From an uncultured Prevotellaceae bacterium (GTDB taxonomy: Bacteria > Bacteroidota > Bacteroidia > Bacteroidales > Bacteroidaceae): a stretch of 43,447 bases of DNA. The stretch covers positions 1 to 43,447 of the forward strand of contig ONDS01000020.1 of assembly GCA_900316685.1 (NCBI GenBank). The letters are read 5' to 3'. The notes under the pieces were generated by a model. The model saw only the letters and a program-made list of their open reading frames with translations, had not been told where the DNA came from and searched no databases. This document shows, piece after piece, positions 1 through 43,447 of this stretch. Position 1 is the first letter of the stretch, and every line of letters begins with the position of its first letter. A program made the position numbers and the translations under genes.

Positions 1-309
1 AGTATCCTCTTCCTCGGTGCCGACAACAAGCTCTACTATCCCAAGAGCGGAGCCTCTATCGGTGCCCAGCGCGCCTACTTCAAGCTCAGTGGTCTCAACG
101 CCGGCGACCTCAGCACCGGCATCAACTCCTTCACACTCAACTTCGGTGACGGGGAGACGACAACGGGCATCGTCGAGATTGACAACGGGAAAATGAAGGA
201 TGACGACTCCCGTGATGGATGGTTCATGCTCGACGGCAGAAAGCTCCCGAGCAAGCCCACACAGAAGGGCGTCTACATCAACAACGGACGTAAGGTCGTG
301 ATGAAGTAA
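1..309 (+). CDS. C-terminal end of a secreted protein (partial)
   Basis: The reading frame is open from the first base to TAA at 307-309, giving 102 residues of a gene that begins outside the window. The last 30 or so residues contain GWFMLDGRKL followed by KGVYINNGRKVV, a C-terminal segment widespread at the ends of secreted and surface Prevotella proteins, where it probably acts as a sorting or anchoring tail. The part before it is rich in Gly, Asp, Thr and Ser, like a beta-sandwich, and has no catalytic motif I recognise. The function of the whole protein cannot be told from this fragment. A strong terminator follows 30 bases downstream. Confidence 0.8.
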   Translation, partial: SILFLGADNKLYYPKSGASIGAQRAYFKLSGLNAGDLSTGINSFTLNFGDGETTTGIVEIDNGKMKDDDSRDGWFMLDGRKLPSKPTQKGVYINNGRKVVMK

Positions 310-338
310 GAGAAGAGTTCAAACTTCACATCACAACA

Positions 339-377
339 CAGCCTCCATACACGTGTATGGAGGCTGCGCTGTTTTTT
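339..377 (+). terminator. Rho-independent terminator of the partial secreted-protein gene
   Basis: A perfect 26-base palindrome at 340-365 (arms AGCCTCCATACAC and its complement) is extended by a C-G pair at 339/366. Six T residues follow at 372-377. On the minus strand no T run follows, so it acts for the plus-strand gene and separates it from the convergent miaA. Confidence 0.88.
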
Positions 378-422
378 GCACATTTGCACGCCAAGTACAT
401 TACTACATCCCTATGAAGAAAC

Positions 423-1313
423 TCAGACACAGCCAAGGATTCCTTCCACATCATTGGGATGGAACCAATGTATATTCTCATCACGCTTAAACCAGGTGAG
501 TTGCTTGCGACAATACTTGCGGGTGTTGTTCTGGATACGCATCACGGCATTTTCCAAGGTACAAAGGCCATCGAAATAATCGAACAACTCTTTGTAACCC
601 ACGGTGTTGAGGGCGTTCTCATCCTGATAGGGCAACACACGTTCCACCTCGGAGAGCAAACCTGCCGCCATCATCGCCTCCACGCGGTAGTTGATGCGCT
701 CATATAGCTCTTCGCGCGGACGGTTCAAACCAATCTTCACCACTTCGAACGGACGCTCCTTGCGCTCCATCCTACGGAACGAACTATATGGCTTGCCCGT
801 CATATAGCATATCTCCAAAGCATGAACCACTCGACGGGGATTCTTCCTGTCTACGATACCGTAATACTCGGGATCCAACAGACGCAACGTTTCGCACAGT
901 CGGTCCAATCCTTCTTCGGCCAGTTGGCGCTTCAACAAATGGCGCGTGTCGTCGTCGACGGTGGGAATGTCGTCGATGCCATTGCAAACAGCATCTATAT
1001 ACATCATGCTGCCACCACTCATCAAGGCTATATCGGAGTCACGAAAAAGTGCATCTTCTGTGAGCAGTCTCAAGACATCTTGCTCATACATCGATGCACT
1101 ATAATAATCGGTAAGGTGTAATTGCCCTACGAAATAATGTTTTACCCTGGCCATCTGTTCTGGGGTGGGGGCTGCTGTGCCGATAGGTATCTCTGCGTAT
1201 ATCTGGCGAGAGTCGGCGTTGATAATAGGCACATGTAATCGTTCGGCGATGCCAAGGGTGGTTTCTGTCTTGCCCACCCCTGTAGGACCTACTACTACGA
1301 TCAGCTTCTTCAT
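423..1313 (-). CDS. miaA: tRNA dimethylallyltransferase MiaA
   Basis: MiaA transfers the dimethylallyl group of dimethylallyl diphosphate to N6 of A37 in tRNAs that read codons starting with U. This is the first step towards ms2i6A. The 296-residue protein has the P-loop GPTGVGKT at residues 9-16, the substrate-binding NADSRQIY segment around 33-40, and [10 protein letters not shown] near residue 100, the equivalent of the family's GGTGLY motif. The length is normal (about 300). It is the last gene of the lipid A cluster and is separated from lpxA by a 24-unit heptamer array, so read-through from the lpx promoter is likely. Recognition is firm. Confidence 0.97.
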
Positions 1314-1322
1314 CCCTTACCC

Positions 1323-1490
1323 CCCTCAACACTCAGCACTCAACACTCAACACTCAACACTCAACACTCAGCACTCAACACTAAACACTCAACACTCAAC
1401 ACTCAACACTCAACACTCAACACTCAACACTCAACACTCAACACTCAACACTAAACACTAAACACTAAACACTAAACACTAAACACTAAA
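1323..1490 (-). repeat. 24-unit heptanucleotide tandem array between lpxA and miaA
   Basis: Read on the minus strand, the direction of both neighbours, the block is 24 uninterrupted 7-base units. In order: six TTTAGTG, nine TTGAGTG, one TTTAGTG, one TTGAGTG, one CTGAGTG, four TTGAGTG, one CTGAGTG and one TTGAGGG. Every unit contains TAG or TGA, so stop codons occur in all three frames. It fills practically the whole gap from the lpxA stop (1493-1495) to the miaA start (1313). The plus strand of this block reads through as a long repetitive frame, which is not a gene. Confidence 0.95.
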
Positions 1491-1492
1491 CA

Positions 1493-2263
1493 TTACCTAA
1501 TAATCCCTCTCTTCGAGTTCTCCACGAAATTAAGGATATACTCAATTTCAGGAGTGGAAGGAAGAACGCGCCGCACTTCGGCAATACCTTCGGCCATCAC
1601 TCCTTTGGAATAAAGAATGCGGTAGGTCTCATGTATCTGCTCTATCTGTTCATTGCTGAATCCTCGTCTGCGCAGTCCGATGATGTTCACACCGGCATAG
1701 CGGATAGGTTCCTTGCCGGCCATGATATAGGGGGGGATGTCTTGGCTGGTTCTGCTACCTCCCTGGAACATCACATAACCGCCAATCCTGCAAAACTGAT
1801 GGATGAGGCAGGTGGCGCTGATAATGGCATAATCGTCCACTACTACCTCACCGGCGAACTTGGTGCTGTTGCCGATAATCAGGTGGTTGCCCAACACACA
1901 GTCATGGGCCACATGCATGTTCTCCATCAAAAGACAGTTGTTGCCCACACGGGTCACTCCCTTAGAGGCGGTGCCACGAGAGATGGTCACATTCTCACGG
2001 ATACTGTTGTTGTCGCCTATCTCGCAAAGGGAATCCTCGCCTTGGAACTTGAGATCCTGAGGCTTGGTAGAGATGCTGGCTCCGGGGAAAAACTCATTGT
2101 TGCTGCCGATACGCGCGCCATAATGGATGGTCACACTGTTCATAAGCGTGTTGTTGTGACCCATCACGGTGTTGCGGTCGATATAACAAAACGGACCGAT
2201 GACATTGTTGTCACCCATCTGCGCTTCAGGGTGAACAAAGGCTAAGGGACTGATCGTATTCAT
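1493..2263 (-). CDS. lpxA: UDP-N-acetylglucosamine acyltransferase LpxA
   Basis: LpxA moves a 3-hydroxyacyl chain from acyl carrier protein to the 3-OH of UDP-GlcNAc, the first step of lipid A synthesis, as a cytosolic trimer. The 256 residues begin with left-handed beta-helix hexapeptide repeats (residues about 1-185). They include MHVAHDCVLGNH with histidines 117 and 120, which match the active-site pair spaced three apart in E. coli LpxA (122 and 125). An alpha-helical C-terminal part follows. The gene lies 14 bases after lpxC/fabZ in the same operon. The TAA stop sits directly against the heptamer array that leads to miaA. Confidence 0.97.
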   Translation of the reverse strand: MNTISPLAFVHPEAQMGDNNVIGPFCYIDRNTVMGHNNTLMNSVTIHYGARIGSNNEFFPGASISTKPQDLKFQGEDSLCEIGDNNSIRENVTISRGTASKGVTRVGNNCLLMENMHVAHDCVLGNHLIIGNSTKFAGEVVVDDYAIISATCLIHQFCRIGGYVMFQGGSRTSQDIPPYIMAGKEPIRYAGVNIIGLRRRGFSNEQIEQIHETYRILYSKGVMAEGIAEVRRVLPSTPEIEYILNFVENSKRGIIR

Positions 2264-2277
2264 ATAGTATAGATAGG

Positions 2278-3663
2278 TTATTTGTTCTTCACTATCTGAG
2301 CGGTAAACGTGGCTTCCGCCACTACCTGGTCGCCAACGAACATGTAGCCACGCATCGTGCTGATGCCATGACTCAGCGGATGGAGCAGTTCCACACGGAA
2401 CAACAGGGTGTCGCCGGGAACAACCTTCTGGCGGAACTTCACACCATCAATCTTCAGGAAATAGGTCGACCAGCGCTCAGGCTCTTCCACGGTGTTCAAG
2501 ACCAACAGACCGCCACATTGAGCCATCGCCTCAATGAGCAAGACTCCGGGCATCACGGGCTCCTGGGGGAAATGACCGGTGAAGAAAGGCTCGTTGCTCG
2601 TCACGTTCTTCACACCGACAATGCTCGTGGCTCCTAAGGAAATCACCTTGTCCACCAACTGCATGGGATAGCGATGGGGCAACAACTCACGGATACGGAT
2701 GTTGTCCATCACGGGCGTTTCATTGGGGTCGTAGATGGGGGCTTGGATCTCATGCTTGCGTATCTCGCGACGCATCATACGGGCGAACTTGTTGTTGATG
2801 GTATGGCCGGGACGCGTGGCGATAATCCTGCCCTTGATGGGCTTGCCGATAAGGGCCATGTCGCCGATGATGTCAAGCAACTTATGACGGGTGCACTCAT
2901 TCTCCCATACCAATGGTTTGGGTTGGATATAGCCCAGGTTGGTGGCATCCATGTGGGGCACATGCAACAGGTCGGCCAGTTGGTCCAACTGCTCTTGCGT
3001 GATCTGACGCTCGTAAATGACTATGGCGTTCTCCATGTCGCCGCCCTTGATGAGGTTGGCTTGCAAAAGGGGCTCGATGTCTCTCACGAACACAAAGGTG
3101 CGCGCCGGGGCTATCTCTGTCGCAAAGGTGGATACATCGTCGAGGGTGGCAAACTGGCTGTTGATGAATTTCGATTCAAACGAACACATCGCAGTGATGC
3201 TGAACTCCTCGTCGGGGAGGATGGTGATGCAAGAACCGCTCTCCTCGTCTTTCACCTCTATCTTATGGCGGATGATATAAAAGTCCTTGGGGGCGTTTTG
3301 CTCTTCTATGCCCACCTGATTGATCTTCTCTACATAAAGGGCACTGCTGCCGTCGAGAATAGGAAATTCGGGACCGTTCACTTGGATAAGGCAGTTGTCT
3401 ATGCCCATGGCATACAAGGCGGCCAGACCATGCTCAACGGTCGATACACGGGCATTGCCACTCTGCAATACTGTGCCACGCTGCGTGTCGACCACCTTCT
3501 CGGCCACGGCGTCTATCGTCGGCTGGCCTTCCATGTCTATCCGCTGGATCTTATATCCATGGTTTTCTGGAGCGGGATTAAACGTGACGGTCAAACTCAG
3601 ACCGGTGTGCAGGCCTTTGCCGAATAGGGAAAAACTGCCCTTCAGTGTTCTTTGCTTGTACAT
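2278..3663 (-). CDS. lpxC/fabZ: Bifunctional UDP-3-O-acyl-GlcNAc deacetylase / 3-hydroxyacyl-ACP dehydratase
   Basis: One 461-residue chain joins two enzymes. LpxC (about 1-305) is the zinc deacetylase that commits UDP-3-O-acyl-GlcNAc to lipid A. FabZ (about 318-461) dehydrates 3-hydroxyacyl-ACP in fatty acid elongation. Zinc-site sequences are visible: STVEHGLAAL with His78, and HKLLDIIGD around residue 258. The FabZ half carries LPHRYPMQLVDK and GHFPQEPVMPGVLLIEAMAQ, which includes the active-site His and Glu. The two enzymes compete for 3-hydroxyacyl-ACP, so a fusion may balance membrane phospholipid against lipid A. This fusion is a known Bacteroidetes trait. It follows lpxD by 6 bases. 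Confidence 0.97.
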   Translation of the reverse strand: MYKQRTLKGSFSLFGKGLHTGLSLTVTFNPAPENHGYKIQRIDMEGQPTIDAVAEKVVDTQRGTVLQSGNARVSTVEHGLAALYAMGIDNCLIQVNGPEFPILDGSSALYVEKINQVGIEEQNAPKDFYIIRHKIEVKDEESGSCITILPDEEFSITAMCSFESKFINSQFATLDDVSTFATEIAPARTFVFVRDIEPLLQANLIKGGDMENAIVIYERQITQEQLDQLADLLHVPHMDATNLGYIQPKPLVWENECTRHKLLDIIGDMALIGKPIKGRIIATRPGHTINNKFARMMRREIRKHEIQAPIYDPNETPVMDNIRIRELLPHRYPMQLVDKVISLGATSIVGVKNVTSNEPFFTGHFPQEPVMPGVLLIEAMAQCGGLLVLNTVEEPERWSTYFLKIDGVKFRQKVVPGDTLLFRVELLHPLSHGISTMRGYMFVGDQVVAEATFTAQIVKNK

Positions 3664-3669
3664 ATATGG

Positions 3670-4707
3670 TTAACTTTCTTGTTGCTTCAATGTTTTGATC
3701 TCATCTTCCAAGGCACACAAACGCTTGTAGAGGTCGGGCAAACGGCGGAAGATGGCTTGCGACTTGAAATAGGGTACTTGCTCCATCGGAGGGGTGCCTA
3801 TCAGCTGCTGGTTGCCCTTCACACTGCCGGGCACTCCCGACTGGGCACCAAACCATACCTTGTCGCCGATGGTGATATGACCGGAGATGCCTACCTGGCC
3901 GCCAAACATACACCACGAACCAATCTTCGTCGAACCGGCTACACCTACCTGTGACGACATCACGGTGTGCTCGCCTACCTCGGTATTGTGGGCCAGCTGT
4001 ACCAGATTGTCCAACTTTACGCCGCGGTGCACGATCGTGCTGCCCATGGTCGAACGGTCGATACAGGTGTTGGCGCCAATCTCTACATCGTCTTCTATGG
4101 TCACGATGCCTATCTGGGGTATCTTGTCGTAGCCGTTGGCACCGGGGGCGAAACCGAAACCGTCGGCTCCCACCACACTTCCGCTGTGCAGTATCACGCG
4201 GCTACCGATCTTACATCCATGGTATATCACGGCGTGAGGATAAACAATGCAATCGTCGCCGAGAGTAACGCCGTCGCCGATATAGGCGTTGGGATAAATC
4301 TGGCAGTTCTTGCCGATGCTTACCTTCTCGCCGATATAGGTGAAGGCTCCTACATAGCAATCCTCGCCGATGGTGGCGGTAGGGGAGATGAAGGCCAACG
4401 TGTCGATGCCCTTCTTCTTAGGCTTCATCGACTCGTAGAACTGCAACAGCCGGGCAACACTCTCGTAGGCGTTCTTCACGCGTATCAGCGTGGCAGATAC
4501 GGGGCGCTCCAATTGGAAATCCTCGTTGACTATTACTACACTCGATTTGGTCTCATAAAGAAAATGAGCATATTTGGGGTTGGATATGAAGGAGATGGCT
4601 CCTTCTTTGCCTTCCTCAATCTTGGCAAATGTGTGGATGAGGGCGTCCTCGTTGCCCTCTACATGACCTTGAATTAATTCGGCAATTTGTTTGGCAGAAA
4701 ACTCCAT
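3670..4707 (-). CDS. lpxD: UDP-3-O-(3-hydroxyacyl)glucosamine N-acyltransferase LpxD
   Basis: LpxD adds the second 3-hydroxyacyl chain, on the 2-amino group of UDP-3-O-acyl-glucosamine, the third committed step of lipid A synthesis. The 345-residue protein has the N-terminal uridine-binding domain (about 1-100), then a hexapeptide beta-helix (about 105-315). It contains [13 protein letters not shown] with the presumed catalytic histidine near 246. A short helical tail ([20 protein letters not shown]) looks like a coiled coil, as in known LpxD trimers. It is the first gene of the lpxD-lpxC/fabZ-lpxA operon and has its own promoter at 4735-4742, about 28 bases before the ATG. Confidence 0.97.
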
Positions 4708-4734
4708 TCGTAAATACTTTTTTCAATAATTTTG

Positions 4735-4742
4735 CAAATATA
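4735..4742 (-). promoter_or_regulatory. -7 box of the lpxD operon promoter
   Basis: On the minus strand the octamer is TATATTTG, a full match to the Bacteroidetes -7 consensus TAnnTTTG. It lies in the 46-base gap between the HD hydrolase stop and lpxD. No clear TTG -33 box is seen, so strength is uncertain. Transcription would start near 4730, leaving a leader of about 23 bases. Confidence 0.6.
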
Positions 4743-4753
4743 CGGATTTTTCT

Positions 4754-5974
4754 TTAAAAACGTTGATAACAAAGATAATATTTACGTATTTTTTTGGAAA
4801 GAAGGGCTACATTCAGTATTTCCGACGCTTCGGCGATGTCTTTCGTGCACCCATCCTTATACAATATGCTGATGTGGTCGTCGGTCACGTCATACATGTC
4901 TTTCTGAATGGTGTTCAGGCTGTACAGATAGCGCAAATCGTCGCCGTGGATGCCTGTGGCTGCTTCCATACGGGCCTGGATGTCGGATATATATGCCTCG
5001 TCGAAGGGTTCTTCCTGTATCTCCACACGGAAGGGCGTGCGGTCTACCAAATCACCGGCCAACATGCGCAATACGGGGTCGCTGTGGTGCGACCATTCCT
5101 TGACGGCGCACCAGATGTCGTTGTCGTCCAAGCGCTCATAATAAAGCAGGGCTTCTTCGTGGCCGAGGAAATAATCACGGTCTACGTCGTGGCGAAGGAA
5201 GTATTGCAACGAAGGCGACGCGAACAGTTCTTCGCCGGCCAGGGACAGGTACTTGGCGCGCAACAGGGCATTCACCAACACTTTTTCCATAGCCACGGTG
5301 GTTTTGTGTAGGTAAACCTGCCAATACATCAGTCGACGCGAGGTGAGGTAGTTTTCTATCGAATAGATGCCTTTCGAATCCACCACCAACTCGTCGTCCT
5401 TCACGTTCAGCATCTTGATGATACGCGCACTGCCGATATTGCCTTCCGTCACGCCGGTAAAGAAACTGTCGCGACGCAGGTAGTCAAGCCTGTCTACATC
5501 CAACTGGCTGCTCAGCAACTGGTGCAAAAATCGTTTGGGATAGTCGCCTTGGAAAATCTTGATGGCCAGCGTGAGGGCTCCCTTCAGGTCGGCGTTGATC
5601 TGCTCCATCATCATCAGCGATATCTCTTCGTGGGAGATGCCGCTGATCAAGGTGTTCTCCAATACGTGAGAGAAGGGGCCATGACCGATGTCGTGCATCA
5701 GGATGGCGGCTTCCACGGCCTCTGCCTCGCTCTCGAAGATGAAGATGCCTTTCTGCGACAGCGAGAAGATGGCCTCGGTCATCAGGTGATAGGCTCCTAA
5801 AGAGTGCTGGAAACGGGTGTGCTGGGCTCCGGGATAAACCACGGAGGCCAAACCCAACTGCTTGATGCGCGACAACCGTTGAAACAACGGATGCTTGACA
5901 ATGTCGAGCAGAGGACCTCGCGGTATCTTGATGAATCCGAATACGGGGTCGTTGATAATCTTATGAACGCTCAT
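4754..5974 (-). CDS. HD-domain phosphohydrolase
   Basis: A 406-residue cytosolic protein of the HD superfamily, in the branch that resembles dNTP triphosphohydrolases (dGTPase/SAMHD1-like). The metal site is visible: HTRFQHSLG with His57, [13 protein letters not shown] with the His94-Asp95 doublet, and a downstream Asp in [15 protein letters not shown] near residue 160. Substrate is not determinable from sequence. It could hydrolyse dNTPs or another phosphate ester. The 3' end of pyrF overlaps its start by 4 bases (ATGA), suggesting translational coupling. The gene often sits next to lpxD in this order, although lpxD here has its own promoter. Confidence 0.9.
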
Positions 5975-6798
5975 CTGCCTACCTTCTCAAGCTCTTTCGC
6001 CATCTCTTCCTGCAATTCATGAGCGGATTGAGCGGCGGCGATGGCAAAGTCTTGACCTCGGCTGGCGTAAAGAATACCGCGAGAACTGTTGACAAGAAGG
6101 CCACAGTCCTTGGTCATGCCGTAGCGGCATACATCGGCCAGACTGCCTCCCTGGGCTCCCACACCGGGAACAAGGAGAAAATGGAGGGGAACAATCTTGC
6201 GCACATCACCAATCAATTCGCCACGGGTGGCTCCCACCACATACATCATGTTCTCGTTCGTGCCCCATTCAGATGACACTCGAAGCACTTTCTCAAACAA
6301 TCGTTCGCCATCTTTACTCTCGGTCAATTGGAAATCCAACGAACCTTTGTTGCTGGTCAATGCCAATAGCACTACCCATTTGCCTGGGTAGGTGAGGAAG
6401 GGCGACACACTGTCCACTCCCATATAAGGAGCCACGGTGACGGCATCTACACCGTAATGACCGAAGAAACTGCGGGCATACATCTTCGAAGTGTTGCCGA
6501 TATCGCCGCGTTTGGCATCGGCGATGACGAAATGGTGGGGATAATGCTCGCCAAGGTAGGCTACCGTCTTCTCGAAGGCATCCAGACCGGCATTGCCCAA
6601 CTGCTCGTAAAAGGCCAGGTTGGGCTTGTATGCCACACAGTAGGGAGCGGTGGCGTCGATGATAGCGCGGTTGAACGAATAGATGGGATTTTCTTCTGCC
6701 AGTAGGTGCTCCGGCAATTTGTCCATGTCGGGGTCCAGTCCTACGCAAAGGAAACTCTTGCGCTCGAATATCTCTCGTACTAATTCTTCTCGTGTCAT
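5971..6798 (-). CDS. pyrF: Orotidine 5'-phosphate decarboxylase (type 2)
   Basis: PyrF decarboxylates OMP to UMP, the last step of pyrimidine synthesis. The protein has [19 protein letters not shown] at the N-terminus, [10 protein letters not shown], and the catalytic Lys-Asp signature [10 protein letters not shown], of the type 2 family (about 275 residues). The frame stays open to an ATG at 6822. That longer version would add eight residues encoded by a heptamer repeat that also supplies the prfA stop, so I prefer the ATG at 6798 ([15 protein letters not shown], 275 residues). It follows prfA in the operon and overlaps the HD hydrolase by 4 bases. Confidence 0.94.
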
Positions 6799-6810
6799 AT
6801 TTCGTGTGGA

Positions 6811-6831
6811 TTCAATGTTCAATGTTCAAAG
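6811..6831 (-). repeat. Three-unit heptamer repeat at the prfA/pyrF junction
   Basis: On the minus strand the junction reads as three 7-base units of the TGAACAT type, the first slightly divergent. The prfA stop codon TGA (6826-6828) is the TGA of one unit. It belongs to the same family as the arrays at 13859 and 24783. Confidence 0.75.
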
Positions 6832-7938
6832 TTCTGCTTCTTTCATCCGCTCGGCGTTCTCAGCCACGGTCAGCGCATCGATCATGTCTTGGATGTCGCC
6901 ACCGAGGAATCCTTGCAGGTCGTGGGTCGTATAGCCGATGCGATGGTCGGTCACGCGTCCTTGGGGGAAATTGTATGTGCGTATCTTCGCCGAACGGTCG
7001 CCGGTGGATACCAGCGACTTACGCCGACTGGCTATGTCGTCCATATATTTCTGGTGTTCGCGGTCGTAGATGAAGGTTCGCAGGCGCGAAAGCGCGCGTT
7101 CCTTGTTCTTGGGCTGGTCGCGGGTCTCGGTACACTCGATGAGTATCTCTTCCACCTCGCCGGTATTGGGGTTCTTCCAGGGATAACGCAGACGAACGCC
7201 CGACTCTACCTTGTTCACATTCTGACCGCCGGCACCGCTGCTGCGGAAGGTGTCCCACTTGATGTCGCCTTCGTTGATGGTTACCTCGAAACGGTCGGCC
7301 TCGGGCAAGACGGCGACGGTGGCGGCACTGGTGTGCATACGACCTTGCGTCTCGGTGGCGGGAACACGCTGCACACGATGGACGCCCGACTCGTATTTCA
7401 ACACACCATAGACTCCATCGCCGCTCACGGCGAAGTCTATCTCCTTATAACCGCCAACGGCTCCTTCGCTCACACTGGTCACGGAGAGGCTCCAACCCTT
7501 GGAGTCGCAGAACTTCTTGTACATGGTAAATAGGTCGCCGGCGAAGAGACAGGCTTCATCGCCACCCGTGCCGGCGCGTATCTCCATCTGCACGTTCTTG
7601 GCATCCTCTGGGTCCTTGGGCACCAGGGCCAATTTAATTTCTTCTTCCAAACGGGGCTGGAGGGCTTCGTTCATCTGCAATTCCTCACGGGCCATCTCGC
7701 GCATCTCGGCATCCGACTCGTTGGCGATGATGTCCTTGGCTTCGCGAATGCCGGTAAGACAAGCGATATAACGCTTGCGGGCATCCATGATATCTCCCAA
7801 GTCCTTGTATTCGCGGGTCAACTTGACGTACCGCTCTTGGTCGGCTATGACATCGGGGTCGGTGATGAGGGTGGAAATCTCTTCGTAACGGGCTTCCAGA
7901 CCGTCAAGTTTCTGTAATATGCTGTTTTCTTCCATCAT
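6826..7938 (-). CDS. prfA: Peptide chain release factor 1
   Basis: RF1 reads UAA and UAG in the ribosomal A site and triggers peptide release. The 370-residue protein contains the codon-recognition stretch VPATETQGRMHTSAATVAV, with the P-A-T tripeptide that marks RF1 rather than RF2. It also has the catalytic loop SSGAGGQNVNKVESGVR, whose GGQ reaches the peptidyl transferase centre. Length is typical. It starts three bases after the purM stop. Its own stop is TGA, which RF1 does not read (RF2 does), and lies in a heptamer repeat. Recognition is firm. Confidence 0.97.
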   Translation of the reverse strand: MMEENSILQKLDGLEARYEEISTLITDPDVIADQERYVKLTREYKDLGDIMDARKRYIACLTGIREAKDIIANESDAEMREMAREELQMNEALQPRLEEEIKLALVPKDPEDAKNVQMEIRAGTGGDEACLFAGDLFTMYKKFCDSKGWSLSVTSVSEGAVGGYKEIDFAVSGDGVYGVLKYESGVHRVQRVPATETQGRMHTSAATVAVLPEADRFEVTINEGDIKWDTFRSSGAGGQNVNKVESGVRLRYPWKNPNTGEVEEILIECTETRDQPKNKERALSRLRTFIYDREHQKYMDDIASRRKSLVSTGDRSAKIRTYNFPQGRVTDHRIGYTTHDLQGFLGGDIQDMIDALTVAENAERMKEAEL

Positions 7939-7941
7939 GGG

Positions 7942-9117
7942 TTATTGGTATTCAAATCGTCCGAATTCACTCTCTATCGTGAGGCTACGACTTCCTTTCT
8001 CGATGTGGCCTATCACCTGGGCGTCGATGTTGAACCCTTGGCTGATCTCGATGATGCGCGGGGCCACTTCCTCGCGTACGTAGATTTCCATGCGGTGGCC
8101 CATGTTGAACACTTGGTACATCTCGCGCCAGTCGGTGCCGCTGCACTCATGGATGATGCGGAACAGGGGGGGCACGTCGAAGAGATGGTCTTTCACCACG
8201 TGGCAGTCCTCGCCTACGAAATGCAATACCTTGGTCTGGGCGCCTCCTGTGCAATGCACCATGCCGTGAATCTCGGAACGCAACTCATCCAGCACCTTGC
8301 GGATCACGGGGGCGTAGGTGCGGGTAGGGGAGAGTACCAACTGACCTGCATCTACGGGGGTACCTTCCACAGGATCGGTCAAACGGTATTTACCGCTGTA
8401 TACGAGGTCGGAGGGCACAGCGGCATCATAACTCTCGGGATAGAGCGAGGCCAGGTATTTGGCGAACACATCGTGACGGGCACTGGTCAGACCGTTGCTG
8501 CCCATACCGCCGTTGTAGCGGTCTTCATAAGTGGCTTGGCCACACGACGAGAGACCGACAATCACATCACCCGGACGGATGTTGGCATTGTCTATCACGT
8601 CACTACGTAGCATACGACAGGTCACGGTGCTGTCTACGATGATCGTACGCACCAAGTCGCCTACATCGGCGGTCTCACCGCCGGTGGGGTAGATGCCGAT
8701 GCCCATATCGCGCATGCGCGACAGCAATTCGTCGGTGCCTTGTATGATGGCGGACACCACTTCGCCGGGAATGAGCATCTTGTTACGGCCGATGGTGCTC
8801 GACAGGAGGATGTTGTCGACGGCTCCCACACACAGCAGGTCGTCGGTGTTCATCACTATGGCGTCTTGGGCGATGCCACGCCATACGCTGAGGTCGCCGG
8901 TGGCCTTCCAATACATATAGGCCAACGATGACTTGGTGCCGGCACCATCGGCATGCATGATATTGCAATAGGCGGGATCGCCGCCTATGATGTCGGGGAT
9001 GATCTTGCAAAAAGCACGAGGATATAATCCCTTGTCGATATGTTGGATGGCTGAGTGCACATCTTCTTTCTGTGCGCTCACTCCGCGCATCATGTAACGT
9101 GAGGTCTTGTTGTCCAT
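7942..9117 (-). CDS. purM: Phosphoribosylformylglycinamidine cyclo-ligase (AIR synthetase)
   Basis: PurM closes the imidazole ring of FGAM with ATP to give AIR in purine synthesis. Diagnostic segments are HADGAGTKSSLAYMYWK, MNTDDLLCVGAVDNILLSS, PTGGETADVGDLVRT and GSNGLTSARHDVFAKY, in the order of the PurM/PurL fold. At 391 residues it is longer than the usual 345 or so, and it has a divergent N-terminus, the form seen in Bacteroidales. It is followed closely by prfA and preceded by a degenerate-repeat gap after aroE. Another purine gene, purC, lies upstream in the same run. Confidence 0.93.
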   Translation of the reverse strand: MDNKTSRYMMRGVSAQKEDVHSAIQHIDKGLYPRAFCKIIPDIIGGDPAYCNIMHADGAGTKSSLAYMYWKATGDLSVWRGIAQDAIVMNTDDLLCVGAVDNILLSSTIGRNKMLIPGEVVSAIIQGTDELLSRMRDMGIGIYPTGGETADVGDLVRTIIVDSTVTCRMLRSDVIDNANIRPGDVIVGLSSCGQATYEDRYNGGMGSNGLTSARHDVFAKYLASLYPESYDAAVPSDLVYSGKYRLTDPVEGTPVDAGQLVLSPTRTYAPVIRKVLDELRSEIHGMVHCTGGAQTKVLHFVGEDCHVVKDHLFDVPPLFRIIHECSGTDWREMYQVFNMGHRMEIYVREEVAPRIIEISQGFNIDAQVIGHIEKGSRSLTIESEFGRFEYQ

Positions 9118-9259
9118 ATTGGTTTAAATGTATGTTCAAATACCTTTATTTCAAATCTCTCATTTCAAATTTCAAATTACTCCCCTCACCTCTTGCTCTT
9201 CGCCCCTCATTAGGTAGAGTAATCTCTTGCCCCTTGTTCCTTACCCCTTGCCCCTCGAA
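9118..9259 (-). repeat. Degenerate heptamer-like region between aroE and purM
   Basis: On the minus strand this gap opens with purine-rich, roughly 7-base units (GGGGCAA, GGGGTAA, GGAACAA, GGGGCAA) and closes with TTTGAAA-type units. It looks like a decayed version of the ordered arrays elsewhere in the window. No TAnnTTTG promoter with correct spacing is seen, so purM is probably read from upstream. Confidence 0.5.
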
Positions 9260-10003
9260 TCACTCCTCATTCCAAAACTCCCAACTGGCAAAGGCTTGCA
9301 ACAGAAGCATCTCCAGACCGTTCTTCACCGTGGCGCCATGCTGGGCTCCCTTACGCATGAATAAGGTCGTATCGGGATTGTAAATCAAGTCGTACAGTAG
9401 GTTGCGGCTATCCATGGCCTCATAAGGTAGAAGGGGACATTCTTCTGAACGGGGATACATACCACAAGGGGTGCAGTTCACAATCACATTGTATTCCTTC
9501 ACCACCTCGGGGGTGATCTTATCGTACTGGATGGTGTCGGGCCGCTCGTAACGACTGACGAACACGGTTTCCAATCCCAACGAACGCAAACCGTAGTTGA
9601 TGGCTTTCGACGAACCGCCGGTTCCTAAGATAAGGGCTCGCTTGTGGTGGGCTTCCAGTAATGGCTCGATGCTCTGCGTGAAACCTATCACATCGCTGTT
9701 GTAGCCTTTCAATATGGTCTTGCTGCCTTTACGCTCGATACGGATGACATTTACAGCACCAATGGCACGTGCCTCGGGTGAGATGTAGTCAAGATAACTC
9801 ATCACTTTCTGTTTGTAAGGTATCGTCACGTTCAGACCGCGCAACTCGGGGTTGGTCTCCACCACTTCGAGGAAATTCTCAATCGTGGGAATCTCGAAAT
9901 TCTCGTATACGGCGGATATGCCTTCATTCTCGAATTTCTCATTGAAATAACTGATAGAGAACGAATGCCCTAAGGGGTAACCGATAAGTCCGTACTTGTC
10001 CAT
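9260..10003 (-). CDS. aroE: Shikimate dehydrogenase
   Basis: AroE reduces 3-dehydroshikimate to shikimate with NADPH in aromatic amino acid synthesis. The 247-residue protein has the shikimate-binding YPLGHSFSISYFNEKF (residues about 7-22), NVTIPYKQKVM with the catalytic lysine, and the nucleotide-binding ILGTGGSSKAINYGL. The conserved NCTPCGMYP loop follows. It is somewhat shorter than the E. coli enzyme (272), as is usual in Bacteroidetes. It lies 12 bases after menG in the same operon. Its stop TGA opens the degenerate repeat region leading to purM. Confidence 0.95.
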   Translation of the reverse strand: MDKYGLIGYPLGHSFSISYFNEKFENEGISAVYENFEIPTIENFLEVVETNPELRGLNVTIPYKQKVMSYLDYISPEARAIGAVNVIRIERKGSKTILKGYNSDVIGFTQSIEPLLEAHHKRALILGTGGSSKAINYGLRSLGLETVFVSRYERPDTIQYDKITPEVVKEYNVIVNCTPCGMYPRSEECPLLPYEAMDSRNLLYDLIYNPDTTLFMRKGAQHGATVKNGLEMLLLQAFASWEFWNEE

Positions 10004-10015
10004 AGTCTTGATCTT

Positions 10016-10750
10016 TTATTTAGTGGCTAAATAGAGTGTACATATTCCGAAGGTGAGGCGCCGGAATCGGGCGTCGGAAAAACCTGCTCCTTTCAGTATC
10101 TCTACCATACGCTCGCCTTGGGGAAAGGCTTCTATTGTCGCGGTGAGATAGCGGTAAGCGCTCTTGTCCTTGGAGATCAACTTGCCATACAGGGGCAGGA
10201 TGGTGTGGGAATAAATCCAAAACAGTTGGCGCATGGGGAAACGGACGGGGGTGGTCAGTTCCACCACACAAAGATGGCCTCCAGGTTTCAGCACGCGGCA
10301 CATCTCACGCAATCCTCCATCCAAGTCGGAGAAATTCCTGATGCCGAAAGCGGCGGTGACTGCGTCGAAACGCCCGTCGGGAAAGCTCATCTTAAAACAG
10401 TCTTCTCGCGCGAAACTTATAATGTCGGACAGACCGGCCGATTCTACTTTCTTCCTGCCTACGGCCATCATGCCTTCGCTGATGTCGGCTCCCACCACTT
10501 CCTTGGGGTGGAGCGCCTGAGCCAGCTGAAGGGCGAAATCGCCGGTGCCGGTGGCTATGTCGAGTATATGAGCAGGAGCGTAGGGAGCCAACTCGGCGAC
10601 GGCTTTCTTGCGCCAGCGCTTATCGATGTTCCACGACAGGTGGTGGTTGAGTTTGTCGTAGGTGGGGGCGATGTGATCGAACATCTCCTCCACCTGAGCT
10701 CGCTTGTCCCCTTCGTCATGATAGGGCTTGATACGCTCCTGGTCGTACAT
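10016..10750 (-). CDS. menG: Demethylmenaquinone methyltransferase (MenG/UbiE family)
   Basis: An S-adenosylmethionine-dependent methyltransferase of the UbiE/COQ5 family. In an organism expected to use menaquinone it should methylate demethylmenaquinone to menaquinone for respiratory electron transport. The 244-residue protein shows the family start ([20 protein letters not shown]), the SAM-binding [15 protein letters not shown], and the post-motif [16 protein letters not shown]. It begins three bases after the purC stop and is followed by aroE at 12 bases. The role in menaquinone rather than ubiquinone is inferred from taxonomy. Confidence 0.94.
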
Positions 10751-10753
10751 AAG

Positions 10754-11701
10754 TCAGCGTTGGGCTAAATAACGGGTGACGTTGGCTTCGATACGGGCGG
10801 ACAGGTCGGCATCGTCACACGGTTTCTCAAACTTCTCGCCGGTGATGTGCTCATACAGCTCGATGTAACGATCGCTCACACTCAAGGCGTAGCTGTCGGT
10901 AATCTCTGGCATCACCTGGCCGGGTTCGTTCATGAAGTTGTGCTCTATCAGCCATTGACGCACAAACTCCTTCGAGAGCTGGCGCTGGGGCTGGCCTTGG
11001 GCAAGGCGCTCCTCATAACCATCGGCATAGAAGTAGCGGCTGCTGTCGGGGGTGTGTATCTCGTCGATAAGGTACACCTTGCCGTCGCGCTTGCCAAACT
11101 CGTATTTGGTGTCTACAAGAATCAATCCGCGACGGGCGGCTATCTCCTGACCGCGGGCGAACAGACGACGGGTGTAGTCTTCCATCACAGCGTAATCTTC
11201 GGCACCAACCAAACCGCTGGAGATAATCTCTTCGCGAGAGATGTTCATATCGTGACCCTCGTCGGCCTTGGTCGTCGGGGTGATGATGGGCTCGGGAAAA
11301 CGTTCGTTCTCCTTCATACCGTCGGGCAAACGTACGCCGCACAGTTCACGACAACCCTCTTGGTAGGCGCGCCATGCGGAACCGGTGAGAATCGAACGGA
11401 TGATCATCTCCACACGGAACCCTTCGCAACGTAAACCAACGGTGACCATGGGGTCTGGGGTCGCCAACTTCCAGTTGGGGCAGATGTCGCTCGTGCTGTC
11501 TAAGAATTTAGCCGCTATCTGGTTGAGTATCTGCCCCTTGAAGGGGATACCCTTGGGAAGGATGACATCGAAGGCGGAGATGCGGTCAGTGGCTACCATC
11601 ACCAACAAATCGCCGTCTATGTCATACACGTCACGTACCTTGCCGTGATAAACACTCTTCTGACCGGGAAAATGAAAATCGGTCGTTGTCAATGCTTTCA
11701 T
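10754..11701 (-). CDS. purC: Phosphoribosylaminoimidazole-succinocarboxamide synthase
   Basis: PurC joins CAIR and aspartate with ATP to form SAICAR in purine synthesis. The signature [20 protein letters not shown] lies near the N-terminus, followed by [15 protein letters not shown] and [20 protein letters not shown], the ATP- and substrate-binding segments. At 315 residues it is of the longer, eukaryote-like type rather than the 237-residue E. coli type. It lies downstream of phoH, separated by a five-unit heptamer array and about 30 AT-rich bases with no recognisable promoter. It ends three bases before menG. Confidence 0.96.
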
Positions 11702-11731
11702 CTTGCTGATATATTAATGTTATTGTTCTTA

Positions 11732-11766
11732 CTCACCTCTCACTTCTCACCCCTCACTTCTCACCC
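11732..11766 (-). repeat. Five-unit heptamer array containing the phoH stop codon
   Basis: The plus strand reads CTCACCT, CTCACTT, CTCACCC, CTCACTT, CTCACCC. On the coding (minus) strand every unit contains TGA. The last codons of phoH and its stop at 11754-11756 are made of repeat sequence. The unit is nearly the same as in the hisF/hisIE array at 26222. Confidence 0.9.
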
Positions 11767-12707
11767 CTTGAGTTACGGTCTGCCTCCTCATAGGCTTGCA
11801 CGATGCGGGTCACCAACTTGTGCCGCACAATATCTTTCTTCGTCATCTCTATCACCCCAATGCCCTCTATGCCGCTCAGCGTTTCGAGGGCCTCACGCAA
11901 ACCGCTCTTCTGACCCTTCGGAAGGTCAACCTGCGTCAGGTCGCCGGTAATCAGCATCTTGGTGTTCCACCCCATGCGCGTTAGGAACATACGCAACTGG
12001 GCGGGAGTGGTGTTCTGGGCTTCGTCTAAGATGACTACGGCATCGCTCAGGGTGCGACCGCGCATGAAGGCCAAAGGGGCTATCTGGATGATGTGCTTCT
12101 CCATCATATCCTGCAACTTCACCACGGGCAACATGTCTTCCAATGCATCATACAGGGGCTGGAGGTAGGGGTCGATCTTGTCTTTCATGTCGCCAGGAAG
12201 AAATCCCAACTTTTCGCCTGCCTCAACGGCGGGACGGCATAGGATAATCTTCTTGGCGCTTTTCTCCTTCAAGGCACGTACGGCCAATGCTATGCTCAGA
12301 TAGGTCTTGCCGGTACCGGCGGGACCCACGGCAAACACCATGTCGTGGGTGTCGTAGGCATCTATCAATGCTTGCTGATTCTCACTCCGGCTCTTGATGG
12401 GCCTGCCCGACATGCTATATACCAACACGCCTTTCGAAGACTCTGATGGGGTTCGCTCACCCTTGATGATGTGGAGAATGTCTTCCGAGGTGAGAACGTT
12501 GTAGGTATGCAGATGGTGGCGCAAATTGACCATGTGCGCCTCAAAACGATCCAACTCGTCTTCTTCTCCCAATACGCGAATCACATTGCCACGGGCCATG
12601 ATGCGCAACTTGGGAAAGAGTGATTTGATCATCTGCAAATGTACGTTGTTGGCACCATACAACATGATGGGGTCAACGTCGTCTATCACTATGTGTTTCT
12701 CTACCAA
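11754..12707 (-). CDS. phoH: PhoH-family ATPase
   Basis: A cytosolic P-loop ATPase of the PhoH/YbeZ type, linked in other bacteria to RNA metabolism together with YbeY. It has VGPAGTGKTYLSIALAVRAL (Walker A), VVILDEAQNTTPAQ (Walker B) and MGWNTKMLITGDLTQVDLP. An N-terminal KH-like region precedes the ATPase core. No ATG start fits the family. The frame can be extended to a TTG at 12762-12764, but that TTG is the -33 box of the promoter at 12734-12764, so it cannot be the start. A TTG at 12705-12707 (reading MVEKHIVIDDVDP) fits family N-termini and leaves a leader of about 20 bases. Another TTG at 12725 is possible. Confidence 0.92.
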   Translation of the reverse strand: MVEKHIVIDDVDPIMLYGANNVHLQMIKSLFPKLRIMARGNVIRVLGEEDELDRFEAHMVNLRHHLHTYNVLTSEDILHIIKGERTPSESSKGVLVYSMSGRPIKSRSENQQALIDAYDTHDMVFAVGPAGTGKTYLSIALAVRALKEKSAKKIILCRPAVEAGEKLGFLPGDMKDKIDPYLQPLYDALEDMLPVVKLQDMMEKHIIQIAPLAFMRGRTLSDAVVILDEAQNTTPAQLRMFLTRMGWNTKMLITGDLTQVDLPKGQKSGLREALETLSGIEGIGVIEMTKKDIVRHKLVTRIVQAYEEADRNSRGEK

Positions 12708-12733
12708 AGAATGTGCCCTTTCCAATTTTTCTG

Positions 12734-12764
12734 CAAAATTAGTGCAAACCGAGTGAAAAACCAA
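12734..12764 (-). promoter_or_regulatory. Proximal phoH promoter
   Basis: On the minus strand TAATTTTG (12734-12741) matches TAnnTTTG exactly, and TTG (12762-12764) lies 20 bases upstream. This is a full Bacteroidetes -33/-7 pair. It is carried by the first 63-base repeat copy. Confidence 0.75.
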
Positions 12765-12949
12765 AATCTTTTTGGATTTTTCCGAGGTGCCGCCTAATTA
12801 ATTTAAAATTAGTGCAAGTTGAGAGAAATACAAAATGAAAAACTCAATTTTTCATTTTTATTTCCGAAACGCAGCCTAATTTATCCAAAATTAGTGCAAA
12901 CCGAGTGAAAAACCAAAATCTTTTTGGATTTTTCCGAGGTGCCGCCTAA
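12735..12949 (-). repeat. Triplicated promoter-bearing repeat upstream of phoH
   Basis: Two 63-base copies, 12735-12797 and 12887-12949, are identical. A third, diverged copy (12805-12879) lies between them and shares both ends (AAAATTAGTGCAA and GCCTAA). Its middle is replaced by a perfect 11-base inverted repeat (12832-12842 and 12848-12858, loop CTCAA). Each outer copy ends in a TAATTTTG box with TTG 20 bases upstream on the minus strand. In the middle copy the box is TAATTTTA. Confidence 0.9.
12886..12916 (-). promoter_or_regulatory. Distal phoH promoter in the second identical repeat copy
   Basis: TAATTTTG (12886-12893) with TTG (12914-12916) and a 20-base spacer on the minus strand. 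It duplicates the proximal promoter 152 bases upstream. Confidence 0.6.
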
Positions 12950-13006
12950 ATTATCCCCCTTTTCCTAAAAATCACAAAAACTTAACGCCGTTCAACTTTT
13001 TTTTAA

Positions 13007-13014
13007 TACCTTTG
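13007..13014 (+). promoter_or_regulatory. -7 box of the DUF5715-like gene promoter
   Basis: TACCTTTG matches TAnnTTTG. It ends only seven bases before the first ATG at 13022, so the transcript would be almost leaderless from that ATG, or have about 35 bases of leader if the ATG at 13055 is used. No good TTG -33 box is seen. Confidence 0.6.
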
Positions 13015-13021
13015 TACCCAA

Positions 13022-13840
13022 ATGTTCGAGTTGTCAAAGTATATCACTAAGAATATGTTCCTGAAAGGCTTTGCGGCCCTCGTCGTCGTATTGGCCCTGG
13101 TCAGGTACATCTTCCCTTCTGTAGCACAAGACAAACAGGTGCAAGAGCAGGTCGTGGCAGATACAATTCAGACCATTCCAGCCTCTCCTGCCACTTCGGC
13201 CGTTCAGCCCGCTCAGGCCGCCTCCTCTCTTTCCCCAGCACCCGCTTCCCCAACGGTCTATACCGAGAAGAAACATCCCATTTTCGGGGTACATAATTAT
13301 AAGGAGGCATTTCCTGACTCCAACGACGTGCAACTCACAGCGGCTTTGGCAAATGGAATCTCGCCCTTGGCGGATAGAACAGAGCTGGAGCATAGGAAAA
13401 GTGAGATGGTGTTCGTGGGTGCCAATCCTTTCTATAACTTGGCTAACCTGAAAAGAAGTGTTCCTTATCTGGTGCCTAAGGCGGCTGTCTTGTTGCAAGA
13501 CATCGGCAGGAATTTCTATGATAGTCTCTACGTCAAGCATATACCGCTCCATCAGATGATCGTTACAAGCGTCACTCGTACTTCCGAGGATGTGGAACTG
13601 CTGAGAGGGCATAACAAGAATGCCACCGAAAACAGTTGTCATCTCTATGGAACGACATTCGATATTTGTTATAACCGCTATGTTACCGTGCAACCTCCAC
13701 AATCTCCTATCCGTAGGGCGGTGCAAAACGATACGCTCAAATGGGTGCTTTCAGAAGTGTTGCGCGATATGCGACAGCAACAGCGTTGTTACATCAAATA
13801 CGAGGTGAAACAGGGTTGTTTCCACATCACCGTAAGGTAA
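13022..13840 (+). CDS. DUF5715-like membrane-anchored protein with an M15-peptidase-like metal site
   Basis: A 272-residue protein with one N-terminal hydrophobic segment (FLKGFAALVVVLALVRYIF, about 13-31), then a Pro/Ala/Ser/Thr-rich linker (about 45-80) and a C-terminal domain probably in the periplasm. That domain contains SCHLYGTTFDI, which aligns position by position with the SxHxxGxxxD zinc motif of M15 peptidoglycan peptidases (His207, Asp214). His268 in CFHITVR falls where the third ligand is expected. The position three before it, usually the catalytic Glu, is Gly265. It may bind or cut peptidoglycan, or be an inactive relative. The start could be ATG 13055. The family name is from memory of similar Bacteroidales proteins, not a search. 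Confidence 0.7.
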   Translation: MFELSKYITKNMFLKGFAALVVVLALVRYIFPSVAQDKQVQEQVVADTIQTIPASPATSAVQPAQAASSLSPAPASPTVYTEKKHPIFGVHNYKEAFPDSNDVQLTAALANGISPLADRTELEHRKSEMVFVGANPFYNLANLKRSVPYLVPKAAVLLQDIGRNFYDSLYVKHIPLHQMIVTSVTRTSEDVELLRGHNKNATENSCHLYGTTFDICYNRYVTVQPPQSPIRRAVQNDTLKWVLSEVLRDMRQQQRCYIKYEVKQGCFHITVR

Positions 13841-13858
13841 TCTCCTCGCCCATTCATT

Positions 13859-13907
13859 GTTCAATGTTCAACGTTCAATGTTCAATGTTCAATGTTCAAT
13901 GTTCAAC
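13859..13907 (-). repeat. Seven-unit heptamer array downstream of the DUF5715-like gene
   Basis: Plus strand units are GTTCAAT or GTTCAAC, seven in a row. On the minus strand each unit has TTGAAC and hence TGA. Unlike the other arrays, this one is antisense to the completed plus-strand gene before it but in sense with the putative minus-strand unit starting near 14313. Confidence 0.9.
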
Positions 13908-13909
13908 AT

Positions 13910-13941
13910 AAAAATCCCCACCTGTAGCACTACAGACGGGG
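13910..13941 (-). terminator. Hairpin with T run ending a putative minus-strand transcript
   Basis: CCCC (13916-13919) pairs with GGGG (13938-13941), and CTGTAG (13922-13927) with CTACAG (13930-13935), across a two-base internal mismatch. On the minus strand the hairpin is followed by A and five T residues (13914-13910). On the plus strand no T run follows, so it cannot terminate the DUF5715-like gene in the usual way. Confidence 0.5.
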
Positions 13942-14109
13942 ACCGTAACAACAAAAAAATACAAATTTGAAAACAATATTCTTTTAGCCTATGTAGCTGC
14001 TTTTGGAAATCCTTATGGTTCTTTCAATGTGCTTCTACTCTTTCTTTAACTTTTATAAGGCGTAATTCAAATAGTTGATGATGGTTTAGACGGAATGGAG
14101 TGAATCGTT

Positions 14110-14256
14110 TCAGTGAGGGTAGGGCTGATAGAACCTGCTACTGTTGAATGGCTGTATGCCGTATTCGCTGATGAGTTGATAACTCCTTACGAACAGGGTC
14201 GAAATCTTATGAAAGACCTGAACCGTCCAGTGGGTGAATCGCTTGATTATTTCCAT
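14110..14256 (-). CDS. Possible 48-residue small protein
   Basis: Downstream of a good minus-strand promoter (14318-14325), the first substantial frame begins at ATG 14254-14256 and ends in TGA at 14110-14112. The 48-residue product starts MEIIKRFTHWTVQVFHKIST, ends SSRFYQPYPH, and is rich in aromatic and basic residues with no obvious membrane segment. I do not recognise it. The leader would be about 57 bases. The alternative is that the transcript is non-coding. The plus strand of the same stretch is also open (14113-14445), so coding status is uncertain. Support comes from the flanking promoter and terminator, not homology. Confidence 0.3.
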   Translation of the reverse strand: MEIIKRFTHWTVQVFHKISTLFVRSYQLISEYGIQPFNSSRFYQPYPH

Positions 14257-14317
14257 TATTGTAATAATTTGTTGTTATTATTGTCAGTGATATTGTTGCT
14301 TTTGTCATTTGACATTG

Positions 14318-14325
14318 CAAAGATA
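14318..14325 (-). promoter_or_regulatory. -7 box of an unassigned minus-strand transcript
   Basis: TATCTTTG on the minus strand, the preferred form of TAnnTTTG, followed by CAATG. It lies 119 bases beyond the terminator of the AraC-like gene, so it starts a separate transcript. The transcript would run about 400 bases to the hairpin at 13910-13941. The best -33 candidate is not at standard spacing. Confidence 0.55.
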
Positions 14326-14443
14326 GCCATCTTTCATACGGATAACAATTATTCTTTGCTTTTTTCCCTTCGCATGTTGCGACAAATAGGGGCGTTTTGC
14401 GACAAATTGCGGGCTTCGGTGCTGATTGTGTCGCACCATTGTT

Positions 14444-14478
14444 AAAAAAAGAAACAGAGTAGGCGGCCACCTACTCTG
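14444..14478 (-). terminator. Terminator of the signalling operon
   Basis: CAGAGTAGG (14455-14463) pairs perfectly with CCTACTCTG (14470-14478) around a six-base loop. On the minus strand it is followed by TTTCTTTTTTT (14454-14444). It lies 67 bases past the stop of the AraC-like gene. Confidence 0.85.
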
Positions 14479-14545
14479 ATATATCATGCAAGAAACGAGA
14501 ATGCTGCGAACCTCAAAGGAGCACCTATGAATCTCTGGATTCCTC

Positions 14546-15109
14546 TTATAGGTCCCTGGTGAGCATATTGCGATAGTCGACTGGAGTCATACCCACGGCT
14601 TCCTGCACCCTACGCTGCAACGTGCGTACATTGCCATAGCCTGAATCTTCCGCGATGGATGCTATGCTGAAATTGGGATGTTCACGCAACAGACGCAAGG
14701 CCGTGAGCAAGCGCAGGTTGTCGATATATGCATCGGCACTGCGATAGATGGTGTTATGGCGGAAAAGACGGCTCAGACGCTCTTGGCTCACACCCAACAA
14801 CTGTGCCAACTGAACGGCGTTGAAATCGGGTGCTACATGTGGGCGGTCGGCTTCTACTCGCAACTCGATGAGGGCCATCAATTGTGAATCGTCTTGCAAA
14901 TCGGCGTTGCGCTGCCTTTCAATGTTGGCACTGAGTATCTCGCGGGCAACTTCCGTGCGACGACGGAACTCTATGTCTTCTTCCAATCGTTGGGAAAGGT
15001 CGAGATTGCGGCTCACTAACCGTACCATCTCGTTTCTCAGATGGTCGACTTCTTGGCGGAGGGCGGCATTCTCTTCCCGTAAACGGGTGATTTCTTCTTG
15101 ATCCTTCAT
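14546..15109 (-). CDS. Coiled-coil protein with a C-terminal AraC-type DNA-binding domain
   Basis: I place the start at ATG 15107-15109 (MKDQEEITRLREENAALR), giving 187 residues. The frame stays open to 15226, but that extension would overlap the STAS gene. Residues about 5-65 are a charged heptad-rich coiled coil likely to dimerise. Residues about 85-185 form an AraC/XylS-type double helix-turn-helix: LAQLLGVSQERLSRLFRHNT, then FSIASIAEDSGYGNVRTLQRRV and the family ending MTPVDYRNML. It has no ligand-binding domain. It follows the STAS gene by 19 bases in a phosphatase/STAS operon, so it is a candidate output or partner of that switch. The link is inferred from position. Confidence 0.8.
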   Translation of the reverse strand: MKDQEEITRLREENAALRQEVDHLRNEMVRLVSRNLDLSQRLEEDIEFRRRTEVAREILSANIERQRNADLQDDSQLMALIELRVEADRPHVAPDFNAVQLAQLLGVSQERLSRLFRHNTIYRSADAYIDNLRLLTALRLLREHPNFSIASIAEDSGYGNVRTLQRRVQEAVGMTPVDYRNMLTRDL

Positions 15110-15128
15110 CTTGATATCTTTGGGGTTG

Positions 15129-15446
15129 TTAATTGTCCTCGGAATCGGCAATCTCGAAGAGATTGTTGAAACCTGTGGTATAAAGCACCTCGCGAATGTC
15201 TTCTTTGACACCGACAAGGGTGACACGGCTGTTCACTGCGGCGGCATATTTGCGGATACCTAAAAGAATACGCAAACCGGAACTGCTGATATAGGTGAGC
15301 TGGCTGAAATCAAGGATGATATCATAGCCTTCACAATCGTGTAAAGCCATCAAGTCCTTGGCTGCTTGTTCTGATGCGGCGGTGTCAAGCCTGCCTTCAA
15401 GGGTGGCGATCATTTTACCGTCTTCTTTCCTAATAGTTGTATTCAT
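15129..15446 (-). CDS. STAS-domain anti-sigma-factor antagonist-like protein
   Basis: A 105-residue single-domain protein of the SpoIIAA/RsbV type. DFSQLTYISSSGLRILLG (about residues 46-63) matches the phosphorylation loop of antagonists, with Ser55/Ser56 as the likely phosphosite before Gly57. In known systems the unphosphorylated form binds a HATPase-type kinase and releases its other partner, and a SpoIIE-type phosphatase reactivates it. Both partner activities are encoded in the gene just upstream, 29 bases away, so this is very likely its substrate. No sigma factor gene is nearby. Confidence 0.9.
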   Translation of the reverse strand: MNTTIRKEDGKMIATLEGRLDTAASEQAAKDLMALHDCEGYDIILDFSQLTYISSSGLRILLGIRKYAAAVNSRVTLVGVKEDIREVLYTTGFNNLFEIADSEDN

Positions 15447-15475
15447 GTCTTTGGTTGTAAATGTTTCTAAATATA

Positions 15476-17692
15476 TTATAATCGTTTGATAAGCGTGAGA
15501 ACGTTTTGGCCGTCGATGCGGTTGTAATTGATGGAATCCATCATCTTCCTAATGAGATGGATGCCTAAACCGCCTATCGGACGCTCTTCGGTCGATAGGG
15601 TGGTGTCTGCTTCTTCAAAGGTGGTAGGGTCGAACGGAATGCCGTGGTCGGTGATGGTAAACTTCAGGGTTTCGTTGTCTGCATGAGCCTCAATTGTCAC
15701 TTCACCTTTGGTTGCTGAGGGATAGGCGTATTTCATTACATTCACCACGGCTTCTTCCACTGCCAGGTTCATCTGCATCGTTACCTTGGGAGTAAAACCT
15801 AAAGACTCGCATATCTCATCCACAAATATATTGAGTTGAGGAACGATTCGAACATTGCTCGGCAGGGTGAGGGTGCGTTCCAAACGGAAGGTTTCTTGCT
15901 CTTTGGTATAGCGGATGGCCATCATGGTGAGATCGTCACTACGCTCTGCACCGTCTACATATTTGTGTACTGCTGCAAGTATATGGTCTATGAGTGCATT
16001 CGCATTCCTGTCGCTCGAAGTGGTGATGTGATCGACCAAATTGCTCAGCAAACGGCGCTTGCCGAACATCTGATGGGTACTGTCCTCCGCTTCGGTCAAA
16101 CCATCGGTATAGAGGAAGATGGTGCTGCCGGGCTTGATGAATATCTCTTGCTCAGAGTACTTCCAACCTTTATATGTACCCAGGGGAAGGTTGGAGTCGC
16201 AAGGCAACTGTTCTACTTTCTCGCCGATGATGTAGGGGGCTTCGTGCCCGGCATTGCTGTAACGCAGACGACCCGAGGGAAGGTCGAGCACTCCTGCGAA
16301 AAAGGTGACGAACACATCGTTGGGGTTATCCTCCGACAAGGTGTCGCTGATGGCGGAGACAATGCGATGGGGTTTCGACTCATTCGAAATGACATTGCGG
16401 AATAGGGTGCGGGTAATGGCCATTACCAAGGAGGCGGGCACTCCCTTGCCCGACACGTCGCCAATACAGAAAAACAGTTTCTCATCGCGGATATGAAAAT
16501 CGTAGAGGTCGCCGCCAACAGCTTTGGCTGGCGTCAACGTGGCATGCACATCCACATCGTCGCGATCGGGGTAGGGTGGGAAGATCTTGGGCAAAAGGGC
16601 CATTTGGATGCCACTGGCTATCTGTATCTGGTTCTCAAGCTTGCTCTTCTGTATCTGGGCGGCGGCCAAACGGTTGGCACTCAGGAAGGAGCGCCAGATG
16701 ATATAACCCATCAGCGCTAAACCGACCAATAATAGCAAAAAGAGGTTGAAGCCTATTTTGCGAAGGTTGTGGAATATCTCCTTGTCGGGACAGACCACAG
16801 CCATCGACCAACCGGTCTCGCCATGGAGGGGAGCGAAGAACACGTAGTCTTTCTCTCCTTGGGCATTAATCACTGAAGCCTTGCCTTTCCTGCCGCCCAT
16901 CATCTCTCGGTTGATGTAATGGGCGGTGGTGTCTTCCAAACGCGCTGCCACGTCTTGGATGTTTCCGCGCATCACTAAACTCTCTTCAGGGCATACCATC
17001 AATTGACCCGTGCGCGATATGAGCACATTGTAACTCGTTGGATAGATGTGATTGGCATTGAGGGTGTCTGAGAGCCAATCAAGGGAGACATCGGCACCTA
17101 CAAGGCCGACGATGTTGCCTGTGACATCATGGATGGGATGGGTGTACGTACACAACATCATACGTGCTCCCGCCTCATCGTAATAAGGCTCACTCCAAGA
17201 ACCGTGACCCGCGCTGATGCCGTCGATGAACCAATGAGATTCCAAGTAATTATGGTTGGAATTGCCTATCTGCGAAACCTCTATCCTGTTGTTTTCACGT
17301 CTGGCTACATAGGGCTCAAACCACCGACCTTTCTCTGGATAGTAATTGGCGATGAAGGCGGCACCCACTCCCACGATGGTGGGATTGTTCTCTACCAAAC
17401 GACGGGTTTCCACATACAGGGAGTCCGGCTGACGAAGTCGTTTCTCTACAGCCCAGACAAGGTTGCCTACTGCTGTCTCTACGGCAATCATCACCTTTTG
17501 AATCTCAAGGTTCTTCACACGCAACTCAGTCTCGGCACGGTGCTGCACTTCTTCCTTGATCTCTTCACGGGCATACCAATATTGTATGCCGGCGGTCAAC
17601 TCTACAAGCACGGCGGCGGTCACTATCAACGCTACGCTCGATTTCGAACGCAACGTCTCAGGCCATAGTTTTCGTAATAAGCTGAACTTCAT
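15476..17692 (-). CDS. Cache sensor - SpoIIE phosphatase - HATPase fusion
   Basis: A 738-residue inner-membrane signalling protein. Domains in order: a transmembrane helix (about 20-40); an extracytoplasmic Cache-like sensor (about 45-310, with VGVGAAFIANYYPEKGRWFEPY and MLCTYTHPIHDVTGNIVGLV); a second helix (FNLFLLLLVGLALMGYIIW); a PP2C/SpoIIE phosphatase (about 370-590, with GGDLYDF, GDVSGKGVPASL, YTDGLTEAED and SDDLTMMAIRY); and a C-terminal RsbW-like HATPase with VEEAVVNVMKYAY, DHGIPFD and GGLGIHLI boxes. One chain could therefore both dephosphorylate and phosphorylate the STAS protein encoded next. It is first in the operon with a near-consensus promoter. The ligand is unknown. Confidence 0.93.
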   Translation of the reverse strand: MKFSLLRKLWPETLRSKSSVALIVTAAVLVELTAGIQYWYAREEIKEEVQHRAETELRVKNLEIQKVMIAVETAVGNLVWAVEKRLRQPDSLYVETRRLVENNPTIVGVGAAFIANYYPEKGRWFEPYVARRENNRIEVSQIGNSNHNYLESHWFIDGISAGHGSWSEPYYDEAGARMMLCTYTHPIHDVTGNIVGLVGADVSLDWLSDTLNANHIYPTSYNVLISRTGQLMVCPEESLVMRGNIQDVAARLEDTTAHYINREMMGGRKGKASVINAQGEKDYVFFAPLHGETGWSMAVVCPDKEIFHNLRKIGFNLFLLLLVGLALMGYIIWRSFLSANRLAAAQIQKSKLENQIQIASGIQMALLPKIFPPYPDRDDVDVHATLTPAKAVGGDLYDFHIRDEKLFFCIGDVSGKGVPASLVMAITRTLFRNVISNESKPHRIVSAISDTLSEDNPNDVFVTFFAGVLDLPSGRLRYSNAGHEAPYIIGEKVEQLPCDSNLPLGTYKGWKYSEQEIFIKPGSTIFLYTDGLTEAEDSTHQMFGKRRLLSNLVDHITTSSDRNANALIDHILAAVHKYVDGAERSDDLTMMAIRYTKEQETFRLERTLTLPSNVRIVPQLNIFVDEICESLGFTPKVTMQMNLAVEEAVVNVMKYAYPSATKGEVTIEAHADNETLKFTITDHGIPFDPTTFEEADTTLSTEERPIGGLGIHLIRKMMDSINYNRIDGQNVLTLIKRL

Positions 17693-17740
17693 AGGCAGTG
17701 GTTATGGATAGTAGTCGCTCTCCAATGCAATTATCTTATG

Positions 17741-17770
17741 CAAAGATAATGCAAATCGAGGGGAGAACAA
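17741..17770 (-). promoter_or_regulatory. Promoter of the Cache-SpoIIE operon
   Basis: On the minus strand TTG (17768-17770), a 19-base spacer and TATCTTTG (17741-17748) make an ideal Bacteroidetes promoter. It lies about 50 bases upstream of the ATG at 17692, in the gap after fbp. Confidence 0.85.
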
Positions 17771-17821
17771 AATTTATTGCGATTTTTATTCACTTCAAGG
17801 CTAATCCTGACCCTTTTACGG

Positions 17822-19822
17822 TCACGGACGGTTGCTCTTCATCTCGCGTTCTTTGATGAGACCATGGCGGTAAGCATAAAGAAGGGCCTGCAAATCGCTG
17901 ATCTGTTGCCTGATCTCTTTGCCCTTGTCGGTATCGGCAACCAACATGCGGTGCGACGACATCTCGATAATCTGCGTCGTACTCTTGATGTCGGTACCAC
18001 GCGCCACAGCATCACGTGAACTGGTAAACGGCTCATGCTGAACCAATTGGAAACCGCGACTGTGGTAAACCAGGGTGTAACCGGCGATACCGGTTTCCTT
18101 GTGATAGGCTTGCGAAAAACCACCATCGATGACCATCAACTTGCCGTTGGCCTTGATGGGGTTCTCGCCGGTCTTCACATGCACGGGAACATGACCGTTG
18201 ATGATATGGCGGTTGGGACCCTCCAGTCCGAACGAATCCATGATACGGTCGCAGATGGCTTCGTCGTTGCGCAAACGATAGTAATGGCCTTTCTCTTCCA
18301 CGTGGGTCTCCTTCTCCTTGATGAAATAACGCTCAAAGGTGGCCATCTTGGATTTGTCGAATAGCGGGGAGTCCTTGCCGCACCAGAGATAGAGGAAATA
18401 GTCCTTGGCGTATTCGCGCTCTTGGGGGATGGTGTCCGACTGGAAGGCGGAACGGATGAGCATGCCGATGCAGTGTAAGAGGTCTTTGCCGCTGACTTGC
18501 TTGTCGCCGAAGAAACGGACTTCACGCAGCGAACCGTCGGCATTCAAGGGTACGGAGGCGTGGAATAGCAGGTTGTTGTTGTATACCGCATACATACAGC
18601 CGTGCTGCAAAAGCAAACGGATATGGCGCTGCAACTTCTCGCTCACACGGAAGGAGTGATGCAATTTGCTCATTAGTGCCTGCTCTCCTTCTGTCAGGGC
18701 TTCGGGGGCATTGGGGTCGATGGTGGGGAAATGGCAGGAGGTCAGATCGTATGTGTTGCCTCCCAAATCTATGGTTCCGCTCTCGTAGTCGATATGGGTC
18801 AGCAAACGACGCTCGTCCATCGACCATTCGGGGTGCTTGGCAAATAACTGGCTTTCGGTCTTGAACTGCAACACGGAGATGGCTTTGTGCATCTGGGCGG
18901 TCAGCCGGCGGTATTTCTCGTCCATCATGCTCTCTCCAAACTCTCTGGGCTGGAATTCGCTACAGGGGTCGTCGCCGTAAGTGTCCATGGCGAAAGTGGC
19001 CAAAGGCATGAGATTGATACCGTAGCCTTCTTCCAACGTCTCTAAGTTGGCATAACGCAGACATAGGCGTATCACATTGCAGATGCAGGCATCGTTGCCG
19101 ACGGCGGCACCCATCCATAGAATGTCGTGGTTGCCCCATTGGATGTCCCAACTATGGTATTTCTCCATCGTGTCGAGAATGAGATGGGCTCCAGGACCAC
19201 GGTCGAAGATATCGCCGAGGATATGTAATTGGTCGATGGCGAGACGATGGATGACATTGGCGATGGCGATGATGAAATCGTCGGCACGCCCGGTGGAGAT
19301 GATGGTGTCGGTGATGGCGTTCACATAGGCGGTCTTGTTGGCATCGTCGGTGCGCTCGTGCAACAACTCCTGGATTATGTAGCTGAAGTCGGCGGGAAGC
19401 GATTTGCGCACCTTGGAACGGGTGTATTTGCTGGATACATCACGGCATACTCGTACCAGGTGGTGTATGGTGATGTGGTACCAGTCGTCCAACTCCGACT
19501 CGCTCGATTTCACAAGGCCGAGCTTTTTCTCCGGGTAATAGATGAGGGTGCACAGCTCGCGTTTCTCCGATTCGCGCATCTCATTGCCGAATAATTCGTT
19601 CACCTTGCGCTTGATGTTGCCCGAGGCATTGCGAAGCACATGCTGGAAGGCTTCATATTCGCCATGAAGGTCGGCCAGGAAATGTTCCGTTCCTTTGGGC
19701 AGGTTCAGGATGGCTTGCAGATTGATAATCTCAGTGCTCGCTTCGGCCACGGTGGGAAACGAGTGGGAGAGCAATTCTAAATAACGCGGGTCGGCCGTAC
19801 TTTCGTGAATAGTCGTTGTCAT
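17822..19822 (-). CDS. fbp: Fructose-1,6-bisphosphatase class III
   Basis: A 666-residue cytosolic gluconeogenic enzyme that hydrolyses fructose 1,6-bisphosphate to fructose 6-phosphate. It belongs to the class III family first known from Firmicutes and common in Bacteroidetes, which has a metallophosphatase fold. Visible metal-site motifs are ADLHGEYEAF (about 52-61), HILGDIFDRGPGAH, WGNHDILWMG and NGHVPVHVKTGENPIKANGK. Length fits the family (about 650). It lies 26 bases after the glycosyltransferase-like gene, probably as the last gene of that run. The next promoter, for the signalling operon, lies beyond it. Confidence 0.96.
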   Translation of the reverse strand: MTTTIHESTADPRYLELLSHSFPTVAEASTEIINLQAILNLPKGTEHFLADLHGEYEAFQHVLRNASGNIKRKVNELFGNEMRESEKRELCTLIYYPEKKLGLVKSSESELDDWYHITIHHLVRVCRDVSSKYTRSKVRKSLPADFSYIIQELLHERTDDANKTAYVNAITDTIISTGRADDFIIAIANVIHRLAIDQLHILGDIFDRGPGAHLILDTMEKYHSWDIQWGNHDILWMGAAVGNDACICNVIRLCLRYANLETLEEGYGINLMPLATFAMDTYGDDPCSEFQPREFGESMMDEKYRRLTAQMHKAISVLQFKTESQLFAKHPEWSMDERRLLTHIDYESGTIDLGGNTYDLTSCHFPTIDPNAPEALTEGEQALMSKLHHSFRVSEKLQRHIRLLLQHGCMYAVYNNNLLFHASVPLNADGSLREVRFFGDKQVSGKDLLHCIGMLIRSAFQSDTIPQEREYAKDYFLYLWCGKDSPLFDKSKMATFERYFIKEKETHVEEKGHYYRLRNDEAICDRIMDSFGLEGPNRHIINGHVPVHVKTGENPIKANGKLMVIDGGFSQAYHKETGIAGYTLVYHSRGFQLVQHEPFTSSRDAVARGTDIKSTTQIIEMSSHRMLVADTDKGKEIRQQISDLQALLYAYRHGLIKEREMKSNRP

Positions 19823-19848
19823 AGGTCAGGTATAGGGTTATAGGTTGG

Positions 19849-21072
19849 TTACTCCTGGGTGATAAGTGCTTTACGGATGGTTTCGGTACCGATATCATCC
19901 AATGGCTCTACTACCATGTAGCCTTCTTCCAAATACAATACTTCATGAAGGATTTGCATCATACGACGGGCAAATCGGTGGATGCTCAATTCCTCAAGGA
20001 AATCGGATAGACGGTTTTCGTCAATATCGGCAGCACGCACCATGCGGTAGAAATCGCATATATGGCGCATCGATAGGTCGCTCTCCTTGATGTGGTGGCG
20101 AAGGTTGAGCAACATGATACATAAGCGGCGCATGTCTTGCTCCGACGACTTGATCTTGTTGTCCAAGATGGCGGACAAACGCTTGCTATGGTCTAATAAT
20201 TCGACATCGCTGAGTGCATCGCCGTTCTTGGGCTCTTTCCAAGCGTACCGAGCCACATCTTCTTCTATGGTCGAGGGGATGGGCAACTGCATACGTTCCA
20301 AGGCCTTACGTAAATGGGATTCCACGTGATGGTCACGGCCCAGGATGAAGAACTTGCGCCAAGTGGGTGGCGTGAGCTCGCGCAGGTTGAGAATAGCCTG
20401 AGGAGTCAATACCTTATGACTGCCTATGGGGGTATTGGCGGTGCGCAGAAGGGCACAGAAATTGGCCTTGTCGCGCTGGGTGAAGGTCTCGTAGATGTCG
20501 GTATGGATGATTTTTCGATACCATTCGAGATAGGCTTCAGAGGGGGAGACCTCGCCCGACAATACATCTCCCGTCATGACGATATCCAGGCGTTTGTTCC
20601 AACCTAAACGCGACAGTTGGCGGTATTCGGATTCATTCTTGGCTTCGACACCTCGCATGCCATGCAGCATCCTACGCTGGTAGAGAAGGATGCGGGGGAA
20701 ACGCTGTTGCCAGAACCTGTCGTCCAACACTTTCTTGTCCATCATACCATGGGGGGAGAACACCACACGGAAACCGCGGTTCTTGCTCCAAAGGTATATA
20801 CGGTAGGCAAAATGGCTCCATGCTCCATGGATATGCACGAAATCGGGCATCTCTTCATACAGTACCGACACAAAACGGCGCTCATACGACATGCCTATGC
20901 GGGCGGTCTGGGGATTGAGCACGATGAGGTCGGCGTCACGACGGACGGGCACTCCTCGGTAATACACCATCAAGACCTGCTCCAACTGTTCGTCGGAAAC
21001 ATGGGTGGCACGCAACTCCTTGAGGAGCGGTGCCGTGGCGGGGGTGATGGTGATGAAATGCAATATCTTCAT
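19849..21072 (-). CDS. Glycosyltransferase-like protein with an unusual helical C-terminal half
   Basis: A 407-residue protein without signal peptide. Residues about 1-195 resemble the N-terminal Rossmann domain of family 4 glycosyltransferases: MKILHFITITPATAPLLKEL, MPDFVHIHGAWSHFAYRIY, RVVFSPHGMMDKKVLD and GVEAKNESEYRQLSRLGW. The second half lacks the GT4 donor-binding domain and its E-x7-E motif. It is instead a charged, largely helical region with a possible DHHVESHLRKALERM segment. It follows the GT2 gene by 11 bases, so both may act on the same glycan. Enzymatic activity is uncertain. It could be a partner subunit or a remodelled transferase. Confidence 0.65.
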   Translation of the reverse strand: MKILHFITITPATAPLLKELRATHVSDEQLEQVLMVYYRGVPVRRDADLIVLNPQTARIGMSYERRFVSVLYEEMPDFVHIHGAWSHFAYRIYLWSKNRGFRVVFSPHGMMDKKVLDDRFWQQRFPRILLYQRRMLHGMRGVEAKNESEYRQLSRLGWNKRLDIVMTGDVLSGEVSPSEAYLEWYRKIIHTDIYETFTQRDKANFCALLRTANTPIGSHKVLTPQAILNLRELTPPTWRKFFILGRDHHVESHLRKALERMQLPIPSTIEEDVARYAWKEPKNGDALSDVELLDHSKRLSAILDNKIKSSEQDMRRLCIMLLNLRHHIKESDLSMRHICDFYRMVRAADIDENRLSDFLEELSIHRFARRMMQILHEVLYLEEGYMVVEPLDDIGTETIRKALITQE

Positions 21073-21083
21073 GGTGGATGTTC

Positions 21084-22244
21084 TCAGACTTTATGGCTGA
21101 TGAAATCAAATTTGTCGGCATATTCATAACGCAGACGCGTGCGCATACTACGCCACAACATGCTCCATTCGTAAACCACTCCTTGCAGAGGCTTCACGTT
21201 CACACCGTATTCCCGGAAGGCTGACCGGTATTCTTGGCGACGGATGAGGATGTTCAGGAAAAGACTGACGATACTCACTCCCAACAGTATGTAGTCGGAA
21301 CGGAGAATGGAATAGACCAAACCGCATAATACCAATAGCAGGAAGGTATGTAGCAGGAAATGGTCCACATTATATAATATGCGATGGCGGAAACTCCTCG
21401 ACAGGTGATCTCGTATTTCCTGGTAGAAGATGTGGACATTCTGCCATCCTTTCTCCGTGGGCACGTCTTCTTCCATCCACGACTCGTAGGGCAGCGATAT
21501 CCCGGTATTGTGAGTGTCGGCGTATTTGTTCACCAGAAAATCGTATTCGCCGATGGTGTACTTCAGGTCGCCCTGATAGCCGTTGCCTTTCATGAACATC
21601 GATTTCCTGAACAGTAGCAATGGGCAGTTGGTGCGATAGGGGATGTGTCGGATGCTCTCCCTGAAGAGATACATGGTGGTGTAAAAACGCTCGAAATGGT
21701 AATATGACGGTGCATCGGCACCATATCTGACATAACCCAACACCATCGAACGCTCAGCGGTGCATTCACGGGCTAACGACTGCAACCATCGCTGGCTGAT
21801 GGGTTTGCAGGAGGCATCGCACAGGAGTATCCAATCGTTCGTCGAGGCCTTCACACCTAAGGTAATGGCCAACTTGCGATGGCTCATATAACGCGTGGTG
21901 GAGGGTATGAAGGTGGTGTGCAGGTTGTCATGGCTGCGATAGCGCTTGAGTACATCGTCGATACCGGAATCGGTGAGCGACGACACAACGATGATGTCAT
22001 AACCGGCTGGGTAGTCCTGGGTGAGAAACAAGGGCAGGTGCTCATCCAGCTGGCGCGAGTTGCCCTGCGGGGTCAACACGATGGTTATCCTGGGCATATC
22101 GGCGGCATCGGGAGCGGTTGACCCTGATGCTTCTTCCTCAAAGGGTAGGGACGGACGACGACGGATGGCGCTGAACAACGGGGTGATCAGCGACAACAGC
22201 AGTAAAAGACTGCTTGCTATGAGGGTCGTCAACGTCAGCGACAT
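21084..22244 (-). CDS. Membrane-anchored family 2 glycosyltransferase
   Basis: I use ATG 22242-22244 (MSLTLTTLIASSLLLLL), which overlaps the lysA stop in TGATG. An upstream start at 22295 would lie within lysA. The 386 residues have an N-terminal membrane helix, then a GT-A domain (RITIVLTPQGNSRQLDEHLP, YDIIVVSSLTDSGIDDVLKR, DWILLCDASCKPISQRWL). The usual DxD appears as DAS. Two C-terminal hydrophobic segments follow (FLLHTFLLLVLCGLVYSI and ILLGVSIVSLFLNILI). It probably adds sugar to an envelope glycan on the cytoplasmic face. The acceptor is unknown. Coupling to lysA suggests cell-wall or envelope demand, but this is inference. Confidence 0.85.
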   Translation of the reverse strand: MSLTLTTLIASSLLLLLSLITPLFSAIRRRPSLPFEEEASGSTAPDAADMPRITIVLTPQGNSRQLDEHLPLFLTQDYPAGYDIIVVSSLTDSGIDDVLKRYRSHDNLHTTFIPSTTRYMSHRKLAITLGVKASTNDWILLCDASCKPISQRWLQSLARECTAERSMVLGYVRYGADAPSYYHFERFYTTMYLFRESIRHIPYRTNCPLLLFRKSMFMKGNGYQGDLKYTIGEYDFLVNKYADTHNTGISLPYESWMEEDVPTEKGWQNVHIFYQEIRDHLSRSFRHRILYNVDHFLLHTFLLLVLCGLVYSILRSDYILLGVSIVSLFLNILIRRQEYRSAFREYGVNVKPLQGVVYEWSMLWRSMRTRLRYEYADKFDFISHKV

Positions 22245-23401
22245 CAGAATTCTTCTTTGATATAGCCCGGGGGCAACGGGCGGCAGTTGTAACACGAGGC
22301 CATGATCTCACCATAGGCTCCGGCACTGCGCAGGGCTATGAGGTCGCCTCGGTGGGTGGCGTTGAGGTCGATGGATTTGCCGAAGACATCGCTCGATTCG
22401 CATATCGGACCGACGATGTCGTAGGTCTCCTTGTCTTCCTCGCTACTCAGGTTCTCTATCTTGTGATAGGCTTGGTACAGGGCGGGACGTATCAAGTCGG
22501 TCATGCCGGCATCCACGATCACGAACTTCTTCACGGCGCCTTGCTTGACATACAAGCAGCGGGTAATCAGACTGCCGCATTGGGCCACGACGGCTCGACC
22601 CAGCTCGAAATGCAACTGCTGCCCAGGGCGCAGCTGCAGGTGGCGGGCATAGGTGTCGAAATAGGACTTGAAATCGGGTATGGGCACACGATTGGGATGA
22701 TCGTAGTCTATACCCAGACCGCCGCCTACATTGATATGCTCCACTGGGATGTGGCGTAAGTCCAATTCGCGCTGCAAATCGTTGATGCGATTGCAGAGGG
22801 CGGCGAAATCACCCATGTTTAGTATCTGGGAGCCGATATGGAAATGCAAACCGATGAATCGCACGTTCGGCATTGCCTGGGCTTGTTCGATGGCGCTTAT
22901 CATGTCGCGCATGGCTATGCCGAATTTGTTCTCCGCCAAACCGGTGGTGATATTGCTGTGGGTGTGGGCTCCCACATCCGGGTTGATGCGGAAGGCAATA
23001 GGGGCGATCTTGCCCACGGCGTGAGCACGCTCGTTGATGACTTCCAATTCGGCCACACTCTCAACATTGAAACAGAAGATGCCTTTCTGCAAACCCAAGT
23101 CGATCTCCCAGTCACTCTTACCCACGCCGGCATACACGATCTTGCGGGGGGAGAATCCGCTGCCTATCGAGGCGCGGATCTCACCGCCACTCACACAATC
23201 GGCTCCCAAACCTGCCTGGCAGATCACATTGAGCAACTTGGGGTTGGCGTTGGCTTTCACGGCATAGTGAACGACGAAACCGTCATGCCGACGCGTCTCA
23301 TCGTTGATGGCTCGTAGGGTGCTGCGGAGCAGGTCGGTGTCGTAATAGTAAAAAGGGGTCGTTAAGCCCGAAAAACCTCCAAGGGGAAATGTTCCTTTCA
23401 T
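22244..23401 (-). CDS. lysA: Diaminopimelate decarboxylase
   Basis: LysA converts meso-diaminopimelate to lysine with pyridoxal phosphate. The 385-residue protein shows FVVHYAVKANANPKLL with the PLP lysine (about residue 49), FIGLHFHIGSQILN, HINVGGGLGIDYDHPN, LHFELGRAVVAQCG and the active-site GPICESSDVFG near the C-terminus. This is a fold-type III decarboxylase of normal length. It starts 17 bases after lysC, giving the first and last enzymes of the diaminopimelate/lysine branch in one unit. Its stop overlaps the next start. Confidence 0.97.
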   Translation of the reverse strand: MKGTFPLGGFSGLTTPFYYYDTDLLRSTLRAINDETRRHDGFVVHYAVKANANPKLLNVICQAGLGADCVSGGEIRASIGSGFSPRKIVYAGVGKSDWEIDLGLQKGIFCFNVESVAELEVINERAHAVGKIAPIAFRINPDVGAHTHSNITTGLAENKFGIAMRDMISAIEQAQAMPNVRFIGLHFHIGSQILNMGDFAALCNRINDLQRELDLRHIPVEHINVGGGLGIDYDHPNRVPIPDFKSYFDTYARHLQLRPGQQLHFELGRAVVAQCGSLITRCLYVKQGAVKKFVIVDAGMTDLIRPALYQAYHKIENLSSEEDKETYDIVGPICESSDVFGKSIDLNATHRGDLIALRSAGAYGEIMASCYNCRPLPPGYIKEEF

Positions 23402-23418
23402 CGCTATGGGGGCCTTGG

Positions 23419-24735
23419 TTATCCGAACAACTTGTCGCTAAGGTTCTGCAACGCACGTTTCTTGTCCACTTCCTTGATAAGGAACGAGATGTTGTAGTTC
23501 GAACCTCCATAGGATATCATACGGACGGGGATATCTTTCATTGCTTCGGTGGCCAAGGTCTCAAACCCGAGGTTGCTCCAGTCGAGGTCTCCGACGACGC
23601 AGATGATGCACATATTGGTGTCGACGGTCACGGTGCCGTATTTCTTCAGCTCGTTCACTATGTCGCTTAGGTGCGAGCCGTTGTCGATGCTTACCGACAC
23701 GCCTACCTCGGAGGTACACACCATGTCGATGGGGGTCTGGAAACTCTCGAATATCTCGAATACCTTGCGAAGGAAACCCGTGGCCAGCAACATTCGCGAA
23801 CTCTTGATCTTCACGGCGATGATATTGTCCTTGGCTGCTACAGCCTTGATGTGGCCACGCATCACTACATTGTCGATGATGGTGCCTTCGGCATCGGGAT
23901 CCATGGTGTTCAGCAGACGAACGGGGATGCCGGCATACTTGGCGGGCTGGATACAGGTGGGGTGCAGGATCTTCGCGCCGAAATAGGCCAACTCGGCGGC
24001 TTCCTCGAAATTCAACTGATGCACAGCCTCGGTGTGGTCTACCACACGGGGGTCGTTGTTGTGCATGCCGTCGATGTCGGTCCATATCTGTATCTCGTCG
24101 GCTTCCAGGGCGGCTCCTACCAACGAGGCGGTGTAATCGCTCCCGCCGCGCTGAAGATTGTCAACCTCGCCGTAGGCGTTACGGCAGATGAAACCTTGGG
24201 TGATGTATACTTGGTGGCCGGGGTGTTGAGCCATCTGGTCCTGCAACTTCTCCTTGATGTATTGGGTGTCGGGCTCGCCGTTCTTGTCGGTGCGCATGAA
24301 ATCCAAGGCATTCAGAAGAATGGCGTCCACACCTTGCTCCTGCAAGTAGTTCACCATCATGTTGGTGCTCATAACTTCGCCTTGTGCCACGATGCTCTTC
24401 TCTTCAAAGCTGGTGAACAAGTCCTTCGTAAATGTGCGCAAGTAATCGAATTCTTCGCCGAGGAACTGACGGGTCTTCTCCTTCCATTCCGCCGAGGAAT
24501 AGAGTTCTTCCACATGACCGAGGTATTTCTTCTCCGTGGCGTTGATCACGTCGTTGGCCCCGTCGGGGTTCTTCTTGTAGAGATAATCGGATATGTCTAC
24601 CAACGAATTGGTTGTGCCCGACATGGCTGACAATACGACAAATGTGGGCTCTCCCGAACGTGTCATCAGTGTGGCTACATGCTTCATCCGCTCCGGGCTG
24701 CCTACGGATGTGCCGCCAAATTTCATTACTATCAT
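23419..24735 (-). CDS. lysC: Aspartate kinase
   Basis: LysC phosphorylates aspartate, the entry to lysine, threonine, methionine and diaminopimelate synthesis. MIVMKFGGTSVGSPERMKHV is the N-terminal kinase signature. GGSDYTASLVGAALEADEIQ and WTDIDGMHNNDPRVV form the aspartate-binding region, and two ACT domains (about 300-438) suggest feedback control. I start at ATG 24735 (438 residues). The frame runs to 24789, but the added residues show no family resemblance. It is monofunctional, with no homoserine dehydrogenase fused. It lies downstream of ftsE across a five-unit heptamer array. Confidence 0.95.
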   Translation of the reverse strand: MIVMKFGGTSVGSPERMKHVATLMTRSGEPTFVVLSAMSGTTNSLVDISDYLYKKNPDGANDVINATEKKYLGHVEELYSSAEWKEKTRQFLGEEFDYLRTFTKDLFTSFEEKSIVAQGEVMSTNMMVNYLQEQGVDAILLNALDFMRTDKNGEPDTQYIKEKLQDQMAQHPGHQVYITQGFICRNAYGEVDNLQRGGSDYTASLVGAALEADEIQIWTDIDGMHNNDPRVVDHTEAVHQLNFEEAAELAYFGAKILHPTCIQPAKYAGIPVRLLNTMDPDAEGTIIDNVVMRGHIKAVAAKDNIIAVKIKSSRMLLATGFLRKVFEIFESFQTPIDMVCTSEVGVSVSIDNGSHLSDIVNELKKYGTVTVDTNMCIICVVGDLDWSNLGFETLATEAMKDIPVRMISYGGSNYNISFLIKEVDKKRALQNLSDKLFG

Positions 24736-24782
24736 AACGTCAATATTTTTTCTAAACTGATAATTCTTTAACAAACGTCCAA

Positions 24783-24817
24783 CCTTCAACCATCAACGTT
24801 CAATGTTCAACCTTCAC
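24783..24817 (-). repeat. Five-unit heptamer array containing the ftsE stop codon
   Basis: Plus strand units are CCTTCAA, CCATCAA, CGTTCAA, TGTTCAA and CCTTCAC. On the coding strand each gives TGA. The ftsE stop (24807-24809) is one of these TGA triplets, so the end of the FtsE frame is written in repeat sequence. Confidence 0.85.
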
Positions 24818-25514
24818 TGTCCTCGCTAAGGTCCATTTGGTTGTACTCCTTGGTCACATCCGTCATGGTCTTGTCCTTGCAACGGTATACTGTGCCGGGA
24901 AACTCATCCAAAAGGGGAATATTATGGGTGGTCATCACTATGGTGGTGCCAGTTTTCTGGATATCGGTCAGCAAACTCACAATGTGGCGGGCGGTCTCGG
25001 GATCGAGATTGCCTGTGGGCTCGTCGGCGATGATGATCTTGGGATGGTTCAGTAGGGCACGGGCTATGGCTATGCGCTGCTGCTCGCCGCCAGACAACTC
25101 ATGGGGCATCTTGTCGCGCTTGTCCAACATGCCTACGGCTTCCAACACTTCGTCGATACGGGCATCACGCTCCGACTTGTCGTCCCATCCGGTGGCCTTC
25201 AGCACAAAACGCATGTTGCGGTAAACGCTACGGTCGTGGAGCAACTGGAAATCCTGGAAAATCACTCCCATCTCTTTACGCAGGGAGGGAATGTCGCGCC
25301 TGCGGATGGTGCAAACGTCGCGGCCCAACACTTCAGACTTCTCTGCCGATTCGATGTCCAACTCACAATAAAGGGTCTTCAACAACGAACTCTTGCCGGA
25401 ACCTACCTTGCCGATGATATAGACGAACTCTCCCTCGTCAACTTGGAAATCGATGTCCTTCAAGACAAGGAAATCTTCTTGGTAGATGCTTACTTTCTGA
25501 TAGTCGATTAACAT
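24807..25514 (-). CDS. ftsE: FtsE-like ABC transporter ATP-binding protein
   Basis: A 235-residue ABC ATPase most like FtsE, which with the membrane protein FtsX controls peptidoglycan hydrolases at the division site. It has Walker [11 protein letters not shown] (about 36-45), the Q-loop in [10 protein letters not shown], signature [19 protein letters not shown], Walker [13 protein letters not shown] and the switch MTTHN. No ftsX lies beside it. In Bacteroidetes the two genes are often apart, but another MacB/LolD-like role cannot be excluded. It follows hisIE by 55 bases with no clear promoter. Confidence 0.85.
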
Positions 25515-25569
25515 GGCTTTTCTCGTTTTTGGATTCTTCTCGATTTAGGTAATCTTCATAGTCGGGGCA

Positions 25570-26184
25570 TCAGTGTTTGTGCCACTTCGGATCGTGACGG
25601 GTCACCAACTCCGCGGCCAGGTCTTCTATACGCAACCCCTTGCTCGACAGGAGAACAATGAGATGATAGAGAAAATCCGAGCCTTCGTAAATCATACGCT
25701 CGTTGGTGCCGTTGGTGGCCTCAATCACCAATTCCAGGGCTTCTTCGCCTACCTTCTGGGCCATACGGTTCAAACCATCGCGAAACAGACTGGTGGTATA
25801 GCTGCCTTCGGGCATCTCTTCACGACGCTTGTCAATGAAATCCTGCAATTCGGACAGGAACAGCAAGGGCGACTTCTCATTGCGCTCGCCCCAACAGGTG
25901 TCGGTGCCTAAATGGCAGGTGGGACCATCAGGGCGGGCTTTCACCAATAAGGTGTCGTGGTCGCAATCCTCACTCATACTCACTAAGTGGAGGTAATTGC
26001 CCGAGGTCTCTCCCTTGGTCCACAACTGTTGGCGACTGCGACTGAAAAACGTGACGAGACCGCTGCTGAGGGTCTTGTCCAACGCTTCCTGGTTCATGTA
26101 GCCCAGCATCAACACGTTCTTCGTGTCGGCATCTTGAACGATGGCTGGAACCAATCCGCCCATTTTCTCAAAATCAATGCTCAT
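25570..26184 (-). CDS. hisIE: Bifunctional phosphoribosyl-AMP cyclohydrolase / phosphoribosyl-ATP pyrophosphatase
   Basis: This enzyme performs steps two and three of histidine synthesis. The HisI part (about 1-105) has MLGYMNQEALDKTL, SRSRQQLWTKGETSGN and CDHDTLLVKARPDGPTCHLG, with the zinc-binding Cys and Asp residues. The HisE part (about 108-204) has SYTTSLFRDGLNRMAQKVGE, EALELVIEA and the helical SDFLYHLIVLLSSKGL. The fusion is the same as in enterobacteria. It lies after hisF across a ten-unit heptamer array and a short AT-rich leader, and is the last his gene of the cluster. Confidence 0.97.
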   Translation of the reverse strand: MSIDFEKMGGLVPAIVQDADTKNVLMLGYMNQEALDKTLSSGLVTFFSRSRQQLWTKGETSGNYLHLVSMSEDCDHDTLLVKARPDGPTCHLGTDTCWGERNEKSPLLFLSELQDFIDKRREEMPEGSYTTSLFRDGLNRMAQKVGEEALELVIEATNGTNERMIYEGSDFLYHLIVLLSSKGLRIEDLAAELVTRHDPKWHKH

Positions 26185-26221
26185 ATTCCTACTATCTTTC
26201 TTTATTACTTATTCTTAATTA

Positions 26222-26291
26222 CTCACCTCTCACTTCTCACTTCTCACTTCTCACCCCTCACTTCTCACCTCTCACCTCTCACCCCTCACCT
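26222..26291 (-). repeat. Ten-unit heptamer array between hisF and hisIE
   Basis: Ten plus-strand units of CTCACNN (CTCACCT, CTCACTT or CTCACCC). On the coding strand every unit contains GTGAG and so TGA. hisF ends in TAA three bases before the array. Confidence 0.95.
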
Positions 26292-26293
26292 CT

Positions 26294-27052
26294 TTATAGT
26301 CTTACTGCTATACCTTCGGTGCGAAGGTAATGTTTCAGATCCATCAAATCAATCTCCCCGAAATGGAACACGCTGGCGGCTAAGGCGGCGTCGGCCTTGC
26401 CCTCGGTGAACACATCACGGAAATGTTCCTTCTGACCGGCACCTCCACTGGCAATGATGGGGATGGGGAGGGCGTCGCTCAGCATAGCCAACGCTTCGTT
26501 GGCGTAGCCTCCTTTCACTCCGTCGTGGTTCATGCTGGTGAACAAGATCTCTCCGGCACCTCGGTCTGCCACTTCCTTGGCCCAGTCCATCAACGTGCGC
26601 TCAACGCGTATCCGGCCGCCGTTCACGTAACAATGCCAACCATCGGCGTCTAAACGGGCATCAATGGCGCATACACAGACCTGAGAACCGTATCGGCTGG
26701 CTATCTCGTCTATCAGCGCCGGACGACGGAGGGCAGCGCTGTTCACACTCACCTTGTCGGCTCCGGCATACAATAGACGGTCGACATCGCTCAACTCGTT
26801 GATGCCGCCGCCAACGGTGAAGGGGATGTTCACTTCCAAGGCCACACGGCTCACCAGTTCGGTGAAGGTCTTTCGGCCTTCATGCGATGCGGTGATGTCA
26901 AGGTAGACCAATTCATCGGCACCACATTCACTATACACCTTGCCCATCTCTACAGGATCACCGGCTTCGCGCAATTCAACGAAGTTGATGCCCTTCACGG
27001 TCTTGCCGTCTTTGACATCCAGACAGGGGATGATTCGCTTGGCTAATCCCAT
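26294..27052 (-). CDS. hisF: Imidazole glycerol phosphate synthase cyclase subunit
   Basis: HisF uses ammonia delivered by HisH to turn PRFAR into imidazole glycerol phosphate and AICAR. The 252-residue (beta/alpha)8 barrel begins [19 protein letters not shown], with the catalytic Asp of the first strand. It also has [20 protein letters not shown], the second catalytic Asp in [12 protein letters not shown], and [12 protein letters not shown] and [13 protein letters not shown] phosphate loops. Its start overlaps the hisA end by 10 bases, so hisH-hisA-hisF are probably translated together. Confidence 0.98.
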
Positions 27053-27765
27053 ACGCTTGTCAGTTGGGTTAAATCTATCTTGCCTTCATAATAGGCTTTG
27101 CCGAAAACCACTGAGGGTATGCCGGCTTCTTCCAGGGCTAATATGTCGGCGGCACTCGACACACCTCCACTGGCTATCAGATGGAGGGTGGGGTAATGCT
27201 GCATGATCTCTTTGTACAGGGGGATGGAGGGCCCGTTCAACATGCCGTCGCGCGAGATGTCGGTACACAACACATGCTTCACACCTTCCTTGATATAACG
27301 GCCCAGAAAGGGAATGAGTTCTTCACCACTGGATTCTTGCCAGCCATTGATGGATATCTTCCCGGCTCGCACGTCGGCACCCAGGATGATACGGTCGGCT
27401 CCATAGGTGTGCAACCAGTCTAAAAACTGGTCGGGCTTCGTGACAGCCACCGAACCGATTGTCACCAGCGAGGCTCCATTGGTAAAGGCTTCCTCCAAGT
27501 CCGACTGACTCTTGATGCCACCGCCGAAGTCTACGCATAGGTGGGTGTTCTGGGTGATGCCGCGCAAGACGTGGCCGTTGACGATATGGTGCGACTTGGC
27601 TCCATCAAGGTCGACGATGTGAAGACGTCGGAAACCAAGGCGCTCGAACTCCTCGGCCATGGCTACGGGGTCTTCGTTGTATACGGTCTTTGTGGCGTAG
27701 TCTCCAAGGGTCAACCTCACGCACTTGCCGTCTATCAGGTCTATGGCGGGTATCAATTCTATCAT
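27043..27765 (-). CDS. hisA: ProFAR isomerase
   Basis: HisA isomerises ProFAR to PRFAR by an Amadori rearrangement in histidine synthesis. The 240-residue barrel has [18 protein letters not shown] (catalytic Asp near residue 9), [27 protein letters not shown], the second acid in [13 protein letters not shown], and [13 protein letters not shown]. It overlaps hisH by 4 bases upstream and hisF by 10 bases downstream. Normal length, no anomaly. Confidence 0.97.
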
Positions 27766-28382
27766 ATCTCAATGCTTTTGGAGGATTCTCGGGCTATGTC
27801 GAGGAAATTGCGTAGAATGAGCTCACCTACACGGCCGCTCTTCTCGGGATGGAATTGGGTGGCGAAGAAATTGTCTTTCTGCAGCGAGGCACTGTAAGGG
27901 TGGATATAGTCGGCCTCGGCGGCTGTCCACTCGCATACAGGCACGTAATAGCTGTGAACGAAATATACGTAGGGGTCGGCTGGCAATGCCTTGAAAAGGG
28001 GCGAACGCATACCCGACAATTTGTTCCAACCCATAGAGGGTATCTTGTCGCTATGGCTCTTGGGCACAAACCGCCTGACATCCACATCGAACACGCCCAG
28101 ACAGGGGGTGTCGCCTTCTTCACTGTGCCGGCAGAGCAGTTGCTGGCCTATACAGATACCTAACACGGGTTGCCGCAACGAACGGATAAGCTCGTCCAAA
28201 CCGTGGGCGTGCAGGTATTCCATGGCTCCGAAGGCCTCGCCCTGGCCGGGAAAAACCACACCGTCGGCTCGGCGCAACAATTCAGGGGAGTCGGTCAAAC
28301 AGGGCTCCACTCCTAAACGGCGAAAGGCGTTCAGCACCGAACGCACATTGCCGGCATTGTATTTTACTACGGCTATCTCCAT
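27762..28382 (-). CDS. hisH: Imidazole glycerol phosphate synthase glutaminase subunit
   Basis: HisH hydrolyses glutamine and channels ammonia to HisF. The 206-residue class I amidotransferase has VVKYNAGNVRSVLNAF, FPGQGEAFGAMEYL, the nucleophile cysteine in VLGICIGQQLL (about residue 77), and the His-Glu pair in ATQFHPEKSGRVGELIL. It starts four bases after purU and overlaps hisA by four. The other his genes (G, D, C, B) are not in the window. Confidence 0.97.
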   Translation of the reverse strand: MEIAVVKYNAGNVRSVLNAFRRLGVEPCLTDSPELLRRADGVVFPGQGEAFGAMEYLHAHGLDELIRSLRQPVLGICIGQQLLCRHSEEGDTPCLGVFDVDVRRFVPKSHSDKIPSMGWNKLSGMRSPLFKALPADPYVYFVHSYYVPVCEWTAAEADYIHPYSASLQKDNFFATQFHPEKSGRVGELILRNFLDIARESSKSIEI

Positions 28383-28386
28383 CGCT

Positions 28387-29259
28387 TCAGTTGAATATCA
28401 CCGTCTTGTTGTTGTAGGTGAGTATCTTGCGCTCTATATGCTTCGTCACGGCACGCGACAATACGATCTTTTCCAAGTCGCGACCCTTCAGCACCAGACT
28501 CTCAGGAGTGTCCTTGTGGGTGATGCGTACCACGTCTTGCTCGATAATCGGGCCGGCATCCAACTCCGAGGTCACGTAATGACTGGTGGCTCCTACAATC
28601 TTCACACCTCTTTCCCATGCCTGATGATAAGGGCGGGCCCCAATGAAGGCGGGAAGGAAGGAATGGTGGATGTTGATGATGTGGTGGGGATATTGGGCCA
28701 CCAGGTCGTCGCTGATAATCTGCATGTAACGGGCCAACACGATGAAGGTGACCTTGTTCTCACGCAAAAGGGCCAACTCGGCGGCTTCCACCTCGGCCTT
28801 GTTCGAATGGTCTTTGTTGATGGACCACACATGGAAGGGAATGCCGAACTGGTCGCCGATGAAACGCAGATCCTCGTGGTTGCTCACTATACACGGTATT
28901 TCCACAGCCCACTCTCCGCTGCGGTAACGGGCCAGCAAATCGTACAGGCAGTGACTCATCTTACTCACAAAAATGGCCATCCGGGGCTTCACGTCGTTGA
29001 AATACAGATTGAAGGTCATGTCGAAACGTTTAGAGTACAGCATCCTGATGTACTCCTCAATCTTTTCGCGGGGGATCAGAAAACCTGATAATTCCCATTC
29101 TATGCGCATGAAAAAAACACCGCCCTGACGGTCCACATGCTGGTCAAGATAAACAATATTACCCATATTGTCAGTGATGAACTTCGTAATCTCACTGATG
29201 ATGCCTTGACGGTCCGGACAATGCAATAGCAAAATGGCCGTTGGGTTGGTTGCTGTCAT
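28387..29259 (-). CDS. purU: Formyltetrahydrofolate deformylase
   Basis: PurU hydrolyses 10-formyl-THF to formate and THF, balancing one-carbon pools for purine synthesis. An N-terminal ACT domain (AILLLHCPDRQGIISEITKF) precedes a formyltransferase-like domain with NIHHSFLPAFIGARPYHQA and GATSHYVTSELDAGPIIEQD, holding the catalytic Asn, His and Asp. I start at ATG 29257-29259 (MTATNPTAILLL, 290 residues). The frame opens at 29334, but that lies at the predicted transcription start. It heads the run into the his genes. AICAR released by HisF links the two pathways. Confidence 0.95.
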   Translation of the reverse strand: MTATNPTAILLLHCPDRQGIISEITKFITDNMGNIVYLDQHVDRQGGVFFMRIEWELSGFLIPREKIEEYIRMLYSKRFDMTFNLYFNDVKPRMAIFVSKMSHCLYDLLARYRSGEWAVEIPCIVSNHEDLRFIGDQFGIPFHVWSINKDHSNKAEVEAAELALLRENKVTFIVLARYMQIISDDLVAQYPHHIINIHHSFLPAFIGARPYHQAWERGVKIVGATSHYVTSELDAGPIIEQDVVRITHKDTPESLVLKGRDLEKIVLSRAVTKHIERKILTYNNKTVIFN

Positions 29260-29338
29260 TCTATGATTGTTTTTTATATCTTTTCGATTGATGGTTGTTA
29301 CTGACTCCTCCTTTCTAACTTTTTCCTCTTTCAAACTG

Positions 29339-29346
29339 CAAAGGTA
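29339..29346 (-). promoter_or_regulatory. -7 box of the purU-his promoter
   Basis: TACCTTTG on the minus strand, followed by CAG. Transcription would start near 29334, leaving a leader of about 75 bases before the chosen purU ATG and ruling out the longer purU frame. Confidence 0.65.
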
Positions 29347-29547
29347 AGCATTTTCCGAGGATTTATGTTATAAATCAACTCCAAATTTCCATTTTATTAC
29401 TCTTTGTGCATACTTTTGTGCTATTTATACACTTATGCTGATGTATTTATGGCGCCCATCGAGTTTGTAAATTTTGTTTCTTGACCGCCCCAGAAGGGCA
29501 AAAAACGACTTTTTTTCTTTTTTTTTATAGAATATAGACCTAAAAAC
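29347..29547. other. AT-rich divergent intergenic region between purU and the AraC-like gene
   Basis: About 200 bases with no convincing gene. It holds a secondary plus-strand TACTTTTG box (29411-29418) and a small GCCC/GGGC hairpin near 29488-29500 followed by A- and T-runs. I assign no function. The main plus-strand promoter follows at 29548-29578. Confidence 0.5.
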
Positions 29548-29578
29548 TTGGATAATTCGTAAAAAAAAACTATCTTTG
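29548..29578 (+). promoter_or_regulatory. Promoter of the AraC-like / peptidase M49 / AlkD operon
   Basis: TTG (29548-29550), a 20-base spacer and TATCTTTG (29571-29578) form a good Bacteroidetes promoter. The leader to the chosen ATG at 29813 would be about 230 bases. That is unusually long and could hold regulatory structure or a short upstream frame. Confidence 0.75.
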
Positions 29579-29812
29579 CGGAAACAAACGATAAACTTGT
29601 TCAAGTTTCATCGTTATGAAGATATAAAGAGGATATAGGGAGATGGTCACTTTTAAGTGATAAAGATAAAGCGCAATACCTTGACATATACTATGAAAAT
29701 GGGGTCAGAGCTATTGTCTTCATTTCTTTTCTTCTTTACTCCTCCACTTCTCCTCTCCAGACTGCTGGAGTATGCTGTAGTTGATAACTTATTATTTCAT
29801 CTATTTAAAGAT

Positions 29813-30289
29813 ATGGCTAAGTATAATATTACTGAGAAGAAAGAAAAAGAAGCTGCTTACAGAAGCCTTGTAAGTCCTAAATTCATGGATGAACTTAAAG
29901 AAAAAATCCTTAACATCATTCTAATTCAAAAGAAATACAAGGACAAGAATTATTCGGCAAAGCAGTTGGCGGAAGACCTGGGCACGAACACCAGGTATAT
30001 CTCTGCTGTGGTCAATGTGAGATTTCACATGAACTACACCACGTTCGTCAATAAATATAGGATAGAAGAAGCCATGAACCTGCTCGTGGATAAAAGATAC
30101 CAGGAACTCAACATGGAGGATATCAGCGATATGGTAGGCTTCTCCAACAGGCAATCGTTCTACGCCTCATTCTATAAATTCAATGGGATGACCCCGCGAG
30201 AGTATAAGATGAATCATCTTGCACAGCATCCCGCCATGAAGGAGAACAAGAAAAAAATACGTACAAAACCAGATACAAACAAAGAATAG
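29813..30289 (+). CDS. AraC-type helix-turn-helix regulator
   Basis: A small DNA-binding protein of 158 residues from ATG 29813 (MAKYNITEKKEKEAAYRSLV). The frame is open from 29657, but the extra 52 residues (poorly conserved in look, with LLSSFLFFFTPPLLLSRLL) may not be translated. The C-terminal two-thirds is an AraC/XylS domain: YSAKQLAEDLGTNTRYISAV and MEDISDMVGFSNRQSFYASF, ending GMTPREYKM. There is no sensor domain, only a short basic N-terminal helix. It lies five bases before the M49 peptidase gene, so it may regulate its own operon. Confidence 0.85.
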   Translation: MAKYNITEKKEKEAAYRSLVSPKFMDELKEKILNIILIQKKYKDKNYSAKQLAEDLGTNTRYISAVVNVRFHMNYTTFVNKYRIEEAMNLLVDKRYQELNMEDISDMVGFSNRQSFYASFYKFNGMTPREYKMNHLAQHPAMKENKKKIRTKPDTNKE

Positions 30290-30294
30290 CATTC

Positions 30295-32253
30295 ATGGAT
30301 ATTCAAGAACCAGCGTTCTCTTATGTCGACGAAAAGTTCGCCGACATTCAAATGCTTAGGTATAGACTCAATGGATTCGAACAGTTGAAACCTCGACAGA
30401 AAGTGTTCATCTATTACCTTGCGCAGGCTACACTCTACGGACGCGATATCACTTTCGACCAATATGGTAAGTACAACCTTAAAATCAGGAAAACACTTGA
30501 GGCGATATACCGTGTAGGAAAAGGAAACGATACTTCCGAACAATTCTGTCAACTCACCACTTACCTCAAGAGAATATGGTTCTCAAATGGCATCCACCAT
30601 CATTATGGGTGCTTGAAATTCATTCCTTCATTTTCACCGTGGTTCTTGCTGCAGTACATGGAAAAAGTGGATAAGAACAGTTTGCCACTGGAAAAAGGGC
30701 AGACTGTTCAGCAACTCTTCCATGAACTACAACCGGTCATCTTCGACCCTGATGTCATGACGAAACGTGTCAATAAGGAGGATGGGGTGGACCTCGTGAA
30801 AACGTCTGCCTGCAATTTCTATGATGATGTGTCGCAAGAGGAGGTGGAATGTTTCTACCAAAAGAAAAAAATACATGACACCGACCAACAACCTTCGTGG
30901 GGACTTAATTCCACGTTGGTGAAAGAGAATGGCGACCTCAAGGAATTGACATGGAAGGCTGATGGCAAATACGGCGAGGCTATCAAGAAAATCATCTTCT
31001 GGCTCAATAAGGCGGTCGAAGTGGCGGAAAATGAGAAACAAAAAACAGTTATAAGAAAATTGGTGCGTTTCTATGAGACGGGCGACTTGGCTCATTTCGA
31101 CGAATATTCCATCGAATGGCTTGAGGATAAGGAGAGCACCATCGATTTTATCAATGGCTTCATCGAGGTGTATGGCGACCCGCTCGGACTGAAAGGCACA
31201 TGGGAGGGCATCGTCGAATATGTGGACAAAGAGGCCACAAAACGAACAAGAATCATCAGCGAAAACGCACAGTGGTTTGAAGACCACTCGCCCGTCGACC
31301 CGCGCTTCAGAAAGGAAAAGGTCAAAGGGGTGTCGGCCAATGTCATCTGCGCGGCGATGCTCGGCGGTGAGGAATACCCTGCTTCCGCCATAGGCATCAA
31401 TCTGCCCAATGCTGAATGGATAAGGGAACAGTATGGAAGCAAAAGCGTCACCATCGGCAACTTGACCGAAGCGTATAACCATGCGGCAAAAGGTAGTGGA
31501 TTCCGCCAGGAGTTCGTCGACGACGAGCTGACGCTCTCCATGCTCGACCAGTATGATGACATCTGCGACGACCTACATACCGACCTGCACGAATGCCTCG
31601 GACATGGCAGCGGACAAATGCTTCCCGGCACGGATGCCGATGCTTTGAAAGCGTATGGGAATACCATCGAGGAGGCAAGGGCCGACCTCTTCGCCTTGTA
31701 TTATCTGGCGGATGGGAAAATGGTGCAACTCGGGCTCCTACCCAACAACGAGGCGTTCCATGCCCAGTATTACTCTTATATGCTCAATGGTTTGATGACT
31801 CAACTCACCCGTATCTCCAAAGGACACGACATCGAGGAGGCTCACATGCGCAATAGGGCGCTCATCGCTTATTGGGCGCTCCAGCATGGCGAAGGATGCG
31901 TAGAGATGGGCAAAAGAAATGGGAAAACGGTCGTCACTATACATGATTACCAAAAACTGAGGGCGTGCTTCGCCGAACTGCTCAAGGAAATACAACGTAT
32001 CAAGAGCGAAGGGGATTATCTCGCCGCACGCAACATGGTGGAGACTTATGCCGTGAAGGTCGATGCACAACTACATGACGAGGTGCTCCAACGATTCGAA
32101 AAACTCAACATCGCACCCTACAAGGGATTCATCAATCCCGTGCTCTCTCCCGTACTCAATGATTCGGGCGAAATTATCGATGTGAGGGTGGATTATTCTG
32201 AACCCTACGACGAACAAATGCTTAGATATTCTTCTCAATATGGCACACTCTGA
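30295..32253 (+). CDS. Dipeptidyl-peptidase III family metallopeptidase (M49)
   Basis: A 652-residue zinc peptidase that by family removes dipeptides from the N-terminus of oligopeptides. The diagnostic HECLGH motif lies at residues 432-437 and the second zinc motif EEARAD at 459-464. The 27-residue spacing is short, like Bacteroides DPP III and unlike the longer spacing in animals. No signal peptide is visible, so it is probably cytosolic and recycles peptides. Such proteins are sometimes mislabelled as dihydrofolate reductases. It lies between the AraC-like regulator (5 bases) and the AlkD-like gene (overlapping by 14 bases). Confidence 0.93.
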   Translation: MDIQEPAFSYVDEKFADIQMLRYRLNGFEQLKPRQKVFIYYLAQATLYGRDITFDQYGKYNLKIRKTLEAIYRVGKGNDTSEQFCQLTTYLKRIWFSNGIHHHYGCLKFIPSFSPWFLLQYMEKVDKNSLPLEKGQTVQQLFHELQPVIFDPDVMTKRVNKEDGVDLVKTSACNFYDDVSQEEVECFYQKKKIHDTDQQPSWGLNSTLVKENGDLKELTWKADGKYGEAIKKIIFWLNKAVEVAENEKQKTVIRKLVRFYETGDLAHFDEYSIEWLEDKESTIDFINGFIEVYGDPLGLKGTWEGIVEYVDKEATKRTRIISENAQWFEDHSPVDPRFRKEKVKGVSANVICAAMLGGEEYPASAIGINLPNAEWIREQYGSKSVTIGNLTEAYNHAAKGSGFRQEFVDDELTLSMLDQYDDICDDLHTDLHECLGHGSGQMLPGTDADALKAYGNTIEEARADLFALYYLADGKMVQLGLLPNNEAFHAQYYSYMLNGLMTQLTRISKGHDIEEAHMRNRALIAYWALQHGEGCVEMGKRNGKTVVTIHDYQKLRACFAELLKEIQRIKSEGDYLAARNMVETYAVKVDAQLHDEVLQRFEKLNIAPYKGFINPVLSPVLNDSGEIIDVRVDYSEPYDEQMLRYSSQYGTL

Positions 32254-32875
32254 ACACCAGGACGTCATTCGCGAAAAGGCCAATGCCATACGTTGCGAAT
32301 TCAGGCTGCTCATGAATGGGGTGGCCTCGCAATCCATGAGGCAGAAGGGCTCATCCTATCACATCAACTGGGGGATTCAGCTGCCACAACTCAAGGAACT
32401 GGCGACGCAATATGAGAAAAACGGACAGTTGGCCATCATGCTATGGAAAGATGATGTGAGGGAATCGAAAATCATGGCCACCTTGCTTATGCCACACGAC
32501 GAGATGTTGCCGGATATGATGGAACAATGGATGCAACAGATAAGCAACATGGAAATGGTGGAGATGTCGGTCGTCAACTTGTTCCAATATGCTGATTCGG
32601 CGCCGTTTTTCGCATATAAGTGGATGGCGTCCGGCAATGAGTTGGAGCAATATGCGGGATTCCTGCTCATCGGACGCTTGTTCATGCAGCATAGGGAACC
32701 TAACGACAGAGGCATTCAGGAATTTCTCGACCAGGCTGCCGCCGCCATACTGTCCGACTACTTGCCGGTGAGGAAGGCTGCCTCAACCGCGGTGATGAAA
32801 TTCGCCGACTTGGGCGAGGAGTATGCCGACATCGCTCAGAAAGCCATGTCTTCCATGGGTATCCCACTTTTCTAG
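32240..32875 (+). CDS. AlkD-like DNA alkylation repair / HEAT-repeat protein
   Basis: A 211-residue all-helical protein resembling AlkD-type DNA glycosylases, which remove bulky or cationic alkyl adducts using HEAT-like repeats. WGIQLPQLKELATQYEKN, LWKDDVRESKIMATLLMP and the repeated helical pairs (about 60-200) fit the family. I could not verify the catalytic Trp/Asp residues without an alignment, so a non-enzymatic HEAT protein remains possible. It starts inside the last codons of the M49 peptidase gene (14-base overlap), indicating coupled translation, and ends the operon. Confidence 0.75.
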   Translation: MAHSEHQDVIREKANAIRCEFRLLMNGVASQSMRQKGSSYHINWGIQLPQLKELATQYEKNGQLAIMLWKDDVRESKIMATLLMPHDEMLPDMMEQWMQQISNMEMVEMSVVNLFQYADSAPFFAYKWMASGNELEQYAGFLLIGRLFMQHREPNDRGIQEFLDQAAAAILSDYLPVRKAASTAVMKFADLGEEYADIAQKAMSSMGIPLF

Positions 32876-32966
32876 TCTTCGCGCCCTCTTTACACCCCGT
32901 ACATCCCTTTTCTGCAATTTTAGACTTTTTTTACAAAACAACAGACGGTTTGTCATCTTTTAGTCG

Positions 32967-32974
32967 TATCTTTG
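32967..32974 (+). promoter_or_regulatory. -7 box of the fur-purA-hisS promoter
   Basis: TATCTTTG lies 19 bases before the fur-like ATG at 32994, leaving a short leader of about 15 bases. A TTG occurs upstream but at nonstandard spacing. Confidence 0.7.
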
Positions 32975-32993
32975 TGCGGTTTAGCAAACATAC

Positions 32994-33473
32994 ATGGAAG
33001 ATAGTGTAAAATCGAAGGCGGAAAAGATTCTTTCCGATTTCCTCGTGGAAAGCGGAAAGAGAAAAACACCCGAAAGATTCGCTATCCTCGACTCGGTGTA
33101 TTCCATGAAGGGACATTTCACCCTGGAAGAACTGAGTGAGGAACTGCAAAACAATAATTTCAGGGTGAGTAAGGCCACGCTATATAATACAATGAACCTC
33201 CTGCTTACGGTAAGGCTGGTGGTAAAACATCATATAGGCAATGTCACGAAATACGAAGCCACATATATCAATGGGTACCATTGCCATCAGATATGCACTA
33301 CCTGTGGCAAGGTGACTGAAGTCAATACCGCGGCTATTACCAATACGCTGCTGGCCCTGAAACTCAAACGATTCAGGCAAGAGGGATTCACACTCTATTT
33401 CTATGGCATGTGCAGCTCGTGCCAGACAAAATTGAAACGGAAAAAGGCAAAGAAAAACATCAAACTAAAATAA
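32994..33473 (+). CDS. Fur-family transcriptional regulator
   Basis: A 159-residue metal-dependent repressor of the Fur/PerR/Zur group. The N-terminal winged helix (about 15-85) contains TPERFAILDSVYSMKGHFTL and NNFRVSKATLYNTMNLLL. The C-terminal dimerisation domain has YHCHQICTTCGKVTEV and MCSSCQTKL, which give the two CxxC pairs of a structural zinc site. Which metal or signal it senses cannot be told. The Fur-purA-hisS order is a recurrent Bacteroidales neighbourhood. It ends six bases before purA and probably shares its transcript. Confidence 0.92.
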   Translation: MEDSVKSKAEKILSDFLVESGKRKTPERFAILDSVYSMKGHFTLEELSEELQNNNFRVSKATLYNTMNLLLTVRLVVKHHIGNVTKYEATYINGYHCHQICTTCGKVTEVNTAAITNTLLALKLKRFRQEGFTLYFYGMCSSCQTKLKRKKAKKNIKLK

Positions 33474-33478
33474 AAAAC

Positions 33479-34753
33479 ATGAACAACGGAAAAGTTGACG
33501 TCTTATTGGGATTGCAATGGGGCGATGAAGGAAAAGGAAAAGTAGTGGATGTGCTCACACCTAATTATAATGTGGTGGCACGATTCCAGGGTGGGCCCAA
33601 TGCCGGACATACACTCGAGTTCGAAGGACAGAAATATGTGCTACGAAGCATTCCTTCAGGCATCTTCCAAGGCGACAAGGTCAATATCATCGGCAATGGC
33701 GTGGTGCTCGCTCCAGACCTCTTCATGGATGAGGCGATGGAACTGGAGAAAAGTGGACATAACCTGAAAAATCGTTTGCATATCTCTAAAAAAGCTCATC
33801 TCATCATGCCTACGCATAGGGTGCTCGATGCGGCTCAGGAAAGAGCGAAAGGAAAAAGCAAGGTAGGTACCACAGGAAAAGGTATAGGACCGACCTATAC
33901 CGACAAAATCTCACGCATGGGACTGAGAGTGGGAGATATCCTCGACAATTTCCAGGAAAAATATCAGGCTCATAAGGAGAGACACCTCCAGATGATCGCC
34001 AACCTGGGGTATACCGACTTCGACATCGAGGAAACGGAACGAAAATGGATGAAAGGCATAGAATATCTGGCGCAGTTCCCCATCGTCGACAGTGAACATG
34101 AGGTGAACGCTCTGCTGCGTGAGGGAAAAAACATCCTTTGCGAAGGTGCCCAGGGTACCATGCTCGACATTGACTTCGGTAGTTATCCTTTCGTCACTTC
34201 TTCCAACACGATATGTGCGGGAGCTTGTACAGGGCTGGGTATCGGACCGAATAAAATCAATCGGGTGTATGGCATCATGAAGGCGTATTGCACCAGGGTA
34301 GGGGCAGGACCCTTCCCAACGGAACTGTTCGACGAGACTGGCGACAAGATAAGGGCTATCGGTCATGAGTTCGGCGCGGTGACAGGACGCGAACGCAGAT
34401 GTGGATGGATCGACCTCGTTCAACTGAGGTATTCCATCATGGTCAATGGAGTGACCGACCTCATCATGATGAAAAGCGATGTGCTCGACTCCTTCGACAC
34501 CATCAAGGCGTGCGTGGCTTACAAGGTCAATGGTACGCTTACTCGTGATTTCCCCTACGACATAGAAAAGGGCATTGAACCGGTATACGAGGAACTGCCG
34601 GGATGGAAAACAGATCTGTCGCAACTCACCGACGAGAGTCAATTCCCATTGCCTTTCAAACAGTATATCGATTTCCTCGAAAAGGAATTGGAAACACCCA
34701 TCCGCATCATCTCCATCGGTCCGGATAGGCAACAGACAATAATAAGGAAATAA
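33479..34753 (+). CDS. purA: Adenylosuccinate synthetase
   Basis: PurA joins IMP and aspartate with GTP to form adenylosuccinate, the first step from IMP to AMP. I start at ATG 33479 (MNNGKVDVLLGLQWGDEGKG), giving 424 residues. The frame continues upstream into fur but without family similarity. Motifs: GDEGKGKVVD, NAGHTLE, TTGKGIGPTYTDK, CEGAQGTMLDIDFGSYPFVT and GAVTGRERRCGW. Length is usual. It lies between the Fur-like gene and hisS in one operon. Confidence 0.98.
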   Translation: MNNGKVDVLLGLQWGDEGKGKVVDVLTPNYNVVARFQGGPNAGHTLEFEGQKYVLRSIPSGIFQGDKVNIIGNGVVLAPDLFMDEAMELEKSGHNLKNRLHISKKAHLIMPTHRVLDAAQERAKGKSKVGTTGKGIGPTYTDKISRMGLRVGDILDNFQEKYQAHKERHLQMIANLGYTDFDIEETERKWMKGIEYLAQFPIVDSEHEVNALLREGKNILCEGAQGTMLDIDFGSYPFVTSSNTICAGACTGLGIGPNKINRVYGIMKAYCTRVGAGPFPTELFDETGDKIRAIGHEFGAVTGRERRCGWIDLVQLRYSIMVNGVTDLIMMKSDVLDSFDTIKACVAYKVNGTLTRDFPYDIEKGIEPVYEELPGWKTDLSQLTDESQFPLPFKQYIDFLEKELETPIRIISIGPDRQQTIIRK

Positions 34754-34768
34754 TTCACCATCATCAAA

Positions 34769-36145
34769 ATGGCAACCAAGACAAGCATACCTAAAGGTAC
34801 ACGCGACTTCTCGCCAGTGGAAATGGCGAAGAGAAATTATATCTTCAATACCATACGCGAGGTCTACGAACAGTATGGATTCCAGCAAATCGAAACGCCG
34901 GCCATGGAGACATTGCAGACGCTCATGGGCAAGTATGGCGAAGAGGGGGATAAACTGCTCTTCAAAATCCTCAATTCGGGCGACTTTCTCAACAAAGTGG
35001 GCGATGAGGAACTGAAAGAGGCGAATCCTTTGCATCTCGCAGCGAGAATATGTGAGAAGGGACTGCGATACGACCTCACTGTGCCGTTCGCTCGTTTCGT
35101 GGTCATGCACCGAGAGGAAATACAACTGCCGTTCAAACGCTATCAGATACAACCGGTGTGGAGGGCGGATAGACCTCAGAAGGGGCGCTACCGCGAGTTC
35201 TATCAGTGCGATGCCGATGTGGTGGGCAGCAACTCCTTGCTCAATGAGGTGGAACTGATGCAAATCGTAGATACCGTGTTCACTAAGTTCGGCATACGTG
35301 TGCGCATACATATTAATAATAGGAAAATCCTGACGGGCATTGCAGAGGTGATAGGTGCCAAGGAGAATATCGTCGACATCACGGTGGCCATTGACAAACT
35401 CGACAAGATAGGGCTCGACAATGTCAATGCCGAACTCAAGGAGAAAGGTCTCTCCGACGAAGCTATTGATAAACTCCAACCGATTCTTGCCTTGGCGGGT
35501 AGCAATGAGGAGAAACTGCAACGGCTCAAAACGCTGCTCGCCGATTCCGAAGTGGGTATGAAGGGTATCGAGGAGGCGGAGTTCATCATCTCCACACTCA
35601 ACGAATGCGACCTCAACAATGAGGTGATGGTCGACCTTACACTGGCACGTGGACTCAATTACTATACGGGCGCTATCTTCGAGGTGAAGGCGCTCGACAC
35701 TCCCATGGGCTCTATCACCGGAGGTGGCCGCTACGACAACCTTACTGGTATCTTCGGCCTTCCTGGCATCAGTGGCGTGGGCATCTCGTTCGGCGCCGAT
35801 CGCATCTTCGATGTGCTCAATACGCTCGACCTCTATCCAAAAGAAGCGGTATCAGGCACTCAACTCGTGTTCATCAACTTCGGTGAGAAAGAGGCACGCT
35901 ATTCCATGAATGTCGCTCGTGAATGCCGATGTGCGGGCATCAAGACGGAGGTTTACCCCGACAGCGTGAAGATGAAAAAGCAGATGGCTTACGCCAATGC
36001 CAAGAACATTCCTTTCGTGGCCATTGTGGGAGAAGACGAGATGGCGAAAGGCATCGTGTCGCTCAAGAATATGGAAACGGGTGAACAACTGCTCGTCGAT
36101 ACTAAACAACTGATCGAAGTGATATGCAACGGGAAAACAGAATGA
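34769..36145 (+). CDS. hisS: Histidyl-tRNA synthetase
   Basis: HisRS charges tRNA-His. The 458-residue class II synthetase has the N-terminal [19 protein letters not shown], motif 2 region [20 protein letters not shown], the His-specific [15 protein letters not shown] and motif 3 [13 protein letters not shown], then an anticodon-binding domain (about 360-458). It starts 15 bases after purA. Its stop TGA (36143-36145) overlaps the ATG of the next gene in ATGA. A very long open frame on the opposite strand (33911-35521) is a shadow of purA and hisS. Confidence 0.98.
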
Positions 36146-37134
36146 GAAAGTCGCTGACATATCTGTTCGTAGTCATGGCCGTCTTTATGATGACGGCGGC
36201 CAAGAAGTCGGTCACTATCTTCATGATCGGCGATTCAACCATGGCCAACAAACCCTACACCGAGGGAAAACAGGAACGAGGATGGGGCATGGCATTACAG
36301 GGCTTTTTCAAGGAGAATGTGCATATCGACAATCATGCCGTAAACGGAAGGAGCACGAAAAGCTTTATCAACGAGGGTAGATGGGACAAGGTGAAGAATC
36401 TCATCAAACCGGGTGATTATGTGTTCATTCAGTTCGGACACAATGATGAGAAACCCGCTCCTGAACGACACACGGATCCGGGAAGCACCTTCGACGACAA
36501 CCTGCGGAAATTCGTCAATGAAACGAGGGAACGGGGTGGCATACCGGTACTCTTCAATTGTGTGGTCAGGCGTAACTTCCAAAGGATAGTGCCTAAGAAT
36601 GATGATGATGAGAAATTGAGGGAGTCGGTGTTCTCCAACGATACCATCGAGAGCGACACGTTGTTTGATACGCATGGCGAATATCGGCTGGTGCCTCAAC
36701 GTATCGCACGCGAATTAAATGTTCCCTTTGTCGATGCCAACGCTATCACCCATCAGCTCGAACAGAGCATGGGGCGTGAGGGCTCGAAAAAACTCCACAT
36801 GTGGTTCCGGCCGGGAGAGATACCTTCCATTCCGCAAGGACGACAGGATAATACACATTACAATGTATATGGCGCCCATGTGGTGGCGGGTTTGCTGGTG
36901 GATGCTGTCGGCGAGGTCGTTCCCGCACTGAAGCGTTATATCGTACACTATGATTATATCGTGGCTGAAGATGGCAAGGGCAATTACATGTCTCTCCAAC
37001 AGGCCATTGATGATGCTCCCATGCATAAGAAAACATACATCAGGGTACTCAATGGCAATTGGCCCAAACCTTCCATTCCTAAGGGAAAGAAAATCAAGAT
37101 TGTCTGCGACACCCCTGCCTCTATTGGAAAATAA
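36142..37134 (+). CDS. Secreted SGNH acetylesterase with a truncated pectinesterase-like tail
   Basis: From ATG 36142 ([20 protein letters not shown]) the 330-residue protein has a signal peptide, then an SGNH hydrolase of the rhamnogalacturonan acetylesterase type. Its blocks are IGDST with the nucleophile Ser, FGHNDE, and the Asp-His pair in [13 protein letters not shown]. It should remove acetyl groups from pectic or related polysaccharides outside the cytoplasm. Residues about 280-330 ([20 protein letters not shown] onward) look like the first 50 residues of a CE8 pectin methylesterase, which then stops, so the protein seems to be a broken two-domain enzyme. It is translationally coupled to hisS, an odd pairing. 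Confidence 0.88.
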
Positions 37135-37189
37135 TCTCTATTTATTCTTAATCATTTATCTTATAAACATTTAATTATAAAAAAACATT

Positions 37190-37747
37190 ATGAAGAAAAA
37201 ATTTATCTGTACCGTTTGCGGTTACATTCACGAGGGTACCGAGGCTCCCGAGAAGTGCCCGGTTTGCAAGGCTCCTGCCAGCAAGTTTACTGAACTGGAA
37301 GATACAGGCGAACTGACTTTCGCTACTGTCCATGTATTGGGTGCTGCTCGTAAGGAAGGGGCTACAGAGGAGATGATCAAGGACCTCGAAAGTCATTTCA
37401 ATGGTGAGTGTGGCGAGGTGGGCATGTATCTGGCTATGGCCAGGCAGGCTGACAGGGAAGGTTATCCCGAAATTGCCGAGGCGTTCAAACGCTATGCTTT
37501 CGAAGAGGCCGACCATGCTTCTCGTTTCGCTGAGCTCCTGGGCGATGTGCTGGGCGACACCAAGAGTAATCTCGAAGCGCGTATCGCTGCTGAGAAGGGG
37601 GCGTGCGAAGACAAATTCCGTATCGCCAAAAATGCCAAGGCGGCAGGCATGGATGCCACTCACGATACCGTTCATGAGATGGCGAAGGACGAGGCACGCC
37701 ACTGCGCAGGCTTCAACGGTCTTTATCAGCGCTTCTTCAAGAAGTAA
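37190..37747 (+). CDS. Reverse rubrerythrin
   Basis: A 185-residue cytosolic non-haem iron protein that in anaerobes reduces hydrogen peroxide. The rubredoxin domain comes first (residues 1-36, [12 protein letters not shown] and CPVCKAP, four cysteines), followed by the four-helix di-iron domain (about 50-185, [48 protein letters not shown]). This order is the reverse of classical rubrerythrin. Its A/T-rich leader just before the ATG is typical of well-translated Bacteroidetes genes. A weak TATCTTAT box at 37157-37164 may be its promoter. Confidence 0.93.
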
Positions 37748-37749
37748 GG

Positions 37750-37855
37750 TAACCTCCTCCCCTCCTTTTCCAATGCTAGCTAACCTCCTCCCCTCCTTTT
37801 CCAATGCTAGCTAACCTCCTCCCCTCCTTTTCCAAAGGAGGGGCAGGGGTGGTTT
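37750..37855 (+). repeat. Three tandem copies of a CCTCCCCTCC dispersed repeat
   Basis: Two exact 31-base copies (37750-37780 and 37781-37811) are followed by a third (37812-37855) that diverges after the shared first part and folds back on itself: CCCCTCCTTT pairs with AAAGGAGGGG. The same core occurs at 43341-43364. It lies between rubrerythrin and the terminator shared with pgk. It looks like a small mobile or slippage-prone intergenic element. No frame is encoded. Confidence 0.88.
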
Positions 37856-37906
37856 GTAAAACAATGTCCTTACCGCTCAATTGCCTTTCTAACTAGTGCG
37901 ATAACA

Positions 37907-37936
37907 AAAAGAGGTTGCCGAAAGGCAACCTCTTTT
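37907..37936. terminator. Bidirectional terminator between rubrerythrin and pgk
   Basis: A 13-base perfect stem (AAAAGAGGTTGCC at 37907-37919 with its complement at 37924-37936) and a GAAA tetraloop. The stem has T-rich 3' ends on both strands, so it can stop the plus-strand transcript and pgk, which ends 20 bases away. Confidence 0.88.
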
Positions 37937-37956
37937 ACTTTATGTAATATCCACGA

Positions 37957-39204
37957 TTAGGCTTCGATAGCTGCCACACCGGGGAGCACCTTGCCTTCGA
38001 TGGCTTCCAGAAGGGCACCACCACCAGTCGAGATGTATGACACTTGGTCAGCCATACCGAACTTGTTGATGCAGGCCACGGAGTCACCACCACCAATCAG
38101 AGAGAACGCGCCATTGGCGGTAGCCTCGGCGATGGCGTCGGCGATGGCTTTAGAACCACCGATGAAGTTGTCGAACTCAAACACGCCGGCAGGACCGTTC
38201 CACAAGATGGTCTTGGCATCCTTGATGGCCTCGGCGAAGGCTTTGCGGGTCTCAGGACCGGCATCCAGACCTTCCCAACCCTCGGGAATGGCGTTGGAAG
38301 GACAAACCTGGGTGTTGGCGTCGTTGGAGAAAGAGTCGGCGGCGATGCAGTCGGTGCCCAACACGAGGTTCACACCGTTCTCCTTGGCTTTCTCGATCAC
38401 GGAAAGGGCTACGTCGAGCTTGTCGTCCTCGCAGATGGAGTTGCCTATCTTACCTCCCTGGGCCTTGGCGAAGGTATAGGTCATACCACCGCACAGAATC
38501 AGGTTGTCCACCTTGCCAAGCAAGTTCTCGATGATACCGATCTTGGTCGACACCTTCGAACCTCCCATGATGGCGGTAAACGGACGCTTGATGTTGCCAA
38601 GTACGTTGTCCACGGCGGTCACCTCTTTCTCCATCAGGTAACCCAGCATCTTGTGGTCCTTGTCGAAATACTCGTCAATAACGGCGGTGGAGGCATGCTT
38701 GCGGTGGGCGGTACCAAAGGCGTCCATCACGTAGCAGTCGGCATAGCTGGCCAGGGTCTTGGCAAACTCTTTCTGGCTGGCCTTCATGGCCTTCTTGGCA
38801 TCGTCGTAAGCGGGGTCTTCCTTGTCAATGCCCACGGGCTTGCCTTCCTCTTCGGGATAGAAACGAAGGTTCTCCAACAGGAGCACCTCACCAGGTTTCA
38901 GGGCGGCGGCTTGGTCGGCGGCCTTCGCACAATCGGGGGCGAACTTCACGGCTACACCAAGGGCGGCAGATACGGCGTCTACAATCTGACCCAATGAGAA
39001 CTTGGGGTTCACCTTGCCTTTGGGCTTGCCCATATGCGACATGATAATCAGCGCACCACCATCGGCGAGCACTTTCTTCAGCGTGGGAAGGGCACCGCGG
39101 ATACGGGTGTCATCTGTGATCTTACCATTCTCATCCAGGGGGACGTTGAAGTCTACACGCACAATTGCCTTCTTACCGGCGAAATTGAATTGATCGATTT
39201 TCAT
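37957..39204 (-). CDS. pgk: Phosphoglycerate kinase
   Basis: Pgk makes ATP from 1,3-bisphosphoglycerate in glycolysis and runs in reverse in gluconeogenesis. The 415-residue protein has [29 protein letters not shown] (substrate site), [46 protein letters not shown] and [15 protein letters not shown] (nucleotide site). It is monocistronic, with its own promoter and a terminator just past the stop. No anomaly. Confidence 0.98.
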
Positions 39205-39253
39205 AATCTGTTATTGTTTATAATAATTGGAAGTATGATTTTGCTTGATGTTG

Positions 39254-39261
39254 CAAATTTA
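39254..39261 (-). promoter_or_regulatory. -7 box of the pgk promoter
   Basis: TAAATTTG on the minus strand matches TAnnTTTG. It lies 50 bases upstream of the pgk ATG, giving a leader of about 45 bases. No consensus TTG is seen at -33. Confidence 0.6.
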
Positions 39262-39338
39262 CACAAATAAATTGAGATTGGTTTCATGCCACCATCAATT
39301 TTTGTTTTTTTTAGGCATTGGCGGGGGAAATGCCATGC

Positions 39339-39977
39339 TCACTTGTCAAATCTTTGCAAAATATACTTGATTTTGATGGCCTTACGACGGGATAACTCGC
39401 CGGGGTTGGTACCAGGATGTCCTTCGGGCACACTCATGCCGTGCTCGGCATAGAATGTCTGCCAATAGGGGAGTATCTCTCCGGTCGAGGTGGTGAAGGT
39501 CATAGGGATGGTGCCAAACACCTTGCGACCGTCTACCAGGGTGTACGACTGCTCAACCAACTCGCTGCAATAGATGGCGGTGTTGTCGGGCAGGAATAGA
39601 TGGTCGTAGGCGCGACCCAAATAGGCGGAGGCGCGATGGAGCGTGCGCTCTCTGTCCAACAGTCCGCGCACACGTCCCACTATATGGTAGCCCTCACGGG
39701 CTAAAACGGTGTCTAACGGGGTGTAAACCACACCCGCGTCGATGGCTTCCAGCACATAGGGCCGACCATCGCGTTTCAGGTAGATGGCCACATGGTCTAT
39801 CTTCAACTCTCCTGTGCCTTCGGTCACGGAGGTGATGGCGTTGTCGGTGGAACTGACATGGAAGAGCAGATCGCAATCCCTCAACTGGCCGACATCGCTC
39901 AGCATTTTTTGGGCATGCAGGCTTATGGCGCAGAGCCAGCAGCCAAGAATCCATCCACATCGGCCCGTCATGCTCAT
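39339..39977 (-). CDS. Secreted YiiX-like permuted papain-fold amidase
   Basis: A 212-residue protein with an N-terminal signal peptide (CGWILGCWLCAISLHAQ) and a permuted NlpC/P60-type cysteine hydrolase domain of the YiiX/YebB kind. The circular permutation puts the His first (ELKIDHVAIYL, about residue 62) and the Cys later (AIYCSELVEQSY, about 137). Such enzymes cut amide bonds in peptidoglycan or lipid-linked amides. The substrate here is unknown. Its start overlaps the stop of the beta-helix gene in ATGA, so the two are likely produced together. It ends the three-gene operon. Confidence 0.85.
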   Translation of the reverse strand: MSMTGRCGWILGCWLCAISLHAQKMLSDVGQLRDCDLLFHVSSTDNAITSVTEGTGELKIDHVAIYLKRDGRPYVLEAIDAGVVYTPLDTVLAREGYHIVGRVRGLLDRERTLHRASAYLGRAYDHLFLPDNTAIYCSELVEQSYTLVDGRKVFGTIPMTFTTSTGEILPYWQTFYAEHGMSVPEGHPGTNPGELSRRKAIKIKYILQRFDK

Positions 39978-41359
39978 CTCACTACTCGTTTCTTGCCGCC
40001 GACGATGTAAAGGCCCTTGGGCAGGGCGTCAACATGCTCTCCTCTCACTTGGGTACCGTCTATACGGTAGATGGACGTCGGGCCATCGACATGCGCCGCC
40101 TCGGTGATTCCTGTCGACTCCAACGGGGGCATGAAAATCACTTCGCCTAAAGAGGGGTCGTCGTTCTGGTGGAACACCACTCCTTCGATTTTCTCTTCCG
40201 TCTGCTCGTCTACATTCCAGTGGTTGCCTTGGGCATACACCGTTTGGGTGGAGTTGTTATACAGGTCGTACAATGCGCCGCCGTTGCCGTTGTACTTGAA
40301 CACGTTGCCGCCGGCATTGTATCGCTCGTCGCTTTCGTCCACATCGACACGCCCTATGTTCACGTCGCCACATCCGATTACCGTAATCCCCCATAGGCTG
40401 TTCTCTATGTAGTTGCCGCTCACCACGGCGGTCTGCTTCATGTAGGGGTCGTATAGGCTGATACCGCTGCCTCCGTTCATCGCATTGCTCTCATGGCAGT
40501 TGTCGATGAGCTGGTTGCCGCGTATCTCCACATCCATCACACCCATGGTCGAGATGCCGTAGCGGTTGTCTTTCACGGTGTTGTTCTCAATCGTCACCTT
40601 GAAACCTTCGGTGCCGTAGAAATTGGAGATACCGATGCCGCCTACCATGTTGTGGTTCGGGTCGCCGATGACTTCACAATCTCTCACAATGACTTGGGGA
40701 GAGGCGGTAAGGTTCAGCTGGGGGATATTGTTGTTGGCGGTGGAGTTGTAATAAAACGAGCAGTTGGCTATCTCGATGGGACAGAAATAATTGGCGGCAC
40801 TGGCTATGGCTGCCTTCTGGTTGTAGGCGAAATGGCAGTCCTCAATCTTGAAGGGAGCGCCGTCGGGACCCAGAAACAGGGCGGCACCCTGAGTGCCGGC
40901 ATGATCGGTAAACTGGCAGTCGCGCACCTCCATACCGTAGGGACATTGGCAACGCAGACCCACAAACTCGAAATTCAGGTTGCTCACCAGCACCTGATGG
41001 TCGCCACCCCACACTTCCACATTGTAGGGGCGCAGGGCTTCGTGGGTGATGGTCAGGGTCGTGGTCTCTTCGGGAGAGAGGGTGGCGATACCTTTGATCA
41101 GCAACTCGGCACTGTCGGCAAATCGGATGGTGGCGCCACTGTCCATTACGAAGAAATCGCCTTCGCTTATCTCCACGTTTCCTTCCAACACATAACTGTC
41201 ACTCCCAAGCGTGACTCCACTCGAGGGGATGGTGGCAAGGGTAGCGAAAGAGTAGGTGGTGCCGTCGCCGGCGGTGACAAAGGAATCGGCCAGCGAGGTG
41301 AATGGGGTGATGGAGAATAACGCCACAATGAGGGCGATAACACTGTTTTTCATTTTCAC
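39974..41359 (-). CDS. Secreted parallel beta-helix protein with a Prevotella-type C-terminal tail
   Basis: A 461-residue exported protein: signal peptide (SVIALIVALFSITPFTSLA), then a right-handed parallel beta-helix of the NosD/pectate-lyase-like type (about 60-400). The helix shows ladders such as FKIEDCHFAYNQKAAI, VIVRDCEVIGDPNHN and VTIENNTVKDNRYGIS. No lyase catalytic residues are obvious, so binding or degradation of a surface polysaccharide is a guess. The last 30 residues (YRIDGTQVRG, then KGLYIVGGKKRVV) resemble the tail of the protein at 1-309. It overlaps both the transporter gene and the amidase gene by 4 bases. Confidence 0.85.
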   Translation of the reverse strand: MKMKNSVIALIVALFSITPFTSLADSFVTAGDGTTYSFATLATIPSSGVTLGSDSYVLEGNVEISEGDFFVMDSGATIRFADSAELLIKGIATLSPEETTTLTITHEALRPYNVEVWGGDHQVLVSNLNFEFVGLRCQCPYGMEVRDCQFTDHAGTQGAALFLGPDGAPFKIEDCHFAYNQKAAIASAANYFCPIEIANCSFYYNSTANNNIPQLNLTASPQVIVRDCEVIGDPNHNMVGGIGISNFYGTEGFKVTIENNTVKDNRYGISTMGVMDVEIRGNQLIDNCHESNAMNGGSGISLYDPYMKQTAVVSGNYIENSLWGITVIGCGDVNIGRVDVDESDERYNAGGNVFKYNGNGGALYDLYNNSTQTVYAQGNHWNVDEQTEEKIEGVVFHQNDDPSLGEVIFMPPLESTGITEAAHVDGPTSIYRIDGTQVRGEHVDALPKGLYIVGGKKRVVR

Positions 41360-42315
41360 TTGTTCGATGTGTTGTTATTGGATGTTGATAATAAACTGTT
41401 TTTCCTGTATAAATATGCTACGAGGGCACCTGAGATATTATGCCATACGCTGAACAAAGCACCGGGGATGGTGGCCAGCGGATAAGCGGCGAAATGCATC
41501 GTGGCCAGACTGCTCGCCAAACCGGAATTCTGCATGCCCACCTCGATGGATATCGCACGCTGCTTGGGGGCGGAAAGACCTAACAGCAGACCAACTAAGT
41601 AACCCAAGCCCAGACCGCTGAGGTTGTGGAGCATTACAACTATCATGATCAACCAACCGCCTGTCATCAGCTTGTCGGCATTGGCGGAGATGATGATGGC
41701 TACTATCATGGCGATGGCGATGGAGGAAAAGGCGGGAAGATAGTCCGTGGCCTGCTCGGTAAACCGTGGCCATAACCATTTCACCGTCAGACCGACGACA
41801 ATGGGAAGGATGACCACCCATAGGATGCTGAGAAACATGCTGGCCACGTCTACATCGACACTCTTGCCGGCCAAGGCCCAGGTCAACAGGGGTGTCATGA
41901 ATGGTGCCAAGAGGGTGGATACACCGGTCATGCCGACGGAGAGGGCTAAATCGCCCTTGGCCAAATAGGTAATCACGTTCGATGCTGTACCGCCGGGACA
42001 ACAACCCACCAACACCACACCGAGGGCCAAGGCCTCGTCTAATTGAAACAGGCGGGCAAGCAACCAGGCCATCAGGGGCATGATAGTGAACTGTGCCAGA
42101 CAACCGATAATTACGTCTTTAGGTCGGCTGAACACTATCTTGAAATCCTGGAGGTTCAATGTCAGTCCCATGCCAAACATCACCAGACCTAACAGGTAAT
42201 TGATGACCGTAGGACGTACTCCTCGCAGAGCTTCGGGAAAGAGGAATGCGAAGACGGCAACAACCAGCACAAGCACTCCCATATAGTCTGATATGTAGCG
42301 ACAAAACTTTTTCAT
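41356..42315 (-). CDS. Bile acid:sodium symporter family transporter
   Basis: A 319-residue inner-membrane protein of the BASS/SBF family, with about nine or ten hydrophobic helices. Family signatures are FGMGLTLNLQDFKIVFSRP, the crossover motif VGCCPGGTASNVITYLAKGD (Na+/substrate site) and the second crossover ISIEVGMQNSGLASSLA. Substrates in this family include bile acids, pantothenate, pyruvate and other organic anions. The one here cannot be assigned. It is the first gene of the operon with the beta-helix protein and the amidase, linked by 4-base overlaps, and has a promoter facing away from queC. Confidence 0.93.
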   Translation of the reverse strand: MKKFCRYISDYMGVLVLVVAVFAFLFPEALRGVRPTVINYLLGLVMFGMGLTLNLQDFKIVFSRPKDVIIGCLAQFTIMPLMAWLLARLFQLDEALALGVVLVGCCPGGTASNVITYLAKGDLALSVGMTGVSTLLAPFMTPLLTWALAGKSVDVDVASMFLSILWVVILPIVVGLTVKWLWPRFTEQATDYLPAFSSIAIAMIVAIIISANADKLMTGGWLIMIVVMLHNLSGLGLGYLVGLLLGLSAPKQRAISIEVGMQNSGLASSLATMHFAAYPLATIPGALFSVWHNISGALVAYLYRKNSLLSTSNNNTSNK

Positions 42316-42366
42316 GACTTAGGCGATAATCTGGTCAATCATACTAAATCTTATTAAATCAGTCGG

Positions 42367-42374
42367 CAAAGGTA
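42367..42374 (-). promoter_or_regulatory. -7 box of the BASS transporter operon promoter
   Basis: TACCTTTG on the minus strand. Transcription would start near 42362, about 47 bases before the ATG at 42315. It lies 22 bases from the divergent queC box. Confidence 0.65.
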
Positions 42375-42396
42375 CTCATTTCTGCTCGTTATTTCG

Positions 42397-42404
42397 TACT
42401 TTTG
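42397..42404 (+). promoter_or_regulatory. -7 box of the queC promoter
   Basis: TACTTTTG followed by CACC on the plus strand, matching TAnnTTTG. The leader to the queC ATG at 42482 is about 70 bases. The -33 region overlaps the divergent promoter. Confidence 0.65.
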
Positions 42405-42481
42405 CACCGAATAATTGGAATAATTTTTGGAGATGGCAACAAATCCACTGTTATCCTAAACCATTTTTTCGGCTACACATC

Positions 42482-43150
42482 ATGAATACTACTCGTCAAA
42501 AAGACTCTATCATCATCGTCAGTGGGGGAATGGATAGCATCACCCTTCTCTATGAATACCAGGAACGTATCGCTCTGGCTATCTCCTTCGACTATGGGAG
42601 TAATCATAATAGCAAGGAGATTCCTTTCGCCCGGTATCACTGCGAGAAACTGGGCATCAAACATATTGTCATTCCTCTCGCTTTCATGAAAGACTATTTC
42701 AAAAGCTCGCTCCTCGAAGGCGATAAGGCAATCCCCGAGGGCCATTACGCTCAGGAGAACATTCATTCCACGGTAGTGCCCTTTCGCAATGGTATCATGT
42801 TGGCTATAGTGGCGGGACTGGCGGAGACGCATCGTCTCGACTACGTGATGATGGCCAACCATGGGGGCGACCATGATATCTATCCCGACTGTACTCCTGC
42901 TTTTGTCAATGCGATGTCTGAAGCCATCCATTCCGGCACAGTCAACAAGGCCAGGCTATGGGCTCCCTACACTGACTTGACCAAAGCCGACATCGCTGCC
43001 CACGGCAAGCGACTGGGCATAGATTATTCTCTCACGTGGTCTTGCTACCGTGGTGGTGAAAAACAATGTGGTCGCTGTGCCACATGCCTTGAAAGAAAAG
43101 AGGCTCTCGCCGCCGCCAACATCACCGATTCTACTGAGTACGAGGAGTAA
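42482..43150 (+). CDS. queC: 7-cyano-7-deazaguanine synthase
   Basis: QueC uses ATP and ammonia to turn 7-carboxy-7-deazaguanine into preQ0, a precursor of queuosine in tRNA. The 222-residue protein starts with the PP-loop IIVSGGMDSITLLYEY (SGGMDS). It contains FRNGIMLAIVAGLAE and ends with the zinc-binding CYRGGEKQCGRCATCLERKEAL (four cysteines). Length is usual. No other queuosine genes are in the window. The end of the gene runs into a purine-rich, weakly repetitive stretch. Confidence 0.97.
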   Translation: MNTTRQKDSIIIVSGGMDSITLLYEYQERIALAISFDYGSNHNSKEIPFARYHCEKLGIKHIVIPLAFMKDYFKSSLLEGDKAIPEGHYAQENIHSTVVPFRNGIMLAIVAGLAETHRLDYVMMANHGGDHDIYPDCTPAFVNAMSEAIHSGTVNKARLWAPYTDLTKADIAAHGKRLGIDYSLTWSCYRGGEKQCGRCATCLERKEALAAANITDSTEYEE

Positions 43151-43246
43151 GAGGTATACGAGGAATGAGGAATAATGAGAAATAGAGATGAATACGAAGA
43201 ATAAGATAAAGGCTCCAGCTATTCTTTATTCCTTCCAAATCAGGCA

Positions 43247-43370
43247 AACCAGTCCCCCTCCTACAGGAGGGGTTAGGGGAGGTCACATTTCCATATCAAG
43301 CTAACTTTCTCCCCTCCTTTTCCAAATCCAACTAACTATTCCCCTCCTTTTTTCAAAGGAGGGGTAATCT
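43247..43370. repeat. Dispersed CCCCTCC repeat cluster after queC
   Basis: Three related blocks: CCCCCTCCT/AGGAGGGG inverted arms (43254-43273) followed by TTAGGGGAGGT; a direct block with CTCCCCTCCTTTTCCAAATC (43309-43328); and a perfect hairpin CCCCTCCTTT/AAAGGAGGGG (43341-43364). The core is shared with 37750-37855. The rest of the gap (43151-43246 and 43371-43447) holds no gene I can support. The first part is a purine-rich degenerate repeat with frequent TGA and TAG. Confidence 0.75.
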
Positions 43371-43447
43371 ATATTAAGAGGCAAGCAAATTAACACTTTT
43401 AACATTTTCTTCCGTTGTGAAGATTTTTTCAGGGTTGAATTTTTGCT

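Follow-up and report, generated by a model that had tools for sequence, protein, structure and literature searches.

The window (the whole 43,447-nucleotide stretch of DNA analysed, from an uncultured gut bacterium of the Prevotellaceae) has three genes on the minus strand, in the order PDC/Cache–SpoIIE–HATPase sensor, single-domain STAS protein and AraC-type protein (Table 1). The start of the AraC-type gene is taken as the ATG 19 bp past the STAS stop codon. This start is preferred because a 226 aa, GTG-started open reading frame at position 15226 overlaps the STAS gene. A three-gene operon flanked by a promoter and a terminator had been proposed in a preliminary description of this DNA, and the open reading frames, their domains, an exact promoter match and a hairpin with a T-run bear this out.

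Table 1. Coordinates of the genes and transcription signals of the operon
Feature	Position	Strand	Size	Basis
Promoter, presumed Bacteroidetes type (TTTG-N19-TAnnTTTG)	17741..17771	−		Exact match
Sensor gene	15476..17692	−	738 aa	ORF; Pfam and NCBIfam
STAS gene	15129..15446	−	105 aa	Pfam STAS; TIGR00377
AraC-type gene	14546..15109	−	187 aa	Pfam HTH_18, HTH_AraC
Rho-independent terminator after AraC-type gene	14455..14478	−		10-bp stem, then T-rich tail

The TTTG-N19-TAnnTTTG motif, which we take to be the Bacteroidetes promoter consensus, has three exact matches in the window, with 0.61 expected from shuffles. Among 56 sensor genes of such operons, the window's included, 24 have it upstream, as against 0.3 in shuffled sequence; the 56 are those with sufficient upstream sequence. 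A gapped 4-mer word search upstream of the same 56 operons yielded mainly the TATCTTTG of the promoter and A/T-tract words, with some AAAA-N11/12-TTTG, and no clear operator was found. The terminator hairpin has a folding energy of −15.5 kcal/mol (z −3.36). By a crude rule, terminators follow the AraC genes of relatives in 6 of 78 cases (1.0 in shuffles), and thus a strong terminator does not appear by this test to be a general feature. A fructose-bisphosphatase gene lies upstream on the same strand and ends at 17822. The terminator scan listed none between this gene end and the operon promoter, and therefore read-through from the fructose-bisphosphatase gene may occur.

Protein domains and conserved residues

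The membrane sensor has a PDC/dCache-like domain at residues ∼97–299 (MCP-like_PDC_1, E = 1.5e-20), a SpoIIE/PP2C phosphatase at 403–595 (SpoIIE, 3.8e-50) and an RsbW/SpoIIAB-type HATPase at 611–736 (HATPase_c_2, 7.1e-27). The phosphatase aspartate columns are invariant in 59/59 related sensors; the alignment holds 59 of the 62 listed sensor proteins (the pair from L132 and the second one from L186 are left out, and the window's own is absent), and the same motifs are visible in the window protein. Kinase columns of the N-box (E/E/N), G1 (D/G) and G2 (GG-G) are also conserved in the aligned relatives. The HATPase matches the rsbW_low_gc model at E = 6.7e-13 and 48 bits, below the model's 155-bit equivalog cut-off. 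The best PDB sequence match of the sensor is Rv1364c (3ke6), which aligns with query residues 374–684 (E = 3.3e-14) and covers both domains. The joining of phosphatase and kinase in one chain had been singled out as notable, but it is already known in HsbR and SypE, according to the passages on these proteins, and Rv1364c matches both domains.

The STAS protein is SpoIIAA/RsbV-like, with SpoIIAA among the nearest solved relatives (Pfam STAS, 6.9e-17; TIGR00377, 66.7 bits, above the cut-off of 53.45). The candidate phosphosite is a run of three serines, Ser54-Ser55-Ser56, which precedes GL and is kept in 61/61 aligned AraC-linked STAS proteins. Ser25 is present in 59/61 of these and in 9/23 STAS proteins with other outputs, the latter a small set of common descent.

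The AraC-type protein consists of one long N-terminal helix (residues 2–70) followed by the AraC helix-turn-helix region at 74–184 (HTH_18, 3.8e-16; HTH_AraC, 1.1e-11). The helix displays a leucine-zipper pattern (L10, L17, L24, L31 and L38). An AlphaFold model of the protein has a mean pLDDT of 88.9 and a pTM of 0.59; the long helix block is at pLDDT 85–96 up to residue 60 and at 71 for residues 61–70. In the model, seven helices follow this stalk, in keeping with a two-HTH AraC DNA-binding domain, and the profile matches the structures of SoxS, MarA and AraC. Neither Pfam nor AlphaFold reveals a ligand-binding sensor domain, since only the single long helix precedes the HTH; the protein thus appears to be a sensorless regulator, as originally described, with a predicted leucine-zipper helix. 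The non-DNA-binding helix (43–90) matches the HTH in conservation, with mean entropies of 0.70 and 0.71, respectively. It has residues specific to the STAS subfamily, which are missing from five TM-anchored relatives.

Gene linkage in relatives and sister modules

Relatives were taken as the best 80 of 127 AraC candidates; all 80 were classified, and they are Bacteroidales, mostly ruminant MAGs. A STAS gene is directly upstream on the same strand in 66 of the best 80 (L123 and L193 included), and in 62 of the best 80 kinase or phosphatase domains are present as well; in the other four of the 66, neither was detected beside STAS. The suggestion that the three genes stay together across Bacteroidales is thus upheld for most relatives. 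STAS–AraC gaps are short: 22 of the 63 measured are overlaps, and the median is 4 nt. No STAS gene was found within 6–10 kb stretches around eight less related AraC-type genes (the genome's own paralogue and seven others). Chance adjacency is ruled out by this difference, 66/80 vs 0/8. Identities to the window proteins are 59–79% for AraC, 34–54% for STAS and 30–74% for the HATPase, and AraC therefore varies far less than the other two.

The AraC gene does stand apart in 14 of the best 80 relatives, a separation that the preliminary description had held to speak against the association if frequent; however, the genomes of all 14 carry sensor homologues, which speaks for it. Two of these unlinked genes (in genomes G691 and G693) are inside a GH97-pullulanase (starch) operon, and both genomes have a sensor plus STAS pair elsewhere with no adjacent output gene. 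Another unlinked AraC copy (L135) belongs to the cultured Prevotella sp. ne3005. Neither for the linked STAS proteins nor for the linked HATPases is a single clade rejected (p-AU 0.406 and 0.769). A single origin of linkage stays compatible with the data, and the 66 linked loci are therefore not independent events; two independent origins are unsupported. Some relatives are the same contigs as members of the G genome set (e.g. L120/G351 and L172/G653), and for this reason the two sets are not summed. At the level of sequence, the parts of the module, their order, conservation and gene linkage are established.

In sister modules, the genes next to the module or joined to it by fusion encode outputs of other kinds, namely RelA/SpoT, transporters, NRPS and APH kinase. 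In 7/26 sister modules examined, STAS is fused to the output-like APH kinase, which puts STAS beside the output. The 26 modules (L095, L097–L101 and L197–L216) are high-scoring matches to the window sensor and a non-random set, with only some of their neighbours scanned.

The AraC-type protein as candidate output

Judged from the sequence data, the module most likely represents self-contained partner switching with an AraC-type transcription factor as dedicated output, the AraC dimer being gated by the phosphorylation state of STAS; we give this reading a rough probability of 0.55. Phosphorylation is inferred, and so are the docking step, whether it activates or represses, and the genes under control. 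The periplasmic PDC domain would sense a ligand and shift the balance between SpoIIE phosphatase and RsbW-type kinase in the same chain. These two activities would set phosphorylation of STAS at the Ser54–56 run, and the activity of the AraC dimer would depend on the state of STAS. Dephosphorylated STAS would most likely dock on AraC at its long coiled-coil stalk and turn DNA binding on or off, a step modelled on unphosphorylated SiaC, which binds the diguanylate cyclase SiaD at its stalk.

That AraC is the output of the module can be held with good confidence. It is favoured by the linkage (66/80, and 62/80 with kinase or phosphatase), by the short or overlapping STAS–AraC gaps and by the conservation of catalytic residues, STAS serines and AraC stalk. 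Sensors in the genomes with unlinked AraC, and the G691 and G693 pairs, point the same way. The distribution of Ser25, the lack of STAS near less related AraC-type genes and the STAS–APH kinase fusions are further points in favour of the overall reading, for which SiaC–SiaD is a precedent. It is weakened by the covariation and fold results given below, by the 14 unlinked genes and by the possible single origin of the linkage. That STAS itself contacts AraC is a tentative proposal.

The AraC-type protein takes the place that a sigma factor has in classical systems, and in the genome (89.83% complete) no SigB/F/G-type sigma factor scores over the family cut-off. Seven proteins match the SigBFG model, the best at 123.5 bits against a cut-off of 234.35 bits, and the open reading frames of the operon include no sigma factor gene. 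With the domains complete, the earlier view of a partner-switching set with an AraC-type protein in place of the sigma factor holds. A sigma-factor output for this operon is ruled out, as there is no SigBFG match over the cut-off. The operon might still act in trans on a distant sigma factor, AraC being incidental, and the genome does have other sigma-70-type proteins, namely the seven matches; but with all of these below the cut-off, and AraC rather than a sigma gene as the linked partner, this is very improbable.

The membrane-bound HATPase could, in the manner of an anti-sigma factor, hold AraC off the DNA via the stalk until displaced by dephosphorylated STAS. HATPase_c_2 scores as RsbW/SpoIIAB-like, and in distance covariation the stalk tracks the HATPase given STAS (0.39, permutation p 0.001), the HATPase beating STAS in 0.895 of bootstraps. 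STAS is not favoured by this approach (−0.03, given HATPase and SpoIIE). However, the HATPase value falls to 0.18 (bootstrap −0.003 to 0.29) after removal of the share of SpoIIE, which is in the same chain and itself gives 0.21, and it is above the SpoIIE value in just half of the bootstraps. Because of this drop, the covariation may reflect shared descent of the sensor gene. In addition, the same kind of HATPase would, in sister modules, have to retain proteins as different as transporters, RelA/SpoT and NRPS-associated proteins. Retention by the HATPase is unlikely. Equally unlikely is that no contact is made at all, with AraC a co-transcribed regulator, for example of its own operon promoter, and STAS acting on another target. 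Covariation singled out neither STAS nor the HATPase as a contact of AraC. Nor did the fold of a STAS–AraC read-through chain as a pseudo-complex (pTM 0.41, disordered linker at pLDDT 39) show confident docking, with AraC as a monomer and only nine rows paired. The 14/80 AraC genes that stand apart, and the 4/80 with STAS but no detected kinase or phosphatase, also fit an absence of contact. Against it are the lack of a ligand-sensing domain in AraC, the conserved stalk, the persistence of linkage in 66/80 relatives and the 4-mer search of the 56 upstream regions, which gave no clear operator.

Because most relatives retain all three genes side by side, it is probable that rewiring has given partner-switching signalling an output of a new kind. 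Perhaps partner switching in Prevotellaceae has become a general-purpose module with exchangeable outputs. In this branch, the phosphorylation of STAS would then control a non-sigma transcription factor directly, via its coiled-coil stalk, and some copies would act in trans on AraC genes that have moved into their own target operons, e.g. for starch. That a single phosphatase/kinase/STAS module occurs with many outputs points to partner switching as a widespread layer of signalling in rumen Prevotellaceae. The gene-linked AraC regulator is a concrete candidate STAS target in a phylum that, to our knowledge, is without sigma-B, and the linkage makes the target of the switch directly testable. 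Several STAS proteins are listed with unknown targets in the section of a 2021 review on non-canonical STAS proteins. No AraC-type output, or such signalling in Prevotella, was found described in the open-access literature (subscription journals and preprints aside).

Relation to known systems

The operon, with its probable AraC output, is a new form within partner switching and not a separate category. The Bacillus systems RsbU-RsbW-RsbV and SpoIIE-SpoIIAB-SpoIIAA likewise have a SpoIIE phosphatase, an RsbW-type HATPase and a STAS protein with a conserved serine. In the former, RsbV displaces sigma-B from RsbW; here, no SigB/F/G-type sigma factor of the genome reaches the cut-off, phosphatase and kinase are fused under one PDC sensor, and an AraC-type protein is in the output place. 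Rv1364c of M. tuberculosis is one chain that matches both the SpoIIE and HATPase parts of the sensor, and we know of no AraC output for it. ExsA-ExsD-ExsC-ExsE controls an AraC-type activator by partner switching, as proposed here, but without STAS, kinase or phosphatase.

HsbR-HsbA of P. aeruginosa and CrsR-CrsA of S. oneidensis share with the operon a one-chain phosphatase and kinase acting on STAS, and are described with non-sigma targets (FlgM, HsbD). They have a receiver domain in place of the membrane PDC sensor, and the passages on them mention no AraC-type output. SypE-SypA of V. fischeri, as described, also combines a dual kinase/phosphatase chain with STAS, which is phosphorylated at Ser56; SypE is receiver-controlled, the output is not a known sigma factor, and the 2021 review reports the SypA target as unknown. 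SiaABCD of P. aeruginosa, in the account consulted, has separate kinase and phosphatase and a diguanylate cyclase as output. When unphosphorylated, its SiaC attaches to the dimeric output protein at the coiled-coil stalk, and this is the model taken up for the proposed docking of STAS on AraC.

The operon of the window and its products

The preliminary description proposed a single operon, from promoter to terminator, that encodes a sensor/phosphatase/kinase, a STAS protein and an AraC-type regulator. All of these parts are found: the promoter is followed by the genes for the sensor, the STAS protein and the AraC-type regulator, and then by the terminator. A fructose-bisphosphatase gene lies upstream on the same strand, and the terminator scan lists no terminator between it and the operon promoter. 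The coiled coil proposed for the AraC-type protein is also borne out at the level of prediction: an AlphaFold model (mean pLDDT 88.9, pTM 0.59) has a long helix, the stalk, at residues 2–70, followed by a seven-helix AraC domain, and leucines 10, 17, 24, 31 and 38 form a zipper pattern in the sequence.

Features of the operon, of repeats in the window and of related loci in the same genome (G000)
Feature	Position	Strand	Description
Operon	17771–14455	−	promoter to terminator
Sensor	17692–15476	−	PDC/Cache domain, SpoIIE phosphatase and RsbW-type HATPase in one chain
STAS protein	15446–15129	−	single domain, SpoIIAA/RsbV-type
AraC-type regulator	15109–14546	−	187 residues, third gene
7-bp repeat	13853–13906		TTCAATG, 7.7 copies, just downstream of DUF5715 gene
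phoH repeats	12728–12987		imperfect, 75–82 nt, before phoH; two identical promoter-like sequences within, 152 bp apart
AraC paralogue (L094, G000:C36:26500-36500)	4932–5504		soluble, 36% identity, preceded by a protein of 701 aa that has no Pfam match
Second module (L095)	G000:C42:36000-46000		sensor, STAS, alginate-export-like outer-membrane protein and NRPS-like gene (NRPS by sequence), one direction

The core 14-mer of the promoter-like sequences before phoH is found only at those two sites in this genome assembly. The 10 kb of the paralogue locus L094 contain no STAS or SpoIIE.

Linkage and descent of the AraC-type regulator

With the AraC protein as query, a first survey covered 399 sampled genomes of the family and 295 of the order. 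Relatives of at least 66% identity are found in eight of the 399 and in one further order genome (G211). STAS and sensor genes adjoin the relative in five of these nine genomes (G000, G211, G413, G490, G406), mere remnants or fragments in two (G420, G462), and it stands alone in two (G351, G653). Sensor homologues (E up to 1e-20) are present in 151/399 family genomes and in 7/8 of those with AraC (hypergeometric p 0.0055, relatedness of genomes ignored).

A second survey, of one genome per GTDB species, gave 127 confirmed AraC relatives, of which the best 80 make up the set classified here. Their hosts are Prevotella (Prevotella sp. ne3005 is one), Prevotellaceae, Bacteroidaceae, Bacteroidales and one Muribaculaceae, with ruminant MAGs predominating. 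The preliminary description had treated the joint retention of the three genes as informative, and in 66 of these best 80 of 127 the AraC gene comes immediately after a STAS gene on the same strand (linked copies), with kinase or phosphatase domains alongside in 62 and both in 57; 14 copies are unlinked. The STAS–AraC gap, measured in 63 loci, has a median of 4 nt; it is a 4-nt overlap in 21 and at most 30 nt in 53. The HATPase adjoining STAS is a gene of its own at L132. STAS is present with no detectable sensor domains at L138, L140, L159 and L192, and at L140 only its second half is detectable.

Other genes recur by the AraC operons of the best 80: a protein of ∼600 aa with no Pfam match at 12 loci and a clostripain-family protease at six (L132, L166, L178, L183 and L193 are among the loci with one or the other). 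Six further AraC relatives (L110–L115) have an N-terminal hydrophobic segment, probably membrane-spanning, before the coiled coil, and no STAS is near them.

Identity to the window's proteins is 59–79% for AraC, 34–54% for STAS and 30–74% for the HATPase, where the maximum is that of a 53-residue fragment. AraC is thus nearly constant while its module partners vary. All 59 linked sensors scanned have SpoIIE and PDC domains, 56 have HATPase_c_2 and 11 have HAMP. Linked HATPases separate into a block of 33 rows and another of 28, the latter interleaved with modules that have other outputs, but the test does not reject one clade for all linked modules (p-AU 0.769 for HATPase, 0.406 for STAS). The STAS–AraC linkage is therefore old and retained, perhaps with a single origin. 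The unlinked copies require six changes on the AraC tree, as against 13.1 in shuffles, and several are nested within linked groups, a pattern consistent with loss of linkage. Well-supported branches demand just one change.

All 14 genomes with unlinked AraC among the best 80 of 127 have sensor homologues (E up to 1e-10), with 1 to 43 matches each. Some rumen Prevotellaceae are rich in SpoIIE proteins (G690–G703, 1 to 43 sensor matches; Prevotella sp. ne3005, 31). Genomes G691 and G693, with one and three matches, have a sensor of 50–51% full-length identity with STAS next to it; the gene after STAS runs in the opposite direction, so that the pair has no output gene. In both, the unlinked AraC gene belongs to a starch operon, flanked by GH97 and pullulanase genes (assigned by Pfam scan at L134 and by shared gene clusters at L141). 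Together these arrangements suggest that the module may act in trans and that starch use may be one of its targets. Other unlinked copies neighbour TonB-dependent receptors (L135, L147) or, in the L150 group, RecG and M23 peptidase genes.

Probable outputs of the module and possible contact with AraC

Twenty-six sister modules were chosen for their high match scores to the window's sensor. In seven of them (L097, L201, L203, L204, L205, L209, L210) an APH-type kinase is fused to STAS. The module adjoins a CitMHS/TrkA_C transporter in five (L199, L202, L206, L207, L208), RelA/SpoT in three (L202, L206, L214), an alginate-export-like protein or NRPS with PPTase in three (L095, L098, L212), a sodium/proton exchanger in two (L211, L215) and phosphatidylserine decarboxylase in one (L213). 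Since sister modules adjoin or are fused to these other genes, the AraC form is probably one among several outputs of one module type. In the window's genome, SpoIIE and STAS have exactly two matches each, those of the operon and of L095. The seven APH-type fusions adjoin a Cache-SpoIIE sensor. The RelA/SpoT-domain gene immediately adjoins STAS in its three loci, L202 also having an HD_4 gene; a link between partner switching and (p)ppGpp is possible.

In the linked set the kinase N-box, G1 and G2 residues, phosphatase aspartates and STAS serines are all conserved. Over AraC residues 43–90, which lie outside the DNA-binding domain (HTH), conservation equals that of the HTH in linked copies (mean entropy 0.70 and 0.71) and is little lower in unlinked copies (0.70 and 0.75). 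R30, R34, L36, E43, R51, A55 and R65, among others, are invariant in 48/48 and differ in five TM-anchored relatives. Such residues would fit a partner-binding stalk, and dimerisation fits also. Ser25 of STAS is found in 59/61 linked vs 9/23 other proteins and Gln27 in 51/61 vs 8/23; G691 and G693 have both. The difference is suggestive, in groups that share descent.

The preferred model, with a probability of about 0.4, is that STAS itself contacts AraC, docking on the stalk as SiaC is described to dock on that of SiaD. It is preferred for two reasons: STAS-output fusions exist, and non-sigma targets of STAS proteins are established in other systems. Distance covariation over 56 loci, with the other two partners partialled out, does not favour STAS (stalk–STAS −0.03 vs stalk–HATPase 0.18 and stalk–SpoIIE 0.21). 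This signal may be only that of sensor gene descent. Two alternatives stand beside the STAS model: the HATPase may hold AraC, or module and AraC may make no contact. The read-through STAS–AraC chain of L184 is predicted (pTM 0.41) with a disordered linker and no confident docking, from an alignment with 9 of 44 rows paired and AraC as a monomer.

Comparison with known systems

ExsA is controlled by partner switching without phosphorylation. A 2021 review of STAS-only proteins has several entries with unknown targets, and a word search of it finds neither AraC, Bacteroid nor Prevotella. Searches of the open-access literature turned up no account of AraC as an output of partner switching. The fused phosphatase/kinase chain, which the preliminary description held to be notable, is already known: HsbR and SypE each have both activities in a single chain. 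Among PDB sequences, that of Rv1364c matches the window's sensor best.
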